Shown in pieces: positions 1-64,000 of a DNA stretch of 64,000 nt; the stretch's first letter is position 1; every line of letters starts with the position of its first letter. Both the position numbers and the translations under genes were made by a program. The notes below the pieces were generated by a model, which was not told the DNA's origin, made no database searches, and saw only the letters and a list, made by a program, of their open reading frames with translations. The stretch is from Lentimicrobiaceae bacterium (GTDB lineage: Bacteria > Bacteroidota > Bacteroidia > Bacteroidales > F082), in NCBI GenBank assembly GCA_002708315.1, contig PANC01000021.1:37778-101777 (forward strand). Direction: 5' to 3'.

Positions 1-1
1 A

Positions 2-697
2 ATAGCCAATAAAAATAACCTGTATGTTATTGAAGATACTGCTCAGGCAATAGGTGCTGACTTTAAATGTCCAAAAAGTGGTGAAATAAAAAAAGCGGGA
101 ACCATAGGTCACATAGGATGCACTTCATTTTTTCCATCAAAAAACCTAGGAGCTTATGGAGATGGTGGAGCAATTTTCACAGATGATGATGAATTAGCAG
201 AGAAGATGCGCGTGGTTGTAAATCATGGAATGAAAATTAGATATTATCATGATGAAGTTGGAATAAATTCACGATTGGATAGCATTCAGGCTGCAATTCT
301 TGATATAAAATTAAGATATCTTGATGAATACGGAAAAGCTAGGCAAGAGGCTGCTAACTTTTATAATAGGGCGTTTTCAAATTGTACAAAAATTACGACT
401 CCAAAAATAAGTGATTTCACAACTCACGTCTTTCATCAATACACTCTGGTTTTGAAAGATATAGACAGAGAAAGTCTTATGAAACACTTGTCAGAGAGAG
501 GAATAGCATCAGCTATATACTATCCGGTACCATTACATCTTCAAAAAGCTTATTTGGATCCACGATATAAGGTAGGTGACTTCCCTGTAACTGAGATGCT
601 ATCTAAATCCGTAATGTCATTACCAATTCATACAGAACTTACTCCTGAAATCCAACAAGAAATTACCGAAGCCGTTTTGGAGTTTGTTGAAAAATAA
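2..697 (+). CDS. DegT/DnrJ/EryC1-family sugar aminotransferase, WbpE/WlbC-like (5' end outside window)
   Basis: PLP-dependent aminotransferase acting on a nucleotide-linked keto sugar in surface-polysaccharide synthesis. The track starts at an internal ATG, but the frame is open to the window edge. The extra residues carry the family motifs EDTAQAIGA and SFFPSKNLGAYGDGGA, the latter holding the Schiff-base lysine, so this is the C-terminal two thirds of a roughly 370-residue enzyme. The tail with HLQKAYLDPRY and LPIHTELT is typical of WbpE/WlbC enzymes, which make UDP-GlcNAc3NA. The following WbpD-like acetyltransferase supports that substrate. Family is certain; the exact sugar is inferred from the neighbour. 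Confidence 0.93.
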   Translation: MANKNNLYVIEDTAQAIGADFKCPKSGEIKKAGTIGHIGCTSFFPSKNLGAYGDGGAIFTDDDELAEKMRVVVNHGMKIRYYHDEVGINSRLDSIQAAILDIKLRYLDEYGKARQEAANFYNRAFSNCTKITTPKISDFTTHVFHQYTLVLKDIDRESLMKHLSERGIASAIYYPVPLHLQKAYLDPRYKVGDFPVTEMLSKSVMSLPIHTELTPEIQQEITEAVLEFVEK

Positions 698-717
698 TTA
701 TCCCTAAATATTTAACT

Positions 718-763
718 ATGCCGGATATTTTATGCATTTTTGCTAATTATCCGGCATTTTATT
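718..763 (+). terminator. Hairpin after the aminotransferase gene
   Basis: Perfect 10-bp inverted repeat ATGCCGGATA / TATCCGGCAT with a 20-nt loop, followed by TTTATT. It starts 20 nt after the aminotransferase stop. It overlaps the upstream TTG start offered by the ORF track for the next gene, which argues for the downstream ATG. The long loop and short T-run mean it could be partial termination or an mRNA-end structure. Confidence 0.5.
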
Positions 764-787
764 GTGCCTCCCACTAATTTATCGAAC

Positions 788-1363
788 ATGGAAAGCACCT
801 TTTTTGCGCATGAATCAGCAATAATTGACGAAGGCTGTCACATTGGAAATGGCACTAAAATATGGCACTTTTCGCATATTATGTCAAACTGCAAGCTTGG
901 TAATAACTGTAATATAGGACAGAATGTTGTTGTATCCCCTGAGGTTATATTGGGTAACAATGTAAAGGTTCAGAACAATGTGTCAATATATACTGGGGTT
1001 ATATGCGAGGATGATGTATTTCTTGGGCCCTCAATGGTTTTCACGAATATAATAAACCCTAGAAGCAATGTAATTAGGAGAGGTCAATACACAACAACTT
1101 TAGTAAAGAAGGGAGCAAGTATTGGTGCCAACGCAACAATAGTATGTGGCCATGATATTGGCGAATACGCATTTATTGGCGCTGGAGCAGTTGTTACGAA
1201 AGAAATTCCAGCATATGCATTAGTTGTTGGAAACCCTGCAAAACACATAGGATGGATGAGTGAATATGGGCACAGACTAGAGTTTGATAATAAAGGGTTC
1301 GCCATCTGTCAAGAAAGTAAAGAAAAATATTCACTAGTGAACAACGAAGTTCGTAAAGTTTAA
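788..1363 (+). CDS. Hexapeptide-repeat sugar N-acetyltransferase, WbpD/WlbB-like
   Basis: Left-handed beta-helix acetyltransferase of 191 residues. Hexapeptide turns run through most of the chain ([38 protein letters not shown]), ending in the [22 protein letters not shown] signature. The KIWHFSHI stretch with its histidine is characteristic of WbpD/WlbB, which acetylates the 3-amino group of UDP-GlcNAc3NA. It follows the aminotransferase that would make that substrate. The track's start at 740 is a TTG inside the preceding hairpin; ATG 788 gives the usual length and N-terminus ([16 protein letters not shown]). Confidence 0.9.
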
Positions 1364-1401
1364 TAATACTTTTTGTTAATCCTTATTTTTTGAATACACC
1401 A

Positions 1402-2421
1402 ATGAAAATACTTGTAACCGGAGGAACTGGATATATCGGATCTCATACAGTAGTTGAACTACAAGCCAAAGGATTTGAGGTAATAATAATAGATAATCTA
1501 AGTAATTCCAGCTCTGATATCATTGAGAAGATAGCAACTATTTCTGGTATTATTCCCAAACTCGAAGTTTTTGACTTAACAAGCAAAGAGTTAGTGGCAG
1601 ACTTCTTTAGTCGCAACAAAGATATTGTTGGTATTATACATTTCGCTGCATACAAAGCAGTTGGGGAGTCGGTTAATAAACCACTGCTTTATTATAGAAA
1701 TAATATAGAATCCCTAATAAATGTGTTGGAAGGAATGCAAACAAATGGTATTGAAAATATAGTGTTCTCATCATCATGTACTGTTTATGGGCAACCTGAT
1801 GTGCTTCCTGTGAATGAAGAGGCCCCCATTAAAATTGCTGAATCGCCATATGGTAATACAAAACAAATATCAGAGGAAATAATAGATGATACTGTTAAAT
1901 CGAGTGATCTTAAAGCAATTGCACTTAGATATTTCAATCCTATAGGAGCCCATGAATCTGCTCTCATAGGCGAATTACCGTTAGGAGTTCCAAATAACCT
2001 AATGCCTTTCATAACTCAAACAGCAATTGGCATTAGAAAATGTCTAAGTGTTTTCGGTGATGATTACCCAACCCTTGATGGAACTGCAATTAGAGACTAC
2101 ATACATGTCGTTGATCTTGCCAAGGCTCATGTAATAGCGATTGACAGAATGATAAATAAAAACATGAAATCTAACTTGGAAATATTTAATTTGGGCACCG
2201 GAAACGGCTATTCTGTGCTTGAAGTTATAAATTCCTTTGAAAAAGTATCAGAATTAAAATTAAACTATCAAATAGTTGGCAGAAGAGAAGGAGATATAAT
2301 TCAAGTTTGGGCTGATCCAACATATTCTAATGATGAACTAGGATGGAAAGCAGAGATGGGAATTGATGAAATGACAAATTCTGCGTGGAATTGGGAGAAG
2401 TTTCTATCAAAAAATAAGTAA
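1402..2421 (+). CDS. galE: UDP-glucose 4-epimerase
   Basis: Extended short-chain dehydrogenase that interconverts UDP-Glc and UDP-Gal (or their N-acetyl forms). The N-terminal Rossmann motif is GGTGYIGSH, the catalytic serines and tyrosine are in FSSSCTVYG and SPYGNTK (YxxxK), and GTAIRDYIHVVDLAKAH is the GalE substrate-binding signature. With the start at ATG 1402 the protein has 339 residues, the normal family length; the track's 1390 start is a TTG. It supplies galactose-type precursors to the surrounding glycan genes. Confidence 0.95.
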   Translation: MKILVTGGTGYIGSHTVVELQAKGFEVIIIDNLSNSSSDIIEKIATISGIIPKLEVFDLTSKELVADFFSRNKDIVGIIHFAAYKAVGESVNKPLLYYRNNIESLINVLEGMQTNGIENIVFSSSCTVYGQPDVLPVNEEAPIKIAESPYGNTKQISEEIIDDTVKSSDLKAIALRYFNPIGAHESALIGELPLGVPNNLMPFITQTAIGIRKCLSVFGDDYPTLDGTAIRDYIHVVDLAKAHVIAIDRMINKNMKSNLEIFNLGTGNGYSVLEVINSFEKVSELKLNYQIVGRREGDIIQVWADPTYSNDELGWKAEMGIDEMTNSAWNWEKFLSKNK

Positions 2422-2430
2422 TTTAACTCC

Positions 2431-3489
2431 ATGGATAAGAAAAGAATACTCATAACAGGAGCTGCTGGCTTTATAGGCTCACACGTTGCAAGGTTATTTA
2501 TAAATAAATATCCCGAGTATGAAATTTATAATCTGGATAAACTTACTTATGCAGGGAACCTTGAAAACCTTAAGGATATTGATAAAAATTCCAATTACAA
2601 ATTTATTCTTGGAGATATAGTAGATTCAGAACTTGTAAACAATCTTTTCGAAGAATATAAGTTTGATGGAGTTATACACCTAGCAGCCGAATCTCATGTT
2701 GATAGGTCCATTGAAAATCCAATGGACTTCATAATGACAAATATTGTTGGAACGGTTAACCTACTAAATGCTGCAAGAGAAATATGGAAGGGTAGTCACG
2801 AGAATAAAAGATTTTATCATGTCAGTACAGATGAAGTTTACGGATCTTTAGATTTGGAAGGGTTTTTTTATGAGGATACTCCCTACAACCCGCATAGCCC
2901 TTATTCAGCTTCTAAGGCAAGCTCGGATCATTTAGTAAGAGCATATCATGATACATATGGTATGCCGGTAATTATCTCAAACTGTTCAAATAACTATGGG
3001 CCAAATCAATTTCCTGAAAAGCTCATTCCGCTCTTTATAAATAATATTAGGAATAATAAGCCTCTTCCTGTTTATGGCAAGGGTGAGAATATTCGTGATT
3101 GGTTATTTGTAAAAGATCATGCAGCAGCAATAGATGTAATTTATCATGGAGGAAAAATCGGAGATACATATAATATTGGCGGGCATAATGAATGGACTAA
3201 TATTGACTTGATAAAAGTAATTTGCAAAGTAATGGATAAGAAGCTTGGACGTGCAAATGGATCATCCGAAGAACTAATAACTTTCGTTACAGACCGAGCA
3301 GGTCATGATTTACGCTATGCAATTGACTCTCAAAAACTTCAGAATGAACTTGGTTGGAAGCCTTCACTACAATTTGAAGAAGGAATTATACTAACAGTTG
3401 ATTGGTATATAAATAATCAAAAGTGGCTAGATAATGTCACATCGGGCAACTACCAGAAATATTACAATAAAATGTATGAAAACAGATAA
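2431..3489 (+). CDS. rfbB: dTDP-glucose 4,6-dehydratase
   Basis: First committed step of dTDP-deoxysugar (for example rhamnose) synthesis. Motifs: GAAGFIGSH nucleotide-binding loop, STDEVYG with the catalytic Asp-Glu pair, YSASKASSDHLVRAYHDTYG (YxxxK) and NCSNNYGPNQFPEKLIP. Length 352 is standard. It starts 10 nt after galE, on the same strand, so it is likely co-transcribed. No rfbA, rfbC or rfbD is visible here; they may lie left of the window. The 3' end faces the acyl-AMP ligase, 9 nt away. Confidence 0.95.
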   Translation: MDKKRILITGAAGFIGSHVARLFINKYPEYEIYNLDKLTYAGNLENLKDIDKNSNYKFILGDIVDSELVNNLFEEYKFDGVIHLAAESHVDRSIENPMDFIMTNIVGTVNLLNAAREIWKGSHENKRFYHVSTDEVYGSLDLEGFFYEDTPYNPHSPYSASKASSDHLVRAYHDTYGMPVIISNCSNNYGPNQFPEKLIPLFINNIRNNKPLPVYGKGENIRDWLFVKDHAAAIDVIYHGGKIGDTYNIGGHNEWTNIDLIKVICKVMDKKLGRANGSSEELITFVTDRAGHDLRYAIDSQKLQNELGWKPSLQFEEGIILTVDWYINNQKWLDNVTSGNYQKYYNKMYENR

Positions 3490-3497
3490 GTAATTAT

Positions 3498-5561
3498 CTA
3501 ATTGTTAGTATTTGTATCCTGATAAATTGCCACACCTTCTTTTGCTAGTTTATTTATGGTTGGATTTAGCAAAAATGAACTAATATGCCACTGAAAGCCA
3601 AACTGTTTGCTAATTTCAGCTTCCAAAGTAACTGCAGCGAGAGAATCAATTCCATAGGATATAATGTTTTTATCACAATCAATATCTTTTATATTATAGT
3701 TATGATTTCTAGCTATCCAGTTTATTACCCATTCTCTGATGCCTTCTTCAGTGGGTTCCCGATTAACAAATTTATCTTCCTCCTTATGTTCTGATAAATT
3801 AATATTATCCCACTCTGCTAATTTATTCAAATTATCGTGCAGATAGTCATATTTTGCTTGTCTGTGTTGTATTTTTCCACTGGAGGTTATGGGTATACTT
3901 CCTGGTCTTATCAAAATTACTGCATGAACATCTATTTCATGGTTTTCAGCAACAACCTCTCTCACTCTATCAATTATATCTGAATAATTAGCATCTCGCA
4001 TTGAAGTCCTTTCAATTTCTTGAACAATTACTAATTTTTCGGACTCATTAATAGAAACAGGAAATGCAGCACCCCCATTTTGTCTCAACTCTGAAATATT
4101 GTTTTGAATACTATATTCAATATCACTTGGATAATGATTCATACCTCTTATGATGATAATATCCTTTAATCTGCCAGTAACAAAAAGTTCATTACCATTA
4201 AAAAATCCCATGTCCCCAGTTCTAAGGAAAGGACCATCTTTGCCGTCGCCGATATAAGCGCCAAATATACTTTCTGTGTCTTCTGTATTTCTCCAATAAC
4301 CTTGAGCTACAGTTTGCCCTTGAATCCAGATTTCTCCTACCCTATCCTTCTCACATTTCGTTTTGGAAACTGGATCAACTATTTCTATTCTCATATCCAT
4401 CCAAATATGACCACATCCTACAATACTTGTTGCCTTTTTCGTTCCCTTTCCAGAAACTACAATAACCTTTTTTGATAATGAAGAAGTATCAACATATAGA
4501 TAATTTGGATTATCCATACTATTACCTCCTGTAACTATTAATGTTGTTTCTGCCATTCCATAGCACGGATAGAGTTGATTCTCGCTTACATTTGATTTTC
4601 TAAAAGCCTCGCTAAAATTCTTAAAAGTAGTTTCTCTAATGGGCTCTGCTCCGCAGAAGAAAACCTTCATTGAACTCAAATCCAAAAATTCACGATCTTC
4701 TTCTTTTGTTTTATCAATACAGTAATCAAATGCAAAATTTGGACCTCCTGCAATCGTACCTCTATATTTATGGATTGCATTTAACCAGTTTAATGGATTT
4801 CTCAGAAATGCCATTGGAGGCATGTTAACATTCATACAACAAGCATATGGTGCCTGTAATATACCACCAATTAGTCCCATATCATGAAATAATGGTAGCC
4901 AGTGAACTCCAACTGTTTCCTTATCAATGCTGAATGATTGACGAATATATTCTGAATTATAAAGCAGATTTAATTGACTTATCATTACTCCTTTTGGCTG
5001 ACCTGTTGAGCCAGATGTGTATTGGATTAAAGCTAAATCTTCGGAATTTAATTCTACATTTTGAAAGTATTTATGGTCTGAAGCATCTATATCCTCATAA
5101 ATTATCCATTGCAGATTGTTAAAAATCTCATCATCGCCAAAATTTCGTTGAATATCATCGTAAACTTGTTTAGAGACCAAACAAATTTGCGTGCGAGAAT
5201 CTTTCAATATTCTATAAATTCTGTCAAAGCCCCTATTTCTCCTGGGTGGATATGCTGGCACAGCAATAAATCCAGAATAAAAGCAAGCATATAATGAAGC
5301 TACATATTCTAGCGAAGGCTGAAATAACAAAAGCACTGAGTCACCTTTATTGCCAGCACGTTGTAAAGAAGCAGCAAGTGCCTGAGCCCTAGTTTGTAGT
5401 TGCAAGAAAGTAAATGACCCATTCTCATTGATACCATCTTCTAAAAAACGAAAAACAACATGGTTTGGAAAGGACTTTGTTCTGTTCTTTATTACTTCGG
5501 TATATGTGGTGCAGTTCCTTACATCCGGATCATCATAATCCTTAAGAAATGAAAATGACAT
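3498..5561 (-). CDS. Fatty acyl-AMP ligase fused to a C-terminal acyl carrier domain (FAAL-ACP)
   Basis: Activates a fatty acid as acyl-AMP and probably loads it onto its own carrier domain instead of CoA. FAAL hallmarks are visible: AVPAYPPRRNRG, the adenylate-forming P-loop YTSGSTGQPKGVM, and WLPLFHDMGLIGG. The last roughly 75 residues are a carrier domain with the phosphopantetheine serine in GIDSLAA (about residue 640 of 687). The track start is an upstream in-frame codon; I chose ATG 5561 (MSFSFLKDY), which lies just below a minus-strand TATTTTTG box. It is divergent from the hydrolase and convergent with rfbB. The product is unknown; an acylated glycan or small lipopeptide-type lipid are both possible. 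Confidence 0.9.
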   Translation of the reverse strand: MSFSFLKDYDDPDVRNCTTYTEVIKNRTKSFPNHVVFRFLEDGINENGSFTFLQLQTRAQALAASLQRAGNKGDSVLLLFQPSLEYVASLYACFYSGFIAVPAYPPRRNRGFDRIYRILKDSRTQICLVSKQVYDDIQRNFGDDEIFNNLQWIIYEDIDASDHKYFQNVELNSEDLALIQYTSGSTGQPKGVMISQLNLLYNSEYIRQSFSIDKETVGVHWLPLFHDMGLIGGILQAPYACCMNVNMPPMAFLRNPLNWLNAIHKYRGTIAGGPNFAFDYCIDKTKEEDREFLDLSSMKVFFCGAEPIRETTFKNFSEAFRKSNVSENQLYPCYGMAETTLIVTGGNSMDNPNYLYVDTSSLSKKVIVVSGKGTKKATSIVGCGHIWMDMRIEIVDPVSKTKCEKDRVGEIWIQGQTVAQGYWRNTEDTESIFGAYIGDGKDGPFLRTGDMGFFNGNELFVTGRLKDIIIIRGMNHYPSDIEYSIQNNISELRQNGGAAFPVSINESEKLVIVQEIERTSMRDANYSDIIDRVREVVAENHEIDVHAVILIRPGSIPITSSGKIQHRQAKYDYLHDNLNKLAEWDNINLSEHKEEDKFVNREPTEEGIREWVINWIARNHNYNIKDIDCDKNIISYGIDSLAAVTLEAEISKQFGFQWHISSFLLNPTINKLAKEGVAIYQDTNTNN

Positions 5562-5578
5562 GGTCTTTTGATTTAATA

Positions 5579-5586
5579 CAAAAATA
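5579..5586 (-). promoter_or_regulatory. -7 box (TATTTTTG) for the acyl-AMP ligase
   Basis: Matches the Bacteroidota -7 consensus TAnnTTTG on the minus strand, 17 nt before ATG 5561. No TTG lies at 18-21 bp upstream, so only the -7 half is supported. Confidence 0.4.
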
Positions 5587-5623
5587 GTTTTTTGATACAA
5601 TATTTACATCCAATAAATCAGAT

Positions 5624-5631
5624 TATATTTG
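5624..5631 (+). promoter_or_regulatory. -7 box (TATATTTG) for the hydrolase operon
   Basis: Perfect TAnnTTTG on the plus strand. Transcription would begin near 5638, downstream of both the TTG at 5592 (track start) and the GTG at 5631. It therefore favours translation from GTG 5646. Confidence 0.45.
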
Positions 5632-5645
5632 TGCAAAACAAAAAT

Positions 5646-6440
5646 GTGACAAAAGTATTATCTTATAAAAATCAAAATATAACCTATGATACTGTAGGAC
5701 ATGGTGATACAATTGTATTTATTCATGGTTTTTTAGAAGATTCATCCATTTGGAATGATTACTCAGACGCACTAAAGTCAAAATATAATGTAATCAAAAT
5801 AGATCTCCCCGGTTTTGGAAAAAGTGATATTATCAGCGATACACATGAGATGAGCCTAATGGCAGATGTTGTTATTAATGTTCTAGAACAAGAATCGATT
5901 GATAAATATATTCTTGTAGGACACTCAATGGGTGGATATGTTTCTCTATCGGTTATATCCAATAAAACAAATAATTGTAAGGGCCTTATACTTGTTAATT
6001 CCCAGGCAGGTCCGGATGATGATACTGCGAAAAAGAACAGAGATAGAGCCATAGATATTGTAAATAAAAATCATTCAACATTTATAAGTGGGTTTGTTGA
6101 ATCACTTTTTGCAGAAGAAAATATATCAAAGTATCAAAAGGAGATAAACGAATTAACAAGATCATCTCTTAAAACCTCTAACAAAGGAATTATTGCAGCA
6201 TTGAAGGGGATGAAAATACGAGATGATTCACTCCCAATTATCAAAGAAACTAATGTGCCCATATTATTTATAATTGGAAAGCAGGATTCAAAAATTCCAT
6301 TTAAGAAAATTCATGAGCAGTCAAGGTTACCAAGGTTAAGCGAGTCACTAATAATGCAAAATGTAGGTCATATGTCGTTTATTGAGGCCCGAGACCTATG
6401 CTTAGCTACAATTGAGTGTTTCACTAAAAAGCACTTATGA
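5646..6440 (+). CDS. Alpha/beta-fold hydrolase
   Basis: Serine hydrolase of the alpha/beta fold, close in outline to esterase and C-C hydrolase members. The oxyanion loop is FIHGFLED, the nucleophile elbow is GHSMGGYV, and the C-terminal Asp and His are in IIGKQDSKIP and NVGHMSF. The reading frame has no early ATG; GTG 5646 gives a normal N-terminus (VTKVLSYKNQNITYDT) and fits the promoter box, while the track's TTG 5592 lies upstream of that box. It ends 4 nt before the TMTC-like gene. A thioesterase or editing role for the neighbouring acyl chemistry is possible but unproven. Confidence 0.85.
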   Translation: MTKVLSYKNQNITYDTVGHGDTIVFIHGFLEDSSIWNDYSDALKSKYNVIKIDLPGFGKSDIISDTHEMSLMADVVINVLEQESIDKYILVGHSMGGYVSLSVISNKTNNCKGLILVNSQAGPDDDTAKKNRDRAIDIVNKNHSTFISGFVESLFAEENISKYQKEINELTRSSLKTSNKGIIAALKGMKIRDDSLPIIKETNVPILFIIGKQDSKIPFKKIHEQSRLPRLSESLIMQNVGHMSFIEARDLCLATIECFTKKHL

Positions 6441-6444
6441 TATT

Positions 6445-8499
6445 ATGAATGCAAATATTTTAGATGATAAAAAACCGGTTACATGGTTTAGTTTAGTATT
6501 ACTACTTATAACATTTATTTTCTACTCCAATGTTATTTATAATCATTTCTCAATGGATGATTATCATGTTAATATTAACAACCCCATTATAGCAAAAGGT
6601 ATATCTGGTATTCCAGAAATATGGACATCCCTTTATGCAGAAGAAAGTGGAATGGCATATGGATACAGACCATTGGTGAGAACTAGCTTCGCTCTTGAAT
6701 ATCAATTTACATCTAAGATGGATATAAATCCATACATAAGTCATTTCATAAATTTACTTTTGTATGCTATTTCCATTCTAGTTTTATACAAGCTTTTACG
6801 TCGTGTTTTCAATAATTACAACATATGGTTTCCGTTTCTGATCACCCTTTTATTTATGGCTCACCCTTCCCATACAGAGGCTGTTGCTAGTTTAAAAAAC
6901 AGAGATATTATACTAAATTTTCTATTCTCAACAATGGCAACATTGCAGTTTATCAAATGGGTAGACTTCAAAAAAACTATCCATATTATTCTTGGATTCC
7001 TTTATTTTGGACTAGCTTTACTCTCAAAAGAAACAGCAATAGCCCAGTTGGCAGTATTCCCATTGGTATTATATTTCTTTACAGACATACGACCAAAAAA
7101 ACTAATTGGTCTAATTACCATTTCCCTTATTTTTGTTGCTGGCCTGATTGTTCTTAGAAACCTAATTCTTCCAGAAACATTTAGGCTTCTAAAGTTCTGG
7201 GAGAATCCTCTAGTCGTTAATGATTTTCCATTGAGACTGAGTACAGGAATGTATATTATTGGTCATTATTTAAAATTATTAGTAATCCCGTTTCCACTAC
7301 TTTTTTATTATGGTTACAACACCATTCCAATTGTTTCATTTGCCGATCCATTGGTTATATTTTCAACTGTTTTAGTAATTACAATGTTAACCTATGCGAT
7401 TTATAACTTAAAAAGAAAGGATGTAATATCATTTGTGATCTTATTATTTTTTATGGATATCTCAATGTATACAAACATTGTAGCATTAGTGCCGGGTATT
7501 GTTGCTGATAGATTTATATATTTCGCCACGTTGCCATTTTCCATTTTTATTATTTGGTTACTTTTTAGAATATTTAATGTCAGCCTTATATCAAACGATA
7601 AAATGAATGTCAGATTGGTGTGGGTTATTTTATTAACGGTGATTATATTACTTCCATATGGATATTACGTAAGAGTTAGAAATAGCCAATGGCAAACAGA
7701 GATGTCTCTTTACAGCTCTGATATCAAGAGGCTCGGTAATTCAGTTAAAGCGAATGCTCTTTATGGGCATGAGCTTATGAAAAAAGTAAATAGGGAACTT
7801 GCAAAACCGGTAAACCCATACAAGTTTATTATGGGCACAATTGCCAAAGCAGAAAAGCATTATAATAAAGTTTTAGAGCTTGACTCTAGTCATTATACCA
7901 CCTGGAACAATCTCGGTATAATTTACTCAAGAATTCATGGTAATCAATCTAATTTGAGGGTAAATAGCCATGTTAAGTATGAAAGGTTTGATAAAATTGA
8001 AGAGGAAAAAAATAATGCCAATAAATATTTTAGTAATTCAATAGAATATTTTCATAATGCGTTAAAATACAATCCTGAATATGGAAGTGCATACTTTAAC
8101 CTAGGTTATGCTTATGAACTACAAGGAAAATATGACTCATCAGTAATATATTACGGAAAAGCTATTGAAGTTGATGGTGGAGAGCTTGTGAGTATGTCTC
8201 GCCTGGCAAATTCATATTTTAGAACAGGGCAAGAGGAAGATGCAGTTCTTTTAAATGAAAAAATAATTGTAAAATTTCCACATAGCGATAAACCATTTAT
8301 AAATTTGGGAAATTACGCTATGAAGAATGAAGATACTTTAAGGGCTATCAAATTCTATAAAAATGCAGTTAAATTAGGCACAAGGCCTGAGGTAGGCAGG
8401 TTATTATCAAATTATTATGAGTCGACAGGAGATTTAAAGAGTGCCGAATATTATATGAGGAAATCTTATGAAGCTGAAAAACAAAATCTAGATAAATAA
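6445..8499 (+). CDS. TMTC/GT-C-like multi-pass membrane protein with C-terminal TPR repeats
   Basis: 684 residues from ATG 6445; the track start is an upstream codon inside the hydrolase gene. An N-terminal membrane half of roughly ten hydrophobic segments has a first external loop with an Asp pair (SMDDYHVNINNP), as in GT-C glycosyltransferases. The motif HPSHTEAVASLKNRDIIL is typical of TMTC-type proteins (HxxHTEAV). From about residue 455, TPR-like repeats follow (TTWNNLGIIYSR, SAYFNLGYAYELQGKYDSS, ADSYFR-like units). Eukaryotic TMTCs are protein O-mannosyltransferases; bacterial homologues are mostly uncharacterised. The context suggests transfer of a polyprenyl-linked sugar to a surface target. 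Confidence 0.75.
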   Translation: MNANILDDKKPVTWFSLVLLLITFIFYSNVIYNHFSMDDYHVNINNPIIAKGISGIPEIWTSLYAEESGMAYGYRPLVRTSFALEYQFTSKMDINPYISHFINLLLYAISILVLYKLLRRVFNNYNIWFPFLITLLFMAHPSHTEAVASLKNRDIILNFLFSTMATLQFIKWVDFKKTIHIILGFLYFGLALLSKETAIAQLAVFPLVLYFFTDIRPKKLIGLITISLIFVAGLIVLRNLILPETFRLLKFWENPLVVNDFPLRLSTGMYIIGHYLKLLVIPFPLLFYYGYNTIPIVSFADPLVIFSTVLVITMLTYAIYNLKRKDVISFVILLFFMDISMYTNIVALVPGIVADRFIYFATLPFSIFIIWLLFRIFNVSLISNDKMNVRLVWVILLTVIILLPYGYYVRVRNSQWQTEMSLYSSDIKRLGNSVKANALYGHELMKKVNRELAKPVNPYKFIMGTIAKAEKHYNKVLELDSSHYTTWNNLGIIYSRIHGNQSNLRVNSHVKYERFDKIEEEKNNANKYFSNSIEYFHNALKYNPEYGSAYFNLGYAYELQGKYDSSVIYYGKAIEVDGGELVSMSRLANSYFRTGQEEDAVLLNEKIIVKFPHSDKPFINLGNYAMKNEDTLRAIKFYKNAVKLGTRPEVGRLLSNYYESTGDLKSAEYYMRKSYEAEKQNLDK

Positions 8500-8504
8500 G
8501 ATAA

Positions 8505-9512
8505 ATGTATAACACCATAAAACATATTAGCTGCTATTATCCTAAAAATATTCTTACCAATGATGATATCCATAATAAGTTTCCTAAGCTTAAAATAAAA
8601 GAATTAACACGGCTAACCGGCGTTCATAAACGTTATATCTGTGGAGAAGGCGAAACATCTGTTGATATGGGTTTTTCAGCTGCAGAGATTTTATTAGCCG
8701 AGAATAGTATTGATAGGAATGACATTGACTTTATTATATTTTGCTCTGCAGGAGGTGATTTCATTACGCCTGCTTCAGCATGTATAATACATAATCGGTT
8801 GGGGCTTAAATCAAATTGCGGTGCTTTCGACTTTAACCAAGGATGCACAGGATACATATATGGGCTAAGTCTTGCTGACAGTTTAGTTCAATCAAGCAAT
8901 GCTAAAGATATTTTATTAATCACTTCAGAAGCAATAACTAAAACAATACATCCCGAAGATAGCAGTAATAGAGCAATTTTTGGTGATGCTGCCACAGCTA
9001 CACTAATAACTAAAAACAATAAGGGATCTGACAATAAATTCATATTTGGTACCGACGGGAGTAAGTTTGATAAAATTATTATAAAACATGGTCGTGAACG
9101 ATATCCATTACCTGAATATGCTGAACAGGATAGCTTGGATAATTATGGTAATGCGCACAACGATTCAAAATTTTATATGGATGGTGCAGAGGTTTTTAAT
9201 TTTTCGGTGAAAAAAGCTCCAGACCTTGTTAATGAAATACTTGTACAAAACAATATTAGCATTGATGACATCAATTATTTCATTTTTCATCAAGCAAATC
9301 AAATAATCCTTGAAACTTTGGGGAAAAAGCTAAAGATTCCAGAAGATAAGCTAATTATAGATATCTCAAATACTGGTAATACTGTATCATCAACAATACC
9401 CATTGCGCTATCAAATGCACTAAAATCTGGTAAAATAAAAAGAGGGAATCGCATTATGATTGCTGGATTTGGAGTAGGGTTTTCCTGGGGAGGAACTATT
9501 CTGGATATATAA
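8505..9512 (+). CDS. 3-oxoacyl-ACP synthase III family condensing enzyme (KAS III/FabH-like)
   Basis: Thiolase-fold decarboxylating condensing enzyme of 335 residues. The catalytic triad is visible: Cys114 in FNQGCTGYIYG, His262 in FHQAN and Asn292 in NTGNTVSS. It starts 5 nt after the TMTC-like gene and is convergent with the nucleoside phosphorylase. Because it sits with a FAAL-ACP rather than with core fab genes, I read it as a pathway-specific KAS III-type enzyme, not the housekeeping FabH. Its acyl starter and acceptor cannot be read from sequence. Confidence 0.88.
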   Translation: MYNTIKHISCYYPKNILTNDDIHNKFPKLKIKELTRLTGVHKRYICGEGETSVDMGFSAAEILLAENSIDRNDIDFIIFCSAGGDFITPASACIIHNRLGLKSNCGAFDFNQGCTGYIYGLSLADSLVQSSNAKDILLITSEAITKTIHPEDSSNRAIFGDAATATLITKNNKGSDNKFIFGTDGSKFDKIIIKHGRERYPLPEYAEQDSLDNYGNAHNDSKFYMDGAEVFNFSVKKAPDLVNEILVQNNISIDDINYFIFHQANQIILETLGKKLKIPEDKLIIDISNTGNTVSSTIPIALSNALKSGKIKRGNRIMIAGFGVGFSWGGTILDI

Positions 9513-9521
9513 ATACTATTA

Positions 9522-10400
9522 TTATACTTTAGACAGTCTCACTATAACTTCTTTTACAAGTAATTGCATACTTGATTTATAATCTGGGTCAAACTCCTTC
9601 GTAATTCTATTTGCAATAATGGCACAAACAGTTATGGCATTATGCCCTAGCATTGATGACAGAAAATATAATGCTGAAGTTTCCATCTCAAAATTAGTAA
9701 TGGAATCATTTTTATAGCTAAATCCCTGAGCCCTGTCTATAATGGTAGGATCCTTTAACTTTAATCTTAATTCACGTCCTTGTGGAGCATAAAATCCTGG
9801 TGCAGTAAGTGTAATACCTTTTCTCCAGTCATAACCGATCGTCCTTAAAAGGTAATCCGATCCCTTAATGGCGTATGGTTTTGGTAAATCTGAATCCCAG
9901 TTCATATAATCAATGAAGTATTGGGTCATATTCCTGTCAATAATATTTGATTCGTCTTTGTAGAAGTAGGCAAGACCATCCAAGCCAATGCTATACTCTG
10001 ACATCAAAAAAGATTCCTTAACAGGTATATCCGACTTAAGGCCACCGGATGTTCCGATTCGAATTAAGTTTAATGATGTATGATGGGGCTTTACTTTTTT
10101 TGTTTCCAAGTCAATATTAAATAATGCATCAATCTCATTAATTACGATCTCAATATTATCAGTACCCATTCCTGTTGAAACAACAGACATGCGTTTACCC
10201 TTATAGCTTCCTGTGATAGTATGTACCTCACGATTATGCTTTTCCAACTCTATATCATCAAAAAAGCTTGACACAAGCTTTACGCGACCTGGATCACCAA
10301 CCAGAATTATGGTTTCGGCTAAATCACCAGGAGATAAGTTAATATGGTATAACGAGCCATCGCTATTTAGAACAAGATCTGATTTTTTTGATTCTGACAT
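9522..10400 (-). CDS. Nucleoside phosphorylase, uridine phosphorylase-like
   Basis: Cleaves a nucleoside with phosphate to base and ribose-1-phosphate. PNP_UDP_1 features: an N-terminal HINLSPGDLAETIILVGDPGRV (phosphate-binding GDP-R), VVSTGMGTDNIEI, RIGTSGGL, and the C-terminal NFEMETSALYFL signature holding the ribose-contacting Glu-Met-Glu. At 292 residues it is a little longer than E. coli Udp, as is common in Bacteroidota. Substrate preference, uridine or purine, is an inference. Confidence 0.88.
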   Translation of the reverse strand: MSESKKSDLVLNSDGSLYHINLSPGDLAETIILVGDPGRVKLVSSFFDDIELEKHNREVHTITGSYKGKRMSVVSTGMGTDNIEIVINEIDALFNIDLETKKVKPHHTSLNLIRIGTSGGLKSDIPVKESFLMSEYSIGLDGLAYFYKDESNIIDRNMTQYFIDYMNWDSDLPKPYAIKGSDYLLRTIGYDWRKGITLTAPGFYAPQGRELRLKLKDPTIIDRAQGFSYKNDSITNFEMETSALYFLSSMLGHNAITVCAIIANRITKEFDPDYKSSMQLLVKEVIVRLSKV

Positions 10401-10566
10401 ATGAACTTGATGTAGAAATAATTAATTTTGTAAAGATAACATTTACTTGACCATGAAAAGATCATTTTTATTTAACGATTTTGTTTATGTTTACCACCAA
10501 AAAAATAATTAAACATAATTACACTTTTCAGATAATTATACTTGAATTCTAACTTAAATTGAAAAA

Positions 10567-11448
10567 ATGAGCACAGACCCCAGCACTATTTTGGTTCCTG
10601 TTGATTTCAATGAACAATCAATGCATGCACTGGAACGCTCTCAGATAACTGCTCCTTTCCTTGGACTTAACATAGTTTTGTTATATGTCTTTGAAGAAAA
10701 TGGACTTACATCTTCCCTAATATCAAGTTCAACAATTGATATAATGATTCAAGAGAAACTTGATCAGGCCGCAGAGGAAATAATTCAAAAATCTAGAATT
10801 GATGTTACTACTTGCATTAGAAAAGGGAAAGTATACTCTGAGATTTTAAAAGCCGCAGAAGAATTTAACTCAAAATTTATTCTAATGGGAACAAATAACT
10901 CCTCTGAGAATATAAGAATGAGTAAAAATACCATAGGATCAAACACCTTAAAAGTTGTTCGCCAATCTTCAATCCCGGTAATAACTATAAATGGTAAGGA
11001 AGTTACAAGATTTGTTCACAACATTCTTCTTCCTCTTGATCTTACAAAGGAAACACGTCAAAAAGTTACTAATGCAATTGATGTTGCAAAGGCCTTTGGT
11101 GCCGGTATTAATGTTGTTTCCGTTTTATGGTCAAAAAACAATAAGGATTTGAAAGCAGAGTTACTTCAGCAATTAAATCAAGTTAAATGGTTCATTGAGG
11201 AGCAAAATATTAGATGCGAGAGTGACCTTTTGGAAATTAATGGAGGAGAAAGAATGTTAGTACCAAAGCTTTTAGAATACGCTGATTTAAAAGGAAACAT
11301 TGACCTTATAATGATTATGACACAGCAGGAGAATAAACTTGTTGAATATTTTCTTGGCTCAGCAGCACAATCCATCATTAGAATGTCTAAAGTAGCAGTT
11401 ATGACAGTTACACCAGATAGAATTGGCTATGAACAACCTATTTTCTGA
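10567..11448 (+). CDS. Universal stress protein, two tandem Usp domains
   Basis: 293 residues made of two Usp units. The first begins STILVPVDFNEQSMHALE and the second HNILLPLDLTKETRQKV. The N-terminal unit has a partial ATP-loop region (ILMGTNNSSE), while the second ends GSAAQSIIRMSKVAVMTV, which resembles the G-2x-G-9x-G(S/T) nucleotide loop. cinA follows after 3 nt, suggesting co-transcription. The role is probably stress adaptation; no ligand can be assigned. Confidence 0.9.
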   Translation: MSTDPSTILVPVDFNEQSMHALERSQITAPFLGLNIVLLYVFEENGLTSSLISSSTIDIMIQEKLDQAAEEIIQKSRIDVTTCIRKGKVYSEILKAAEEFNSKFILMGTNNSSENIRMSKNTIGSNTLKVVRQSSIPVITINGKEVTRFVHNILLPLDLTKETRQKVTNAIDVAKAFGAGINVVSVLWSKNNKDLKAELLQQLNQVKWFIEEQNIRCESDLLEINGGERMLVPKLLEYADLKGNIDLIMIMTQQENKLVEYFLGSAAQSIIRMSKVAVMTVTPDRIGYEQPIF

Positions 11449-11451
11449 TAA

Positions 11452-12696
11452 ATGAGTAAAATATATGCTGATATAATAAATATTGGAGATGAATTATTAA
11501 TCGGTCAGGTAATAAATACCAATGCCTCATGGATAGCATGCGAACTAAACCAAAATGGTGTTGCTATAAACGAAATAAAAGTAATCGCCGACACTGAAGA
11601 TGCAATCTTAAAGTCAATTTCAGAATCCAAGTCAAGCATAATAATAATGACTGGAGGACTTGGCCCAACAAATGATGATATAACTAAAAAATCACTTGCT
11701 AATTATTTCAACTCAAATATTATTTTTCATAAACCTACTTATGATCAAATAGTTAGTCTTTTTGGGGATAGAAATTACAAAATTACAAAACCAAACAAAG
11801 AACAAGCAAATATTCCCCATAATTGCACTCCCTTGCTTAATAAGCATGGAACCGCTCCAGGAATGTGGTTCGATAAAGATGATAAGGTTATTGTGTCTAT
11901 GCCAGGGGTTCCGTATGAAATGAAAAGTCTAATAATAGACGAAGTAATTCCCAGAATAATTGACAAATTTAACCTTAACCATATCATCCATAGAACTGTT
12001 ATGACAATTGGTGTTGGTGAATCAAAAATTGCAGAATTAATTCATGAGTGGGAAATGCACCTTCCAAGGAATATAAAACTGGCCTATTTACCGCAACCAG
12101 GCATAGTTAGATTAAGACTTTCCACTATAAATGAAAATTATAATGAGTCAATTATAGAAATGAATAACCAAATAGAATTGTTGCATAAAATTATACCAGA
12201 CATAATATTTGGCTACGATGATATTACCATGGAAGAAGTTGTTGGCAATATGCTAAAAGAATCCTCATCTACAATTTCAACTGCTGAAAGCTGTACAGGT
12301 GGTTATATAGCACACCTTATAACACGAATTTCAGGAAGCTCAGACTATTATAAGGGCTCAGTTATCAGCTATAGCAATAATATTAAGATAAATCAACTAA
12401 ATGTTAGCAAGAATACTATTGATAGATATGGAGTTGTAAGCAGAGAGGTAATAGAACAAATGGCCACCGGAGGAAGAAATTTATTGAAAACAGACTATTG
12501 CATTGCAACTTCAGGTATTGCAGGACCTAAAGGAGGGACAAAAGACAAGCCAGTTGGAACTGTTTGGATTGCCATAGCCACCCCAAACCAGATAATCTCT
12601 AAAGAATGTCATCTAGGCAAACATAGGGAAAGAAATATTAGACGATCGGCATTAATAGCCATGAATATGCTAAGGCAAGAATTATCTGTGGAATAA
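11452..12696 (+). CDS. cinA: CinA-like protein, nicotinamide-nucleotide amidohydrolase
   Basis: Two-domain CinA of 414 residues. The N-terminal molybdopterin-binding-like domain has NIGDELLIGQVINTNA, MTGGLGPTNDDIT and MPGVPYEMK. The C-terminal deamidase domain has STAESCTGGYIAHLIT, GSVISYSN, YGVVSREVIEQMA and ATSGIAGPKGGTKDKPVGTVW, with the Ser/Lys-type active site regions intact. It recycles pyridine nucleotides by deamidating NMN; the N-domain adds ADP-ribose pyrophosphatase activity in some homologues. The ATG sits 3 nt after the uspA stop. Confidence 0.93.
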   Translation: MSKIYADIINIGDELLIGQVINTNASWIACELNQNGVAINEIKVIADTEDAILKSISESKSSIIIMTGGLGPTNDDITKKSLANYFNSNIIFHKPTYDQIVSLFGDRNYKITKPNKEQANIPHNCTPLLNKHGTAPGMWFDKDDKVIVSMPGVPYEMKSLIIDEVIPRIIDKFNLNHIIHRTVMTIGVGESKIAELIHEWEMHLPRNIKLAYLPQPGIVRLRLSTINENYNESIIEMNNQIELLHKIIPDIIFGYDDITMEEVVGNMLKESSSTISTAESCTGGYIAHLITRISGSSDYYKGSVISYSNNIKINQLNVSKNTIDRYGVVSREVIEQMATGGRNLLKTDYCIATSGIAGPKGGTKDKPVGTVWIAIATPNQIISKECHLGKHRERNIRRSALIAMNMLRQELSVE

Positions 12697-12713
12697 AAGG
12701 CCTTAATAAAAAA

Positions 12714-12742
12714 AGGCTATTTCCATAAATTGAAAACAGCCT
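12714..12742. terminator. Weak inverted repeat between convergent cinA and fabD
   Basis: AGGCT / AGCCT with a mismatch and a further TTT/AAA pairing, in the 69-nt convergent gap. A-run on the left; no good T-run on the right. It would work better for the minus-strand fabD transcript. Low stability. Confidence 0.3.
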
Positions 12743-12765
12743 AATTAATCCTTCAAAGTTATCAT

Positions 12766-13647
12766 CTATATTATTGCACTTTGCGTTTGTATTTTCCTGT
12801 CAACTTTTTTGAATAATCCTTGTAATACCTTACCAGGACCAACCTCAGTGATATTATTAGCTCCATTTGCAATCATGTTTTGCATGATTTTTGTCCATCT
12901 TACGGGAGCTGTTAATTGTGCAATGAGATTCTTTTTTATAATCTCACCATCATTAACCGATTGACCTGTTACATTTTGATAAATAGGACATATTCCATTA
13001 TTGAATTTTATGGAATTAATTGCATCTTCGAGTTCTACTCTTGCAGGCTCCATTAATGGGGAGTGGAAAGCTCCTCCAACTTTTAGAAGTAATGCTCTCT
13101 TTGCTCCAGCTTCTGTACATTTTTCAATGGCCTGATTAATACCATCATTTGTGCCTGATATAACTAATTGACCTGGGCTATTATAATTTGCAGGTACTAC
13201 AATATCATCAGTACTTGTACATATATCCTCAACAACCTTATCATCAAGCCCAATGATAGCAGCCATTGTTGAATCTTCTATTTCACATGCCTTTTGCATG
13301 GCTTTAGCTCTCTTTATAACCAATTTAAGACCATCTTCGAATGAAAGTGTTTTATTTGCTACAAGGGCGCTAATTTCTCCCAGGGAATGACCAGCAACCA
13401 TATCTGGTTTAAAATTATCTCCCATTACTTTTGCAAGTATAACTGAATGTAAAAAAATGGCAGGTTGTGTAACTTTAGTTTGCTTTAGATCTTCTTCAGT
13501 GCCAGTAAACATTATATCTGTGATCTTAAATTTTAAGATACTGTTTGCCTTATTAAATAGCTCTTGAGCTTCCTTAGAATTGTCAAACAATTCCTTCCCC
13601 ATTCCTACATATTGTGCTCCCTGACCGGGAAAAACATATGCGTTCAT
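12766..13647 (-). CDS. fabD: Malonyl-CoA:ACP transacylase
   Basis: Transfers malonyl groups from CoA to ACP for fatty acid synthesis. GQGAQYVGMG at the N-terminus, the nucleophile Ser88 in AGHSLGEISALV, a second block with GGAFHSPLMEPA (catalytic His) and the C-terminal NITEVGPGKVLQGL. Length 293 is standard. It is a solitary gene here, 28 nt downstream of the Bax-inhibitor-1 gene on the same strand, and may be read from that promoter. Confidence 0.95.
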   Translation of the reverse strand: MNAYVFPGQGAQYVGMGKELFDNSKEAQELFNKANSILKFKITDIMFTGTEEDLKQTKVTQPAIFLHSVILAKVMGDNFKPDMVAGHSLGEISALVANKTLSFEDGLKLVIKRAKAMQKACEIEDSTMAAIIGLDDKVVEDICTSTDDIVVPANYNSPGQLVISGTNDGINQAIEKCTEAGAKRALLLKVGGAFHSPLMEPARVELEDAINSIKFNNGICPIYQNVTGQSVNDGEIIKKNLIAQLTAPVRWTKIMQNMIANGANNITEVGPGKVLQGLFKKVDRKIQTQSAII

Positions 13648-13675
13648 ATTATATTAATTTGATTAATAACGTTTT

Positions 13676-14407
13676 TTATTTTCTACCACCAAAAAAGCGC
13701 AGCAAAAATAGAAATAAATTTATAAAGTCTAGATAAAGAGTTAGCGCACCAAAAATTGTTGCTTTTCTTGCCATTTCAGATTCAGTTCCAATACCTGCTC
13801 CAAGGCGTTTTAATTTTTGGACATCATAAGCAGTTAGTCCAGTAAATACCATAACTCCAATGAAGCTAATAACATAATCCATCGTTGCACTCTGTGTAAA
13901 GAAATTAACCACTGATGCTATTATTATCCCTACCAATCCCATCATCATTATTTTACCAAACTTGGTTAAATCTGTTTTTGTGGTGTAACCAACAATTGCC
14001 ATAAACCCAAACATGCCAGCTGTAATTACAAACGTTTTGGCAATTGATGGCAATGAATAAACAAGAAAAATGAAGCTTAAACTCATTCCCATTAGAATTG
14101 AGTAAACAATAAAAACTAATAACATTGATGACGCACTCATCTTCTGAAATCTCATACCCATTAGCAAAACCAGGCCCAGCGGGGCAAGCATTACAACCCA
14201 ACCAATGGCTGACATACTTCCAGTTTCCGAATTCATAAGAATGCTCATTAATGATGGGTTTGATGCAAACGTCCAGGAAACAAGTGCTGTAATTGATAAA
14301 GCCATTGTCATCCACATAAAGACGCCTGACAAAAATGTTTTTGATACAGAAACAGCATTTGAAGTTTCTGCATAATTTATTTGATTATTTGTGTAATTCA
14401 TATTCAT
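13676..14407 (-). CDS. Bax inhibitor-1/YccA family membrane protein
   Basis: 243 residues with seven hydrophobic segments. Family cues are a Gln/Asn-rich soluble N-terminus, GVFMWMTMALSITALVSW as first helix, and the C-terminal GLTAYDVQKLKRLG followed by GALTLYLDFINLFLFLLRFFG, which carries the conserved acidic residues of the TMBIM pH-sensitive calcium leak. A Met codon six bases further in is an equally plausible start. A good promoter lies directly upstream, with a palindrome over its -33 element. Confidence 0.9.
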   Translation of the reverse strand: MNMNYTNNQINYAETSNAVSVSKTFLSGVFMWMTMALSITALVSWTFASNPSLMSILMNSETGSMSAIGWVVMLAPLGLVLLMGMRFQKMSASSMLLVFIVYSILMGMSLSFIFLVYSLPSIAKTFVITAGMFGFMAIVGYTTKTDLTKFGKIMMMGLVGIIIASVVNFFTQSATMDYVISFIGVMVFTGLTAYDVQKLKRLGAGIGTESEMARKATIFGALTLYLDFINLFLFLLRFFGGRK

Positions 14408-14418
14408 AATTTAAATGG

Positions 14419-14449
14419 CAAACATACTGTTAAGTGAAATGCTCTTCAA
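14419..14449 (-). promoter_or_regulatory. -33/-7 promoter of the Bax-inhibitor-1 gene
   Basis: On the minus strand TTG (14449-14447), a 20-bp spacer and TATGTTTG (14426-14419) match the Bacteroidota sigma-A pattern. The predicted start is about 5 nt before the ATG, so the untranslated leader would be very short. Confidence 0.55.
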
Positions 14450-14454
14450 AGAGC
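14441..14454. promoter_or_regulatory. Palindrome over the -33 element
   Basis: GCTCTT-CA-AAGAGC, a perfect inverted repeat with a 2-nt centre, covering the TTG of the promoter above. The position would suit a repressor site. It stands alone in the window; no regulator is identified. Confidence 0.35.
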
Positions 14455-14496
14455 AAGTTACCCTTTACTTGAACTGATAACGATTGTTAAAAGCTA

Positions 14497-15114
14497 TCAA
14501 GAAAGAGAAGTGGATATTAGACTTATGAACTCAGCTCTTGTCTGAGCCCTTTCAAACGCTCCAGTAAAATCCGATGTGATTGTAACCGAATGCTGTTTTT
14601 GTATTCCACGCATCGCCATACATAAATGACGTGCTTCAATAACCACAGCAACACCTAAGGGTTTTAATGTTGTTTGAATTGCATTCTTAATCTGAGTGGT
14701 TAATCTCTCTTGAACCTGAAGCCTACGTGAATATGCCTCCACTACTCTAGCAATCTTACTCAATCCTGTTATATATCCATCAGGAATGTATGCTACGTGA
14801 GCTTTTCCTATAAATGGAATCATATGATGCTCACACATTGAAAAAATTTCAATATCCTTAACAAGCACCATCTGTCTGTAGTCTTCTTTGAACATCGCAG
14901 ACATAAGTATTTCCTCTGGATCATGATCATGACCCTGAGTTAAAAATTGGATTGATTTTGCTACCCTTTTAGGGGTCTGAATTAACCCTTCACGATTTAC
15001 ATCCTCTCCTATTAGTTTTAATATTTCTTTATAGTGGTACTCAAGTTTATTTAGATTCTCTGGATTAAATTTTTCAATTTTCTCGTATCCTAACAAATTA
15101 AGTGGTTTTTCCAT
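14497..15114 (-). CDS. folE: GTP cyclohydrolase I
   Basis: Converts GTP to 7,8-dihydroneopterin triphosphate. Zinc ligands are visible in MCEHHMIPF (Cys, His) and [10 protein letters not shown] (Cys). Other signatures: [46 protein letters not shown]. The track start is a TTG; ATG 15114 gives 205 residues, the family norm. It lies downstream of the pterin synthase gene on the same strand, but a hairpin separates them. Confidence 0.95.
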
Positions 15115-15145
15115 TTTGAGTATTTTCAATTATAATGTCAAAAAC

Positions 15146-15180
15146 AATGCCATGCTAAATTATATTAGCAAATTGGCATT
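15146..15180 (-). terminator. Hairpin between the pterin synthase gene and folE
   Basis: Stem of TGCTAA/TTAGCA (6-nt loop) extended by AATGCCA/TGGCATT across a 3-nt bulge. Read on the minus strand it is followed by GTTTTTG. It begins at the upstream gene's stop codon. It could end that transcript or attenuate read-through into folE. Confidence 0.55.
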
Positions 15181-15589
15181 AGCCATAATATTCAACAAAA
15201 TTATTTTCTGATTCAACTACCTTAACACAATGAAGTTCTGCTCCTAATACATTTACAGAACCTTCTAACTCATTCCATATGCTAGCTGCCAAATTTTCTG
15301 TTGATGCTAGCTTTCCCTTCATGAAGTCAACTTCAAGATTAATATTCTTATGGTCAAGCTTATTTATAACATTAGTTTTTATTATTTTGCTTAAGACCTT
15401 TAAGTTAATCAAAAAGCCTGTTTCGTTATTTATATCACCCTTTACCGTTACGAAAAGTTCATAGTTATGGCCATGCCAGTTTGGGTTAGAGCACTTTCCA
15501 AATACTTCGTTATTTTTTTCATCAGAATAATCTGCCCTAAATAGTCTATGGGCAGCGTTAAATCTTTCTCGTCGTGTAATATGTATCAT
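15179..15589 (-). CDS. 6-pyruvoyl-tetrahydropterin synthase family enzyme (PTPS/QueD)
   Basis: 136 residues acting on dihydroneopterin triphosphate, the FolE product. Zinc ligands: His in FNAAHRLF and the two in HGHNY. The catalytic cysteine is in FGKCSNPNWHGHNY, and further blocks are LDHKNINLEVDF and STENLAASIWNELE. From memory, the CxNPNxHGH spacing and those blocks resemble animal PTPS more than E. coli QueD. No queC, queE or queF lies nearby, so queuosine or a tetrahydropterin cofactor are both open. Family certain, pathway not. Confidence 0.9.
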   Translation of the reverse strand: MIHITRRERFNAAHRLFRADYSDEKNNEVFGKCSNPNWHGHNYELFVTVKGDINNETGFLINLKVLSKIIKTNVINKLDHKNINLEVDFMKGKLASTENLAASIWNELEGSVNVLGAELHCVKVVESENNFVEYYG

Positions 15590-15606
15590 TGATTTGGATT
15601 AGGGTT

Positions 15607-15636
15607 CAAAGGTAATTATTTTTTAAGTCAACACAA
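15607..15636 (-). promoter_or_regulatory. -33/-7 promoter of the pterin synthase gene
   Basis: Minus-strand TTG (15636-15634), a 19-bp spacer and TACCTTTG (15614-15607). The start would fall near 15600, about 11 nt before the ATG. The same TACCTTTG box precedes cspA. Confidence 0.6.
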
Positions 15637-15696
15637 ATAACACTTAATTGAGTCTAACTTATTATTTGTTACTAACTTTACGCGAAAATTAATCAT

Positions 15697-16989
15697 ATGA
15701 GATACCTACCCCTTGACAATAGTATGTTCATCATAAACAGAAAAAAATTTTCTGAGAAAATGATAAAAGGATCAGCGTCAATATTCTTTTCAAATGATGA
15801 GCAACCTAGAAATGGAGATCAATACTTTCCATATCGTCAGCAATCTGATTTTTTTTATTTAACAGGAATTGATCAAGAAAAGAGTATCCTAATTATTGCT
15901 CCTGACATGGTAAACAAAAGCTACAGGGAGATGTTGTTTATTATCAAAACAAACGAGAATATAAAGATATGGGAAGGTCATAAATACACTAAGTCTGAGG
16001 CTGAGCACATTTCCGGAATCAAATATGTATACTGGGTAGATGACTTTGAAATGTTACTAAGAGAAGTAATGATGGTAACTGATAATATATACCTAAATAG
16101 AAATGAATACCCTAAATTTTTTCCCGAGGTTGAAGGCAGAAACGAAAGGCTTGGAAGACAATTGAAGGTTGATTTTGCACTACACAATTATAAAAGATCA
16201 GCACCATTGCTAAAAGATCTAAGAACCATCAAAACCGAAGCTGAAATTAAATTAATAAAAAAGTCATGTGATATAACCAATGGTGCGTTTAAGAGAATAT
16301 TATCAAAGGTTAAACCAGGAGTTCATGAATTTGAAATTGAAGCAGAGATAGATTATGAATTTAAAGTAAACCGAGCAAATGGGCATGGTTATTCACCAAT
16401 AATTGCCTCTGGAGTTGATTCATGCGTACTTCATTATATTGATAATGATAAAGAGTGCATTGAAGAAGCATTACTGTTACTTGATTTTGGGGCCGAATAT
16501 GCTAACTATACAGCTGATATGAGTAGAACCATTCCTGTAAGTGGAAAATATACCAAACGACAGAAAGATTGTTACAATGCTGTTTTAAGAGTTTTAAATA
16601 AAGCAATTAAACTATATGTGCCTGGTAATACAATAAACAAGATTAATGAGGAGGTCAACAAAATGATGGAAACCGAGATGATAGGTCTAGGATTATTTAC
16701 CCAGGAAGATATTAACACTCAAGATAACGAAAACCCTATGTATAAGAAATATTTTATGCATGGAACTGCTCATTTCCTTGGTCTTGATGTTCATGATGTT
16801 GGTGACAAAGAAGAACCATTTAAGCCAGGAATGATATTAACATGTGAGCCCGGATTATATATTAGGGGAGAACATATAGGTATAAGGTTGGAAAATAATA
16901 TTTTGATTACTAATGATATACCTATAGATCTTATGTCAGAGATTCCAATTAACCCAGAAGAAATTGAGGAATTAATGAATAAAAGTTAA
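15697..16989 (+). CDS. pepP: Xaa-Pro aminopeptidase (M24B)
   Basis: Removes an N-terminal residue before proline. The N-terminal AMP_N domain runs from about residue 8 (RQQSDFFYLTGIDQ); the C-terminal pita-bread domain runs from about 185. Metal ligands are visible: the two Asp in LLLDFGAEYANYTADMSRT, His in HGTAHFLGLDVHDVGD, Glu in TCEPGLYI and Glu in IRLENN. No signal peptide, so cytoplasmic. Length 430 fits the family. The next gene begins 10 nt downstream. Confidence 0.93.
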   Translation: MRYLPLDNSMFIINRKKFSEKMIKGSASIFFSNDEQPRNGDQYFPYRQQSDFFYLTGIDQEKSILIIAPDMVNKSYREMLFIIKTNENIKIWEGHKYTKSEAEHISGIKYVYWVDDFEMLLREVMMVTDNIYLNRNEYPKFFPEVEGRNERLGRQLKVDFALHNYKRSAPLLKDLRTIKTEAEIKLIKKSCDITNGAFKRILSKVKPGVHEFEIEAEIDYEFKVNRANGHGYSPIIASGVDSCVLHYIDNDKECIEEALLLLDFGAEYANYTADMSRTIPVSGKYTKRQKDCYNAVLRVLNKAIKLYVPGNTINKINEEVNKMMETEMIGLGLFTQEDINTQDNENPMYKKYFMHGTAHFLGLDVHDVGDKEEPFKPGMILTCEPGLYIRGEHIGIRLENNILITNDIPIDLMSEIPINPEEIEELMNKS

Positions 16990-16999
16990 CAATTCAATC

Positions 17000-17569
17000 A
17001 TGAAACTAATTTTAACTACCTCTTTGATTCTGATTACTTACATATTATTGCCAGCGCAGGAAGTTATTTTTGAAAACTCATCAATACTGGGGAAAGGCGA
17101 AACATTACCTCCATCAATAGAATTAATCAAATCGGCTGCCAAGGAGATCATAGCTAATTCGCAGAGTTGTGCTCTTATTACCATTGATAGAGATGGGTCT
17201 CCTAGAGCGAGAGCTATGGACCCTTTCCCGATTGAGGAAAATTTTACGGTCTGGTTTGGAACCAATCCAAAAAGCAGAAAAGTATCCCAAATACAACACG
17301 ATCCGAGGGTAACATTATATTATATCAACAAAGACATATCTAGTTATGTCGTTATTTGTGGAACTGCTGAACTAGTTAGTAATCAAATTCTAAAGAACAA
17401 ATATTGGAAAAGAAAGTGGGAGTCATTTTACATCAATAACCAAGAAAACTATCTGCTTATTAAAGTTAGCCCATTATGGATGGAAGTACTAAGCTCAAAG
17501 CATAACATAAATAATGACACAGTAACATGGATGCCTCCTAGAATTAATTTTAATACTGAGAATGAATAA
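17000..17569 (+). CDS. Exported pyridoxamine-phosphate-oxidase-like flavin-binding protein
   Basis: 189 residues. A hydrophobic leader (LILTTSLILITYILLPAQ) looks like a signal peptide ending near residue 20. The rest is a split-barrel FMN-binding domain: SCALITIDRDGSPRARAMDPF, FTVWFGTNPKSRKVSQIQHDPRVTLYY. This resembles general-stress-protein-26-type members rather than true PdxH, which lacks a leader. Secretion of such a domain is somewhat unusual. It follows pepP by 10 nt and converges with the S9 peptidase. Confidence 0.8.
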   Translation: MKLILTTSLILITYILLPAQEVIFENSSILGKGETLPPSIELIKSAAKEIIANSQSCALITIDRDGSPRARAMDPFPIEENFTVWFGTNPKSRKVSQIQHDPRVTLYYINKDISSYVVICGTAELVSNQILKNKYWKRKWESFYINNQENYLLIKVSPLWMEVLSSKHNINNDTVTWMPPRINFNTENE

Positions 17570-17575
17570 GTATAA

Positions 17576-19690
17576 TTATTCCAAAAGCATAAGCATAAAA
17601 GCATACTCAAGGGCAACCTCTTTATATTGCTCAAAACGACCAGATGCTCCACCATGGCCAAAATCCATATTTGTTTGCAGAAGTAATAAGTTGTTATCTG
17701 TTTTTAGCTCACGGAGTTTAGCCACCCATTTTGCTGGTTCCCAATACTGAACTTGACTATCATGTAACCCTGTGGTTACAAGTATTGCAGGATATTCTTT
17801 GGCCTCAACCTGATCATAGGGCGAATACGAAAGCATATAGTCATAATATATTTTTTCATTTGGATTACCCCATTCATCATATTCACCTGTTGTTAATGGG
17901 ATACTCTCATCAAGCATAGTGGTAACAACATCCACAAATGGCACAGCAGCGATGACTCCCTTAAAAAGGTCGGGACGATAATTCATTACAGCACCCATGA
18001 GAAGTCCTCCAGCACTACCACCCATGGCAAACATTTTTTCAGATGAAGTATACTTTTCACCAATAAGGTACTCCCCACAATCAATAAAATCAAAAAATGT
18101 GTTTTTCTTATTAAGCATTTTGCCATCCTCATACCAATGCCTACCCATTTCTTCCCCTCCTCTTATGTGAGCAATTGCAATTGCAAACCCTCTATCAAGA
18201 AGACTTAACCTTGATGATCTAAATGTTGATTCTACACTATATCCATAAGAGCCATATCCATACAACAAAAGAGGAGACTCGCCATTGATTATAAATTCCT
18301 TTCTATAAACTATGGATATGGGAACTCTTACACCATCTCTCGCGATTGCATATTTTCTCTCAGTAACATATTCATCAGGATTATATCCACCAACAACTTC
18401 TTGCCTTTTTAGTAATTCTTGGTCTTCTGATATCATGTCATAGTCATAAACAGAGCTAGGAGTTTTTAGTGATGTGAAGTTATATCTAAATTTTTTTGCC
18501 TTATAACTAGGGTTTCCTGATGAAGACACAAAATAGTCATCTTCTTCAAATCTTAAATAATGATTTACCCCTTTTTCAGTGTTGAAAATTCGAAACATCC
18601 GCAATCCATCTTTTCTTTCCGTAACAACAAAGAAATTTTCAAAGGAATCTAAGTCTTCTAACATTACATCTGACCTATTTGGAATTATTTCGTCCCAATT
18701 ATCAATGGAAGTATTGGCTAAAGAGGTCTCCATTAATCTAAAATTCTTTGCTTTATAATTGGTTCTGATCAAGAACCTACCATTCTGATGGCTTATACCA
18801 TATTCAACGCCCTCTATTCGTGGTTGAAACGTTTCAAACTTTCCATCAGGATTATCTGCATCTAAAAGTTGACATTCAGATGTTAGAGTACTGGCTGATC
18901 CTATTATTAAGTATTTGTCTGATTTAGATTTATATATGTACGTAGAGTATGTTGGATCCTTTTCTTCATATACCATATTATCATCAGCCACTGGATTACC
19001 TATTACATGCTTATATATTCTATATGACCTTAGAGTTTCGTCTTTAGTTTGATAAAAAACTGTCTTATTATCGTTCGCCCAAACAATATTTCCCGTAGTA
19101 TTGGATATAACCTCATCGGAGATAATACCTGTTTCAATATCCTTAAAATAAATATCGTATTTTCTTCGACTTACAGTATCAGTGCTATAAGCTAAAATTT
19201 TATTATTTGTACTAAAATCCCATCCCCCGATTTGAAAGTAGGCATGGCCCTGGGCCATTTTGTTACCATCTAGAAATATTTGATTACTTGATTCATTAAC
19301 TAATTGTTTTCGGCAAAACAAAGGATATTCTTTACCCTCATCATATTTTACAAAATATGAATAGCCATTGTAATCATAGGGTACACTCTCATCGGTTTGT
19401 TTAATTCTTCCCACAATTTCTTTGTAAATATCTTTCTGAAGGGCTTCTGTTGACTTCATCATTTCCTTCGTGTAGGCATTTTCAGACTCTAGATATGTAA
19501 TTACATCCTGGTTATCACGGTCGTTTAGCCAATAATAATTATCTATTCGAGTGTTGCCATGAATAGCCATTTCTTTAGCTATTTTTTTGGCTTTGGGTGC
19601 ATTCATATTATCATTATGTGTTTGCATACATCCACTTAAGGTAATGCCTGCAGTTATGAAATATAGATATAGTGTTTTTCTTTTTAACAT
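17576..19690 (-). CDS. Prolyl oligopeptidase family serine peptidase (S9A, oligopeptidase B-like) lipoprotein
   Basis: 704 residues. A type II signal with lipobox LSGC near residue 20 anchors it in the envelope. An N-terminal beta-propeller (about 40-430) precedes the alpha/beta-hydrolase domain. The catalytic triad is Ser in GGSAGGLLMGAVMN, Asp in GLHDSQVQYWEPAKW and His in DFGHGGASGRFEQ. Other family blocks are YGSYGYS and RGGEEMGRHWYEDGK. Oligopeptidase B cleaves short peptides after basic residues. It starts 7 nt after the TonB receptor gene, so the pair may import and degrade peptides. Confidence 0.92.
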   Translation of the reverse strand: MLKRKTLYLYFITAGITLSGCMQTHNDNMNAPKAKKIAKEMAIHGNTRIDNYYWLNDRDNQDVITYLESENAYTKEMMKSTEALQKDIYKEIVGRIKQTDESVPYDYNGYSYFVKYDEGKEYPLFCRKQLVNESSNQIFLDGNKMAQGHAYFQIGGWDFSTNNKILAYSTDTVSRRKYDIYFKDIETGIISDEVISNTTGNIVWANDNKTVFYQTKDETLRSYRIYKHVIGNPVADDNMVYEEKDPTYSTYIYKSKSDKYLIIGSASTLTSECQLLDADNPDGKFETFQPRIEGVEYGISHQNGRFLIRTNYKAKNFRLMETSLANTSIDNWDEIIPNRSDVMLEDLDSFENFFVVTERKDGLRMFRIFNTEKGVNHYLRFEEDDYFVSSSGNPSYKAKKFRYNFTSLKTPSSVYDYDMISEDQELLKRQEVVGGYNPDEYVTERKYAIARDGVRVPISIVYRKEFIINGESPLLLYGYGSYGYSVESTFRSSRLSLLDRGFAIAIAHIRGGEEMGRHWYEDGKMLNKKNTFFDFIDCGEYLIGEKYTSSEKMFAMGGSAGGLLMGAVMNYRPDLFKGVIAAVPFVDVVTTMLDESIPLTTGEYDEWGNPNEKIYYDYMLSYSPYDQVEAKEYPAILVTTGLHDSQVQYWEPAKWVAKLRELKTDNNLLLLQTNMDFGHGGASGRFEQYKEVALEYAFMLMLLE

Positions 19691-19697
19691 GGTGGTA

Positions 19698-22025
19698 TTA
19701 GAAATAAAGGCTTAGGCCAAAGCTAGGCATAAATGGCAGTTGATAAACGACTTCATTTGTAACTATGTCAACATAAAAGATATTTTTACGATCATAAACA
19801 TTTGTAATACTGAGATCAAGCACTAGTTTAGAGTTTGCACCTAGAAAGAAATTTCTTTTTATATCCAAGTCCAGACGGTGATAAACAGGCAACCTGTTTG
19901 AATATAAATCTCCATAAATAATTCCCAACTGTCCATTTTCATCTACGTAATCAGAATTGATTCCATCTGGAAACCCCAGGTATTCATAGAAACCTTGAAT
20001 TGGCGTAAAAGGAAATCCAGTACCTAGATTCCATCTAGCACCAAGTTCCCACTGATTCTTACTGCCAGTTGTATATGAAAATACTAGATTTACATTATGG
20101 CGACGATCAAAATGCGGTGTATAGCTGATCATATCGCCATTTACTGCCTCGTATTCTCGGGTTACAAAGCCGAGAGAGTATACAAGCCATACATACATTT
20201 TTTTGTAATCATATTTGAAAACCACATCCAGTCCATACGCATTTCCTTTTTCTAAAATAAAGTCTTTAGTTTCCAAGTCAGATGATCCAGGGGGAGCATT
20301 TTCTTCAGAGTATATTTTGAACCTGTTTATGTTAGTTAATTGAGGAAATGATTTATAATAACCTTCTAAATTCATTGTTAGGCTTCTTCCCAGATCAAGC
20401 TCTGTTCCCAATACCAAATGATTTGATTTTTGAAGTTTGCTATTAACATCCTTGCCATCAAAATCTCTTGGCAAATTCTCAGGACCAGAAAGAAAACCAT
20501 AAAATAAATTAACAACATCTCTATCTGAAGATGCCGCAATTAGGTTTTGAGTATACATTCCAGCAGCCAATTTAATTCTAAAATTGTCCGTTGCATTATA
20601 CTTTAATGCAAATCTGGGCTCGGGTGATATTTCGGATAATGAAGCATATAGCTGAACTCTAAGCCCTGGTTCCAAGATAAGTTTACCGATAACAGCTTTA
20701 TACTTTGCATAAATACCAAGTTGCGTTGTATTCTCTATTTGTTCAATTTCTGTATTTATGAAATTTCTGAATTTATATTCAGTTCTATATCCTTCCAACT
20801 CAAACCCAAACTTGAGTTCATCTTTCCCCAAAAAGTATGTTACATTAAAACCTGCATTGAACCCACCAATAAAACTAGACCTTTCATTAAGAGTGGTGGA
20901 GTTTATACTTGAGTTATACTGAGAATAGGCGACGATTCCATCTATTAGTACAGGTGATCTTCCTGGTATTATTACAAAATTAGCTCCACCACCAGCAGAT
21001 TTCCAACCAAAATCAGAAATTGCTTTGTAATTTTTAACATTGTCATTAAAGCTAAATCCAAAAAAGCTAACCTTGCTACCATTGGCTCCATTCAGAGAAA
21101 TCTTACCATAGTAATCATCAAAATTAAATGGTAGTCCCTCTTCGTCAACATATTCGTAAAAAATTTTCGAACTTTCTGCTAGATATGAGTTTTTAAATGA
21201 GAAAGCAAATGATGCACTTCCCTTATCTGCAGACTTTTGTTTAACGATAGGTCCTTCAAGAACAGCTCGTGCACCAAAAGTGCTTGCTCCAATTACCCCT
21301 GCAAACCTCTTTTTGTTTCCATCCTTTGTAGTAATATCCATTACAGAAGAAAGTCTACCGCCGTATTCTGCATTAAAACCTCCTGTATAAATATCTGCAC
21401 TTCTTATCAGGTCTGTTTCAAACACAGAAAATAATCCGATTGAGTGGAATGGGTTATATATTGTCATTCCATCAAGCATTACTTTATTCTGAACGGGTGA
21501 GCCACCACGAATATAAAACTGGCCACCTTGGTCTCCTGTAAAGACAACACCAGGAACAACCTGCAGATATTGTGCAAAATCTGCCTGACCACCAACGGAA
21601 GGGATTTGCTTAATTTCCTTGGGAGTTATCTTAACAACAGATGTCTTGGTTTCAGTTCTAGCCTCTGCTCGTTCAGCACTAATGGTTATTGTTCCAAGTT
21701 TCACGGCCGACTTTGTCAAGAAATAGTTTTTACTAATGATATCATCATCTTTGATTACAACACGCTCCGTAATAGTATCAAAACCAAGATATGTTACCTT
21801 GAGTTTGTAGCTACCAGGTTTAACTTTTGTTATTATAAAGTATCCATTAATGTCGGTGGTCGATCCAAAGGTAGTTCCTTCAAGAATTGCATTACAGAAA
21901 ACGGCAGGTTCACCTGATTCATCTTCATAAATAAACCCCCGAATTATACCGTCCTGTGAGAACATGGACGTGGGCATTAGTAGTGCTGAAAAGAAAATTA
22001 AAAAAGAAAGGTATATTTTATTCAT
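19698..22025 (-). CDS. TonB-dependent outer-membrane receptor with carboxypeptidase-regulatory-like N-terminus
   Basis: 775 residues. Signal peptide (about 1-23), then a beta-sandwich CarboxypepD_reg-like domain (GFIYEDESGEPAVFCNAILEG to about 110), a plug (IPSVGGQADFAQYLQVVPGV, FYIRGGSPVQNKVMLDGM) and a 22-strand-type barrel ending in aromatic LYF. It lacks a SusD partner and the usual SusC length (about 1000), so it is not a SusC glycan porin. The ligand is unknown. The downstream S9 lipoprotein hints at peptides; siderophores are the alternative. Confidence 0.92.
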   Translation of the reverse strand: MNKIYLSFLIFFSALLMPTSMFSQDGIIRGFIYEDESGEPAVFCNAILEGTTFGSTTDINGYFIITKVKPGSYKLKVTYLGFDTITERVVIKDDDIISKNYFLTKSAVKLGTITISAERAEARTETKTSVVKITPKEIKQIPSVGGQADFAQYLQVVPGVVFTGDQGGQFYIRGGSPVQNKVMLDGMTIYNPFHSIGLFSVFETDLIRSADIYTGGFNAEYGGRLSSVMDITTKDGNKKRFAGVIGASTFGARAVLEGPIVKQKSADKGSASFAFSFKNSYLAESSKIFYEYVDEEGLPFNFDDYYGKISLNGANGSKVSFFGFSFNDNVKNYKAISDFGWKSAGGGANFVIIPGRSPVLIDGIVAYSQYNSSINSTTLNERSSFIGGFNAGFNVTYFLGKDELKFGFELEGYRTEYKFRNFINTEIEQIENTTQLGIYAKYKAVIGKLILEPGLRVQLYASLSEISPEPRFALKYNATDNFRIKLAAGMYTQNLIAASSDRDVVNLFYGFLSGPENLPRDFDGKDVNSKLQKSNHLVLGTELDLGRSLTMNLEGYYKSFPQLTNINRFKIYSEENAPPGSSDLETKDFILEKGNAYGLDVVFKYDYKKMYVWLVYSLGFVTREYEAVNGDMISYTPHFDRRHNVNLVFSYTTGSKNQWELGARWNLGTGFPFTPIQGFYEYLGFPDGINSDYVDENGQLGIIYGDLYSNRLPVYHRLDLDIKRNFFLGANSKLVLDLSITNVYDRKNIFYVDIVTNEVVYQLPFMPSFGLSLYF

Positions 22026-22224
22026 GCTTTATAGTTCTATTGTCAAGGAACGTGCAAAATAACCAAAAAGTGTATTACAATTGTATATTTTTTTTGACAA
22101 TTTTTAACATACTTAGCAAAACAAAATATAAATGAGGGTATGAGGTCAAAAAAAGAAGTCCTACTTTGTAATGATGATAAATATAAGGGCTTACTAGAAG
22201 TATATTTATATCGGTTTTTATTAT

Positions 22225-23127
22225 CTAATATCGTATAATTGAATAGCTTGAAACAGCAGTCTCAACATCTAAATATATTTTATTCGCTGCATCAGAAAAA
22301 TTTTCTGTACGATAATGTCCATGATCAATTTTTTCAAATCCTGAAATACTCTTTCCAGATAGAACAGCAGAAATTGAAAGATCACAACCCACTTCCTTTG
22401 GAACTTCAATAAATATTGATGAGGCGCCAGTTTCTATGTGAACATTGGTTTTATCAAATTTGTCTCCAAGTTTAATTTTCAATGATGCAGCCCCTCCCTC
22501 AACATAAAGATTCCGGATTTTTAAACCTGTAAAATCCATTTTAACATCCGCAGCACCAACTTCGTAGTTCATATCCCAAACCGGGTAAGGATTCAATGAC
22601 ATTTCTACATAACAAGGGTTGGTAAATAATGCTTTTTCATCTTCAACGTAAACATTAACATCAACCGAATTGTCCATCTGTTTAATAGTATACCTATAGT
22701 CGACATTTGAGCCACTTTTTTGAAAATCAATAAGTCCATAAGATTCATCAGCTATGACAAAGCTACTGACAACTTCTACATCTAAATTTGCAAACTCAAT
22801 AGTATCCTCAAATGGAATTGTGAATTCCTCATCATTTGACTCAAAATCGGAATTATCTATTGAATAATGAAATTGAAAGTTACTATCTTTCCAGCGGACT
22901 GTATTATTCATCATAAAGCCTATGGACCCTAGAAGTATAATAAGAACAAAAATTACTTTTATGAAATTCTTAATAGGTAATATTGATATCCCCCATAATA
23001 TAAGGAATACTGGCCACAATCGCCATAAATTATACCAACTAAATTCAATAACATTTAAATTATCCAGAGTGAAAAGAAACCCCAAAAAGATTAAAAATAT
23101 GCCCCAAAATATGTTTCTAAATTTCAT
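22225..23127 (-). CDS. LiaF-like membrane protein with C-terminal beta-repeat domain
   Basis: 300 residues from ATG 23127; the track start lies upstream inside pspC. Two or three N-terminal membrane helices (NIFWGIFLIFLGFLFTL, WRLWPVFLILWGISIL, VIFVLIILLGSIGFMM) form a LiaI/LiaF-type anchor. They are followed by an acidic soluble domain with repeated beta-strand units (VEGGAASLKIKLG, IETGASSIFIEVP) as in DUF4097/LiaF-C folds. It follows pspC by 4 nt. Such pairs act in envelope-stress sensing in Firmicutes; the role here is inferred. Confidence 0.75.
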   Translation of the reverse strand: MKFRNIFWGIFLIFLGFLFTLDNLNVIEFSWYNLWRLWPVFLILWGISILPIKNFIKVIFVLIILLGSIGFMMNNTVRWKDSNFQFHYSIDNSDFESNDEEFTIPFEDTIEFANLDVEVVSSFVIADESYGLIDFQKSGSNVDYRYTIKQMDNSVDVNVYVEDEKALFTNPCYVEMSLNPYPVWDMNYEVGAADVKMDFTGLKIRNLYVEGGAASLKIKLGDKFDKTNVHIETGASSIFIEVPKEVGCDLSISAVLSGKSISGFEKIDHGHYRTENFSDAANKIYLDVETAVSSYSIIRY

Positions 23128-23131
23128 GCTA

Positions 23132-23578
23132 TTATTTTTTATTTGATTTAAATATATCAGGTTTAACAAGTATAACACCCACCACCACTAGTATTAAAGG
23201 CCATAAATCACCAACATTATAAACTGGAAAAATACGTTGTCCAAGAAATAAAACCCCAAGGAGTATTAATATAACTCCAGCGATTAATGAACCATTGGAA
23301 TTACTTTCGGTTTCTTTTTTTTTTATTTCTTCATTGTTGACAGCAACAGGGTCAATATCTATTTCATTTTTGATATTTGTACTTTGATGTGGTGAAGTAG
23401 GTACCGCTATCCATAAAACTATGTATATAAGAACGCCTCCACCTCCAAATAAAGCCAATAAGACAAAAATTACTCTTACAAGCACGACATCTATATTAAA
23501 ATATTTTGCAAGACCCGCACATACTCCTCCAAAGACTTCCTTGTCTTTTAGTCGGTATAATTTTTTACTTGTTTCCAT
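23132..23578 (-). CDS. PspC-domain membrane protein
   Basis: 148 residues. The PspC domain is at 5-62 (LYRLKDKEVFGGVCAGLAKYFNIDVVLVRVIFVLLALFGGGG, then IYIVLWIAVP). A Lys/Glu-rich linker and two further hydrophobic segments follow (LIAGVILILLGVLFLG, LWPLILVVVGVILV). The domain is linked to phage-shock and envelope-stress responses. A minus-strand TATTTTTG box at 23613-23620 is the likely -7 element for this two-gene unit. Confidence 0.88.
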   Translation of the reverse strand: METSKKLYRLKDKEVFGGVCAGLAKYFNIDVVLVRVIFVLLALFGGGGVLIYIVLWIAVPTSPHQSTNIKNEIDIDPVAVNNEEIKKKETESNSNGSLIAGVILILLGVLFLGQRIFPVYNVGDLWPLILVVVGVILVKPDIFKSNKK

Positions 23579-23612
23579 TATTAAATTTTTAGAGGTTCTA
23601 TTAATTTTTAAG

Positions 23613-23620
23613 CAAAAATA
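23613..23620 (-). promoter_or_regulatory. -7 box (TATTTTTG) of pspC/liaF unit
   Basis: TAnnTTTG match 35 nt before the pspC ATG; no TTG at the expected upstream spacing. Confidence 0.35.
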
Positions 23621-23695
23621 TAATCAATTACAAGATGGATAAATAATATTTCGGTGAATGGAGGTCTTTTATCGGTGAGACCCTAAGGGAAGTTG

Positions 23696-24562
23696 TTATC
23701 TTACGATAAAGTTATAAGTGATTGTCCCTCTCTGAAGTTCAGATGCATTTTTATCTTGGGCAAATTTACTATTATAAGCAGCATCAATAGCAATCTTCTT
23801 TAGACGTGGTTCTACTATAGTTGTGCCTTTTGCACTTACTTGTGCTTTTTTAACAATCCCCGAGCGATCAACCCATATATTAACTACAACGGAACCTTGT
23901 TCATTGAATTTAGCCGTTGGCTTCTCCAAGAGCAAGGAACCTCGTCCACCAAGAAAAAATGAAATCCCATTTCCAGCACCACCCTTGCCATCATAAACTT
24001 GGCTATCTTTATCACCATATGGTTTACCTTGATCACCGCTGCCTTGAGTAACTCCTTGACTATTGCCTTGGCTTTCGGCTGTACTTCCAGTATATAAGGC
24101 TCTGGTATTAACAACGGGTTTTTGCTCTTCCAAAACAACCTCTTCGATATTTTCTTCATGGATATAAGAAGAATCTATGACTTCTTCGGGGGTATAGTCT
24201 TCCAATTTTTCTTCAATAAATTCATCCTCATTTTCTTGTATTTCTTGATCATAGACTTCTTTGTCTATGGATGGAGCCTCTTCAACATCCTGGGTAACAA
24301 TGTCTTCTTCAACCGACTCTATATTTTTTTCTGGTTCAGGGGGGGGATAATTTTTTGGATTTGGAGCTACTTGATTTGCAGGTGGCTCGGTCTGTATATC
24401 CCCCAGTCCGTTTTCATCATATCCTAGGTTAATCTCAACACCTTCTTCACCTGGAAGTGGCAACGGTGTTCTCAAGGCCATAAGTATTAACAAGAGGAAA
24501 ATTATGGAATGTACCAAAATGGTTCCTATTATGCCTCTTTTTCTATCTTTATTAAGTTTCAT
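23696..24562 (-). CDS. TonB-family energy transducer
   Basis: 288 residues. One N-terminal membrane anchor (GIIGTILVHSIIFLLLILMAL), a Pro- and Glu-rich periplasmic spacer (PNPKNYPPPEPEK, then long acidic runs), a Gly/Gln-rich stretch and a C-terminal TonB-like domain from about 200 (VNIWVDRSGIVKKAQVSAKG, KKIAIDAAYNSKF, GTITYNFIV). It carries the proton-motive signal from ExbB-ExbD to outer-membrane receptors or acts as a TolA-like link. It is the last gene of exbB-exbD-tonB, 29 nt after exbD. The acidic spacer is more extreme than usual. Confidence 0.88.
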   Translation of the reverse strand: MKLNKDRKRGIIGTILVHSIIFLLLILMALRTPLPLPGEEGVEINLGYDENGLGDIQTEPPANQVAPNPKNYPPPEPEKNIESVEEDIVTQDVEEAPSIDKEVYDQEIQENEDEFIEEKLEDYTPEEVIDSSYIHEENIEEVVLEEQKPVVNTRALYTGSTAESQGNSQGVTQGSGDQGKPYGDKDSQVYDGKGGAGNGISFFLGGRGSLLLEKPTAKFNEQGSVVVNIWVDRSGIVKKAQVSAKGTTIVEPRLKKIAIDAAYNSKFAQDKNASELQRGTITYNFIVR

Positions 24563-24591
24563 AGGAATTATAAATCAAATGACAAACTACA

Positions 24592-25005
24592 TCAACGCTT
24601 GGGCTTGGTTGCCAAAATAACCTTATGCTGAGTGCCATGCTTACTATTTATTTCATTTACTGCATCTATTACTACAACAATGTCCTGAACTGGAGCAGTT
24701 TTGTCTGACCTCAATACGATTGATGCAGCAGTTTCATTTCGTATTATACCATATATTATATTTTCAAGATTTACTGGCTCAACTTTACGATCTTCCACAT
24801 ATATGTTTCTGGCTTTGTTTATATACACTGTGACCGTTTGCTTTGACATTGTTTTACTATTGCTATTGGGAAGCAAGAGCTTTATTGCATTAGGAGCAAC
24901 CAATGTGGATGTAAGCATAAAAAATATTAGTAACAGAAAAACCATATCAGACATAGATGACATGCTAAAACTGGTATCTCTTTTATTTCGCATTTGAATT
25001 GCCAT
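24592..25005 (-). CDS. exbD: ExbD/TolR-family proton-channel subunit
   Basis: 137 residues. Short cytoplasmic N-terminus, then one membrane helix with the proton-carrying Asp (SMSDMVFLLLIFFMLTSTLV), and a periplasmic domain (VTVYINKARNIYVEDRKV, ASIVLRSDKTAPVQDIVVVIDAV). Works with the ExbB homologue upstream (3 nt gap) and the TonB homologue downstream. Confidence 0.92.
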   Translation of the reverse strand: MAIQMRNKRDTSFSMSSMSDMVFLLLIFFMLTSTLVAPNAIKLLLPNSNSKTMSKQTVTVYINKARNIYVEDRKVEPVNLENIIYGIIRNETAASIVLRSDKTAPVQDIVVVIDAVNEINSKHGTQHKVILATKPKR

Positions 25006-25008
25006 CGT

Positions 25009-25710
25009 TTATTTTTTTGCAGGTTCATGAAGCATATCCATAAACTCAGTTGCGTTTATCTCTAACTTATAAACTACAGATTGAATTCTAGAGACAATAA
25101 TATTGTAAAAAATGTATGCAGTTATTCCAACTACCAGTCCTCCTACTGTGGTTATCATAGCCTGATATATTCCTCTGGAAAGTAGTTCAATATTAATATT
25201 ATTACCTGCCATAGACATATCATAGAATGCCCTTATCATACCTATTACGGTACCCAAGAACCCCAACATTGGAGCTGCACCAGCAATTGTTGCAAGGCCA
25301 GCAACATTGTTTTCAAGCTTTGAAACTTCTAGTTTGCCAGTATTCTCAATTGCGGCATTAATATCGCTTAGAGGTCTGCTAATTCTGGATAAACCCTTGC
25401 TTATCATTCTCCCTATTGGGCTATTGTTTGTTAAACAAAGAGCCTGAGCAGATTCAAGTTTACCCTCATGAATATATTTCCTTATGCTGTTCATAAAGTT
25501 TTTATCCTCTTTTTTTGCTCGTCCTATCACAAAAAATCTCTCAATGAAAATATAAATAGTAATAACTGACAAAACCCCAATAACGCCCATAATCCAACCA
25601 CCTTTCATCACAAGATCTATTATGGGAAGTGTAATTTCACCTTCGCTATCTGTTCCCGAAAGAAAACTTGCTGTTTCCTGAATCTGTAATATTATTCCTG
25701 TTATCATCAT
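25009..25710 (-). CDS. exbB: ExbB/TolQ/MotA-family proton-channel subunit
   Basis: 233 residues with three membrane helices: WIMGVIGVLSVITIYIFIERF, then GLATIAGAAPMLGFLGTVIGMIRAFYDM (the conserved APMLGFLGTVIGMI block) and MITTVGGLVVGITAYIFYNII. A cytoplasmic loop lies between helices 1 and 2. It forms the channel with ExbD. First gene of the three-gene unit; I see no convincing promoter box in the 180 nt upstream. Confidence 0.92.
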   Translation of the reverse strand: MMITGIILQIQETASFLSGTDSEGEITLPIIDLVMKGGWIMGVIGVLSVITIYIFIERFFVIGRAKKEDKNFMNSIRKYIHEGKLESAQALCLTNNSPIGRMISKGLSRISRPLSDINAAIENTGKLEVSKLENNVAGLATIAGAAPMLGFLGTVIGMIRAFYDMSMAGNNINIELLSRGIYQAMITTVGGLVVGITAYIFYNIIVSRIQSVVYKLEINATEFMDMLHEPAKK

Positions 25711-25890
25711 TAAATAGATTTGGAGTGTAAATTATATGGGTAAATGTACTTTGATAAAAATAACTTCATTCTCAAGTGGTTCTGTTTTTTAAACAAATCT
25801 CTGTTAATATAAACTGATATAGTAAAATATTATTATTCAACCATATTATGGGTTTTACTTAATATTATATTAAAGTTAGTTAAGTAGTTA

Positions 25891-28563
25891 CTATTTAATC
25901 CGATAATTATAAAGAGTATTTCCAGAAGCCGAAACAAGATTAATTTTATTGTTGTCTGAAAGCTTGCCAATGATAAACTGCCTCTCCCCAACCAATCCTT
26001 TACTAATTATTATATTTCCCTTCTTATCAAAAAGGTAAATTGTTTTTTCGTCGTCATCAACAACTCCAAGTACCTGCTGTTTGGCATCAAGTTCAAAAAA
26101 CATTGGCCTTATGTAAATATCTGAGTCAAAATCATAACTAAATAATTCCTTTTTGAACCTGTCAAACACTTTCAATTTACCTTCATCAATGTAGATAAAA
26201 TCCTTTGATCCATCGCCGTCAAAATCTTCATAAAGGAAAAAATGATTTGGACTAAACTTACCAAAATCAGTGGTATTTATGTTACCTGAAGAGGAAATAT
26301 AAATCAACTTTCCATCCACATTAGTTGTTATAATAATTCCTTTACTATTGGTTTTGTTAACATAGAAATCTGAATTCTTAGCCTTATTTAAGGTACCTTT
26401 AAGTTTAATACGGCGTTTGCCCTTTCTATCAACAATTTTAATTTGATTATCTATATCCGTAATTATTATATAATCTTTATTGGTTACCATTAACCTCTCT
26501 ATGGGCTTGTTGACTGTGCTCTGCATTCGAGGAAGCTTCCATCCCTTAATTTCTTTACCAGTTATTGAATAATTGTAAACTTTTTTATCAGACTGTGCTA
26601 CCACAACTCGATAATCTTTTTTCTTTAGATAGTCAAAAACGACAATGCCATTTGTTGCTTTTGTATGCAATCTCTTTGGGTAACCTTTAACATCTCGTCC
26701 TTTTTTATCAAGTAAATAAATAAAGTCGTTGGTATTGAATAAATATTGAATCTTTCTATTTTTGTAAAAATCAACCTCATAAATATTGCTGATAGGCCCA
26801 TTGTCAATCTTTTTCTCCCACAAGATATTACCTTGTGCATCTATAAAATACAAGATATGATTTCTATCAAATATGATAATATTCTTTGAATTGGTTTGAT
26901 GATCATTAACCAGAAATGGCCCATTTAAAATTTCATCATTTACATTTACTTTCCATGTTGCTAGGTTCTCTTCATGATATACATCAGAATGCTTTAAGTA
27001 TGAATTGGTGAATACATATGGCTTACCTGAAGTCATCTGAATTGAAACTCCCTGAATAGAAGATAAAATTTCATTTTCAGATTCAAATAATTGTGACGTA
27101 GTTTTATTTAAGTAACTCGATATTCTTTTTAAAATATCTTTAGGTTTGAAATAGAGTAGTAAATTAGAATTAGTTGAAATATTGTCTGAGAAGTCCTTAT
27201 AATTATCATTTAGATCTAAAGTTTTACCAGTTTCCACAAAATTTATCAAGTTTATCAATGAACTCTCGGAATTTGCAAAAATGATATAATCAGTAATAAA
27301 GGTATAATAATTACTCTTAATTGTTGAGAAAGCCTTACCAAATAATCCGGAAATAAACTTCTCATCTTTAATCTGTCTTATTTTGTACCCATTGTATTGT
27401 GATTCCTTATTATTACCAGTACTTACATCAATTAATTTAAATATTTTATTGGCATTTTCTTTGTCCCTAACTCCAGCTACTACCCATGAATTATTCATTA
27501 CCTGTGACAATGAAGCAGAGTTTGTAGCAAACGCAAATTCTCCACTTAAGACCTCTAACAAACCTCCAATATTATTATTTACCCTTGAAGATAATTTTTC
27601 TGAAGTGACATTTGTAGATATCTTTTGATAATAATCTTCAAAATCACTTACTCCTATCCAAAGCATTTGATTTGTATTAAAGGGCAGCAAATTTATTACT
27701 CCCATCTTTAAGGGTTTGGAATTACTTATTGAAGATATGTATTTATTGCTCTCTGAAGATGTAAATCCAGATAACAATATCTCACTTGATTTTATTTGAA
27801 GGTCCATTTCCGACCAGCTTGCGAAATTATTTAACCAATTAAAATCTATTCTTCTGTCCACAGCTATTATGGGAGATATTAATTCCGTGATGCTAGAATA
27901 ATTAATAAAGAGCCGTGCGTGTGCCTTAGAGCCTGAAGTTTTTCTGAGATTTGTGAAGATGGTATCACTACTTAACACATTCTTGGTATTATACGTGTTA
28001 TGTAATTTTACGATTAGTCTTTTGGAGGTACTATATACCAGCACACCATGAAGTAATGCTATGTACTGAGTCAATTCTGCATCGGCATCCACTATTTTAA
28101 AGCCATCAATATTTCCATCAAAATCCAAAATACCATAATCTCGTTCGAGCTTTGACTTAAGTAGTTTTTTAAGCGCAGTCAAAGATATATTACCGTTGTT
28201 GGGTGATAAAATAGCAATGTCTAAAAAATTAATTGTATCCGAAAAAATCGCAATAGACATAGGCCCGTCAAAGAGCATATTATTATCTTCTTCAACAAAT
28301 AGATTATGTATGTAGTTATAATTGTTGTTAAACTTTTCTATTGACGGAGCTTTTGATAATTTTTCCCAAAATGGATTATCCCCATTTAGTATGGAATATA
28401 CTTTTGATGGATTATCAATTTCTATTAAGATAGCTACATCATTTGGAGTTATGTCGAGTGGGGAGACGGTTCTTTGGAAAGTAGTATTAAATCCGTACCA
28501 CAATGAGGTAATGATGACAAGTAAAATTAATATGAAATAAATAACAATATTTTTCTTTGACAT
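25891..28563 (-). CDS. Large membrane-anchored protein: DUF3352-like N-terminus and C-terminal propeller-like region, function unknown
   Basis: 890 residues from ATG 28563 (MSKKNIVIYF); the track start is seven codons upstream. A single N-terminal helix (IVIYFILILLVIITSLWYGF) anchors it. Residues about 35-560 resemble DUF3352-type proteins (PNDVAILIEIDNPSKVYSIL; HGVLVYSTSKRLIVKL; NYYTFITDYIIFANS). From about 590 to the end, WD/PQQ-like strands with Asp-rich turns recur (IIFDRNHILYFIDAQGNILW, FIYLLDKKGRDVKGYPKRL, EDFDGDGSKDFIYID, IYLFDKKGNIIISKG). The last resemble VCBS/FG-GAP repeats. I do not know the function; it is flanked by exbB and an HD hydrolase. Confidence 0.75.
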   Translation of the reverse strand: MSKKNIVIYFILILLVIITSLWYGFNTTFQRTVSPLDITPNDVAILIEIDNPSKVYSILNGDNPFWEKLSKAPSIEKFNNNYNYIHNLFVEEDNNMLFDGPMSIAIFSDTINFLDIAILSPNNGNISLTALKKLLKSKLERDYGILDFDGNIDGFKIVDADAELTQYIALLHGVLVYSTSKRLIVKLHNTYNTKNVLSSDTIFTNLRKTSGSKAHARLFINYSSITELISPIIAVDRRIDFNWLNNFASWSEMDLQIKSSEILLSGFTSSESNKYISSISNSKPLKMGVINLLPFNTNQMLWIGVSDFEDYYQKISTNVTSEKLSSRVNNNIGGLLEVLSGEFAFATNSASLSQVMNNSWVVAGVRDKENANKIFKLIDVSTGNNKESQYNGYKIRQIKDEKFISGLFGKAFSTIKSNYYTFITDYIIFANSESSLINLINFVETGKTLDLNDNYKDFSDNISTNSNLLLYFKPKDILKRISSYLNKTTSQLFESENEILSSIQGVSIQMTSGKPYVFTNSYLKHSDVYHEENLATWKVNVNDEILNGPFLVNDHQTNSKNIIIFDRNHILYFIDAQGNILWEKKIDNGPISNIYEVDFYKNRKIQYLFNTNDFIYLLDKKGRDVKGYPKRLHTKATNGIVVFDYLKKKDYRVVVAQSDKKVYNYSITGKEIKGWKLPRMQSTVNKPIERLMVTNKDYIIITDIDNQIKIVDRKGKRRIKLKGTLNKAKNSDFYVNKTNSKGIIITTNVDGKLIYISSSGNINTTDFGKFSPNHFFLYEDFDGDGSKDFIYIDEGKLKVFDRFKKELFSYDFDSDIYIRPMFFELDAKQQVLGVVDDDEKTIYLFDKKGNIIISKGLVGERQFIIGKLSDNNKINLVSASGNTLYNYRIK

Positions 28564-28581
28564 GAAGCTGCTATTTGTACA

Positions 28582-28589
28582 CAAAATTA
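28582..28589 (-). promoter_or_regulatory. -7 box (TAATTTTG) of the large anchored protein gene
   Basis: TAnnTTTG match 18 nt before ATG 28563. It lies over the track's start region and so supports the downstream ATG. No matching -33 TTG. Confidence 0.35.
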
Positions 28590-28747
28590 TAATAAAACAA
28601 TGAGGTTATTTGAAATTGATATCTGATAATTAACATGTTGGTGTTAATATGGTGTAAGTAATTATCAAATTATATATTGGATAGGTGAATAATCAGATAT
28701 AATAATTTCAGTAATGCTAAACCATAAAATATTCAACACGCATATCA

Positions 28748-29989
28748 TCAGCTCATTAACTTTGGGTATGACAAAAAATACTTTGTTGTAGGTTTATTGA
28801 GTAGGCTTATATTTAATTCATCTGTAGCTTTAATTACATCAACTATTTTACCATCTTTCTGTAGAATACTTATATTTCCTGAGCCAGGCTTATAAGTATA
28901 GTTTGTTGTTTTTTCGTTTATCACAAAATAATCAACCTCAGACTTATCTAAACCAAACTTATTCATTACCTTATTTCTAACTTCATCAACCATATCAGAC
29001 TTAAATGGTTCATTCTGAATCTCTATTCTAAATAGCTTTCTATTGACCAGACTTTGACTTAAATAAGACAATATAAAATCATCATTATTTATCCAAACTT
29101 TCAAGGATGCTGATATGTCATAGTCGTCTAGCATGGAAAACTGATGTAGAACTTCAGGATTACTTTCAAAATCTCCGAATTTAACCTTATTTTTAAGAAA
29201 GAATGATAGAGCTGGAGTTGCAAATAAATCTACTCCTTGCAAGCTTAATTCCTTTGCTCTTTTTAACACATTCATTATTGTATACTCAGCAATAAGAACA
29301 GTTTTATGCAAATATACCTGCCAATACATTAATCTTCTTGCTGTTAGAAATTTTTCAACTGAATAAATACCTTTCTCCTCCATAACTATCTCGTCTTCAT
29401 GGATATTCAGCATACTTAATAACCTTTCATAATTAACAGTCCCTTCCGAAACGCCCGTAAAGAAGCTATCTCGCTTTAGATAATCTAATCTATCCATATC
29501 AAACTGCCCACTTACAAGCTTATGAAGAAAGCCCTTTTTATATTTATTCAAGAATATTTCTATGGCTATACTAAGTTTGCCATCAAATTCCGAATTAAGA
29601 TTATTCATAAATACCTTGGAGATTTGCTCATGGCTTATGTCATCTACTATGGATTGTTCTAAAGCATGAGAATAAGGTCCATGACCAATATCATGAAGTA
29701 AGATAGCAATTGCAGCACCCGTAACTTCCTCGGATGAAATTTTATGGCCTTTAAAAGTCAATTCACCAATAGCCTTTAACATCAAATGCATAGCGCCTAA
29801 AGAATGCTGAAATCGTGTATGCAATGCTCCTGGATATACTAAATGAGTAAGTCCAAGTTGTTTAATTCTTCTTAATCTCTGAAAATATTTATGCTCAATT
29901 ATATCGAAAATTAACTCATCCGGAATTGTAACAAACCCATATACAGGATCGTTAAATATTTTACGTTTATTCACCTTTCCTACCCTCAT
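28748..29989 (-). CDS. HD-domain phosphohydrolase (SAMHD1/dNTPase-like)
   Basis: 413 residues from ATG 29989 (MRVGKVNKRKIFNDPVYGFV); the track start is ten codons upstream. The HD metal site is intact: YPGALHTRFQHSLGAMH (first His), LLHDIGHGPYSHALE (His-Asp), and GQFDMDRLDYLKRDSFFTG (distal Asp). Such proteins hydrolyse dNTPs or other nucleotides. It is divergent from porX, which it also accompanies in other Bacteroidota genomes as far as I recall. A palindrome lies in the shared upstream region. Confidence 0.9.
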   Translation of the reverse strand: MRVGKVNKRKIFNDPVYGFVTIPDELIFDIIEHKYFQRLRRIKQLGLTHLVYPGALHTRFQHSLGAMHLMLKAIGELTFKGHKISSEEVTGAAIAILLHDIGHGPYSHALEQSIVDDISHEQISKVFMNNLNSEFDGKLSIAIEIFLNKYKKGFLHKLVSGQFDMDRLDYLKRDSFFTGVSEGTVNYERLLSMLNIHEDEIVMEEKGIYSVEKFLTARRLMYWQVYLHKTVLIAEYTIMNVLKRAKELSLQGVDLFATPALSFFLKNKVKFGDFESNPEVLHQFSMLDDYDISASLKVWINNDDFILSYLSQSLVNRKLFRIEIQNEPFKSDMVDEVRNKVMNKFGLDKSEVDYFVINEKTTNYTYKPGSGNISILQKDGKIVDVIKATDELNISLLNKPTTKYFLSYPKLMS

Positions 29990-30063
29990 AAAAATTGTTA
30001 ATTTTGTATTACGTGTCAATCACCGGCACAATAAATGTTTTCTTTTACCATTGTTTATATGAT

Positions 30064-30079
30064 TTTACCAGTTGGTAAA
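30064..30079. promoter_or_regulatory. Palindrome between the HD hydrolase gene and porX
   Basis: TTTACCA-GT-TGGTAAA, a perfect 16-bp inverted repeat in the 139-nt divergent region, 50 nt before the porX ATG. A half-site-like TTTTACCA also occurs shortly upstream. Candidate operator; the binding protein is unknown. Confidence 0.4.
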
Positions 30080-30128
30080 GTGATTACAACTTCACAAATT
30101 TAATTGATTTAAATAATATCCATATAGT

Positions 30129-31682
30129 ATGAGTAGAATAAAAATCCTATGGGCGGATGATGAAATAGAAATGCTTAGGCCACATATCATTTTTCTACAA
30201 GAAAAAGGTTATGATGTTGATGCTGTTGTGAGCGGGGATGAAGCCATTGAAATGATTTCAGAAAATTACTATGACATAGTATTCTTAGATGAGCAGATGC
30301 CTGGAATGAGTGGAATAGAAACCCTTGAACACATCAAAAAGAAAAATGCTACTCTTCCTGTGGTTATGATTACGAAAAGTGAAGAAGAGTCAATTATGGA
30401 AGATGCCATAGGATCTAACATTGCAGATTATTTGATAAAGCCCGTTAAACCAAGTCAGATATTATTATCTCTTAAACGTAATCTTGAAAACAGAAAACTT
30501 GCGGGAGAAAAAGCAACAGTTGCCTATCAGCAGCAGTTCCGAGAACTGGGCATAAGAATAACCGATAGACTTGATTACATTGAGTGGGGTGAAGTTTACC
30601 GGGATTTAACAAGATATGAGTTTGATTTGGATAAATCCGATGATAAGGGCATGGCTGAAATTCTAAATATCCAAAAACAAGAAGCTAATAACGCATTTGC
30701 CAAATATTATGGAAGAAATTATAAAGATTGGTTAAATGGTAATTCCGATTCAAAACCAACGCTTTCGCATACCCTAGTAAAAGATTATATTTTTCCATTG
30801 CTAGACAATGGAAAACAAGTTTTTATGCTTCTAATTGATAATCTTCGATTTGACCAGTGGACAATAATAAAGCCTCTAATTGAACAATACTTTCGTGTTG
30901 ATAATGAAAGTTTATATTACAGTATTATACCCACAACGACTCAGTACGCTAGAAATGCCATATTTGCTGGTATGATGCCTAATGAGATAAGAAATAAATA
31001 CAGAAATTACTGGGTGGATGAACATGAAGAAGGTACAAAAAATAAATTTGAGCAAGAATTGCTTAAAGAGCAATTCAAAAGGTTTGGACGTACAACTTCA
31101 ATCTCTTACAATAAAATTCTAAATCTAAATGCAGGCCGAAAGTTATTCGAAAATATATCAAACTTAATGAATACTGAGTTTAACGTTATCGTTTACAATT
31201 TTGTTGATATGTTATCTCATGCTAGAACTGAAATGGAAATAATACGAGAACTTGCAGATAATGAGGCCTCATATAGGTCATTAATGTTCTCTTGGTTTGA
31301 ACACTCTTCCTTATTTGATATAATAAAATATCTGGCTTCAAAGAATGTCTCTTTGATGATTACTACTGATCATGGATCAATTAAAGTAACAGATCCTATA
31401 AAAGTTGTAGGTGATAAGAATGTAAATACAAACTTACGATATAAATTTGGTAAAAGCCTGGCATATAAAGATAAAGATGTGTTTGAAATTGCAAACCCTG
31501 AGGAATATTACTTACCAAAAATTAATATAAGTACAAGATGGATATTTTCAAGAGGTGCGGATTTCTTTGCATATCCAAATAACTTTAACTACTATTCAAA
31601 CTATTATAAAAACACATTCCAGCACGGAGGGATGTCAATGGAGGAAATATTGATACCGGCCATAACCTTATCTTCAAAATAA
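30129..31682 (+). CDS. porX: PorX: response regulator with PglZ (alkaline-phosphatase-superfamily) effector domain
   Basis: 517 residues. The receiver domain (1-125) has the acidic pair WADDE, phosphoacceptor Asp54 in FLDEQMPG and Lys in LIKPVKPS. A helical linker leads to a PglZ domain from about 200 with metal-site blocks VFMLLIDNLRFDQW, VDMLSHA and MITTDHGSIKV, ending FQHGGMSMEEILIPA. PorX controls T9SS genes and, in later structural work, hydrolyses phosphate esters. The T9SS cargo genes in this window are plausible downstream beneficiaries. porY is not in the window. It is followed by tsaE 12 nt later. Confidence 0.95.
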   Translation: MSRIKILWADDEIEMLRPHIIFLQEKGYDVDAVVSGDEAIEMISENYYDIVFLDEQMPGMSGIETLEHIKKKNATLPVVMITKSEEESIMEDAIGSNIADYLIKPVKPSQILLSLKRNLENRKLAGEKATVAYQQQFRELGIRITDRLDYIEWGEVYRDLTRYEFDLDKSDDKGMAEILNIQKQEANNAFAKYYGRNYKDWLNGNSDSKPTLSHTLVKDYIFPLLDNGKQVFMLLIDNLRFDQWTIIKPLIEQYFRVDNESLYYSIIPTTTQYARNAIFAGMMPNEIRNKYRNYWVDEHEEGTKNKFEQELLKEQFKRFGRTTSISYNKILNLNAGRKLFENISNLMNTEFNVIVYNFVDMLSHARTEMEIIRELADNEASYRSLMFSWFEHSSLFDIIKYLASKNVSLMITTDHGSIKVTDPIKVVGDKNVNTNLRYKFGKSLAYKDKDVFEIANPEEYYLPKINISTRWIFSRGADFFAYPNNFNYYSNYYKNTFQHGGMSMEEILIPAITLSSK

Positions 31683-31694
31683 TTATTACAATCA

Positions 31695-32117
31695 ATGAAA
31701 ACCATAACCATAAATAGTTTGAGCGAGCTAAATATGGCTGCTCAAAATATCTTGGAACATTCGGGAGAGGAGACCATTTTTGCATTAAATGGAAAAATGG
31801 GAGCAGGTAAGACCACTTTGATAAAAGCATTTTGCAATGTGCTCGGCGTAAAAGAAGTTGTTAGTAGTCCAACTTTTTCCCTTATTAATGAATACTCAGA
31901 TAAAAATAAAAATCCTGTTTTTCACTTTGATTTTTATAGGATTAAGAAGTTAGATGAAGTATATGATATTGGCTACGAAGAATACTTTTACAGTCATAAC
32001 AAGTGTTTCATTGAGTGGCCAGAGTTGATTTCGGAACTTTTACCAGAAAGTTACGTATATATATCGATAGACGAAATAGAAGATGGTAAAAGAACCATTT
32101 CTTACAAAATTAAATAA
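31695..32117 (+). CDS. tsaE: tRNA threonylcarbamoyladenosine biosynthesis ATPase TsaE
   Basis: 140 residues. P-loop GKMGAGKTTLIKAF, then VVSSPTFSLINEY and FHFDFYRIKKLDEVYDIGYEEY, the standard TsaE blocks, and CFIEWPELISELLPES. It drives TsaD-TsaB in making t6A37 in tRNAs reading ANN codons. It sits between porX and ald, in the same direction. Confidence 0.95.
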   Translation: MKTITINSLSELNMAAQNILEHSGEETIFALNGKMGAGKTTLIKAFCNVLGVKEVVSSPTFSLINEYSDKNKNPVFHFDFYRIKKLDEVYDIGYEEYFYSHNKCFIEWPELISELLPESYVYISIDEIEDGKRTISYKIK

Positions 32118-32146
32118 TAACGTGGCAATTATTAGCACCTGTCTTT

Positions 32147-33373
32147 ATGGATGAAAAAAGTAAAGGTTTTCTTAAACCATCCGAAGTAGAGCAGTTAATG
32201 CCTCAGGAGGAAATGCTAGAATATCTACCTGATGAAAACAATTTCTCAATTGGGATTCCAAAGGAGCTCTCAGTAAATGAAAATCGTGTGCCTCTGGTAC
32301 CCGAAGCAGTTAAGCAGCTTGTTGATAGTAAACACAATGTTTTCATTGAAGATGGGTCAGGTGCGGCTGCCAACTTTACCAACGAGAATTATGCTGAAGC
32401 TGGGGCAACAATTGTAAGCTCTGCCGAAGAGATTTATAAATGTGATCTCGTATCGAAAATATCACCACCATTGGAAAGTGAAATAGAAATGCTAGGAAGA
32501 AATAAAGTACTCCTATCATCATTATTTCTTCCAAATACAAAAAAGGAACCCTACACAATGTTGATGGCCAATAAATCCATTGCAATTGCATATGAATTTA
32601 TTCAGGATAGGTCAGGTTCATTGCCGGTTATGAAATCAATAAGTGAAATAGTAGGGAATACAGCTGTGCTTCTTGCATCTCAATATCTTAGGAGTCCAGA
32701 ACATGGAAAAGGTAAATCATTGGGAGGTTTTCCAGGAATAACGCCAGCCCAGGTTGTTATAATTGGCTCTGGCACTGTTGCTCAAAGTGCTGCACGAACA
32801 GTTCTTGGAATGGGTGCTGCAGTTAAAATATTTGACAATTCCATCCACAAATTAAGAAGAATCCAAAGTAAACTAATGAATTCAATTCCTACTTCTACAC
32901 TCAATCCAAAGGCAATAAAGCATGCATTGCAAGAAGCTGATGTAGTTATAGCAGCAAAGTTTACAAATTTGGGAATTACTCCTTGCTTAATCACCGAAGA
33001 TATGGTTAGGTCAATGGAACAAGGTTCAGTTATAATTGATGTGAGCATAGACCAAGGAGGTTGTTTTGAAACATCAAAAATTACAAGGCACGATAACCCT
33101 ATTTTTGATAAATACGGTGTTACTCATTATTGTGTTCCAAATATTGCATCGTGCGTTCCAAATACGGCCTCACATTCCCTTAGCAATATTATTGGACCAA
33201 TTCTTGAATCCATTTCCCGTCATGGGGGTATTGATAGAATGCTTAAACATGATAATGGTTTAAGAAAAGGTGTGTATATCTACAAAGGGGCATTAACAAA
33301 TGGTCAAATTGGAAATTTAACTGGCTTACCATCTCGTGATATTGAACTATTGATAGCTGCATTTGATCTCTAA
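32147..33373 (+). CDS. ald: Alanine dehydrogenase
   Basis: NAD-dependent interconversion of alanine and pyruvate. 408 residues, with about 35 extra residues at the N-terminus relative to the 370-residue bacterial enzyme. Blocks: IGIPKELSVNENRVPLVPEAV (substrate lysine/arginine region), a central Rossmann GSGTVAQSAARTVLGMGAAV, and VIDVSIDQGGCFETS near the nicotinamide site. PntA is the main relative to exclude; it lacks the membrane segment and pntB here. Transcribed with porX and tsaE (30-nt gap). Confidence 0.88.
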   Translation: MDEKSKGFLKPSEVEQLMPQEEMLEYLPDENNFSIGIPKELSVNENRVPLVPEAVKQLVDSKHNVFIEDGSGAAANFTNENYAEAGATIVSSAEEIYKCDLVSKISPPLESEIEMLGRNKVLLSSLFLPNTKKEPYTMLMANKSIAIAYEFIQDRSGSLPVMKSISEIVGNTAVLLASQYLRSPEHGKGKSLGGFPGITPAQVVIIGSGTVAQSAARTVLGMGAAVKIFDNSIHKLRRIQSKLMNSIPTSTLNPKAIKHALQEADVVIAAKFTNLGITPCLITEDMVRSMEQGSVIIDVSIDQGGCFETSKITRHDNPIFDKYGVTHYCVPNIASCVPNTASHSLSNIIGPILESISRHGGIDRMLKHDNGLRKGVYIYKGALTNGQIGNLTGLPSRDIELLIAAFDL

Positions 33374-33475
33374 TATTAAATTTTTTCTTGATTTGTTTTT
33401 TTAGCCAATATTTCCTTTGATTAAATCTAATTGCTGCTTTAACAAATATTAACACGTTTTAGTAAAACCATTTTA

Positions 33476-33483
33476 TAATTTTG
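33476..33483 (+). promoter_or_regulatory. -7 box (TAATTTTG) of the moxR-bat operon
   Basis: TAnnTTTG match 25 nt before the moxR ATG. Upstream is AT-rich with no clear TTG at the right spacing. Confidence 0.4.
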
Positions 33484-33507
33484 CCTTGAACTTAATTTCA
33501 ATTTAAT

Positions 33508-34500
33508 ATGCTTGAAACAAATATTCGGGAATTAAACGAAAAAATCCAAAAAGAAAGCCAGTTTGCAGACCTTATACATCTGGAAATGAATAAGGTAATA
33601 ATTGGCCAGAAACATATGACCGAAAGACTTCTAATAGGACTATTGGCAAACGGACATATACTATTGGAAGGAGTCCCAGGGCTTGCTAAAACACTTGCTA
33701 TTAACTCATTAGCAAACATTATTGATGCTAAATTCTCGCGTCTACAGTTTACCCCTGACCTATTACCCGCTGATTTATTGGGTACATTGATATATAGTCA
33801 GAAAAAGGAAGAGTTTACCGTGAAAAAGGGACCCATATTTGCTAACTTTATTCTTGCAGATGAAATAAATAGATCTCCTGCAAAAGTACAAAGTGCATTA
33901 CTAGAAGCAATGCAAGAGCGTCAAGTTACCATTGGTGACAAGACCTTTAAACTGGAGGAGCCGTTTCTTGTTATGGCAACACAAAACCCCATTGAACAAG
34001 AAGGAACTTATCCTCTACCGGAAGCTCAGGTTGATAGGTTTATGTTAAAAGTTGTGATTAACTATCCAAAAAAAGAGGAAGAAAAGCTGATAATGAGGCA
34101 AAATATCACAAACACAAAAACCAAGACAAATACCATTTTAAAAACCTCAGATATTTTAAAGGCAAGAGAAATAGTACGTGAAGTATATCTTGATGAAAAG
34201 ATTGAAAACTATATAACAGATATCGTTTTTGCAACTCGCTATCCAAGTGACTATAAACTTAATAATTTTGCTCAAATGATTCAATATGGAGCATCACCAC
34301 GTGCTAGTATAAACCTTGCGCTTGCCTCAAAAGCATTAGCGTTCCTAAAAAAACGTGGATATGTGATTCCAGAGGATGTGAGAGCTGTTGCTCATGATGT
34401 CATGAGACACCGAATTGGGCTAACATATGAGGCAGAAGCTGAAAATATTACAACTGAAGATATAATTAATGAGATATTAAATTCAGTTGAAGTTCCCTAG
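33508..34500 (+). CDS. MoxR-family AAA+ ATPase
   Basis: 330 residues. Walker A GVPGLAKT, Walker B FILADEINRSPAK, sensor region MATQNPIEQEGTYPLPEAQVDRF, and the C-terminal lid domain. MoxR proteins act as chaperones for VWA-domain partners, and five such partners or accessory genes follow: DUF58, BatA and BatB carry VWA folds. First gene of the operon. Confidence 0.95.
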   Translation: MLETNIRELNEKIQKESQFADLIHLEMNKVIIGQKHMTERLLIGLLANGHILLEGVPGLAKTLAINSLANIIDAKFSRLQFTPDLLPADLLGTLIYSQKKEEFTVKKGPIFANFILADEINRSPAKVQSALLEAMQERQVTIGDKTFKLEEPFLVMATQNPIEQEGTYPLPEAQVDRFMLKVVINYPKKEEEKLIMRQNITNTKTKTNTILKTSDILKAREIVREVYLDEKIENYITDIVFATRYPSDYKLNNFAQMIQYGASPRASINLALASKALAFLKKRGYVIPEDVRAVAHDVMRHRIGLTYEAEAENITTEDIINEILNSVEVP

Positions 34501-34563
34501 AGAATTTCTGTAACCTTATTTTTATTTGTTAATTTTTTACCTATAATGCTTAGCTAGATAAGA

Positions 34564-35439
34564 TTGGAAGCACAAGAAATTTTTAAAAAAGTTAGGAAAA
34601 TTGAGATTAAGACAAGAGGCTTGTCGAATCAAATATTTTCAGGAGAATACCATAGCGTATTCAAGGGAAGAGGTATGGCTTTTAGCGAAGTTAGAGAGTA
34701 TCAGTTTGGAGACGACATACGAAATATTGATTGGAACGTTACCGCTAGATTTAATCATCCTTTTATTAAAGTCTTTGAAGAAGAAAGAGAATTAACGGTA
34801 ATGCTTCTGATTGACATATCAGGATCCAATGAATTTGGAACAAATAAGCAATTAAAACAAGATGTGGTAACAGAAATTGCTGCTGTTCTCTCATTTTCTG
34901 CTATTCAAAATAATGATAAGGTTGGAGTTATTTTTTTTAGTGACAAAATAGAGAAGTTCATACCACCAAAGAAAGGATCATCGCACATTCTTAGGATCAT
35001 TAGAGAACTTATAGATTTTAAAGCAGAAAATAGTGGAACAGATATTGCCGAGGCACTTCGTTATCTTTCAAATATAATCAAGAAAAAATCAACTGCTTTT
35101 CTCATCTCAGATTTCATGGATGATGGTTTTGAGAAAGCACTACAAATTGCAAATTATAAACACGACCTAATAGCAATAAGAGTTAATGATCAAAGAGAGT
35201 TTGAAATTCCTAATTTAGGTTTAGTTAGGATGCAAGATTCCGAAAGTGGTAAAACAACTTTAGTTGACACATCGAATTCAAAGGTTAGAAATGAATATTC
35301 AAGGATCATAAGAAATAAATCTACTGAACTAGATACAATATGCGGCAGATATGGTATTGACTTTGTAAAAGTATATACCGGCCAGGATTATGTAAAACCA
35401 CTTATGAATCTTTTTAAAAAGCGAGAGGCTAGAAAATAG
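34564..35439 (+). CDS. DUF58 (VWA-like) protein of the Bat operon, TTG start
   Basis: 291 residues. The DUF58 core GRGMAFSEVREYQFGDDIRNIDWNVTAR is followed by a VWA-type MIDAS-like stretch VMLLIDISGSNEFG and an ending PLMNLFKKREAR. The start is TTG: the nearest upstream ATG (34546 region) hits a stop after three codons, and MEAQEIFKKVRKIEIKTRGLSNQ matches the family N-terminus. It lies between moxR and a small membrane protein, the usual order in Bacteroidota. Confidence 0.9.
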   Translation: MEAQEIFKKVRKIEIKTRGLSNQIFSGEYHSVFKGRGMAFSEVREYQFGDDIRNIDWNVTARFNHPFIKVFEEERELTVMLLIDISGSNEFGTNKQLKQDVVTEIAAVLSFSAIQNNDKVGVIFFSDKIEKFIPPKKGSSHILRIIRELIDFKAENSGTDIAEALRYLSNIIKKKSTAFLISDFMDDGFEKALQIANYKHDLIAIRVNDQREFEIPNLGLVRMQDSESGKTTLVDTSNSKVRNEYSRIIRNKSTELDTICGRYGIDFVKVYTGQDYVKPLMNLFKKREARK

Positions 35440-35444
35440 AATCA

Positions 35445-36416
35445 ATGATTAGAAGGTTATTCATCATATTATCCCTAGTAATTGCAATAATGTTTCACGT
35501 TAATGCTCAGCAAACAGATGCATGGAGTTCATTAGATTCAAATGCAATCATGATTGGAGATCAAGTGGAATATAAAATTGGTATAACTATTCCTCAAAAA
35601 GCTATTGTTAAGTGGCCACTCATTTTAGACACTATAACATCAAATATAGAGGTAATAGATCGCAATGCAATAGACACTATATTAGAAAATGATGTTATGA
35701 GTTTATCTCAAACGATTCTTGTTACATCCTTTGATTCTGGGTATTTTGAAATCCCAATAGTTAATTTTGGCATCGTATTTGAAAATGACACAACCATATA
35801 TAGTACTTCTACAGGCGCTTTATTTCTTCAGGTATACGTACCAGAGGTTGACACTGCACAAGCATTTAAACCAATTATATCGCCATTTAGTGAACCATAC
35901 ACACTAAAAGAGATACTCCCCTGGGTCATTGGTTTTTTAGCTGTAATTATTGTAGTTAGTCTATTGGTTTACTACATATCAAAAAGAAGAAAAAATAAGC
36001 CTATATTCTCAAGTAAAGTCACACCTAAACTTCCTCCCCACGTTATAGCATTAAACGAATTGGAAGAATTAAGGTTGGAAAAAATATGGCAATCTGGAAA
36101 GATTAAAAAATATTATACCGTGCTAACCAATATTACAAGAGAATATCTAACTAATCGATACCAATTGGACGCACTAGAAATGACTAGCCATGAAATATTA
36201 AATTATCTTGAGAACAAGAAAATTAATAAAAACGCAATGACTAAATTAAGTGGTGTTTTGTATATGGCAGATATGGTAAAATTTGCAAAAGCTAATCCCA
36301 CAGCCTTAGAGAATGATCTTGGTATCTCACATTGTGTTGATTTTGTAAACGAAACCAAAGAGGTAATAATAACAGGTAATCATCAATTAAAGGAGGAGGC
36401 AAGTAAAGATGATTAG
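35445..36416 (+). CDS. Membrane protein of the Bat operon (between DUF58 and batA)
   Basis: 323 residues. Signal peptide (RLFIILSLVIAIMFHVNAQ), a beta-rich periplasmic part (about 22-155) resembling BatD-type Ig-like folds, one membrane helix (ILPWVIGFLAVIIVVSLLVYYI) and a cytoplasmic tail with KIKKYYTVLTNITREYLTNRYQLDALEMTS. Tails like this occur in BatD and DUF4381 proteins. Its 3' end overlaps batA by 8 nt, indicating translational coupling. Confidence 0.8.
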   Translation: MIRRLFIILSLVIAIMFHVNAQQTDAWSSLDSNAIMIGDQVEYKIGITIPQKAIVKWPLILDTITSNIEVIDRNAIDTILENDVMSLSQTILVTSFDSGYFEIPIVNFGIVFENDTTIYSTSTGALFLQVYVPEVDTAQAFKPIISPFSEPYTLKEILPWVIGFLAVIIVVSLLVYYISKRRKNKPIFSSKVTPKLPPHVIALNELEELRLEKIWQSGKIKKYYTVLTNITREYLTNRYQLDALEMTSHEILNYLENKKINKNAMTKLSGVLYMADMVKFAKANPTALENDLGISHCVDFVNETKEVIITGNHQLKEEASKDD

Positions 36417-37404
36417 AATAGATAATTGGGAAAATCCTGAATTTTTATATGCACTGCTTATAATACCTATTTTAATTGTTTGGTACTGGTTTAAGCATAA
36501 AGACAATTCGGCTGAACTGAGGTTTTCTAGTATGCAAGCCTTTGGTCAAATAAAGCCAACTCTAAAAACATATTTTTTTCATTCGTTATTTATTCTAAGG
36601 ATCCTATCAATAGCACTTATTATTATTGCTATGGCAAGACCCCAATCGGTATCAAAAAAGCAAAATGTTAATATTGAAGGTATTGATATTGTAATGACAT
36701 TGGATGTATCAGGGAGTATGTTAGCTCGTGATTTTAAGCCAGACAGATTAGAGGCTGCAAAGGATGTTGCAAAAGAGTTTATCGCCAAACGTCCCAATGA
36801 TAGAGTAAGCCTCGTTATTTTCAGTGGAGAAGCATTCACTCAGGTGCCACTTACCACGGATCATCAAATGATATCAAATATTTTTGAGGAAGTAAAAAGT
36901 GGAATGATAGAAGATGGCACTGCAATTGGGGATGGATTAGCGACATCCGTTAGCAGACTTGAAAACTCTGAAGCAATATCCAAAGTAATTATTCTAATAA
37001 CAGATGGTGTGAATAATGCGGGTTCTGTAGATCCCATATCAGCAGGTGAATTGGCAAATATGTTTGGCATAAGAGTCTATACTATTGGAATTGGCTCAAT
37101 GGGAACTGCGCCATATCCAGTTCAAACTCCTTTTGGTATCCAAATGCAACAAATGGAAGTTCAAATTGATGAAGAATTATTACAAAAGATAGCCGCAATG
37201 ACAGGTGGCAGATACTTCAGAGCTGATAATAACAAAAAACTTAGAGAAATATATAAAGAAATTGACACTCTTGAGAAGTCAAAGATAGATATTCAAGAAT
37301 TCAGAAAAAAACATGAAGCATACTTACCATTTGCATTGATAGCGCTTCTGATACTTGCCATTGAAATTACCTTAAGGTATCTTATATTTAAAAGATTTCC
37401 CTAG
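36409..37404 (+). CDS. batA: BatA, VWA-domain membrane protein
   Basis: 331 residues. Two N-terminal membrane helices (FLYALLIIPILIVWYWF; LFILRILSIALIIIAMA), a VWA domain from about 85 with MIDAS motif DVSGSM and the block VIFSGEAFTQVPLTTD, then a C-terminal helix (YLPFALIALLILAIEITL). Bat proteins were linked to aerotolerance in Bacteroides fragilis; their biochemical role is unsettled. Overlaps the upstream gene. Confidence 0.95.
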   Translation: MIRIDNWENPEFLYALLIIPILIVWYWFKHKDNSAELRFSSMQAFGQIKPTLKTYFFHSLFILRILSIALIIIAMARPQSVSKKQNVNIEGIDIVMTLDVSGSMLARDFKPDRLEAAKDVAKEFIAKRPNDRVSLVIFSGEAFTQVPLTTDHQMISNIFEEVKSGMIEDGTAIGDGLATSVSRLENSEAISKVIILITDGVNNAGSVDPISAGELANMFGIRVYTIGIGSMGTAPYPVQTPFGIQMQQMEVQIDEELLQKIAAMTGGRYFRADNNKKLREIYKEIDTLEKSKIDIQEFRKKHEAYLPFALIALLILAIEITLRYLIFKRFP

Positions 37405-37419
37405 AAAAAAGGTTGATAT

Positions 37420-38451
37420 ATGATAAAATTTGCACATAACGAATATTTTATACTTCTATTAATCCTAGCGGTATTCATAGCTTATTTTTTTGTTTATAGA
37501 TCTTGGGTTAAAAAAGCGTGGTCTGAGTTTGGTGACAAATCTGTGATCGCATCTTTAATGCCGGAGGTTAGCGCATCCAAATCATTATTCAAATTTATTT
37601 TAGTTTTACTTGCTACGCTATTTCTTATTGTGGGGATTATAGATCCACAGATTGGTTCAAAACTTAAAAAAGTCAAACGAGAAGGCATTGATCTATACCT
37701 GGTATTGGATGTAAGCAACTCAATGTTGGCAGAAGATATTAAACCAAATCGTTTGGAAAGATCAAAACTTGCTATTTCATCACTTGTAGATAAATTAGAA
37801 GGTGATAGAGTAGGCATAATAATTTTTGCAGGAAATGCATACAAACAATTACCTTTAACAACTGACTATTCTGCTGTGAAATTATTTTTATCTGCCGTTG
37901 ATACCAAAATTGTTCCCACTCAAGGCACTGCAATTGGAGAAGCCATTGAAATGGCAACAGTTAGCTTTGGTGAAACAGAGCATAATAAAGCCATAATTGT
38001 AATCACTGACGGTGAAAATCATGAAGATGATGCAATTGAAGCTGCAAAAAACGCAAGTGACCTTGGGATAAATGTCTTTACAATTGGTATGGGTCTTCCC
38101 GAAGGGGCTCCAATTCCAATCTACAATAAATATGGATCTCAAACAGGATATAAGAAAGACAGAAGTAATAAAACTGTTATTACTAAATTAAATGAAGATA
38201 TGTTGAGGCAAATTGCAGCAGCAGGTGGCGGAGCATATGCAAGAGCAAATAATGCAAGCACAGGACTCAAAAGAATATTTAATGATATAAATGAAATCGA
38301 CAAAAAAGAAATTGAAACGCGTCAATTCAGCGATTATGAAGATAGGTTTCAAGTATTCTTAGGAATTGCATTATTTTTAATTGTTTTGGAATTACTTATA
38401 GCTGATAGAAAAACACGTTGGATTAGAAAATTTGATTTCTTTGGAAAGTAA
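37420..38451 (+). CDS. batB: BatB, VWA-domain membrane protein
   Basis: 343 residues, paralogous to BatA with the same layout: two N-terminal helices, VWA domain with DVSNSM (MIDAS DxSxS kept), IIFAGNAYKQLPLTTD, IVITDGENHEDDAIEAA, and a C-terminal helix (VFLGIALFLIVLELLI). It follows batA by 15 nt; batC begins 4 nt after its stop. Confidence 0.95.
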   Translation: MIKFAHNEYFILLLILAVFIAYFFVYRSWVKKAWSEFGDKSVIASLMPEVSASKSLFKFILVLLATLFLIVGIIDPQIGSKLKKVKREGIDLYLVLDVSNSMLAEDIKPNRLERSKLAISSLVDKLEGDRVGIIIFAGNAYKQLPLTTDYSAVKLFLSAVDTKIVPTQGTAIGEAIEMATVSFGETEHNKAIIVITDGENHEDDAIEAAKNASDLGINVFTIGMGLPEGAPIPIYNKYGSQTGYKKDRSNKTVITKLNEDMLRQIAAAGGGAYARANNASTGLKRIFNDINEIDKKEIETRQFSDYEDRFQVFLGIALFLIVLELLIADRKTRWIRKFDFFGK

Positions 38452-38455
38452 TATT

Positions 38456-39205
38456 ATGATATCTAGAATACTAATAATAATAACCTTAACCATGTCTGCG
38501 GCATTTGGTTTCTCCCAATCGGAAAAAAGTCGTATTCGTGATGGTAACAACCAATATGAAGAAGGAAATTTTCAGGAAGCAGAAAAACAGTATCGTAAAG
38601 CTTTAATGGAAAACCCAGGATATTTAAAGAGTACTTTCAACCTTGGAGATGCAATGTATAAGCAGGAGAATTATGAAGAATCTGCTAACCTTTTCAATGA
38701 GGTGGTTGAACGCAATGCTTCAAAAGAAGAAAAATCAGCATCATACTATAACATTGGAAATACTCTTATGAAGGAGGAGAAGTACGAGGAAAGTATTGAG
38801 GAATTTAAAAACTCATTACGTATAAGTCCAGAAAATAATAATGCTAAATATAACCTTGAGTATGCAAGAAAGAAATTAAAGGAACAACAGAAGCAACAAG
38901 AGAATCAAGACCAGAACCAGGATCAAGATAAGAATGAAGATCAGGACCAGAAAAACGATAATAATAAGGACAACAAGGATAAAGACAAACAGGATAAAAA
39001 AGACAAGCAAGATCCTAAAAATAATGAGGATCAAAATAATGGTGATAAGGAAAATGAACAGGAAAAACAACCGCAAAAAATATCAAAACAAGATGCACAA
39101 CGTATGCTCGAAGCATTGAAAAATGATGAGAAGAAAACACTTCAAAAACTTCAGAAACAAAAGGCAAGAGCAATAAAAGGGAAAAAGTCAGACATAGACT
39201 GGTAG
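38456..39205 (+). CDS. batC: BatC, TPR protein with highly charged tail
   Basis: 249 residues from ATG 38456; the track start lies inside batB. Signal peptide (ISRILIIITLTMSAAFGFSQ), then TPR units (NNQYEEGNFQEAEKQYRKAL, FNLGDAMYKQENYEESANLF, YYNIGNTLMKEEKYEESIEEF) to about residue 150. A low-complexity tail follows, built almost only of Lys, Asp, Asn, Gln and Glu, and then DAQRMLEALKNDEKKTLQKLQ. The tail is likely disordered and periplasmic. Confidence 0.92.
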   Translation: MISRILIIITLTMSAAFGFSQSEKSRIRDGNNQYEEGNFQEAEKQYRKALMENPGYLKSTFNLGDAMYKQENYEESANLFNEVVERNASKEEKSASYYNIGNTLMKEEKYEESIEEFKNSLRISPENNNAKYNLEYARKKLKEQQKQQENQDQNQDQDKNEDQDQKNDNNKDNKDKDKQDKKDKQDPKNNEDQNNGDKENEQEKQPQKISKQDAQRMLEALKNDEKKTLQKLQKQKARAIKGKKSDIDW

Positions 39206-39316
39206 AATGGCTAAATTTGTAATGCAATAATGAAATCGAAACCTTAGACATATAATAAGATGAAAAAATTAATGTTATTGATATGTCATAAATCAATGTT
39301 AAATAGAGCTAATTAA

Positions 39317-41158
39317 ATGATTAAAAGTATTTACATACTAGCTATACTTTTGATGGCATCCCAAACTGGATATGCCGATGATAAAATACGTTTTGTGGGC
39401 ACTTCTAAACAAACTGTTGCAGTGGGTGAAAGGTTCAGAGTTGTTTATGAAATTAATCAAGATGCTGAAAACTTCAACTCTCCAAACTTTGGAGATATGC
39501 AATTATTAAGTGGGCCAAGCACCTCAACTAATTCCAGTGTCCAATATACAAATGGAAAAATGACCCAATCATATTCTAAGACATACACCTTCATTTTAAG
39601 GGCATCCAAAGAGGGTCAGAATACCATAAGTCCAGCATCTGCGATGGTTAATAACAGGCGAGTTCAATCAAACTCACTAAAAATTAAGGTTGTTAAAAAC
39701 ACTAAAAATCAGAAAGCTAATTCTAGTAATGGATCAAATACAAATAATGAAACTCTTCAAGATGATGATGTTTACCTAAAAGCATCAATCACCAACTCTA
39801 AACCATATTTGGGAGAGCAGGTTTTAGTAACATATAGAATTTACACCAGAGTGCCTGTTTCAAACCTTATTGTAAAGAAACTGTCATCTTTTCAGGGTTT
39901 CTGGTCCAAGAGTCTTTTAGATAATCAGAAACAATTTAAACAAACCACTGAAATAATAAATGGGCAGGAGTATGTTGTTGCAGTTATAAATCAATTTGCC
40001 ATTTTCCCTCAAAAGACGGGTAGCCTTATAATTGAACCCACTGAGATGGAATGTGAAGTGCAGTTAAGGGTTCAAAATAACAGGAAACGCGGATATGATC
40101 CATTTGAGGATTTCTTTAATGATCCATTCTTTAATAGAAATGTAAAAAACATACGAACAGTAATAAAATCAAATTTAATCTCAATAGAGGTGAAACCATT
40201 GCCCCAAAAGAACAAACCACCAGACTTTAATGGAGCTGTTGGAGATTTTAGATTGAGCAGCAAAATTGATAGAACGGAACTCAAAGCTAATGATGCATTA
40301 TCCATAACTTATACAATTTCCGGAAAAGGTAATTTGGAGTTATTTAATATGCCAAATATCAAATTTCCAGTTGATTTTGAAACTTTTGACCCCAAAGTAT
40401 CTAGCAATATCAAAACATCTTCCTCGGGTGTTTCTGGGAAAAAGAAATTTGAATACCTAGTAATTCCAAGAGTGGGAGGCAATTATAAAATAAATCCATT
40501 TACTCTAAGTTACTTTGATCCAAAGGCTAAGAAATATCGAACAATTAAGTCTGAATCCTACGAAATACAAGTAGAAAAAGGTGAAATTACATCAGGTGGT
40601 ATATCTTACAGTTCGTCGGCCCAAGAAGATATTCAATTCATTGGTCAGGATATTCGTCATATTAAATCTCTTCCATTCAAACTCTATAATACTGGATCTC
40701 ACTTATTCTTATCCCTATCATTTTTTATAATAATGATAATAATTATTCTACTCATGGTAATTATAGTTGCTATTATAAAGAGAATGGAAAAAAGAAAATC
40801 AAATACAAGTCTTTTAAAGAACAGAAAGGCAAATAAGATTGCAAAAACGAGACTTAGGTCAGCTGAGAAGTTTAAGATTGAAGGTGATGACAAAGCTTAT
40901 TATGATGAAATAGCACAGGCTCTTTGGGGTTATATTGGAGATAAATTTACATTAAAACAATCCGAATTATCGATAGATTCTGTAGCAGAAACTCTAAATG
41001 AAAAAGGTGCTGATAATGTTGTGACAGAAAATTTTATAAATATACTTAACAACATAGAGTTTGCTAGGTTTGCTCCTGGAGACTCAAGTAATAAGATGGA
41101 AAGCATATATAATGAATCTGTTAATGCAATAATGCTAGCTGAAAAGGCATTAAAATAA
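39317..41158 (+). CDS. batD: BatD, BatD-family membrane protein
   Basis: 613 residues. Signal peptide (IYILAILLMASQTGYA), several Ig-like beta domains (about 20-440; the BatD block VYLKASITNSKPYLGEQVLVTYRIY is at about 150), a membrane helix (LFLSLSFFIIMIIIILLMVIIVAII) and a helical cytoplasmic tail ending near SVNAIMLAEKALK. It starts 111 nt after batC, the only real gap in the operon. That gap holds an 18-codon ORF whose stop abuts this ATG and a TAAATTTG box at 39212. Confidence 0.93.
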   Translation: MIKSIYILAILLMASQTGYADDKIRFVGTSKQTVAVGERFRVVYEINQDAENFNSPNFGDMQLLSGPSTSTNSSVQYTNGKMTQSYSKTYTFILRASKEGQNTISPASAMVNNRRVQSNSLKIKVVKNTKNQKANSSNGSNTNNETLQDDDVYLKASITNSKPYLGEQVLVTYRIYTRVPVSNLIVKKLSSFQGFWSKSLLDNQKQFKQTTEIINGQEYVVAVINQFAIFPQKTGSLIIEPTEMECEVQLRVQNNRKRGYDPFEDFFNDPFFNRNVKNIRTVIKSNLISIEVKPLPQKNKPPDFNGAVGDFRLSSKIDRTELKANDALSITYTISGKGNLELFNMPNIKFPVDFETFDPKVSSNIKTSSSGVSGKKKFEYLVIPRVGGNYKINPFTLSYFDPKAKKYRTIKSESYEIQVEKGEITSGGISYSSSAQEDIQFIGQDIRHIKSLPFKLYNTGSHLFLSLSFFIIMIIIILLMVIIVAIIKRMEKRKSNTSLLKNRKANKIAKTRLRSAEKFKIEGDDKAYYDEIAQALWGYIGDKFTLKQSELSIDSVAETLNEKGADNVVTENFINILNNIEFARFAPGDSSNKMESIYNESVNAIMLAEKALK

Positions 41159-41159
41159 T

Positions 41160-41930
41160 ATGACGATGATTTATAAATCAAAACATATAATTCTTTTGGT
41201 AATCCAATTAATGGCATTAAATCTTTTTGCCATCGATGCTAATAAAATAATTGAAAAAGCTAATGATCAATACAATAGAGGCCTATACGATTCTGCAATA
41301 GTTAATTATCAGTATGTTATAGATAATGGGCTTGAGGCTGGTGAATTGTTTTACAACATGGGCAATACTCATTATAAGAATAATGATTTAGCGTCTTCAA
41401 TTTTATATTACGAAAAAGCGAAAAAACTTCTTCCAAATGATGAAAGCATAGAATATAACCTCAACATCGCAAATAGTATGATTGTGGATAAGATTGAAAA
41501 GGTACCTGAACTTTTTTATCAAAGATGGTGGACCTTTTTTTATAATATGCTAGATACGAATACAGGTGCCATTCTAACACTGATATTATTTGCTTTATTT
41601 ATTATCTCAATTGGATTTTTCATATTATCACAAACAAGAAATAACCGTAAACTAACATTCTATCTTAGCTTATTTTTGCTACTTTTAATTGTCGTTTCAA
41701 CGACTTTAACATGGCAGAGGTACAACAATAGTCTTGAACAAAAAGAGGCAATAGTTTTTGTCCCATCAATTACTATTAAAAGCTCACCCACACAAAATGC
41801 CGTAGATTTATTCGTTATTCATGAGGGCACCAAGGTAAAGATCATGGATAAAATAGATAATTGGTTAGAAATCAAAATAAATAATGGAAGTAAAGGCTGG
41901 CTGCCTGAAAAATCGATACGAGAGATATAA
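41160..41930 (+). CDS. batE: BatE, TPR and SH3-like membrane protein
   Basis: 256 residues. Signal peptide, two TPR units (NDQYNRGLYDSAIVNYQYVID, ELFYNMGNTHYKNNDLASSILYYEKAKKL), two membrane helices (GAILTLILFALFIISIGFFIL; LTFYLSLFLLLLIVVSTTL) and a C-terminal SH3-like fold (TIKSSPTQNAVDLFVIHEGTKVKI, GSKGWLPEKSI). One nucleotide separates it from batD. Last gene of the operon, followed by a bidirectional terminator. Confidence 0.93.
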   Translation: MTMIYKSKHIILLVIQLMALNLFAIDANKIIEKANDQYNRGLYDSAIVNYQYVIDNGLEAGELFYNMGNTHYKNNDLASSILYYEKAKKLLPNDESIEYNLNIANSMIVDKIEKVPELFYQRWWTFFYNMLDTNTGAILTLILFALFIISIGFFILSQTRNNRKLTFYLSLFLLLLIVVSTTLTWQRYNNSLEQKEAIVFVPSITIKSSPTQNAVDLFVIHEGTKVKIMDKIDNWLEIKINNGSKGWLPEKSIREI

Positions 41931-42035
41931 TTAAATCCTAATAATTATTTCCATAAGCCGCACAAATAATAAGTTGTAAATTAATCTTATGAATGATGGC
42001 ATCTCCAATTAAATGAAATACACTTTAACACAAAT

Positions 42036-42067
42036 AAAAAAGCCTGCAATTACTTGCAGGCTTTTAA
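42036..42067. terminator. Bidirectional terminator between batE and cspA
   Basis: Perfect 10-bp stem AAGCCTGCAA/TTGCAGGCTT with a TTAC loop, an A-run on its left and TTTT on its right. It can end the bat operon on the plus strand and cspA on the minus strand. Confidence 0.85.
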
Positions 42068-42092
42068 TATCATAGTTGAATTAAATGTGATA

Positions 42093-42284
42093 TTAAGCGA
42101 TTTTTACGTTGTGCGCATTTAATCCTTTTTTACCTTCTTTCAATTCAAATTCTACAGCGTCACCTTCGTTAACTTTGTCAACAAGACCGGTTACGTGTAC
42201 AAAATACTCATTGTTTGATTCTTCATCGATAATAAATCCAAAACCTTTTGATTCATTAAAAAATTTTACTGTGCCTTTATTCAT
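42093..42284 (-). CDS. Cold-shock domain protein
   Basis: 63-residue single-domain RNA-binding protein. RNP1 is KGFGFI; RNP2 is YFVHVTGL, in place of the common IFVHFS. It binds single-stranded RNA or DNA as a chaperone. It has its own promoter close upstream, so no long cold-shock-type 5' leader is predicted. Confidence 0.95.
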   Translation of the reverse strand: MNKGTVKFFNESKGFGFIIDEESNNEYFVHVTGLVDKVNEGDAVEFELKEGKKGLNAHNVKIA

Positions 42285-42310
42285 TGTAATATATTTAAAA
42301 TTAGAACCTA

Positions 42311-42339
42311 CAAAGGTATACTTATATTAATATCAACAA
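42311..42339 (-). promoter_or_regulatory. -33/-7 promoter of the cold-shock gene
   Basis: Minus-strand TTG (42339-42337), an 18-bp spacer and TACCTTTG (42318-42311). Predicted start near 42304, giving a leader of about 20 nt. Two overlapping TTG triplets (GTTGTTG) occur at -33, as in the trpB leader promoter. Confidence 0.6.
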
Positions 42340-42622
42340 CATATTTATTTAAAAAAAAACGGGCGAGTAGCCCCACACATGTTATCTATCTGATTTATTG
42401 AGGATTACGGACTATCAGGCAGCGTGTTTTGATGTGTTTAATTAATAAATAAGACCAAATTAAGCAGTAAATATTACATAATAATCCGCAATAAGTGTCT
42501 ACAATATGACAACAAACGGTACAAACATTATGGTAATAAAGCCACTAAACTAGCACATAAATTGGCATTTTACTCAGCTATTAACACTCACAGCATTCGT
42601 GCTAATAATTTAAAAATTTTGA
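42340..42622 (-). other. Intergenic stretch between purC and the cold-shock gene, with a terminator-like hairpin
   Basis: No ORF is supported in these 283 nt. Near the cspA side, minus-strand GGGC-TACTC-GCCC is followed by G and nine T (about 42352-42374), which looks like an intrinsic terminator. It lies about 250 nt past the purC stop. Either purC has a long 3' UTR or a small RNA ends here. No -7 box is seen within the stretch. Confidence 0.45.
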
Positions 42623-43567
42623 TTAATTCTCTAGAAATTTATTGATATTATCCTCTATTCTAGCCACAACATTGTCCACAGAAGATTTAACAAAAGTGTC
42701 ACCTGTAACCTGCTCATAAAGTTCAATGTACCGATTGGATATGCCTTGAACTATTTCGTCAGTCATCTCCGGCACTTGTTGTCCATCTTTTCCTTGAAAC
42801 CCATTTTCCATTAGCCACTCGCGCACAAATTCTTTGGATAATTGCTTTTGTTGCTCGCCTGCTGCAAACCTATCCTCATATTTATCAGAATAAAAATATC
42901 GTGATGAATCCGGGGTGTGTATCTCATCTATTAAGTAGATTTGATCACCAACTTTACCGAACTCATATTTTGTATCTACTAATATCAATCCTTTCTCAGC
43001 AGCTATTTCGGTTCCTCTATGAAATAATTTTCTGGTATAGTCTTCTAGTTTTGTATAATCTTCAGCAGAAACTAATCCCTGAGCAATTATTTCCTCCTTT
43101 GAAATATCTTCATCATGACCTTCTTCAGCTTTTGTAGTTGGTGTTAATATGGGTTCTGAAAATCGCTGGTGTTCCTTTAAACCATCTGGTACTTTCACGC
43201 CACAAATTTCTCTTGCTCCACTCTTATATGTTCTCCATGAGCTTCCCGTAAGAAATCCTCGAATTATCATTTCAATAGGAAATGGCTTACAATAATGGCC
43301 AACCGTTACCATTGGGTCTGGAGTAGCCATTTTCCAATTTGGCACGATATCCGAAGTAGCATCCAAAAACTTAGATGCTATCTGATTTAATACTTGTCCT
43401 TTAAACGGAATACCTCGAGGTAATACAACATCAAATGCTGATATTCGATCACTTGCCACCATAACAAGAAGTTCTTCTCCGATATTATAAACATCACGAA
43501 CTTTGCCGTGATAAACACTTTTTTGATTAGGAAAGTTGAAATCTGTTCTAGTTAATGCCTCTTTCAT
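42623..43567 (-). CDS. purC: Phosphoribosylaminoimidazole-succinocarboxamide synthase
   Basis: Purine pathway step joining CAIR and aspartate. 314 residues from ATG 43567; the track start lies inside phoH. Blocks: [41 protein letters not shown] and [12 protein letters not shown]. This is the longer type related to yeast Ade1 rather than the 240-residue E. coli form. It begins 7 nt after phoH, so probably co-transcribed. Confidence 0.95.
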
Positions 43568-43574
43568 GTTATGC

Positions 43575-44528
43575 TTATTTAATTTTACTTGACTTACTAT
43601 ATGCACTTATTATTTTAGTAACAAGTTTATGCCTTACAACATCACGACCATCGAGTTTTATAAATTCAATACCGGGTATACCATCCAATAATTGTTGTGC
43701 CTGAAGTAATCCTGACTGTTTCTGTTTGGGCAAATCTATCTGCGTGACATCTCCAGTAACTATAAACTTTGATGACTTTCCCATTCTGGTAAGAAACATT
43801 TTTAGCTGACTTTCCGATGCATTTTGAGCTTCATCCAAAATAGCATATGCATTACTCAAAGTTCGTCCTCGCATAAATGCTAGAGGCGCTACCTCAATAG
43901 TTTCATCTTCTATGTATGACAAAAACTTTTGGGTGGTAAGCATATCTCTTAGAGCATCATATAACGGTTGTAAATAAGGATCAAGTTTATCCTTCATGTC
44001 ACCAGGCAAAAACCCCAAACTCTCACCGGCTTCAATGGCTGGGCTGGCTAGTATAATTTTTTTTATTTCTTTATTTTTTAGAGCCCTAACAGCTAACGCA
44101 ACCGCAGTATATGTTTTGCCTGTTCCTGCTGGCCCAATTGCAAAAACAAGATCATTAGTTTCGCTACTATCAACCATTTTTTTCTGGTTTACTGTCAGTG
44201 CCTTTATCAATTTCCCATGACGTCCATATACAAGAACATCGCTATCATTAATCTCTCCTCCATCACTACCATTCTTATCATCACCCATAATTCTTGTTAT
44301 GACATCCTCGTTGAGCTTGCCGAATTTATCAAACTGTATCATTAATAAATCAATTCTTTTTTCAAAGACATCCATATCTGATTTAGCGCCTATCAATTTA
44401 ATAATATCACCACGCACGATAATCTTAAGCTTTGGAAACAATGACTTAATAATATTCATATGAACATCACCCGGTCCAAAAAACTCCACAGGGCTCATTA
44501 CATCTAGTTGGACTATCCTCTCACTCAT
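43575..44528 (-). CDS. PhoH-like ATPase
   Basis: 317 residues. A KH-like N-terminal part (about 1-90) is followed by the PhoH domain: Walker [34 protein letters not shown], Walker [23 protein letters not shown] and [11 protein letters not shown]. Related to YbeZ, which works with the RNase YbeY; ybeY is not adjacent. First gene of phoH-purC. Confidence 0.93.
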
Positions 44529-44704
44529 AAATCGTGGTTAAATGAATATCATTTTAATTAAGGAGTTCAAAAATATTAAAAAAAAGCACCACAAAGAGAG
44601 TCAATTTTTATAATTTTGAACTTTTGGTATTAATCATAAATAGTTGCAGTTAAATACAAGCATTAAATTAGTTTCTGACATCTACCAAAAAATGAAAATC
44701 TTTG
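44529..44704. promoter_or_regulatory. Divergent region between phoH and the SAM hydrolase gene
   Basis: Holds a minus-strand TATTTTTG box (44568-44575) for phoH and a plus-strand TAATTTTG box (44611-44618) for the SAM hydrolase gene. Neither has a TTG at ideal spacing. Nothing else is seen. Confidence 0.35.
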
Positions 44705-45487
44705 ATGATGGGGTTAATAACACTTATTAGTGATTGGGGAACGCGGGATTATTATGTATCAGGAGTTAAGGGAATGATTTATAAATTTAATCCTGACGCA
44801 CAGATCGTTGACATAACTCATCAAATAGAACCATTCAACTCGTCCGAGGCAGCCTATGTAATGAAAAATGCCTGCAAAAGTTTTCCTGACAACACTGTTC
44901 ATATCATTGGTATAAATACAGAGGAATCGCTAAGCCACATGCATATTGTTGCCTATTATAACAAGCAATATTTTATTGGCACGGACGATGGAATATTTTC
45001 TTTAATATTTGATAGTAAACCTGAAAAAATTGTTGAACTTGATATTACAATGGAATCTTCAAATCATACGTTCTCAAGCCGTGATAGATTTGCCAAAGCA
45101 GCAGCCCTTCTATCACAAGGAACTAATATGGAAGAACTTGGCCCCATAATGAATGACCTCGTAAGCAAAATGCATTTTAATCCTGTAATAAATGAAGATT
45201 TACTTAAGGGGATGATAATTTATATTGATAATTATGAAAATTTAATTACTAACATTAACATAGATGACTTTAAAAAGTTCACATCAGGAAGACAGTTTGT
45301 TATTTCGTTCCGAAATCAAAAATATAAAGTTAACAAAATACATGATTCATATGGAGATGTTAACCCAGGTGATATTGTAGCCCTTTTCACAAGTAATGAT
45401 GCCCTTGAAATTGCAATAAACAATGGTAAAGCAGCTTCACTACTTGGCATTTCTGTCAGCGATCCAATTTCAATATCATATTCGTAA
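44705..45487 (+). CDS. S-adenosylmethionine hydrolase (adenosyl-chloride synthase/DUF62 family)
   Basis: 260 residues. N-terminal ITLISDWGTRDYYVSGVKGMI, the DUF62 opening with the catalytic Asp; FNSSEAAYVM, YFIGTDDGIFSL and FSSRDRFAKAAA in the body; and a C-terminal beta domain. Housekeeping members use hydroxide to cleave SAM to adenosine and methionine; fluorinase and chlorinase are specialised relatives with added loops not evident here. The track starts at TTG 44702; two ATGs follow at once (44705, 44708). Confidence 0.88.
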   Translation: MMGLITLISDWGTRDYYVSGVKGMIYKFNPDAQIVDITHQIEPFNSSEAAYVMKNACKSFPDNTVHIIGINTEESLSHMHIVAYYNKQYFIGTDDGIFSLIFDSKPEKIVELDITMESSNHTFSSRDRFAKAAALLSQGTNMEELGPIMNDLVSKMHFNPVINEDLLKGMIIYIDNYENLITNINIDDFKKFTSGRQFVISFRNQKYKVNKIHDSYGDVNPGDIVALFTSNDALEIAINNGKAASLLGISVSDPISISYS

Positions 45488-45561
45488 TATGTTATTAAGT
45501 GTAAAACTATTTAACCATAAATATCAGTAAGCAACACAAACACAATTATCAGATATGTTAC

Positions 45562-45569
45562 TAAATTTG
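45562..45569 (+). promoter_or_regulatory. -7 box (TAAATTTG) of the epimerase gene
   Basis: TAnnTTTG match 17 nt before the ATG, in a 99-nt gap. No TTG at the expected upstream spacing. Confidence 0.4.
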
Positions 45570-45586
45570 TTACATAATAACTACCT

Positions 45587-46603
45587 ATGATACTTGTAAC
45601 AGGAGGTACTGGCCTTATTGGAGCTCATTTATTATACTCTCTAACAAGCAGTGGTTATAACCCCGTAGCTATTAGAAGGAAAACTTCGGATATTTCAAAA
45701 ACACTGAAAACATTCTCATTTTATACTTCCAAGCCAGAAAAACTTTTTGATAAAATAAAATGGATTGAGGCAGATATTCTTGATTATTACTCTGTTCGAG
45801 AGTCCTTAATAAATATAACACAGATATACCATTGTGCTGCAACTGTGTCATTTCAATCATCCGATAAGGAAACATTATTGGCAACTAATATTAACGGAAC
45901 AACAAATATTGTTAATGCCTGCTTAGAGCAAAAAAATATTAAACTAGTTCATGTAAGCTCAATAGGAACTCTTGGCAGGGCTGATAGTGAGGGTATCGTA
46001 ACTGAGGAAACCCAATGGAATAATAAAAAAACCTCAGTGTACTCCACAAGTAAATATCACTCTGAAATGGAGGTATGGAGGGGGATAGCAGAAGGGCTTA
46101 ATGCTGTAATTGTAAACCCATCCATAATAATAGGGCCTGGAGATTGGTCAACAGGCAGTCCAAAGCTATTCACAACAATGTACAATGGTTTGAAATTCTA
46201 TTCATCTGGCACAAATGGATTTGTTGATGTATCCGATGTTGTGATTGCAATGATAACGCTCATGAATAGTTCAACTTACTCCGAAAGGTTTATTTTAAAT
46301 TCTGAAAATATTAGCTATGAAAACCTATTCTTTTCAATGTCTAGAGCTTTGGACATAAAGCCTCCTCCTTACAAAGCATCTAAATTTATCAGTGAATTAG
46401 GTTGGAGAGCATTTTGGATTATTGCAAAAATAAAGGGAACTAGTCCTACAATAACCAAAGAAACAGCTGAAACAGCAAATCAACATTATAGATACTCCAA
46501 TGATAAGATTAGAAAAGAAATAGGCATGAGCTTTATTACTGTTGAGAAAAGTCTTACAAAAACTGCAAAATTATTTTTAATGGACCATAGTACTAGTAAA
46601 TAA
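45587..46603 (+). CDS. NAD-dependent epimerase/dehydratase, dihydroflavonol-reductase-like
   Basis: 338 residues of the extended SDR family. Rossmann motif GGTGLIGAHLL, HVSSIGTLGRA with the catalytic Ser, and YSTSKYHSEMEVWRG (YxxxK). NPSIIIGPGDWSTGSPKLF is typical of dihydroflavonol-reductase-like bacterial proteins. The substrate is unknown. A single gene, convergent with acpS. Confidence 0.88.
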   Translation: MILVTGGTGLIGAHLLYSLTSSGYNPVAIRRKTSDISKTLKTFSFYTSKPEKLFDKIKWIEADILDYYSVRESLINITQIYHCAATVSFQSSDKETLLATNINGTTNIVNACLEQKNIKLVHVSSIGTLGRADSEGIVTEETQWNNKKTSVYSTSKYHSEMEVWRGIAEGLNAVIVNPSIIIGPGDWSTGSPKLFTTMYNGLKFYSSGTNGFVDVSDVVIAMITLMNSSTYSERFILNSENISYENLFFSMSRALDIKPPPYKASKFISELGWRAFWIIAKIKGTSPTITKETAETANQHYRYSNDKIRKEIGMSFITVEKSLTKTAKLFLMDHSTSK

Positions 46604-46636
46604 TTTTGCGCTGGAGGTGTTTTAAGCCGTCACTTG

Positions 46637-47014
46637 CTATCTTTCAAGAACAACTAAAGCATTAGCTATCTCTTTAAGGTGTGAGATACTAAGGTGTATT
46701 GTTTTAATTCCTTGCTCATTCAAGTAATCTTTTACTTTACCTTGAGGACTTACATATGGCTTTCCCAATTCATCATTTAGAACTTCTATTTCATGAAATG
46801 CCATTCCATATCTGAAACCAGTACCCAAAGCCTTAAAAAACGCTTCTTTGGCTGCGAATCGAGCAGCAAAACATTGATATTTTGTAACTGTTCCCTTATT
46901 ACAATAATCCTGTTCAGCCTTAGTATATAGTTTATTCATAAGAGCATCATTTTTCAAAAGACTCTTTTCCATTCGTTTTACCTCAATTATATCAGTGCCT
47001 ATACCAAATATCAT
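46637..47014 (-). CDS. acpS: Holo-ACP synthase
   Basis: 125 residues. Transfers phosphopantetheine from CoA to ACP. The magnesium Asp is in GIGTDIIEV and the conserved Glu is in RFAAKEAFFKALGTGF; C-terminal HLSISHLKEIANALVV. It follows kbl by 31 nt. It, or another transferase, would also be needed to activate the carrier domain of the FAAL-ACP. Confidence 0.95.
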   Translation of the reverse strand: MIFGIGTDIIEVKRMEKSLLKNDALMNKLYTKAEQDYCNKGTVTKYQCFAARFAAKEAFFKALGTGFRYGMAFHEIEVLNDELGKPYVSPQGKVKDYLNEQGIKTIHLSISHLKEIANALVVLER

Positions 47015-47045
47015 ATTTTCTAATTTTTTAGGACAAGAGGTTCTT

Positions 47046-48236
47046 CTATTTTATAACATTCAATTCTTTACCAACCTTTACAAATGCAGATATGGCTTTA
47101 TCTAAGTGCTCTCGAGTATGTCCTGCAGATAATTGAACTCTGATTCTTGCCTCCCCTTTTGGAACAACGGGAAAATAAAACCCAATAACATAAATTCCTT
47201 CATCCAATAATTTGGAAGCCATTACTTGAGAAAGTTTGGCATCATAAAGCATAACAGCACATATGGCAGACTGTGTTGGTTTTATGTCAAATCCAGCTTC
47301 TACCATTTTTTCCACGAAATAATCTGTATTTTCATGTAATTGTTCTTGCAGTTCATTTGACTCACTCATCATATCAAACATTCTTATTCCAGCACTAACT
47401 ACTATTGGAGGGAGTGAATTCGAAAATAAATATGGTCGTGATCTTTGCCTTAGCATCTCTATTATTTCTTTTCTACCAGTTGTAAAACCGCCAACCGCAC
47501 CCCCAAAGGCTTTTCCCAATGTACCAGTTATAATATCAATCTTACCAAAGATATCGTAATGCTCACTCACTCCCCTACCGGTTTTACCAACTACACCAGC
47601 TGAATGACATTCGTCTACCATAATCATAGCATCATATTTTTCAGCAAGTTCTACCATCTTGTCCACAGGTGCGGTATTTCCGTCCATTGAAAATACTCCA
47701 TCGGTTACGATAATTCTAAACCTCTGTTCTTGAGCCTTTTTCAGTTCTGCTTCAAGAGCATCCATGTCAGCGTTTGCATACCGATAACGCTGTGCCTTGC
47801 ATAGCCTCACTCCATCTATTATGGATGCATGGTTTAAACTATCACTTATAATAGCATCTTCCGCCGTCAATAAAGGTTCAAATACACCACCATTAGCATC
47901 AAATGCAGCAGCATATAAAATTGTGTCTTCAGTACCAAAAAACTCTGCAATTTTTTTTTCAAGTAGCTTGTGAAGATCTGTTGTTCCACATATAAATCTA
48001 ACAGATGACATTCCATACCCATGTGAATCCAAGCCTTCCTTTGCAGCATTTATTAACTCCGGATGATTTGATAAACCCAAATAATTATTAGCACAAAAAT
48101 TTAGAACTTCCTGTCCAGTATCAAGCTTTATTTCAGATTGCTGAGGACTTACAATAATTCTTTCATCCTTAAACAAACCAGCATCACGAATATCTTCCAA
48201 CTCGTTGATTAGATGATCTTTTATTTTTCCGTACAT
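47046..48236 (-). CDS. kbl: Glycine C-acetyltransferase (2-amino-3-ketobutyrate CoA ligase)
   Basis: 396-residue alpha-oxoamine synthase. CANNYLGLSNHPEL, VDECHSAGVVG and the PLP-lysine block TGTLGKAFGGAVGGF. The FCANNYLG and SMDGNTAPVDKMVELAEKY blocks favour Kbl over BioF or serine palmitoyltransferase. No threonine dehydrogenase is adjacent. A minus-strand TACTTTTG box at 48274-48281 precedes it. Confidence 0.92.
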   Translation of the reverse strand: MYGKIKDHLINELEDIRDAGLFKDERIIVSPQQSEIKLDTGQEVLNFCANNYLGLSNHPELINAAKEGLDSHGYGMSSVRFICGTTDLHKLLEKKIAEFFGTEDTILYAAAFDANGGVFEPLLTAEDAIISDSLNHASIIDGVRLCKAQRYRYANADMDALEAELKKAQEQRFRIIVTDGVFSMDGNTAPVDKMVELAEKYDAMIMVDECHSAGVVGKTGRGVSEHYDIFGKIDIITGTLGKAFGGAVGGFTTGRKEIIEMLRQRSRPYLFSNSLPPIVVSAGIRMFDMMSESNELQEQLHENTDYFVEKMVEAGFDIKPTQSAICAVMLYDAKLSQVMASKLLDEGIYVIGFYFPVVPKGEARIRVQLSAGHTREHLDKAISAFVKVGKELNVIK

Positions 48237-48273
48237 ATATATTGAGTTTCTGGTAAATTATTTTTTGATTTAT

Positions 48274-48281
48274 CAAAAGTA
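48274..48281 (-). promoter_or_regulatory. -7 box (TACTTTTG) of kbl-acpS
   Basis: TAnnTTTG match 38 nt before the kbl ATG; -33 element not evident. Confidence 0.35.
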
Positions 48282-48363
48282 ATAAATCTATGAACTTGAA
48301 TACGGACTAAATTCAATTTAGATTTAATCAACATTTTAACGACCTTTGCAAAAATTTATTACC

Positions 48364-49434
48364 ATGAATATCGCGGCCTTGGTATCGGGAGGAGTAGACA
48401 GTTCTGTTACTGTTCCTCTTCTAAAACAAATGGGATTTGATCCTCATATATTCTATATCAAAATTGGTATGGAGGATCAAGATTCATTCATGGATTGTCC
48501 GTCTGAGGAAGACATAGAAATAACTACATGGATAGCAAAAAAATATGGCTGTAGGTTTGATATTATTGACTTACAAGAAGAATATTGGGCAACAGTAGTT
48601 AAATATACCATTGATACTGTTAAAAAGGGTTTGACTCCAAATCCTGATATAATGTGTAATCTACTGATAAAATTTGGAGCGTTTAATGATAGATATGGGC
48701 AAGAATTTGATAAGATTGCAACTGGTCATTATGCAACTAACTATGAAACAAAAGATGGTGTATTTTTAGCTGCGGCAAAAGATAAAGTAAAAGATCAAAC
48801 ATACTTCTTATCACAAATAACTTATCCACAGCTGCATAAAACATTATTTCCAATTGGTAATCTTCCCAAATCAGATGTCAGAAAAATTGCATCAGAAATG
48901 AGCCTTCCAAGTGCCACAAGAAAAGATAGCCAAGGTATATGTTTCTTGGGTAAAATCAACTACGGAGAATTCATAAAAAATCAAATAGGCATAATGCCAG
49001 GAGAGATAAGAGAGCTTGAATCAAACAAATTACTTGGCGAGCACCAGGGTTTTTGGTTTCATACTATTGGACAGAGAAGAGGTTTAAAACTTGGAGGTGG
49101 ACCATGGTTTGTTGTGAAAAAAGACACAATCAATAATATAATTTATGCTAGTAAGGGATACGACCCAATTTCAAGATATAGTGATGAGATAAAACTTGAT
49201 AGAGTACACTTTTTAAATCCTAACCATGATTATAGTGAACTAAATCAAATAAAATTTAAGATCCGTCATCAGCCTGAATTTATGGAAGGTTTTATCACCA
49301 TTGGTGATACCACAAGTAAAATTGTAAGTAAGGAAAAGATATCAGGCATAGCCCCAGGACAATTTACAGTAATGTATTCCAATGATGAAAAAACATGTAT
49401 TGGAAGTGCAATGATTTCAGAAGATAATAATTAA
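48364..49434 (+). CDS. mnmA: tRNA-specific 2-thiouridylase
   Basis: 356 residues from ATG 48364; the track start is a TTG. PP-loop ALVSGGVDSSV, catalytic cysteines in PDIMCNLLIKFGAF and SQGICFLGKINY, and HTIGQRRGLKLGG in the beta-barrel part. It thiolates U34 in tRNAs for Lys, Glu and Gln. Solitary, convergent with trpB across a hairpin. Confidence 0.95.
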   Translation: MNIAALVSGGVDSSVTVPLLKQMGFDPHIFYIKIGMEDQDSFMDCPSEEDIEITTWIAKKYGCRFDIIDLQEEYWATVVKYTIDTVKKGLTPNPDIMCNLLIKFGAFNDRYGQEFDKIATGHYATNYETKDGVFLAAAKDKVKDQTYFLSQITYPQLHKTLFPIGNLPKSDVRKIASEMSLPSATRKDSQGICFLGKINYGEFIKNQIGIMPGEIRELESNKLLGEHQGFWFHTIGQRRGLKLGGGPWFVVKKDTINNIIYASKGYDPISRYSDEIKLDRVHFLNPNHDYSELNQIKFKIRHQPEFMEGFITIGDTTSKIVSKEKISGIAPGQFTVMYSNDEKTCIGSAMISEDNN

Positions 49435-49458
49435 CCCCCCAATAAATTGGGAGGTTAA
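49431..49458. terminator. Hairpin between convergent mnmA and trpB
   Basis: 13-bp near-perfect stem TTAACCCCCCAAT / ATTGGGAGGTTAA with a 2-nt centre; the one mismatch is C-A on the plus strand and a G-U wobble on the minus. The mnmA stop lies inside it. No T-run follows on either strand, so termination is likely but not certain. Confidence 0.55.
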
Positions 49459-49476
49459 TCAGATCGCCATTACCAA

Positions 49477-50676
49477 TTAAAATAATTGATCTCTTCCAAC
49501 ATCCTTATCGCCTCTACCTGATAGATTTACGATGCTTATTTTATCACCCTGTCCCTTTAATAAACTCATGGCGAGAGCAACTGCGTGAGACGATTCAATG
49601 GCAGGGATAATTCCCTCTAGGCAGGAAAGGATTTTAAAAGCCTCCACAGCCTCGTCGTCTGTAACTGCATAGTATTTTGCTCTCTGTTTTTCCTTGAGAA
49701 GTGAATGTTGAGGGCTAACACCTGGATAGTCCAATCCTGCTGCAATTGAAGAAGTTGGACAAACATCACCATTTTCATCCGATATAGCATAGGAATATGT
49801 ACCTTGAAAAACACCCGGTTTACCAATCGAAAGAGTTGCAGCTGTTTTACCAGGTTCTGCTTTTTCTCCGCCACCTTCGGCAGCATAAATATTGACCGGA
49901 TCATAAAGAAATTCTTGAAACAGACCAATTGCATTGCTACCACCTCCAACACAAGCAAATATATTATCTGGCAATCGTCCCTCTGCCTCAATAATTTGTT
50001 TTTTAGCCTCTTTACCAATAATTCTTTGGAAATACCCAACTATCGTTGGGTATGGGTGCGGACCCACCTGTGATCCAAGCAAGTAAAATACATCGGGGTT
50101 CTCAACATAATACCCCAGAGCTGCATCAACAGCATCCTTTAGTGTTGCTCTACCATTTTCAGTCAATATTACTTCGGCACCAAGCAATTTTATTCGATTT
50201 ACATTCATTTGCTGCCGCCTAGCATCCTTTGCGCCCATAAATATTTTACACTTGATGCCAAATAATGCTGCAGCGGTTGCCGTGGCCACACCATGCTGAC
50301 CTGCACCTGTTTCAGCCACTACTTCAGTTGCTCCCATTCTATGGGCAAGTAATATCTGACCAATGGTATTATTTATTTTATGTGACCCTGTATGATTAAG
50401 ATCCTCTCTTTTTAGATAAATCTTTGATCCAACATGCTTTGACAAGTTTCTTGCATAATATAAAGGTGAAGGTCTTCCAACAAATTTTTCCAAATAGTAT
50501 TTATATTCATTTTCAAAGTCATCGTGCAATATTTCTTTTTGAAAGAAATCTGCCAGTTTGATTAGCTTCTCCTCAAGGTGTGGAGGAACATACATCCCTC
50601 CAAAATCACCGTACATGCCATTATTAGCTTCAAAAATATTTTCATTTGATTTAATCGATTTTATAGTTGTTTCCAT
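49477..50676 (-). CDS. trpB: Tryptophan synthase beta chain, stand-alone copy
   Basis: 399 residues, PLP enzyme condensing indole and serine. The Schiff-base lysine is Lys100 in HTGSHKINN; VAETGAGQHGVATA, GGGSNAIGLF and LSGRGDKDV are intact. The N-terminus reads DFGGMYVPPHLEEKL, where the family more often has FGG(R/A)(F/Y)(V/I)PE. No trpA or other trp gene adjoins it; mnmA follows convergently. It is preceded by a leader with two Trp-rich ORFs and a terminator hairpin, so expression is very probably controlled by tryptophan supply. Whether a second trpB exists elsewhere cannot be seen. Confidence 0.95.
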   Translation of the reverse strand: METTIKSIKSNENIFEANNGMYGDFGGMYVPPHLEEKLIKLADFFQKEILHDDFENEYKYYLEKFVGRPSPLYYARNLSKHVGSKIYLKREDLNHTGSHKINNTIGQILLAHRMGATEVVAETGAGQHGVATATAAALFGIKCKIFMGAKDARRQQMNVNRIKLLGAEVILTENGRATLKDAVDAALGYYVENPDVFYLLGSQVGPHPYPTIVGYFQRIIGKEAKKQIIEAEGRLPDNIFACVGGGSNAIGLFQEFLYDPVNIYAAEGGGEKAEPGKTAATLSIGKPGVFQGTYSYAISDENGDVCPTSSIAAGLDYPGVSPQHSLLKEKQRAKYYAVTDDEAVEAFKILSCLEGIIPAIESSHAVALAMSLLKGQGDKISIVNLSGRGDKDVGRDQLF

Positions 50677-50709
50677 TTTATTATTGTGTTAAGTGTTAAT
50701 TATTAATTT

Positions 50710-50781
50710 CTAAGTGTCTTGGAAAAACCACCATCGAAAAATTGTTCTTGCCTTCCAGCTATTAATTTTAATTCTTTGCAT
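50710..50781 (-). CDS. Second Trp-rich leader ORF upstream of trpB (23 codons)
   Basis: ATG to TAG, 23 codons, too short for the ORF track. It contains SWKARTIFRWWFF: three Trp, two of them adjacent, and two adjacent Phe. It lies downstream of the terminator hairpin and ends 33 nt before the trpB ATG. Its opening (MQRIKINSW) loosely echoes the first leader (MIKITTNNW). No T-tracted hairpin follows it, so it would more likely act on translation or mRNA structure than on termination. I see the ORF directly; that it is translated is inferred. Confidence 0.6.
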   Translation of the reverse strand: MQRIKINSWKARTIFRWWFFQDT

Positions 50782-50800
50782 ATTTGAATTGTTAAAACAA

Positions 50801-50834
50801 AAAAACCGCCTCATTTTGTAATGAGACGGTTTTT
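50801..50834 (-). terminator. Attenuator terminator in the trpB leader
   Basis: 15-bp stem with a 4-nt loop (arms 50801-50815 and 50820-50834). On the minus strand the only irregular pair is a G-U wobble, and it is followed by TTTTTTTGTTTT. On the plus strand it has a C-A mismatch, so it is built for minus-strand transcripts. It begins 22 nt after the first leader stop codon. It may also end hldD read-through. Confidence 0.85.
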
Positions 50835-50856
50835 ATATTTCTAAAATAAGAGATAA

Positions 50857-50928
50857 TCACATAACAGAATGTCCAACTAAGGAGTATTTGTTGTGCCACC
50901 ACCAATTATTCGTTGTTATCTTAATCAT
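50857..50928 (-). CDS. trpB leader peptide with three consecutive Trp codons (23 codons)
   Basis: ATG to TGA, 23 codons, absent from the ORF track. It contains NNWWWHNKYS, encoded TGGTGGTGG. Trp is about 1% of residues in ordinary proteins, so three in a row ahead of a terminator and a Trp-synthesis gene is the signature of ribosome-mediated attenuation: stalling at Trp codons would let transcription pass the hairpin. From memory, a predicted RNA class called Bacteroid-trp has this arrangement. The ATG is so close to the -7 box that the mRNA may be almost leaderless. Confidence 0.85.
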   Translation of the reverse strand: MIKITTNNWWWHNKYSLVGHSVM

Positions 50929-50934
50929 ATTGTG

Positions 50935-50966
50935 CAAATATATAAGTAAAGTTTTTACTCCAACAA
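50935..50966 (-). promoter_or_regulatory. -33/-7 promoter of the trpB leader
   Basis: Minus-strand TATATTTG (50942-50935) preceded by TTGTTG, giving TTG at 18 or 21 bp. It lies just after the hldD stop at 50971. The predicted start is at or within a few bases of the leader ATG at 50928. Confidence 0.6.
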
Positions 50967-50970
50967 CTAT

Positions 50971-51936
50971 TTAAAAATATTTTTCTTGACTCAAGTATTT
51001 TTGAACATAGTCATTTATACCATCTTCAAGACTTGTAAAAGCTTTTTTAAATCCAACACCTTTTAACTTTTCCATCTTTGCCTCAGTAAAATATTGATAT
51101 TTATCTCTAATATCTTCTGGAGTATCAATAAAATCAATATCGGGCTTAATATCCATCGCTTTAAAAGTAGAAATAGCCAAGTCAATAAAAGTTCTAGCAT
51201 TTCCAGTACCGAGGTTGTATAACCCTGACTTGGGTTTTGTCTCCATCAGAAACATAATTACATTAGCCACATCCATAACATAAACAAAATCGCGCAGCTG
51301 TTCTCCATCATTAAAATCTGGATTGTGAGACTTAAATAGTTTTACTTTTCCAGTAAGTTTTATCTGATTAAATGCATGTAGTATAACCGATGCCATTCTA
51401 CCCTTATGGTATTCATTGGGCCCATAAACATTGAAGAATTTTAGTCCTGCCCAAAAAGGAGGTGCCACTTTCTCTTTAATTGCCCATTTATCAAACTCGT
51501 TTTTGGATATTCCGTATGGATTAAGAGGCTTAAGGTTGTAAATAACATCATGATTATCCATATAACCATATTCTCCCATGCCATATGTTGCTGCTGATGA
51601 TGCATAAATTAATGGGACCTGAAAACCAGAACACCTTAACCACATTTGTTTTGTATAATCAAGGTTTAATACATTTAATAAATCAATATTGAACTCTGTA
51701 GTATCAGTACGCGCCCCAATATGAATCACAAAATCAACATCTTTATGATTGTCATCAAACCAATGAAAAAAGTCATCTCTGTGAACCTTTTTTTCATATT
51801 TTTTTTCCGCAAGATTTCTGTTCTTGTTAGTATTGGAAAAATCATCTACTAAAATGAGATTCTCAAATTTATTATCATTGAATCTCTCAACAATCACACT
51901 CCCAATAAATCCTGCAGCTCCAGTAATAACTATCAT
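50971..51936 (-). CDS. hldD: ADP-L-glycero-D-manno-heptose-6-epimerase
   Basis: 321 residues; last step of ADP-heptose synthesis for LPS inner core. Blocks: ITGAAGFIGSVIVERFN, IHIGARTDTTE, YASSAATYG, NPYGISKNEFDKWA (YxxxK), FFNVYGPNEYHKGRMAS and GEQLRDFVYV. No other hld gene adjoins it. A minus-strand TACTTTTG box at 51950-51957 is very close to the ATG. Confidence 0.93.
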   Translation of the reverse strand: MIVITGAAGFIGSVIVERFNDNKFENLILVDDFSNTNKNRNLAEKKYEKKVHRDDFFHWFDDNHKDVDFVIHIGARTDTTEFNIDLLNVLNLDYTKQMWLRCSGFQVPLIYASSAATYGMGEYGYMDNHDVIYNLKPLNPYGISKNEFDKWAIKEKVAPPFWAGLKFFNVYGPNEYHKGRMASVILHAFNQIKLTGKVKLFKSHNPDFNDGEQLRDFVYVMDVANVIMFLMETKPKSGLYNLGTGNARTFIDLAISTFKAMDIKPDIDFIDTPEDIRDKYQYFTEAKMEKLKGVGFKKAFTSLEDGINDYVQKYLSQEKYF

Positions 51937-52000
51937 GATATTTTTTTTTCAAAAGTAAATTAATTATGGCAAAGGATAGCTCTTTTCTTAAAAATCTCTT

Positions 52001-52030
52001 TTGAATTAAATACATTTATTACTAAATTTG
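52001..52030 (+). promoter_or_regulatory. -33/-7 promoter of the secreted protease pair
   Basis: TTG (52001-52003), a 19-bp spacer and TAAATTTG (52023-52030): the best-spaced plus-strand promoter in the window. Start near 52037, leader about 37 nt. Confidence 0.65.
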
Positions 52031-52073
52031 TAGTCACGCTAACCATTTAATAATTATACCAATAGTTACCTCT

Positions 52074-54254
52074 ATGAAAACCACTACAAGCAAATCATTT
52101 CTTATCATTCTATTTATTATTATTTTCGGGTTTAGATCATTTTCTCAAATTAATCAAGGAGGTATTCCACCAAGCATTGAGTATAATATTATTGATGAAA
52201 CCGACAAAATAAATCTTATTAAACCCAGCATGAATGCAATTCATGAGGAAGATATTATAAGGGAGGCTACAAATCCAAATGCACCTCAGAGAATGGGCAT
52301 TTCAGTTAAGGTTAATAAGACAATGTCAGAAATTGGCACATGGACGGATATTGAAGGCTTAGGAAGTATATGGAGGTTAGAGATTAAAGTTGAAGATGCA
52401 GTTGCTCTGGGAGTATATTACAATGATTTTTATATTCCTCAAGGAGGTAAGTTATTTTTATACAACAAAGACAGATCCTATTTAATAGGTGCTTACACTA
52501 ATATTAATAATCCAGAGGAAAGCTTATTTGCGACAGAATTTATTCCCGGCGATGTTGTTATATTAGAATATTTCAAACCCTTAAGTGTTAAAGAAGATGC
52601 AATAATATCAATAAGCAATGTTGCTTATGCATACCGCTTAATTGATTTTTCATTTAATAAAAATACCAACTCATGGTATTGCATGATTAACGTTGCGTGT
52701 CAAGAGGGTGACAACTGGGAAGATCAATCCAAGGGGATAGCTAGAATGTCCATAAGAATCGGTGGTAGTTATTATTGGTGCTCTGGTTCTTTGATAAATA
52801 ATACAAATAATGACAGAACACCTTATTTTCTCTCTGCAGCTCATTGTGGTGAAGGATCAACATCAAGCGACAGACTTCAATGGGTTTTTTACTTCAATTT
52901 TCAATCATCAACTTGTAGTGGTAGTAGCAGCGGGTATAACTCAATTACTGGCTGTCAATTAAAGGCCAAGGATCAAAGTTATGCTGATAGTGGATCAGAT
53001 TTCGACCTCATGAAATTTAATAGCTCTATCCCTGACTCTTATGATGTATATTACAATGGATGGAACCGCACCAATTCTGCCGATGATGCAGGAAGTGGAG
53101 TTGGAATACATCATCCTGCAGGCGACATAAAAAAAATATCAACCTATGATACTCCACTTATATCTTCAACATTTTGGAATGGTCTTCACAGTCACTGGCG
53201 ATTAACATGGGCTGAAACTATTAATGGCAAATCAATAATGCAAGGAGGTTCATCAGGGTCACCAGTTTTCGATAGTAATGGTCTTATCATGGGAGATTTA
53301 ACTGGTGGTTATGCATCAAATACCTGTGAAAATCCTTCCCCTGCTTACTATGGTAAGGTATGGTATTCTTGGGATAAAAATGGTACAACTAATTCAACAA
53401 TGTTAAAGCCATGGCTTGATCCAGGTAATACCGGTATTGAGAAGTTACCCGGAGTATCATGGGAAATTATACCACCAGAGGCTGATTTTGAAGCGATGTC
53501 AACAAATATCATTCAAGGTGACACTGTTTTCTTTAGTGATTTATCTGGACCAAGTATCTTAGAATGGTCATGGACATTTGAGGGCGGTGAACCATCAACA
53601 TCAGATCTCATGAACCCAAATGTATTTTATGCAGACACAGGTTTTTTTGATGTTTCCCTAACTGTAACAAATGCAGATGGAACCGACACAGAAATAAAAT
53701 CAGATTTTGTATATGTTGAGCAAATGCAACTTCCAATAACTGAATTTGAAGCTAATATCACAACAGTTGCCCCAGGAGGAGTAGTTTCTTTTACGGACCT
53801 CACTCTCAATAACCCAGACCAATGGTCATGGAGTTTTGATGGAGGTTCTCCCTCCACTTCTGAATACCAAAACCCAACGGTTAGATTTAATACACCAGGT
53901 ATCTACAATATATCCTTGGTAACTTCAAATCTGGGTGGATCAGATTCCCTTTTAAAAGAAGATTATATACACGTAGCAATTGTTAATATTGGAGAAAATA
54001 TTTCAGATAAAAAGCCTTCAATATATCCTAACCCTAGTAATGGGCTTTTCACAATAGATTTTAATAATGCATATAGCAGTGATGTAGAAATTGAAATTAA
54101 AACAGCATCTGGAAAAAGTATCCAAGTTCATAAAAGAATAAATACTTCTGAATCATTTATCGTAGATATGAATGATAGTCCTAACGGAATTTATTTGATT
54201 AATATTTATAATGGCACATCTAATATTACTCAAAAAATAGCGTTATTCAGGTAA
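52074..54254 (+). CDS. Secreted lysyl-endopeptidase-like serine protease with two PKD domains and T9SS sorting domain
   Basis: 726 residues. Signal peptide (about 1-25), a propeptide-like region to about 195, then an S1-type domain resembling lysyl endopeptidase: His in FLSAAHCGEG, Asp in SGSDFDLMKF, Ser in GGSSGSPVF, plus GWNRTNSADDAGSGVGIHHPAGD. Two PKD domains follow (about 470-550, EWSWTFEGGEPSTSD; about 560-640, QWSWSFDGGSPSTSE). The C-terminal T9SS type A domain starts YPNPSNGLFTIDF and ends near the terminus. Probably exported or surface-attached. The next gene, 16 nt on, is a paralogue. Confidence 0.92.
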   Translation: MKTTTSKSFLIILFIIIFGFRSFSQINQGGIPPSIEYNIIDETDKINLIKPSMNAIHEEDIIREATNPNAPQRMGISVKVNKTMSEIGTWTDIEGLGSIWRLEIKVEDAVALGVYYNDFYIPQGGKLFLYNKDRSYLIGAYTNINNPEESLFATEFIPGDVVILEYFKPLSVKEDAIISISNVAYAYRLIDFSFNKNTNSWYCMINVACQEGDNWEDQSKGIARMSIRIGGSYYWCSGSLINNTNNDRTPYFLSAAHCGEGSTSSDRLQWVFYFNFQSSTCSGSSSGYNSITGCQLKAKDQSYADSGSDFDLMKFNSSIPDSYDVYYNGWNRTNSADDAGSGVGIHHPAGDIKKISTYDTPLISSTFWNGLHSHWRLTWAETINGKSIMQGGSSGSPVFDSNGLIMGDLTGGYASNTCENPSPAYYGKVWYSWDKNGTTNSTMLKPWLDPGNTGIEKLPGVSWEIIPPEADFEAMSTNIIQGDTVFFSDLSGPSILEWSWTFEGGEPSTSDLMNPNVFYADTGFFDVSLTVTNADGTDTEIKSDFVYVEQMQLPITEFEANITTVAPGGVVSFTDLTLNNPDQWSWSFDGGSPSTSEYQNPTVRFNTPGIYNISLVTSNLGGSDSLLKEDYIHVAIVNIGENISDKKPSIYPNPSNGLFTIDFNNAYSSDVEIEIKTASGKSIQVHKRINTSESFIVDMNDSPNGIYLINIYNGTSNITQKIALFR

Positions 54255-54270
54255 GGCTATAAAAAATCGT

Positions 54271-56094
54271 ATGAGTAAACATTTATTTTTGATTATCCTA
54301 TTAGTAGCACTATTCATTAAACTTGATGCACAAAACAAATTATCAAAACCATTATCATCTCAATACGAACTAAGCTCTATTATACCATTAAAAAGTTTTA
54401 TAAACACCCCAATAATAGTTGATAATAAAAGTAAAAACTACCCTCCGCAAGCTGGTTACACAATTCCCATTAAAATAAGTTTGGTAGATGGTATTATAGA
54501 TTCAACCTTATCTGGTTATATATGGAGAACAACCATCGAAATCAAAAATTCTAATTCGGTCAATTTTTATATTAGCAACGTGAGTCTTGAAGATTATCAG
54601 AGTTTATTTTTATACACTAAAGAATATGCTCATCTTACTGAATATCATTCCATTGATGCTAATAATATATCTACTGATTTCATTGATGGAGATAAAATAA
54701 TAGTAGAATTAAACTCAAAATCAGAAATAACTAATATCCCATTTCAGATTATGGAAGCAGGGATATTATTATCCAAACCACAGGGTTTTGGAGATGCAGG
54801 TAATTGTGAAGTTCATGTAAACTGTAGTGAAGGTAACGATTGGCAATTTCAAAAAAATGGAATTGCCCGTATACTAGTAAAGGAAGGTAATACAACCTTT
54901 TGGTGTTCAGGATCATTGATTAATAACACAAGGAATAATGGTGAACCGCTTTTTCTCACAGCAAATCATTGCGGAATAAACTCTGACTCTGTTGATTACG
55001 CAGATTGGATGTTTTATTTCAATTTTGAATCAGATGATTGTATTCAACCATTGGAAGAGCCCGATTATAACTTATTAACTGGCTCAACACTTCTTTCGAA
55101 TAGTAAGTTTGGCACTGGAGGTGGTTCGGATTTTAAACTTCTTAGATTATCTGAGAATCCAGGCCTCCAATTCAACCCATATTTTAATGGTTGGGACAGA
55201 AGCACCACAGAATCACCTAATGGTGTAACTATACATCATCCACAAGGCGACCTAAAAATGATATCTACATACCAGAAGCCATTAACATCAACAAAATATG
55301 ATAATGATCAGGTTGATCCAAATGGTATGTATTGGAGAGTTGTGTGGGCCCAGACAGAAAATGGCTTTGGAGTAACTGAAGGTGGGTCATCTGGAAGCCC
55401 ACTATTTAATGAAGAGGGATTAATAATTGGTGCTCTAACAGGAGGTAGAGCATCATGCACATACCTTGAACAGCCCGATTTTTATGGAAAGTTAAGTTAT
55501 TCATGGGCACCTTTAACATCTGATTCTTTATCACAACTCGCTCATTGGCTTGACCCCATTGGCAGTGGAGTTATGTATTTAAATGGATCCAGCCTAGATT
55601 CAACAAATGTATTTGCAGGGTTTGTGTCTAATACAAACACGGTAATAATTGGTGATAATATTACATTTAAAAATACCTCCATTGGAAATATTACAAGTTA
55701 TAAGTGGCTATTTGAAGGAGGTGAACCCTCTTATTCAGAATTAGAATTTCCGGAAAATATCAAATATAAACGAATAGGAGAATTCGATGTGACCTTAATT
55801 GTTTCATCATCTAAAGATTCTGATACATTGATAGCGCCTGATTATATAAAAGTCGTTCCTAACATATTCCCAAACCCTAGTGATGGATTATTTAAACTTG
55901 TCTTTGGAAAAGAAATTCCCGATTCCTATTCCCTAAGGATTTTTGGACTAGATGGTAAAGAAGTTAGGTTTATGATTAAGGAAAAAGGAACAAATTATTT
56001 AGTTATAAACATGAATTACTCCGAAGCTGGCTACTATTTAGTAAGGTTTTCTTCGGATGAACTAATTACCAGCTATAAGGTTATGGTATTTTAA
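54271..56094 (+). CDS. Second secreted lysyl-endopeptidase-like protease with one PKD domain and T9SS sorting domain
   Basis: 607 residues, paralogue of the preceding gene. Signal peptide (LFLIILLVALFIKLDAQ), prodomain, and a protease domain with intact triad: LTANHCGINSDS, GGSDFKLLRL and GGSSGSPLF. The NGWDRSTTESPNGVTIHHPQGD block is shared with the paralogue. One PKD-like domain (YKWLFEGGEPSYSE) instead of two, then a T9SS domain (FPNPSDGLFKLVFG). Its 3' end overlaps rluD on the other strand by 4 nt. Confidence 0.92.
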   Translation: MSKHLFLIILLVALFIKLDAQNKLSKPLSSQYELSSIIPLKSFINTPIIVDNKSKNYPPQAGYTIPIKISLVDGIIDSTLSGYIWRTTIEIKNSNSVNFYISNVSLEDYQSLFLYTKEYAHLTEYHSIDANNISTDFIDGDKIIVELNSKSEITNIPFQIMEAGILLSKPQGFGDAGNCEVHVNCSEGNDWQFQKNGIARILVKEGNTTFWCSGSLINNTRNNGEPLFLTANHCGINSDSVDYADWMFYFNFESDDCIQPLEEPDYNLLTGSTLLSNSKFGTGGGSDFKLLRLSENPGLQFNPYFNGWDRSTTESPNGVTIHHPQGDLKMISTYQKPLTSTKYDNDQVDPNGMYWRVVWAQTENGFGVTEGGSSGSPLFNEEGLIIGALTGGRASCTYLEQPDFYGKLSYSWAPLTSDSLSQLAHWLDPIGSGVMYLNGSSLDSTNVFAGFVSNTNTVIIGDNITFKNTSIGNITSYKWLFEGGEPSYSELEFPENIKYKRIGEFDVTLIVSSSKDSDTLIAPDYIKVVPNIFPNPSDGLFKLVFGKEIPDSYSLRIFGLDGKEVRFMIKEKGTNYLVINMNYSEAGYYLVRFSSDELITSYKVMVF

Positions 56095-57146
56095 CTTAAA
56101 AAATCATCATCCTTACGTGAAGAAACATACCCATCCCATTTTGATATTACTTCAAGCATATCAGCATTTAGAGGAGATTCAAAGTGCATCTTACTGCCAG
56201 TTGTCGGATGCACAAATCCAAGAGACCTCGCATGCAAAGATTGACGTGGAATTAATTTAAAACAATTTTGTATAAACTGCTTATACTTTGTAAAAGTAGT
56301 ACCCTTCAGAATCCCATCTCCACCGTAACGGGCATCATTAAAGAGTGGGTGCCCCAAATAACTAAAATGTGCTCTTATCTGATGAGTTCTTCCCGTTTCT
56401 AATTTACATTCAACATGGGTTATATAACCATATCTCTGTAAAACTTTATAGTGAGAAACAGCTTCCTTACCATATTCACCATCTGGAAATACGGTCATCA
56501 CCCTTCTATCTTTTAAACTACGACCTATGTGACCTGTTATGGTTCCTGTATCATTAAGTACATCTCCCCATACTAATGCTTCATAGGCTCTGTCAACAGA
56601 ATGATTAAAAAATTGCTTTGCAAGCTTCGTTTGCGCCATTTCATTTTTTGCAACAAGTATAAGGCCCGATGTATCTTTATCGATTCTATGAACCATATAA
56701 CCGAACCCATTCTCAATATTTGTTTTTCCTGTTTTATTGAAATAGAACATTAAGCCATTTAGCATAGTTCCAGAGTAATTGGCATGTCCTGGATGCACAA
56801 CCAAACCAGGTTGTTTATTAATAACAATTATGTCATCATCTTCATAAACAACATTAAGTTCAATATCCTCAGGAAATATTTCAACATCTCGAGGAGGATA
56901 CGACATTACTACAGAAATCTCATCTGCTGGACGAACTTTGTAATTTGACTTAGCAGGATTCCCATTTACTAATATATTACCTGCCTTTGCAGCCTGCTGA
57001 ACCTTGTTTCTGCTAACATTTATTATCTTACCAAATAAGAACTTATCAATTCTTACGGGCGACTGACCATCATCAACCACAATGTTATGATGCTCATATA
57101 ATTCAAAATTATCATCCGAAGAATCTGTTGTTTTATTGTCTGTCAT
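56091..57146 (-). CDS. rluD: RluD-family pseudouridine synthase
   Basis: 351 residues. N-terminal S4 domain (VRIDKFLFGKIINVSRNKVQQAAKAG), then the synthase domain with catalytic Asp in HRIDKDTSGLILVAKN and the block GRTHQIRAHFSYLGHPLFND. It modifies 23S rRNA helix 69 in E. coli. The ATG overlaps the stop of the upstream T9SS protein gene (TGATG), so translation is probably coupled. Confidence 0.93.
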   Translation of the reverse strand: MTDNKTTDSSDDNFELYEHHNIVVDDGQSPVRIDKFLFGKIINVSRNKVQQAAKAGNILVNGNPAKSNYKVRPADEISVVMSYPPRDVEIFPEDIELNVVYEDDDIIVINKQPGLVVHPGHANYSGTMLNGLMFYFNKTGKTNIENGFGYMVHRIDKDTSGLILVAKNEMAQTKLAKQFFNHSVDRAYEALVWGDVLNDTGTITGHIGRSLKDRRVMTVFPDGEYGKEAVSHYKVLQRYGYITHVECKLETGRTHQIRAHFSYLGHPLFNDARYGGDGILKGTTFTKYKQFIQNCFKLIPRQSLHARSLGFVHPTTGSKMHFESPLNADMLEVISKWDGYVSSRKDDDFLS

Positions 57147-59290
57147 CAGTTGACTAATAATTTAGCAGAATAATATTTATTGTTGCTCTTAGCCTTTACA
57201 ATATATATCCCATTAACAAGACGTGAAACATCGATTTGGTTTACTTTTCCGTTTTCTGAATAAACTAATTGACCAAAAATATTATATATTGTTAACTCAA
57301 CATCATTATCCACTGACAATTCATAATTTCCGATTGTGAATACATCTGAAGTGGGATTAGGGAAAATAATAAGTTTAGAGTTTTTTATTGGTGATAAATG
57401 GTCATGGGTTGATAAAATGATGTTAGTACCTATTATTGGCCTTATTAATAAGGCTCCAGAAACATTGGAAGTTTGCCAATCAATATCTGTTTTATAGAAG
57501 ATTCTGTTATGTCTATCATTGTTGGCATCCATTCCTACATTCATATTATCTTTCTGCTGTTTTTCCCAGCCAACATAAATTGTTCCGGATAGCATTAGTG
57601 GCTCCTCCAATAAATATGGATAAAATGAGTATAATCCTTCTTCCCACTTTACCTTTCGACCTTCCATTCTATGAATAATCTCTCCTGGCCTACCATTGTT
57701 ATCATTCCAAACTAGTAAATCAAAATAAAACTCATTTACATCATTAAGAGTTTTATTAAAATATATCTGGACACCTTGTAATGTATCTGGCATATTTAGT
57801 GAAAATTGATAGGCAACCATTGCGCCACCTGCACCATCAACTCCCCATCCAAGCTCAGGCGTTCCATCATCATATGCATAATAATTGTAAAAGCCTTGAC
57901 GGTATATAATTGAGTCCACTATGGAATTTTGATCCGATGAATCGCTGATAAAATGCTTTATGATGTATGAAGTAGTATCTCTATCATAATCAAGTGAAAA
58001 CAAGGAACTAACAGGAGGGCAAGAATGAGCTGCTCCACAACCTATACACTCCTGGAAACCAACTTCATAAAAAGGCTTAAGATTACAACTACCACCATCG
58101 TATTGAAATCCGAAATTTCCATTTACCTGACTTACCTCATAAGAATATTGAGTGTTATGCTCTATATCGTCTAGATTAGATATATACATCTTAATCTCAG
58201 GCTTGGTATTAGTTAATGGTGAATATCTGTATTGGCTGTAAGGCATTACTTCGTAATCCTTGAGGAAAGATGGTGCTCTCTGAGAAAATGTTAAAACACG
58301 GTATGTTGTGTCTGATATTGAACGGTTATAATTCAAGTATACGTAATCAATATTCCATTGGTCGCCATTACTTTTCCATGAAGGCGGATAATTATTATTA
58401 CTTACGGAGGCGTAATTTCTGAATCTAAACCTAAATTTATCATTGTAATAAGCACTATCTAATATTGGTATGCTAATTTGTTTCATGTTTTGGCCCCAAA
58501 CTTCTCTGAATTCATCAAGTGTTTCTCCTTCTGAATACCATATCGGATCCCAAATAATTTCTGGTACAAATATTGAATCACAGGCAACGTCTATAATATC
58601 TCCCCAAACTATAATTTTGTAATTAATTGTGAACACCTCAGGATTACATCCCATTGGCGCCCATAGTGTATCAAGAGGCCAAATAGTATCACTTTGAGAT
58701 TGTAAATAAATTTCTGCAGGAACCTGAACAGAATCGACATGAGAGAATATTATCTGTCCTGTTTCCCTTGAAAACTCTAACAATAAGGAATCATTCAATT
58801 GAGGAGCATCTCCCACCCCCTGAGGCTGATAGAAGAAACTTAGATAAACTGAGTCTGCTGGACTTAATTGCCTCGGGACCGGATTAAAAATGGAGTCAAG
58901 TCTTATGCACTGAGTTCTAAGCTCATCAGCCTTAAATGGTATCCATGAGGCATTTGGATAAACATTTCCTGTGCTATCAATTGCATCAAGTGTTGCAGAT
59001 CCATTATTAATGGGCATAAAAGGGAAGTCTCTATTTACAAAAACAGAGTAACCATCCCACAATTTCTGATTGGGAAAGATATTTGAGGTTGTAAAATCAT
59101 CAAAAAATGGCAATAATACCGCATCATTTCTTTCTACGGATAATGACCTTGTATTTTTATCCTCAAGCCCAAGTCTTTTAGCTTCCATTTTAACAGCCTC
59201 ATTAAACTGCAAGCCTGTTGTATACTCCTGACCAACAATAAGTCCTGAAATTTGTAAGAATAAAAATATTAAACACAGCCTACTATTCAT
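57146..59290 (-). CDS. Secreted protein with T9SS type A sorting domain, function unknown
   Basis: 714 residues from ATG 59290 (714 codons plus stop; ATG 59299 is an alternative), with a signal peptide (LCLIFLFLQISGLIVGQ). The body is beta-rich and Trp/Tyr-rich with no domain I recognise; a Cys-containing stretch ECIGCGAAHSCPP is near residue 440. The C-terminus has FPNPTSDVFTIGNYE and ends in ISRL/GIYIVKA-type T9SS strands. The start overlaps the PASTA gene's end and its stop overlaps rluD, giving a tightly packed PASTA-cargo-rluD unit. Confidence 0.85.
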   Translation of the reverse strand: MNSRLCLIFLFLQISGLIVGQEYTTGLQFNEAVKMEAKRLGLEDKNTRSLSVERNDAVLLPFFDDFTTSNIFPNQKLWDGYSVFVNRDFPFMPINNGSATLDAIDSTGNVYPNASWIPFKADELRTQCIRLDSIFNPVPRQLSPADSVYLSFFYQPQGVGDAPQLNDSLLLEFSRETGQIIFSHVDSVQVPAEIYLQSQSDTIWPLDTLWAPMGCNPEVFTINYKIIVWGDIIDVACDSIFVPEIIWDPIWYSEGETLDEFREVWGQNMKQISIPILDSAYYNDKFRFRFRNYASVSNNNYPPSWKSNGDQWNIDYVYLNYNRSISDTTYRVLTFSQRAPSFLKDYEVMPYSQYRYSPLTNTKPEIKMYISNLDDIEHNTQYSYEVSQVNGNFGFQYDGGSCNLKPFYEVGFQECIGCGAAHSCPPVSSLFSLDYDRDTTSYIIKHFISDSSDQNSIVDSIIYRQGFYNYYAYDDGTPELGWGVDGAGGAMVAYQFSLNMPDTLQGVQIYFNKTLNDVNEFYFDLLVWNDNNGRPGEIIHRMEGRKVKWEEGLYSFYPYLLEEPLMLSGTIYVGWEKQQKDNMNVGMDANNDRHNRIFYKTDIDWQTSNVSGALLIRPIIGTNIILSTHDHLSPIKNSKLIIFPNPTSDVFTIGNYELSVDNDVELTIYNIFGQLVYSENGKVNQIDVSRLVNGIYIVKAKSNNKYYSAKLLVN

Positions 59291-60137
59291 CTTCAACATT
59301 ATTAATTAACATTCTTGCTTCTCGTGCTGCAATGGTATCCGGATCAAATTGTAATAAGTAATGATGAAAGTCAATTAGTTCATCGGACCGGTACCATATA
59401 TTCACAGGCTGACCCAAATATAGCATTTCCTCCGTTAATGTTTTGGGATCTGTTTTATAGACTCTTGCATGCAATGTGTCCGTATCGTCCAAGAAATACT
59501 CTCTTCCCATATTTAGTGAGTGATGATGAAGTTTTTTTCTTACCTCATCTTGCTTGAGGGCAATAAGAAAAGGCATAGGAACCATTATAGCTCTGTCACC
59601 CTTACCCAAAACTAGGTCTATAAAAGACCCTTTGTTTAGTTCTGTTTGTGGCTCAATGGGTTCGTTATCCATGAGTTGATCGACAACAGCATTTTTTGCA
59701 AAATACTGAACATAATCAAGTTTGCCCACCATTAACTCATGTGACTCTAGCGTAACTAGTGCCTGTCTCAGTGATAAGTTCTTTAGATTTGGCATGAACA
59801 CCTTTTCAGGTGATTGAGCAACTATTGTAAGATACAAATGACGTCCTTGTTTTACCCTTGATCCTGATAACGGGTGCTGCTGAACTACGGTGCCCTTCTC
59901 TTTTGATTTAAAATAGACGGAATCAATTATCTTGAATTGAAAATAATCATCATAGCCCTTCTCAAGCAGCTGATCTAGTGTCTTACCTTTAAAATCTGGA
60001 ACTATATAAACATCTCCATGTTGAGTAAAAACATCCATTGATTTTAAAACAACCCAAAGCATAAATAAGGATATGACAATGATTATTAAAAGATGAATAT
60101 AAAATCTTTTTTTGCCAAGAAAATGAAAAAATCCCAT
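59283..60137 (-). CDS. PASTA-domain membrane protein without a kinase domain
   Basis: 284 residues. Short cytoplasmic N-terminus, one helix (FYIHLLIIIVISLFMLWVVL), then three PASTA units (about 42-108, VYIVPDFKGKTLDQLLEKGY; 112-180, VFMPNLKNLSLRQALVTLESHEL; 184-255, IMVPMPFLIALKQDEVRKKL). In Firmicutes such domains sit on Ser/Thr kinases and sense cell-wall fragments. Here there is no kinase, but the divergent neighbour is D-Ala-D-Ala ligase, which supports a peptidoglycan link. Confidence 0.9.
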   Translation of the reverse strand: MGFFHFLGKKRFYIHLLIIIVISLFMLWVVLKSMDVFTQHGDVYIVPDFKGKTLDQLLEKGYDDYFQFKIIDSVYFKSKEKGTVVQQHPLSGSRVKQGRHLYLTIVAQSPEKVFMPNLKNLSLRQALVTLESHELMVGKLDYVQYFAKNAVVDQLMDNEPIEPQTELNKGSFIDLVLGKGDRAIMVPMPFLIALKQDEVRKKLHHHSLNMGREYFLDDTDTLHARVYKTDPKTLTEEMLYLGQPVNIWYRSDELIDFHHYLLQFDPDTIAAREARMLINNVEDE

Positions 60138-60210
60138 TGATGTTTACATGTTATAAGACAACAAAATCATAACTCAACGATAATAAAATTATTGCCTTGT
60201 TCTTTGGTAG

Positions 60211-60275
60211 CAAAGGTAAAAATATTTGATGTTTGAATAAAAACAAAGGATAATAAGTAAAACAGCTTATTTTTG
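60211..60275. promoter_or_regulatory. Divergent -7 boxes for the PASTA unit and ddl
   Basis: Minus-strand TACCTTTG (60211-60218) faces the PASTA gene and plus-strand TATTTTTG (60268-60275) faces ddl, 20 nt before its ATG. Neither has a well-spaced TTG. The 157-nt gap holds nothing else visible. Confidence 0.4.
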
Positions 60276-60294
60276 CATATATAAACTTCTTATC

Positions 60295-61281
60295 ATGAAG
60301 AATATTGCAATAGTTTGTGGAGGGTTTTCCGGTGAACACGAAATTTCCGTGCAGAGTGCGCAGATGGTAAAAGAAAACCTCGACTCCAAGAGATACAATT
60401 CATATATAATATTTATAGAAAAAGATACTTGGTATCACAAGGATGAAAAAGGAACTATTTTTCAAATTAACAGGGATGACTTTAGTTTTAACAATGGAGA
60501 ATTAAATATTTATTTTGATGGCATATTTAATGCAATTCATGGTGAACCTGGGGAAGATGGAAAATTGTTAGGATACTTTGATATGTTAGACATCCCATAT
60601 ACATCATGTTCTGCAGATGTCTCTGCACTAACATTTAATAAATATTTATGTAATAAGTTTATTGATTCAATAGGTGTTAATACTGCTCGATCTATTTCAT
60701 TCACAAATTCAGAGCAATATTCCATACCGGAAATTATTGAAATTTTAGGGTTACCTCTATTTGTTAAACCAGCCTGCAGCGGTTCAAGTGTGGGAGTGTC
60801 AAAGGCAAAGACTGCCGATGAGCTTAATGAATCAATAATTCATGCATTTAAAAGTGGTGACAGAATAATTATCGAAGAATTTATCGAAGGACGAGAAATA
60901 GACTGTGGATTATACAAGCACAAAAATGAATTAATTATACTTCCTCTAACTGAAATTAAATCAGAAAATGAATTCTTTGACTATGAGGCAAAGTATACTC
61001 AAGGAAAAGCATCTGAAATAACTCCGCCTGAGAACCTTGATTTCAAACATGAACTAGAATTAAAAGCAACATCCTCCCTAATTTATAATAAGCTAGGGTG
61101 CAAAGGAATTGTAAGGATTGACTTTATACTAGCAACAACAGGCCTTTACTTTATTGAAATAAATACTGTGCCTGGAATGTCAGAAGCTAGTATTGTTCCC
61201 AAACAAGCAAAAGCAATGGGTATAAATATTTCCGATTTATTTGGCCTTTGTGTAGAAAATATATTTGAAAAAAGCTTATAA
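60295..61281 (+). CDS. ddl: D-alanine-D-alanine ligase
   Basis: 328 residues, ATP-grasp enzyme making the D-Ala-D-Ala dipeptide of peptidoglycan. Blocks: VCGGFSGEHEISVQSA, AIHGEPGEDGKLLGYFDMLDIPYT, VKPACSGSSVGVSK and the C-terminal IDFILATTGLYFIEINTVPGMSE. Divergent from the PASTA gene and convergent with rdgB. Confidence 0.95.
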   Translation: MKNIAIVCGGFSGEHEISVQSAQMVKENLDSKRYNSYIIFIEKDTWYHKDEKGTIFQINRDDFSFNNGELNIYFDGIFNAIHGEPGEDGKLLGYFDMLDIPYTSCSADVSALTFNKYLCNKFIDSIGVNTARSISFTNSEQYSIPEIIEILGLPLFVKPACSGSSVGVSKAKTADELNESIIHAFKSGDRIIIEEFIEGREIDCGLYKHKNELIILPLTEIKSENEFFDYEAKYTQGKASEITPPENLDFKHELELKATSSLIYNKLGCKGIVRIDFILATTGLYFIEINTVPGMSEASIVPKQAKAMGINISDLFGLCVENIFEKSL

Positions 61282-61294
61282 ATACAGACTTATA

Positions 61295-61876
61295 TTAAAA
61301 TTTACCTTTCAAAAATTTTACTAGTTTATTTGTTGCTAGCCCTCTATGACTAATCCTATTCTTTAGCTTAGAACTCATCTCAGAGAAAGTTATATCATAA
61401 CCATCTGGTATAAATATTGGATCATAACCAAACCCTGATTGACCACTTTTTTTATTAGAAATATTACCATCTATTCTACCTTCAAAAAAATATTCAATTC
61501 CTCCTAGAAACAGGGATATAACAGTACTAAAATGGGCACTTCTATTTATGGAGCCTTCTAATTCTTTAAGTAATTTTTCAACATTATCATTAGAGGAAGC
61601 ATTCTCACCTGCATATCGAGCTGAATATACACCAGGGGCGCCATTTAAATCATCCACCATTAAGCCTGTATCATCTGAAAAACAATCAATATTAAACCTT
61701 TCATATATGGTTTTAGACTTTATGGTGGCGTTTTCCTTAAGTGTAAGACCATTCTCAGGTATATCAGTATAAAAACCAATATCAGATAATCCTAATACAT
61801 TTATGGTGGCTGGTAAAATATGCCTTATCTCTTTTAGCTTATTATAATTATTTGTAGCAAACACAATTTGTAGCAT
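61295..61876 (-). CDS. rdgB: RdgB/HAM1 non-canonical purine NTP pyrophosphatase
   Basis: 193 residues. Hydrolyses dITP, dXTP and similar. N-terminal VFATNNYNKLKEIRHIL, metal and substrate blocks FSDDTGLMVDDLNGAPGVYSARYAG, GFGYDPIFIPDG, and C-terminal ISHRGLA. Standard length. The convergent gap to ddl is 13 nt, without a terminator. Confidence 0.95.
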   Translation of the reverse strand: MLQIVFATNNYNKLKEIRHILPATINVLGLSDIGFYTDIPENGLTLKENATIKSKTIYERFNIDCFSDDTGLMVDDLNGAPGVYSARYAGENASSNDNVEKLLKELEGSINRSAHFSTVISLFLGGIEYFFEGRIDGNISNKKSGQSGFGYDPIFIPDGYDITFSEMSSKLKNRISHRGLATNKLVKFLKGKF

Positions 61877-61991
61877 ATAATATTGTTATTGTAAAGTATC
61901 GTAATTATTACAAAATTAGTCAGATTAAAGGAATAATGTGTAATTTTGATATTTAAGATTAAAAGTTTATTCATCGTTTAAACCATACAAA

Positions 61992-62282
61992 ATGAAGATT
62001 TTCAATTTAATATTTGCATCCCTTATACTAGTATCAATAGCAGTTTCATGCAACCAATCTGCAAAAACAAACGAAAGTTTATCGAGTGAAGAACAAAAGT
62101 CAGAATGGACAAACAAATGCATGAAATTTATGGAATCAAACGGTACTGAAGAAAGAAACGCAACCGATTTTTGTGATTGTATGCTTAAAAAAACTTCCGA
62201 GAAATATTCTCCAGAACAAGCGGCTAGCATAACAGCAGAGGAGGAAAGAAAATTATGGGAATCTTGTGATTATACTTGGTAA
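61992..62282 (+). CDS. Small cysteine-rich lipoprotein
   Basis: 96 residues. Lipoprotein signal with lipobox SIAVSC (Cys about 20). The mature part has four more cysteines (KCMKFMES, DFCDCMLKK, WESCDYTW) and a Lys/Glu-rich helix-forming sequence, so one or two disulfides or a metal site are possible. I do not recognise a characterised family. It is divergent from rdgB. Confidence 0.8.
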   Translation: MKIFNLIFASLILVSIAVSCNQSAKTNESLSSEEQKSEWTNKCMKFMESNGTEERNATDFCDCMLKKTSEKYSPEQAASITAEEERKLWESCDYTW

Positions 62283-62532
62283 CTATAGACCGACTTTCTG
62301 AACCCCATCTAAGTATTTAATTAAATCCTATTTTAAATATAATTTCTTTGGGGCTATTCTAATAGCATAATATAGAATATTTAATTGGTTAGTACTAACC
62401 TGTATAAACCATAAAAATAAATTAAGTTATAATGTTTGGGCCCATTTTAATTTGAGATATCAACAACATTTTGTTTTATTATTATGACAAGGAGGGGTTT
62501 ATAGTTATATTCAAAGAAAATTATGGGCAAAA
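62283..62532. other. Convergent intergenic region with short palindromes
   Basis: No ORF is supported. It contains GCTATT-CT-AATAGC (62353-62366) and the perfect 14-bp palindrome GGTTAGTACTAACC (62387-62400). Neither is followed by a T-run. They may be mRNA 3'-end structures of the lipoprotein gene. Confidence 0.35.
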
Positions 62533-62564
62533 AAAATACCCCTTGATATCAAGAGGTATTTTAT
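62526..62564. terminator. Strong terminator between the lipoprotein and esterase genes
   Basis: Outer stem AAAATACC/GGTATTTT, one internal mismatch, inner palindrome CTTGATATCAAG. On the minus strand the mismatch is a G-U wobble and eight T follow, which fits the end of the esterase gene at 62583. On the plus strand it can also stop the lipoprotein transcript. Confidence 0.8.
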
Positions 62565-62582
62565 AAATATTGAGTGTTTACT

Positions 62583-64000
62583 TTATTTTATTATCAATTT
62601 TTTAGTCAACTGACCACCTTCTTCAAACATTACTGTTACGAAGTATATTCCTGTTTTCCATCCTCTGTGATTCAATGTGTATTGAGATCCCTCAACTTCA
62701 GTAGTGAAAACAACTCGTCCTATACCATCCATAAAAACAATCTCGCTCATATCAGCTTTATCATTTTCAATAACAACATAACCAACAGAAGGGTTAGGAT
62801 AAATTTTCATTGCATCTCTAACTTCAATGGATTCGCCAATACCAGTAGCAAGCTCCATTTGAAGAACTGCTCGTGGTTGCAGATACCCTTGTATTGTATC
62901 CAAATAAGTTAATCCTTTTTCCTGACCCATACCAGGGTTAGAAAGTAAACCTGTAGCATTTAAGGTAGTGGCGTCGAACTCAGTTCCCAAAGCAGCATTA
63001 GTTGCAGCTACAACAGCTTGTAGAGTAGCAAAATCCCACCAATCCCAAGGTGATCCTTGATTTCCAAATACACCCAAAGGTCCATCACTATTAATAGGCA
63101 AAATAAAAGGATATAATCCTTCTGGATCTGCACTTACAGTAACTTCAGGCTGTGAAGCATAAATATACTCATAGGTTTGACCATACATAGAGCGAGCAGC
63201 GTCGGTATATGCATCACCAAATGAAGGTATAGATGAAAATGCATCATTATTACCAAATTCGTTTGCCTTGCGGATAAATACATTTCCACCAGATACTGGC
63301 ACTACATTCTCATTAGTAGTAGGGACAACAACCATTCCATAATCAAATGGAGCATAAGGATCACGAAGACAATGGAAAGCAACCATTGCAGCTTCACCTT
63401 GATTTAGCCAAGAAGAATCAGCCAATGAACCACCCATATTAACCGACATACTTACATCTTTAGGAACACCTAACTGCCAAAGAGGATCAACCAATCTAAG
63501 AAAGCCTGGACCTCCATCTATAGTACCATCAATAGATTCTAGAACAAATGGTAGCCCCGTTTCAGTATTAATAAATTTAGCGATTCCTGCAATTTCAGTG
63601 TTATAATCACTTAAAGTGGTATAAGCTTGTGTTACATACCCTCCAGACCCTTGGCCTATGAGGGCAATTTTGTCAGGGTTAATTCCAAACGGAGCTCCAG
63701 CGGGCGAACGCATAAACCTTACAGCTGTTTGCACATCATGTAGAGCACGAAATACAGCTTGTAAAAGAGTTCCTCGTCTAACGTTTGGATCAGTAGATAT
63801 TGGGTTCCACCCTAATCTATAATTAACGTTAATAGCTACATATCCTCTCTTTGCCATTTGCTTGCAAATATTAACACCAACACTGTCAGATTTGTTACCG
63901 CTTATTGCGCCATTAAACAATGGTGGCAAAAAATTTCCAGTATGCACATTAATCCAGACTGGTCGGTCCGTAACATCATCACTTGCAGGTGGTGTATAAA
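62583..64000 (-). CDS. Secreted alpha/beta-hydrolase (carboxylesterase-like) with T9SS sorting domain (5' end outside window)
   Basis: The track start is a GTG, but the frame is open to the window edge and the extra residues read PPASDDVTDRPVWINV, so the start lies to the right. The oxyanion-hole area is WINVHTGNFLPP (HTG rather than the usual HGG), followed by KRGYVAINVNYRLGW, the nucleophile elbow GQGSGG and a C-terminal FHCLRDPYAPFDYG that may hold the acid residue. The final roughly 75 residues are a T9SS type A domain (YPNPSVGYVVIEND to KKLIIK). Substrate unknown; ester or polymer hydrolysis is plausible. Confidence 0.85.
   Translation of the reverse strand, partial: YTPPASDDVTDRPVWINVHTGNFLPPLFNGAISGNKSDSVGVNICKQMAKRGYVAINVNYRLGWNPISTDPNVRRGTLLQAVFRALHDVQTAVRFMRSPAGAPFGINPDKIALIGQGSGGYVTQAYTTLSDYNTEIAGIAKFINTETGLPFVLESIDGTIDGGPGFLRLVDPLWQLGVPKDVSMSVNMGGSLADSSWLNQGEAAMVAFHCLRDPYAPFDYGMVVVPTTNENVVPVSGGNVFIRKANEFGNNDAFSSIPSFGDAYTDAARSMYGQTYEYIYASQPEVTVSADPEGLYPFILPINSDGPLGVFGNQGSPWDWWDFATLQAVVAATNAALGTEFDATTLNATGLLSNPGMGQEKGLTYLDTIQGYLQPRAVLQMELATGIGESIEVRDAMKIYPNPSVGYVVIENDKADMSEIVFMDGIGRVVFTTEVEGSQYTLNHRGWKTGIYFVTVMFEEGGQLTKKLIIK

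Follow-up and report, generated by a model that had tools for sequence, protein, structure and literature searches.

A stand-alone trpB gene of an uncultured member of the Bacteroidales very probably lies under the control of a ribosome-mediated transcription attenuator, which, as judged from sequence comparison and RNA folding models, would induce this putative salvage gene when charged tRNA-Trp is scarce. The gene (49477..50676; tryptophan synthase beta subunit, TIGR00263, 519 bits vs. a cut-off of 392) encodes a protein without any Trp residue and is located, like all other features of the element, on the minus strand of the window, by which we mean the whole stretch of 64,000 nucleotides that was analyzed. 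The upstream gene, hldD (51936-50971; TIGR02197 match), ends 42 nt before the start, on the same strand, of a 23-codon ORF (ORF1, 50857..50928), predicted to be leaderless and identified by direct reading and by conservation. Its product, MIKITTNNWWWHNKYSLVGHSVM, is the leader peptide, and its three tandem Trp codons (TGG; TGGTGGTGG; 50896..50904), which read WW, WWW or WxW in relatives, would be the sensing site. Exactly 22 nt past the ORF1 stop begins an intrinsic terminator (50801..50834; regions 3:4), recognized by folding and by its counterparts in relatives, with the letters AAAAACCGTCTCATT-ACAA-AATGAGGCGGTTTTT, that is, a hairpin of 15 bp with a 4-nt loop that runs into a T-run and has a folding energy of -18.5 kcal/mol. 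The original prediction of a Trp-rich ORF, a 22-nt spacer, a hairpin with T-run and trpB was found by direct reading to be exact in every detail. The 141-nt leader as a whole folds at -41 kcal/mol (z = -5.5 vs. dinucleotide shuffles), and a terminator-like hairpin detected 3' of trpB in a hairpin scan (49428..49461) is consistent with a monocistronic trpB transcript. Elsewhere in the window, two adjacent plus-strand genes (52074-54254 and 54271-56094) encode similar large proteins which, read by eye, each have a signal-peptide-like start and carry the trypsin-like motifs AHCG and GGSSGSPVF in the one and NHCG and GGSSGSPLF in the other.

The strongest argument for a regulatory element is its conservation. 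Of 48 related trpB loci whose upstream sequence was long enough, most of them from metagenome-assembled genomes, approximately 45 have a leader ORF with a Trp run and, past it, a terminator. Forty-two such loci were available in the first round, and 38 of these passed a scripted search that chose ORFs for their Trp runs; L026 was scored by hand and added to them, and in this set the terminator begins 21-33 nt past the ORF stop. Several loci, including L104 and L155-L160, were read by eye: at L104 there is no element within 420 nt upstream of trpB, the whole element being located further up in a wider sequence, and of the six further loci five (L156-L160) have the element and one (L155) is unclear. 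It is absent at L117 and L118, where upstream sequence was sufficient. No feature of the element is more constant than the run of Trp codons, and since this run is conserved together with the terminator across homologous loci, which we regard as the decisive control, the arrangement is not due to chance. In the same genus the leaders carry NNNWWWH or NNNYWWH, in every case together with a terminator, so that the close relatives, in which a loss of the Trp codons or the hairpin would have spoken against attenuation, retain both.

The same data bear on a simpler explanation, namely that the hairpin is a plain terminator of hldD and that the Trp-rich reading frame exists by chance. The position of the hairpin, as the first strong terminator behind a gene that ends so close to ORF1, is in its favor, and the hairpin may well end hldD transcripts also. 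However, the upstream gene varies among the loci while the ORF and the terminator stay with trpB, which indicates that the element belongs to trpB, and the conserved Trp runs, along with the co-variation of leader and terminator described below, largely refute this explanation, which we consider very improbable.

A competing antiterminator pairing, which had not been found in the original prediction, is in fact detectable. Near the ORF1 stop the leader has a G-rich or matching stretch that can pair with the loop of the terminator and the arms next to it. Across 39 loci the duplexes of cognate leaders and terminators had a mean of -15.6 kcal/mol, compared with -13.1 kcal/mol for swapped pairs (z = -6.1; none of 20,000 permutations was as low), and for 32 non-redundant terminators the comparison gave z = -5.9, with the same result after double-centring to remove row and column effects; as the loci in these swap tests are related, the z-scores are not strict probabilities. 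When cognate leaders were compared with dinucleotide-shuffled leaders the Stouffer value was -8.8, and there was modest support (Stouffer -4.7) for a family-wide hairpin right after the Trp codons; all E-values, z-scores and permutation counts reported here derive from related sequences. Clear complementary pairs are seen at L024 (GGGGAACTC/GAGTTCCCC), L116 (AGGAGAAA/TTTCTCCT), L110 (AGGGGATT/AATCCCCT) and L107 (GAAAAAGC/GCTTTTTC). The mutually exclusive pairing is thus evident from the swap and shuffle tests on the family and weak in the window taken alone, where the antiterminator is among the weaker ones, at -10.5 kcal/mol with interruptions and a z of only -0.5 relative to shuffled leaders.

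Masked folding of the window nevertheless produced the three states that are expected for an attenuator. With no ribosome, a long leader structure of the 1:2 type (50844..50911) is predicted, which buries the antiterminator strand (region 2; 50856..50871, around the ORF1 stop codon); with a ribosome occupying the Trp codons and a 3' end placed within the 3' arm of the terminator, 50871-50856 pairs with 50827-50812; and with a ribosome at the stop codon only the terminator remains. We propose that a promoter just past hldD would start the transcript almost at the ORF1 ATG. With enough Trp-tRNA the ribosome would reach the stop codon and cover the antiterminator strand, and the terminator would form. 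When Trp-tRNA is scarce the ribosome would stall on the three Trp codons, leaving 50871-50856 free to pair with the emerging 5' arm, the loop and the start of the 3' arm (50827-50812), so that the terminator would fail and trpB would be transcribed. In the absence of a ribosome the leader would fold on itself and termination would win. Since the completed terminator (-18.5 kcal/mol) is more stable than the antiterminator (-10.5 kcal/mol), antitermination would have to be kinetic. The claim of ribosome-mediated attenuation by Trp is therefore well supported by comparison, given that the Trp codons and terminator are kept while the neighbors change and that an antiterminator is detectable; the stalling of the ribosome, the direction of the response, the start of transcription and indole as substrate are our inferences.

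Ribosome-mediated attenuation requires a ribosome that closely trails RNA polymerase. As its leader peptide is predicted to be leaderless and the phylum makes little use of Shine-Dalgarno sequences, the element would make transcription-translation coupling in the Bacteroidota directly testable. A predicted -7 promoter element, TATATTTG (50935..50942), matches the Bacteroidota consensus TAnnTTTG. In Flavobacterium the -7 box is located at -12 to -5 (PMC9723704), which would place the start in the window at approximately 50930 and predicts a 5' UTR of about 2 nt, a near-zero length that formed no part of the original prediction. The box is 4-6 nt before the ORF1 ATG in ten loci, for which UTRs of 0-2 nt are predicted, and as other loci of the set have a longer spacing between box and ATG, the short UTR does not hold throughout the family. 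Where UTRs have been measured in Bacteroidota, those of such a length are in the minority, with 5.5% leaderless in one study (PMC9723704) and about 3.7% under 10 nt in another (PMC7366714).

The genomic context of the gene points to a role in salvage. The genome that contains the window (G000; 2.0 Mb) is 77.8% complete, and in all eight genomes of the host genus trpA (TIGR00262) and trpD (TIGR01245) remained without a match that exceeded the cut-off; the 95%-complete G006 of the same genus also lacks both, in agreement with G000, and each of the 14 control genomes was matched by both profiles. This type of trpB is carried by five of the eight and by 36 of 393 genomes sampled in the order. No match to it was obtained in G002, G004 and G005 of the host genus, and even the salvage gene is thus patchy. 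Among the 35 further genomes with this trpB, approximately 27 lack both trpA and trpD, with trpA over cut-off in seven and trpD in six (G176 has trpD as two pieces below cut-off and G372 a fragment of trpA), showing that most carriers are without the rest of the pathway. Based on these absences, in the genus and among the further carriers, we infer that the target is an indole-salvage gene, whose product would make Trp from indole and serine in a cell where no de novo pathway was detected. A classic biosynthetic attenuator would then act on one salvage gene in apparent tryptophan auxotrophs.

The stand-alone trpB had been considered an unusual target, but it is the normal one across the whole Bacteroidales clade of such genes. 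In a phylogenetic tree the lone TrpBs group together in a single clade with support of 100/100, separate from the TrpBs that are encoded in operons in this order; the deeper placement of the clade is weak, and for that reason no donor is claimed for a horizontal origin. TrpB has no Trp residue in 41 of 44 members of the clade, compared with 7 of 34 other TrpBs, and a gene that is expressed when Trp runs short would be expected to encode a protein nearly free of it.

A feature absent from the original prediction is a conserved second short ORF (ORF2, 50710..50781, MQRIKINSWKARTIFRWWFFQDT) in the interval between the terminator and trpB. An ORF2 with an invariant W-x7-W was identified at 20 loci, which are, besides the window, L003, L004, L021, L022, L028, L030, L031, L101, L102, L104, L107, L108, L116, L119, L121, L125, L127, L159 and L160. 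These lie on both sides of the deepest split of the TrpB clade in the tree, for which reason this ORF is probably old. Its consensus is I-x2-W-[LI]-x-[KR]-[ITV]-x-[FN]-R-W. The Trp codons themselves prove nothing, as W-x7-W was the criterion by which loci were chosen, but with the TGG codons removed the mean BLOSUM62 score per column was 0.67 in frame vs. -0.89 and -0.51 in the other frames, a contrast measured on the same data, and the in-frame score was reached by none of 1000 column permutations. Single-base codon differences were synonymous twice as often as expected (169 observed vs. 84 expected; 15 loci), with counts that are inflated by close relatives. A different Trp-rich ORF2, typically PWWWRGxP, is found at L026, L027, L109, L110, L111, L113 and L123, and its Trp and Arg codons run into a GC-rich hairpin without a T-run (Stouffer -5.5). 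When the terminator-trpB interval was examined at L112, L114, L120, L122 and L126 there was no ORF2. Two other interpretations of ORF2 were rejected: an RNA element, for the W-x7-W class of the window only (mean folding z of 0.04), and an upstream start of TrpB, because of intervening stops. At L105, an ORF that contains Trp codons, approximately 100 nt upstream of trpB, has a stop codon overlapping the start codon of trpB (ATGA), which suggests that this ORF is translationally coupled to trpB.

The presence of this second Trp-containing ORF in the window and in many relatives would be in keeping with control that is mainly translational, in which ORF1 and ORF2 tune the translation of trpB and termination at the hairpin is incidental, and leader ORFs near genes have been proposed to aid re-initiation (PMC4833913). 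However, the ORF2 stop is 33 nt from trpB in the window but approximately 430 nt from it at L104, which speaks against simple translational coupling; the five loci without ORF2 indicate that it is not required; and the co-variation of leader and terminator shows that the terminator is regulated. We consequently judge mainly translational control to be improbable and retain transcription attenuation as the primary mechanism. As the role of ORF2 we favor that of a functional peptide, whether nascent or free, and consider a codon sensor alone or a relic less likely. We tentatively speculate, rating it at about one chance in three, that this Trp-containing peptide is made only when the attenuator is open and adds a second layer of Trp-dependent control behind the leaderless first sensor, whether by sensing as a nascent chain or by acting as a small peptide. 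To our knowledge, two-step control by Trp with a second ORF has not been described for any trp gene, and ORF2 is a new candidate small protein tied to Trp starvation.

Comparison with known regulators of trp genes separates analogues from probable kin. Direct control of trpB by a small-molecule or tRNA riboswitch, with no translated leader, is highly improbable, although T-boxes do precede trpB elsewhere and the RF04312 trpB motif gives a weak match in the window. That match, at 27.9 bits, is far below the cut-off of 59 and the motif was described from Firmicutes and Fusobacteria (PMC11109978), so it was rejected, as were other weak Rfam matches in the window on score and described range; no T-box (RF00230) was found in the window at gathering with the same library that detects those just upstream of trpB, above cut-off, in Izimaplasma MAGs (L037, L038) and a Peptostreptococcaceae MAG (L032); and the most constant feature of the element is a run of Trp codons. 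These T-box leaders follow the same logic as the attenuator proposed here, raising trpB when tRNA-Trp is uncharged, but they sense the tRNA directly and have no leader peptide, and are analogues rather than homologues. The attenuator of the E. coli trp operon (RF00513; 16.5 bits in the window vs. 41) shares the tandem Trp codons and the 1:2 / 2:3 / 3:4 logic, but differs in sequence and has a whole operon as its target. Unlike in E. coli, the antiterminator of the window extends over the loop of the terminator and the arms on either side of it.

Mycobacterial polycysteine attenuators act on translationally coupled genes. These leaderless short-ORF attenuators (reviewed in PMC9031893) resemble the window in having a short ORF with a run of codons for one amino acid right at the transcript's 5' end, but they respond to cysteine and belong to another phylum. 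The closest counterpart is Bacteroid-trp (RF01692; Weinberg 2010, PMC2864571), in which a Trp-run leader ORF is likewise followed by a terminator in Bacteroidota; as in that class the element precedes a tryptophan biosynthesis gene, here a lone trpB without trpA or trpD. The suggested link to this class held in that its model aligned over its full length (1-131), but the score of 38.8 bits did not reach the gathering threshold of 49, and at gathering Rfam gave no match in the window. Four operonic trp leaders of the same order also fell below 49 (three at 41.7-48.5 and the fourth at 29.2 bits), and the threshold is thus a poor discriminator within this order. Of the relatives with a lone trpB that were scanned, part of them at gathering only, just the near-identical L002 gave a match, and a search of G000 and G006 with this model for other Trp-attenuated genes returned just this trpB leader; an attenuated lone trpB that spans the whole Bacteroidales clade has thus been largely missed by Rfam. 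Leaders of trpE and operonic trpB in the same order show, by eye, the same complementarity of leader to terminator loop (e.g., L144, GAGAGGT/ACCTCTC, and L143, GTCGTGAG/CTCACGAC), and the native trpE leaders L142, L144 and L147 showed no ORF2. The window differs from Bacteroid-trp in its lone salvage target, its predicted 2-nt 5' UTR and its extra ORF2; by Rfam's rule it is not a member, but it would work like Bacteroid-trp and is probably akin to it.
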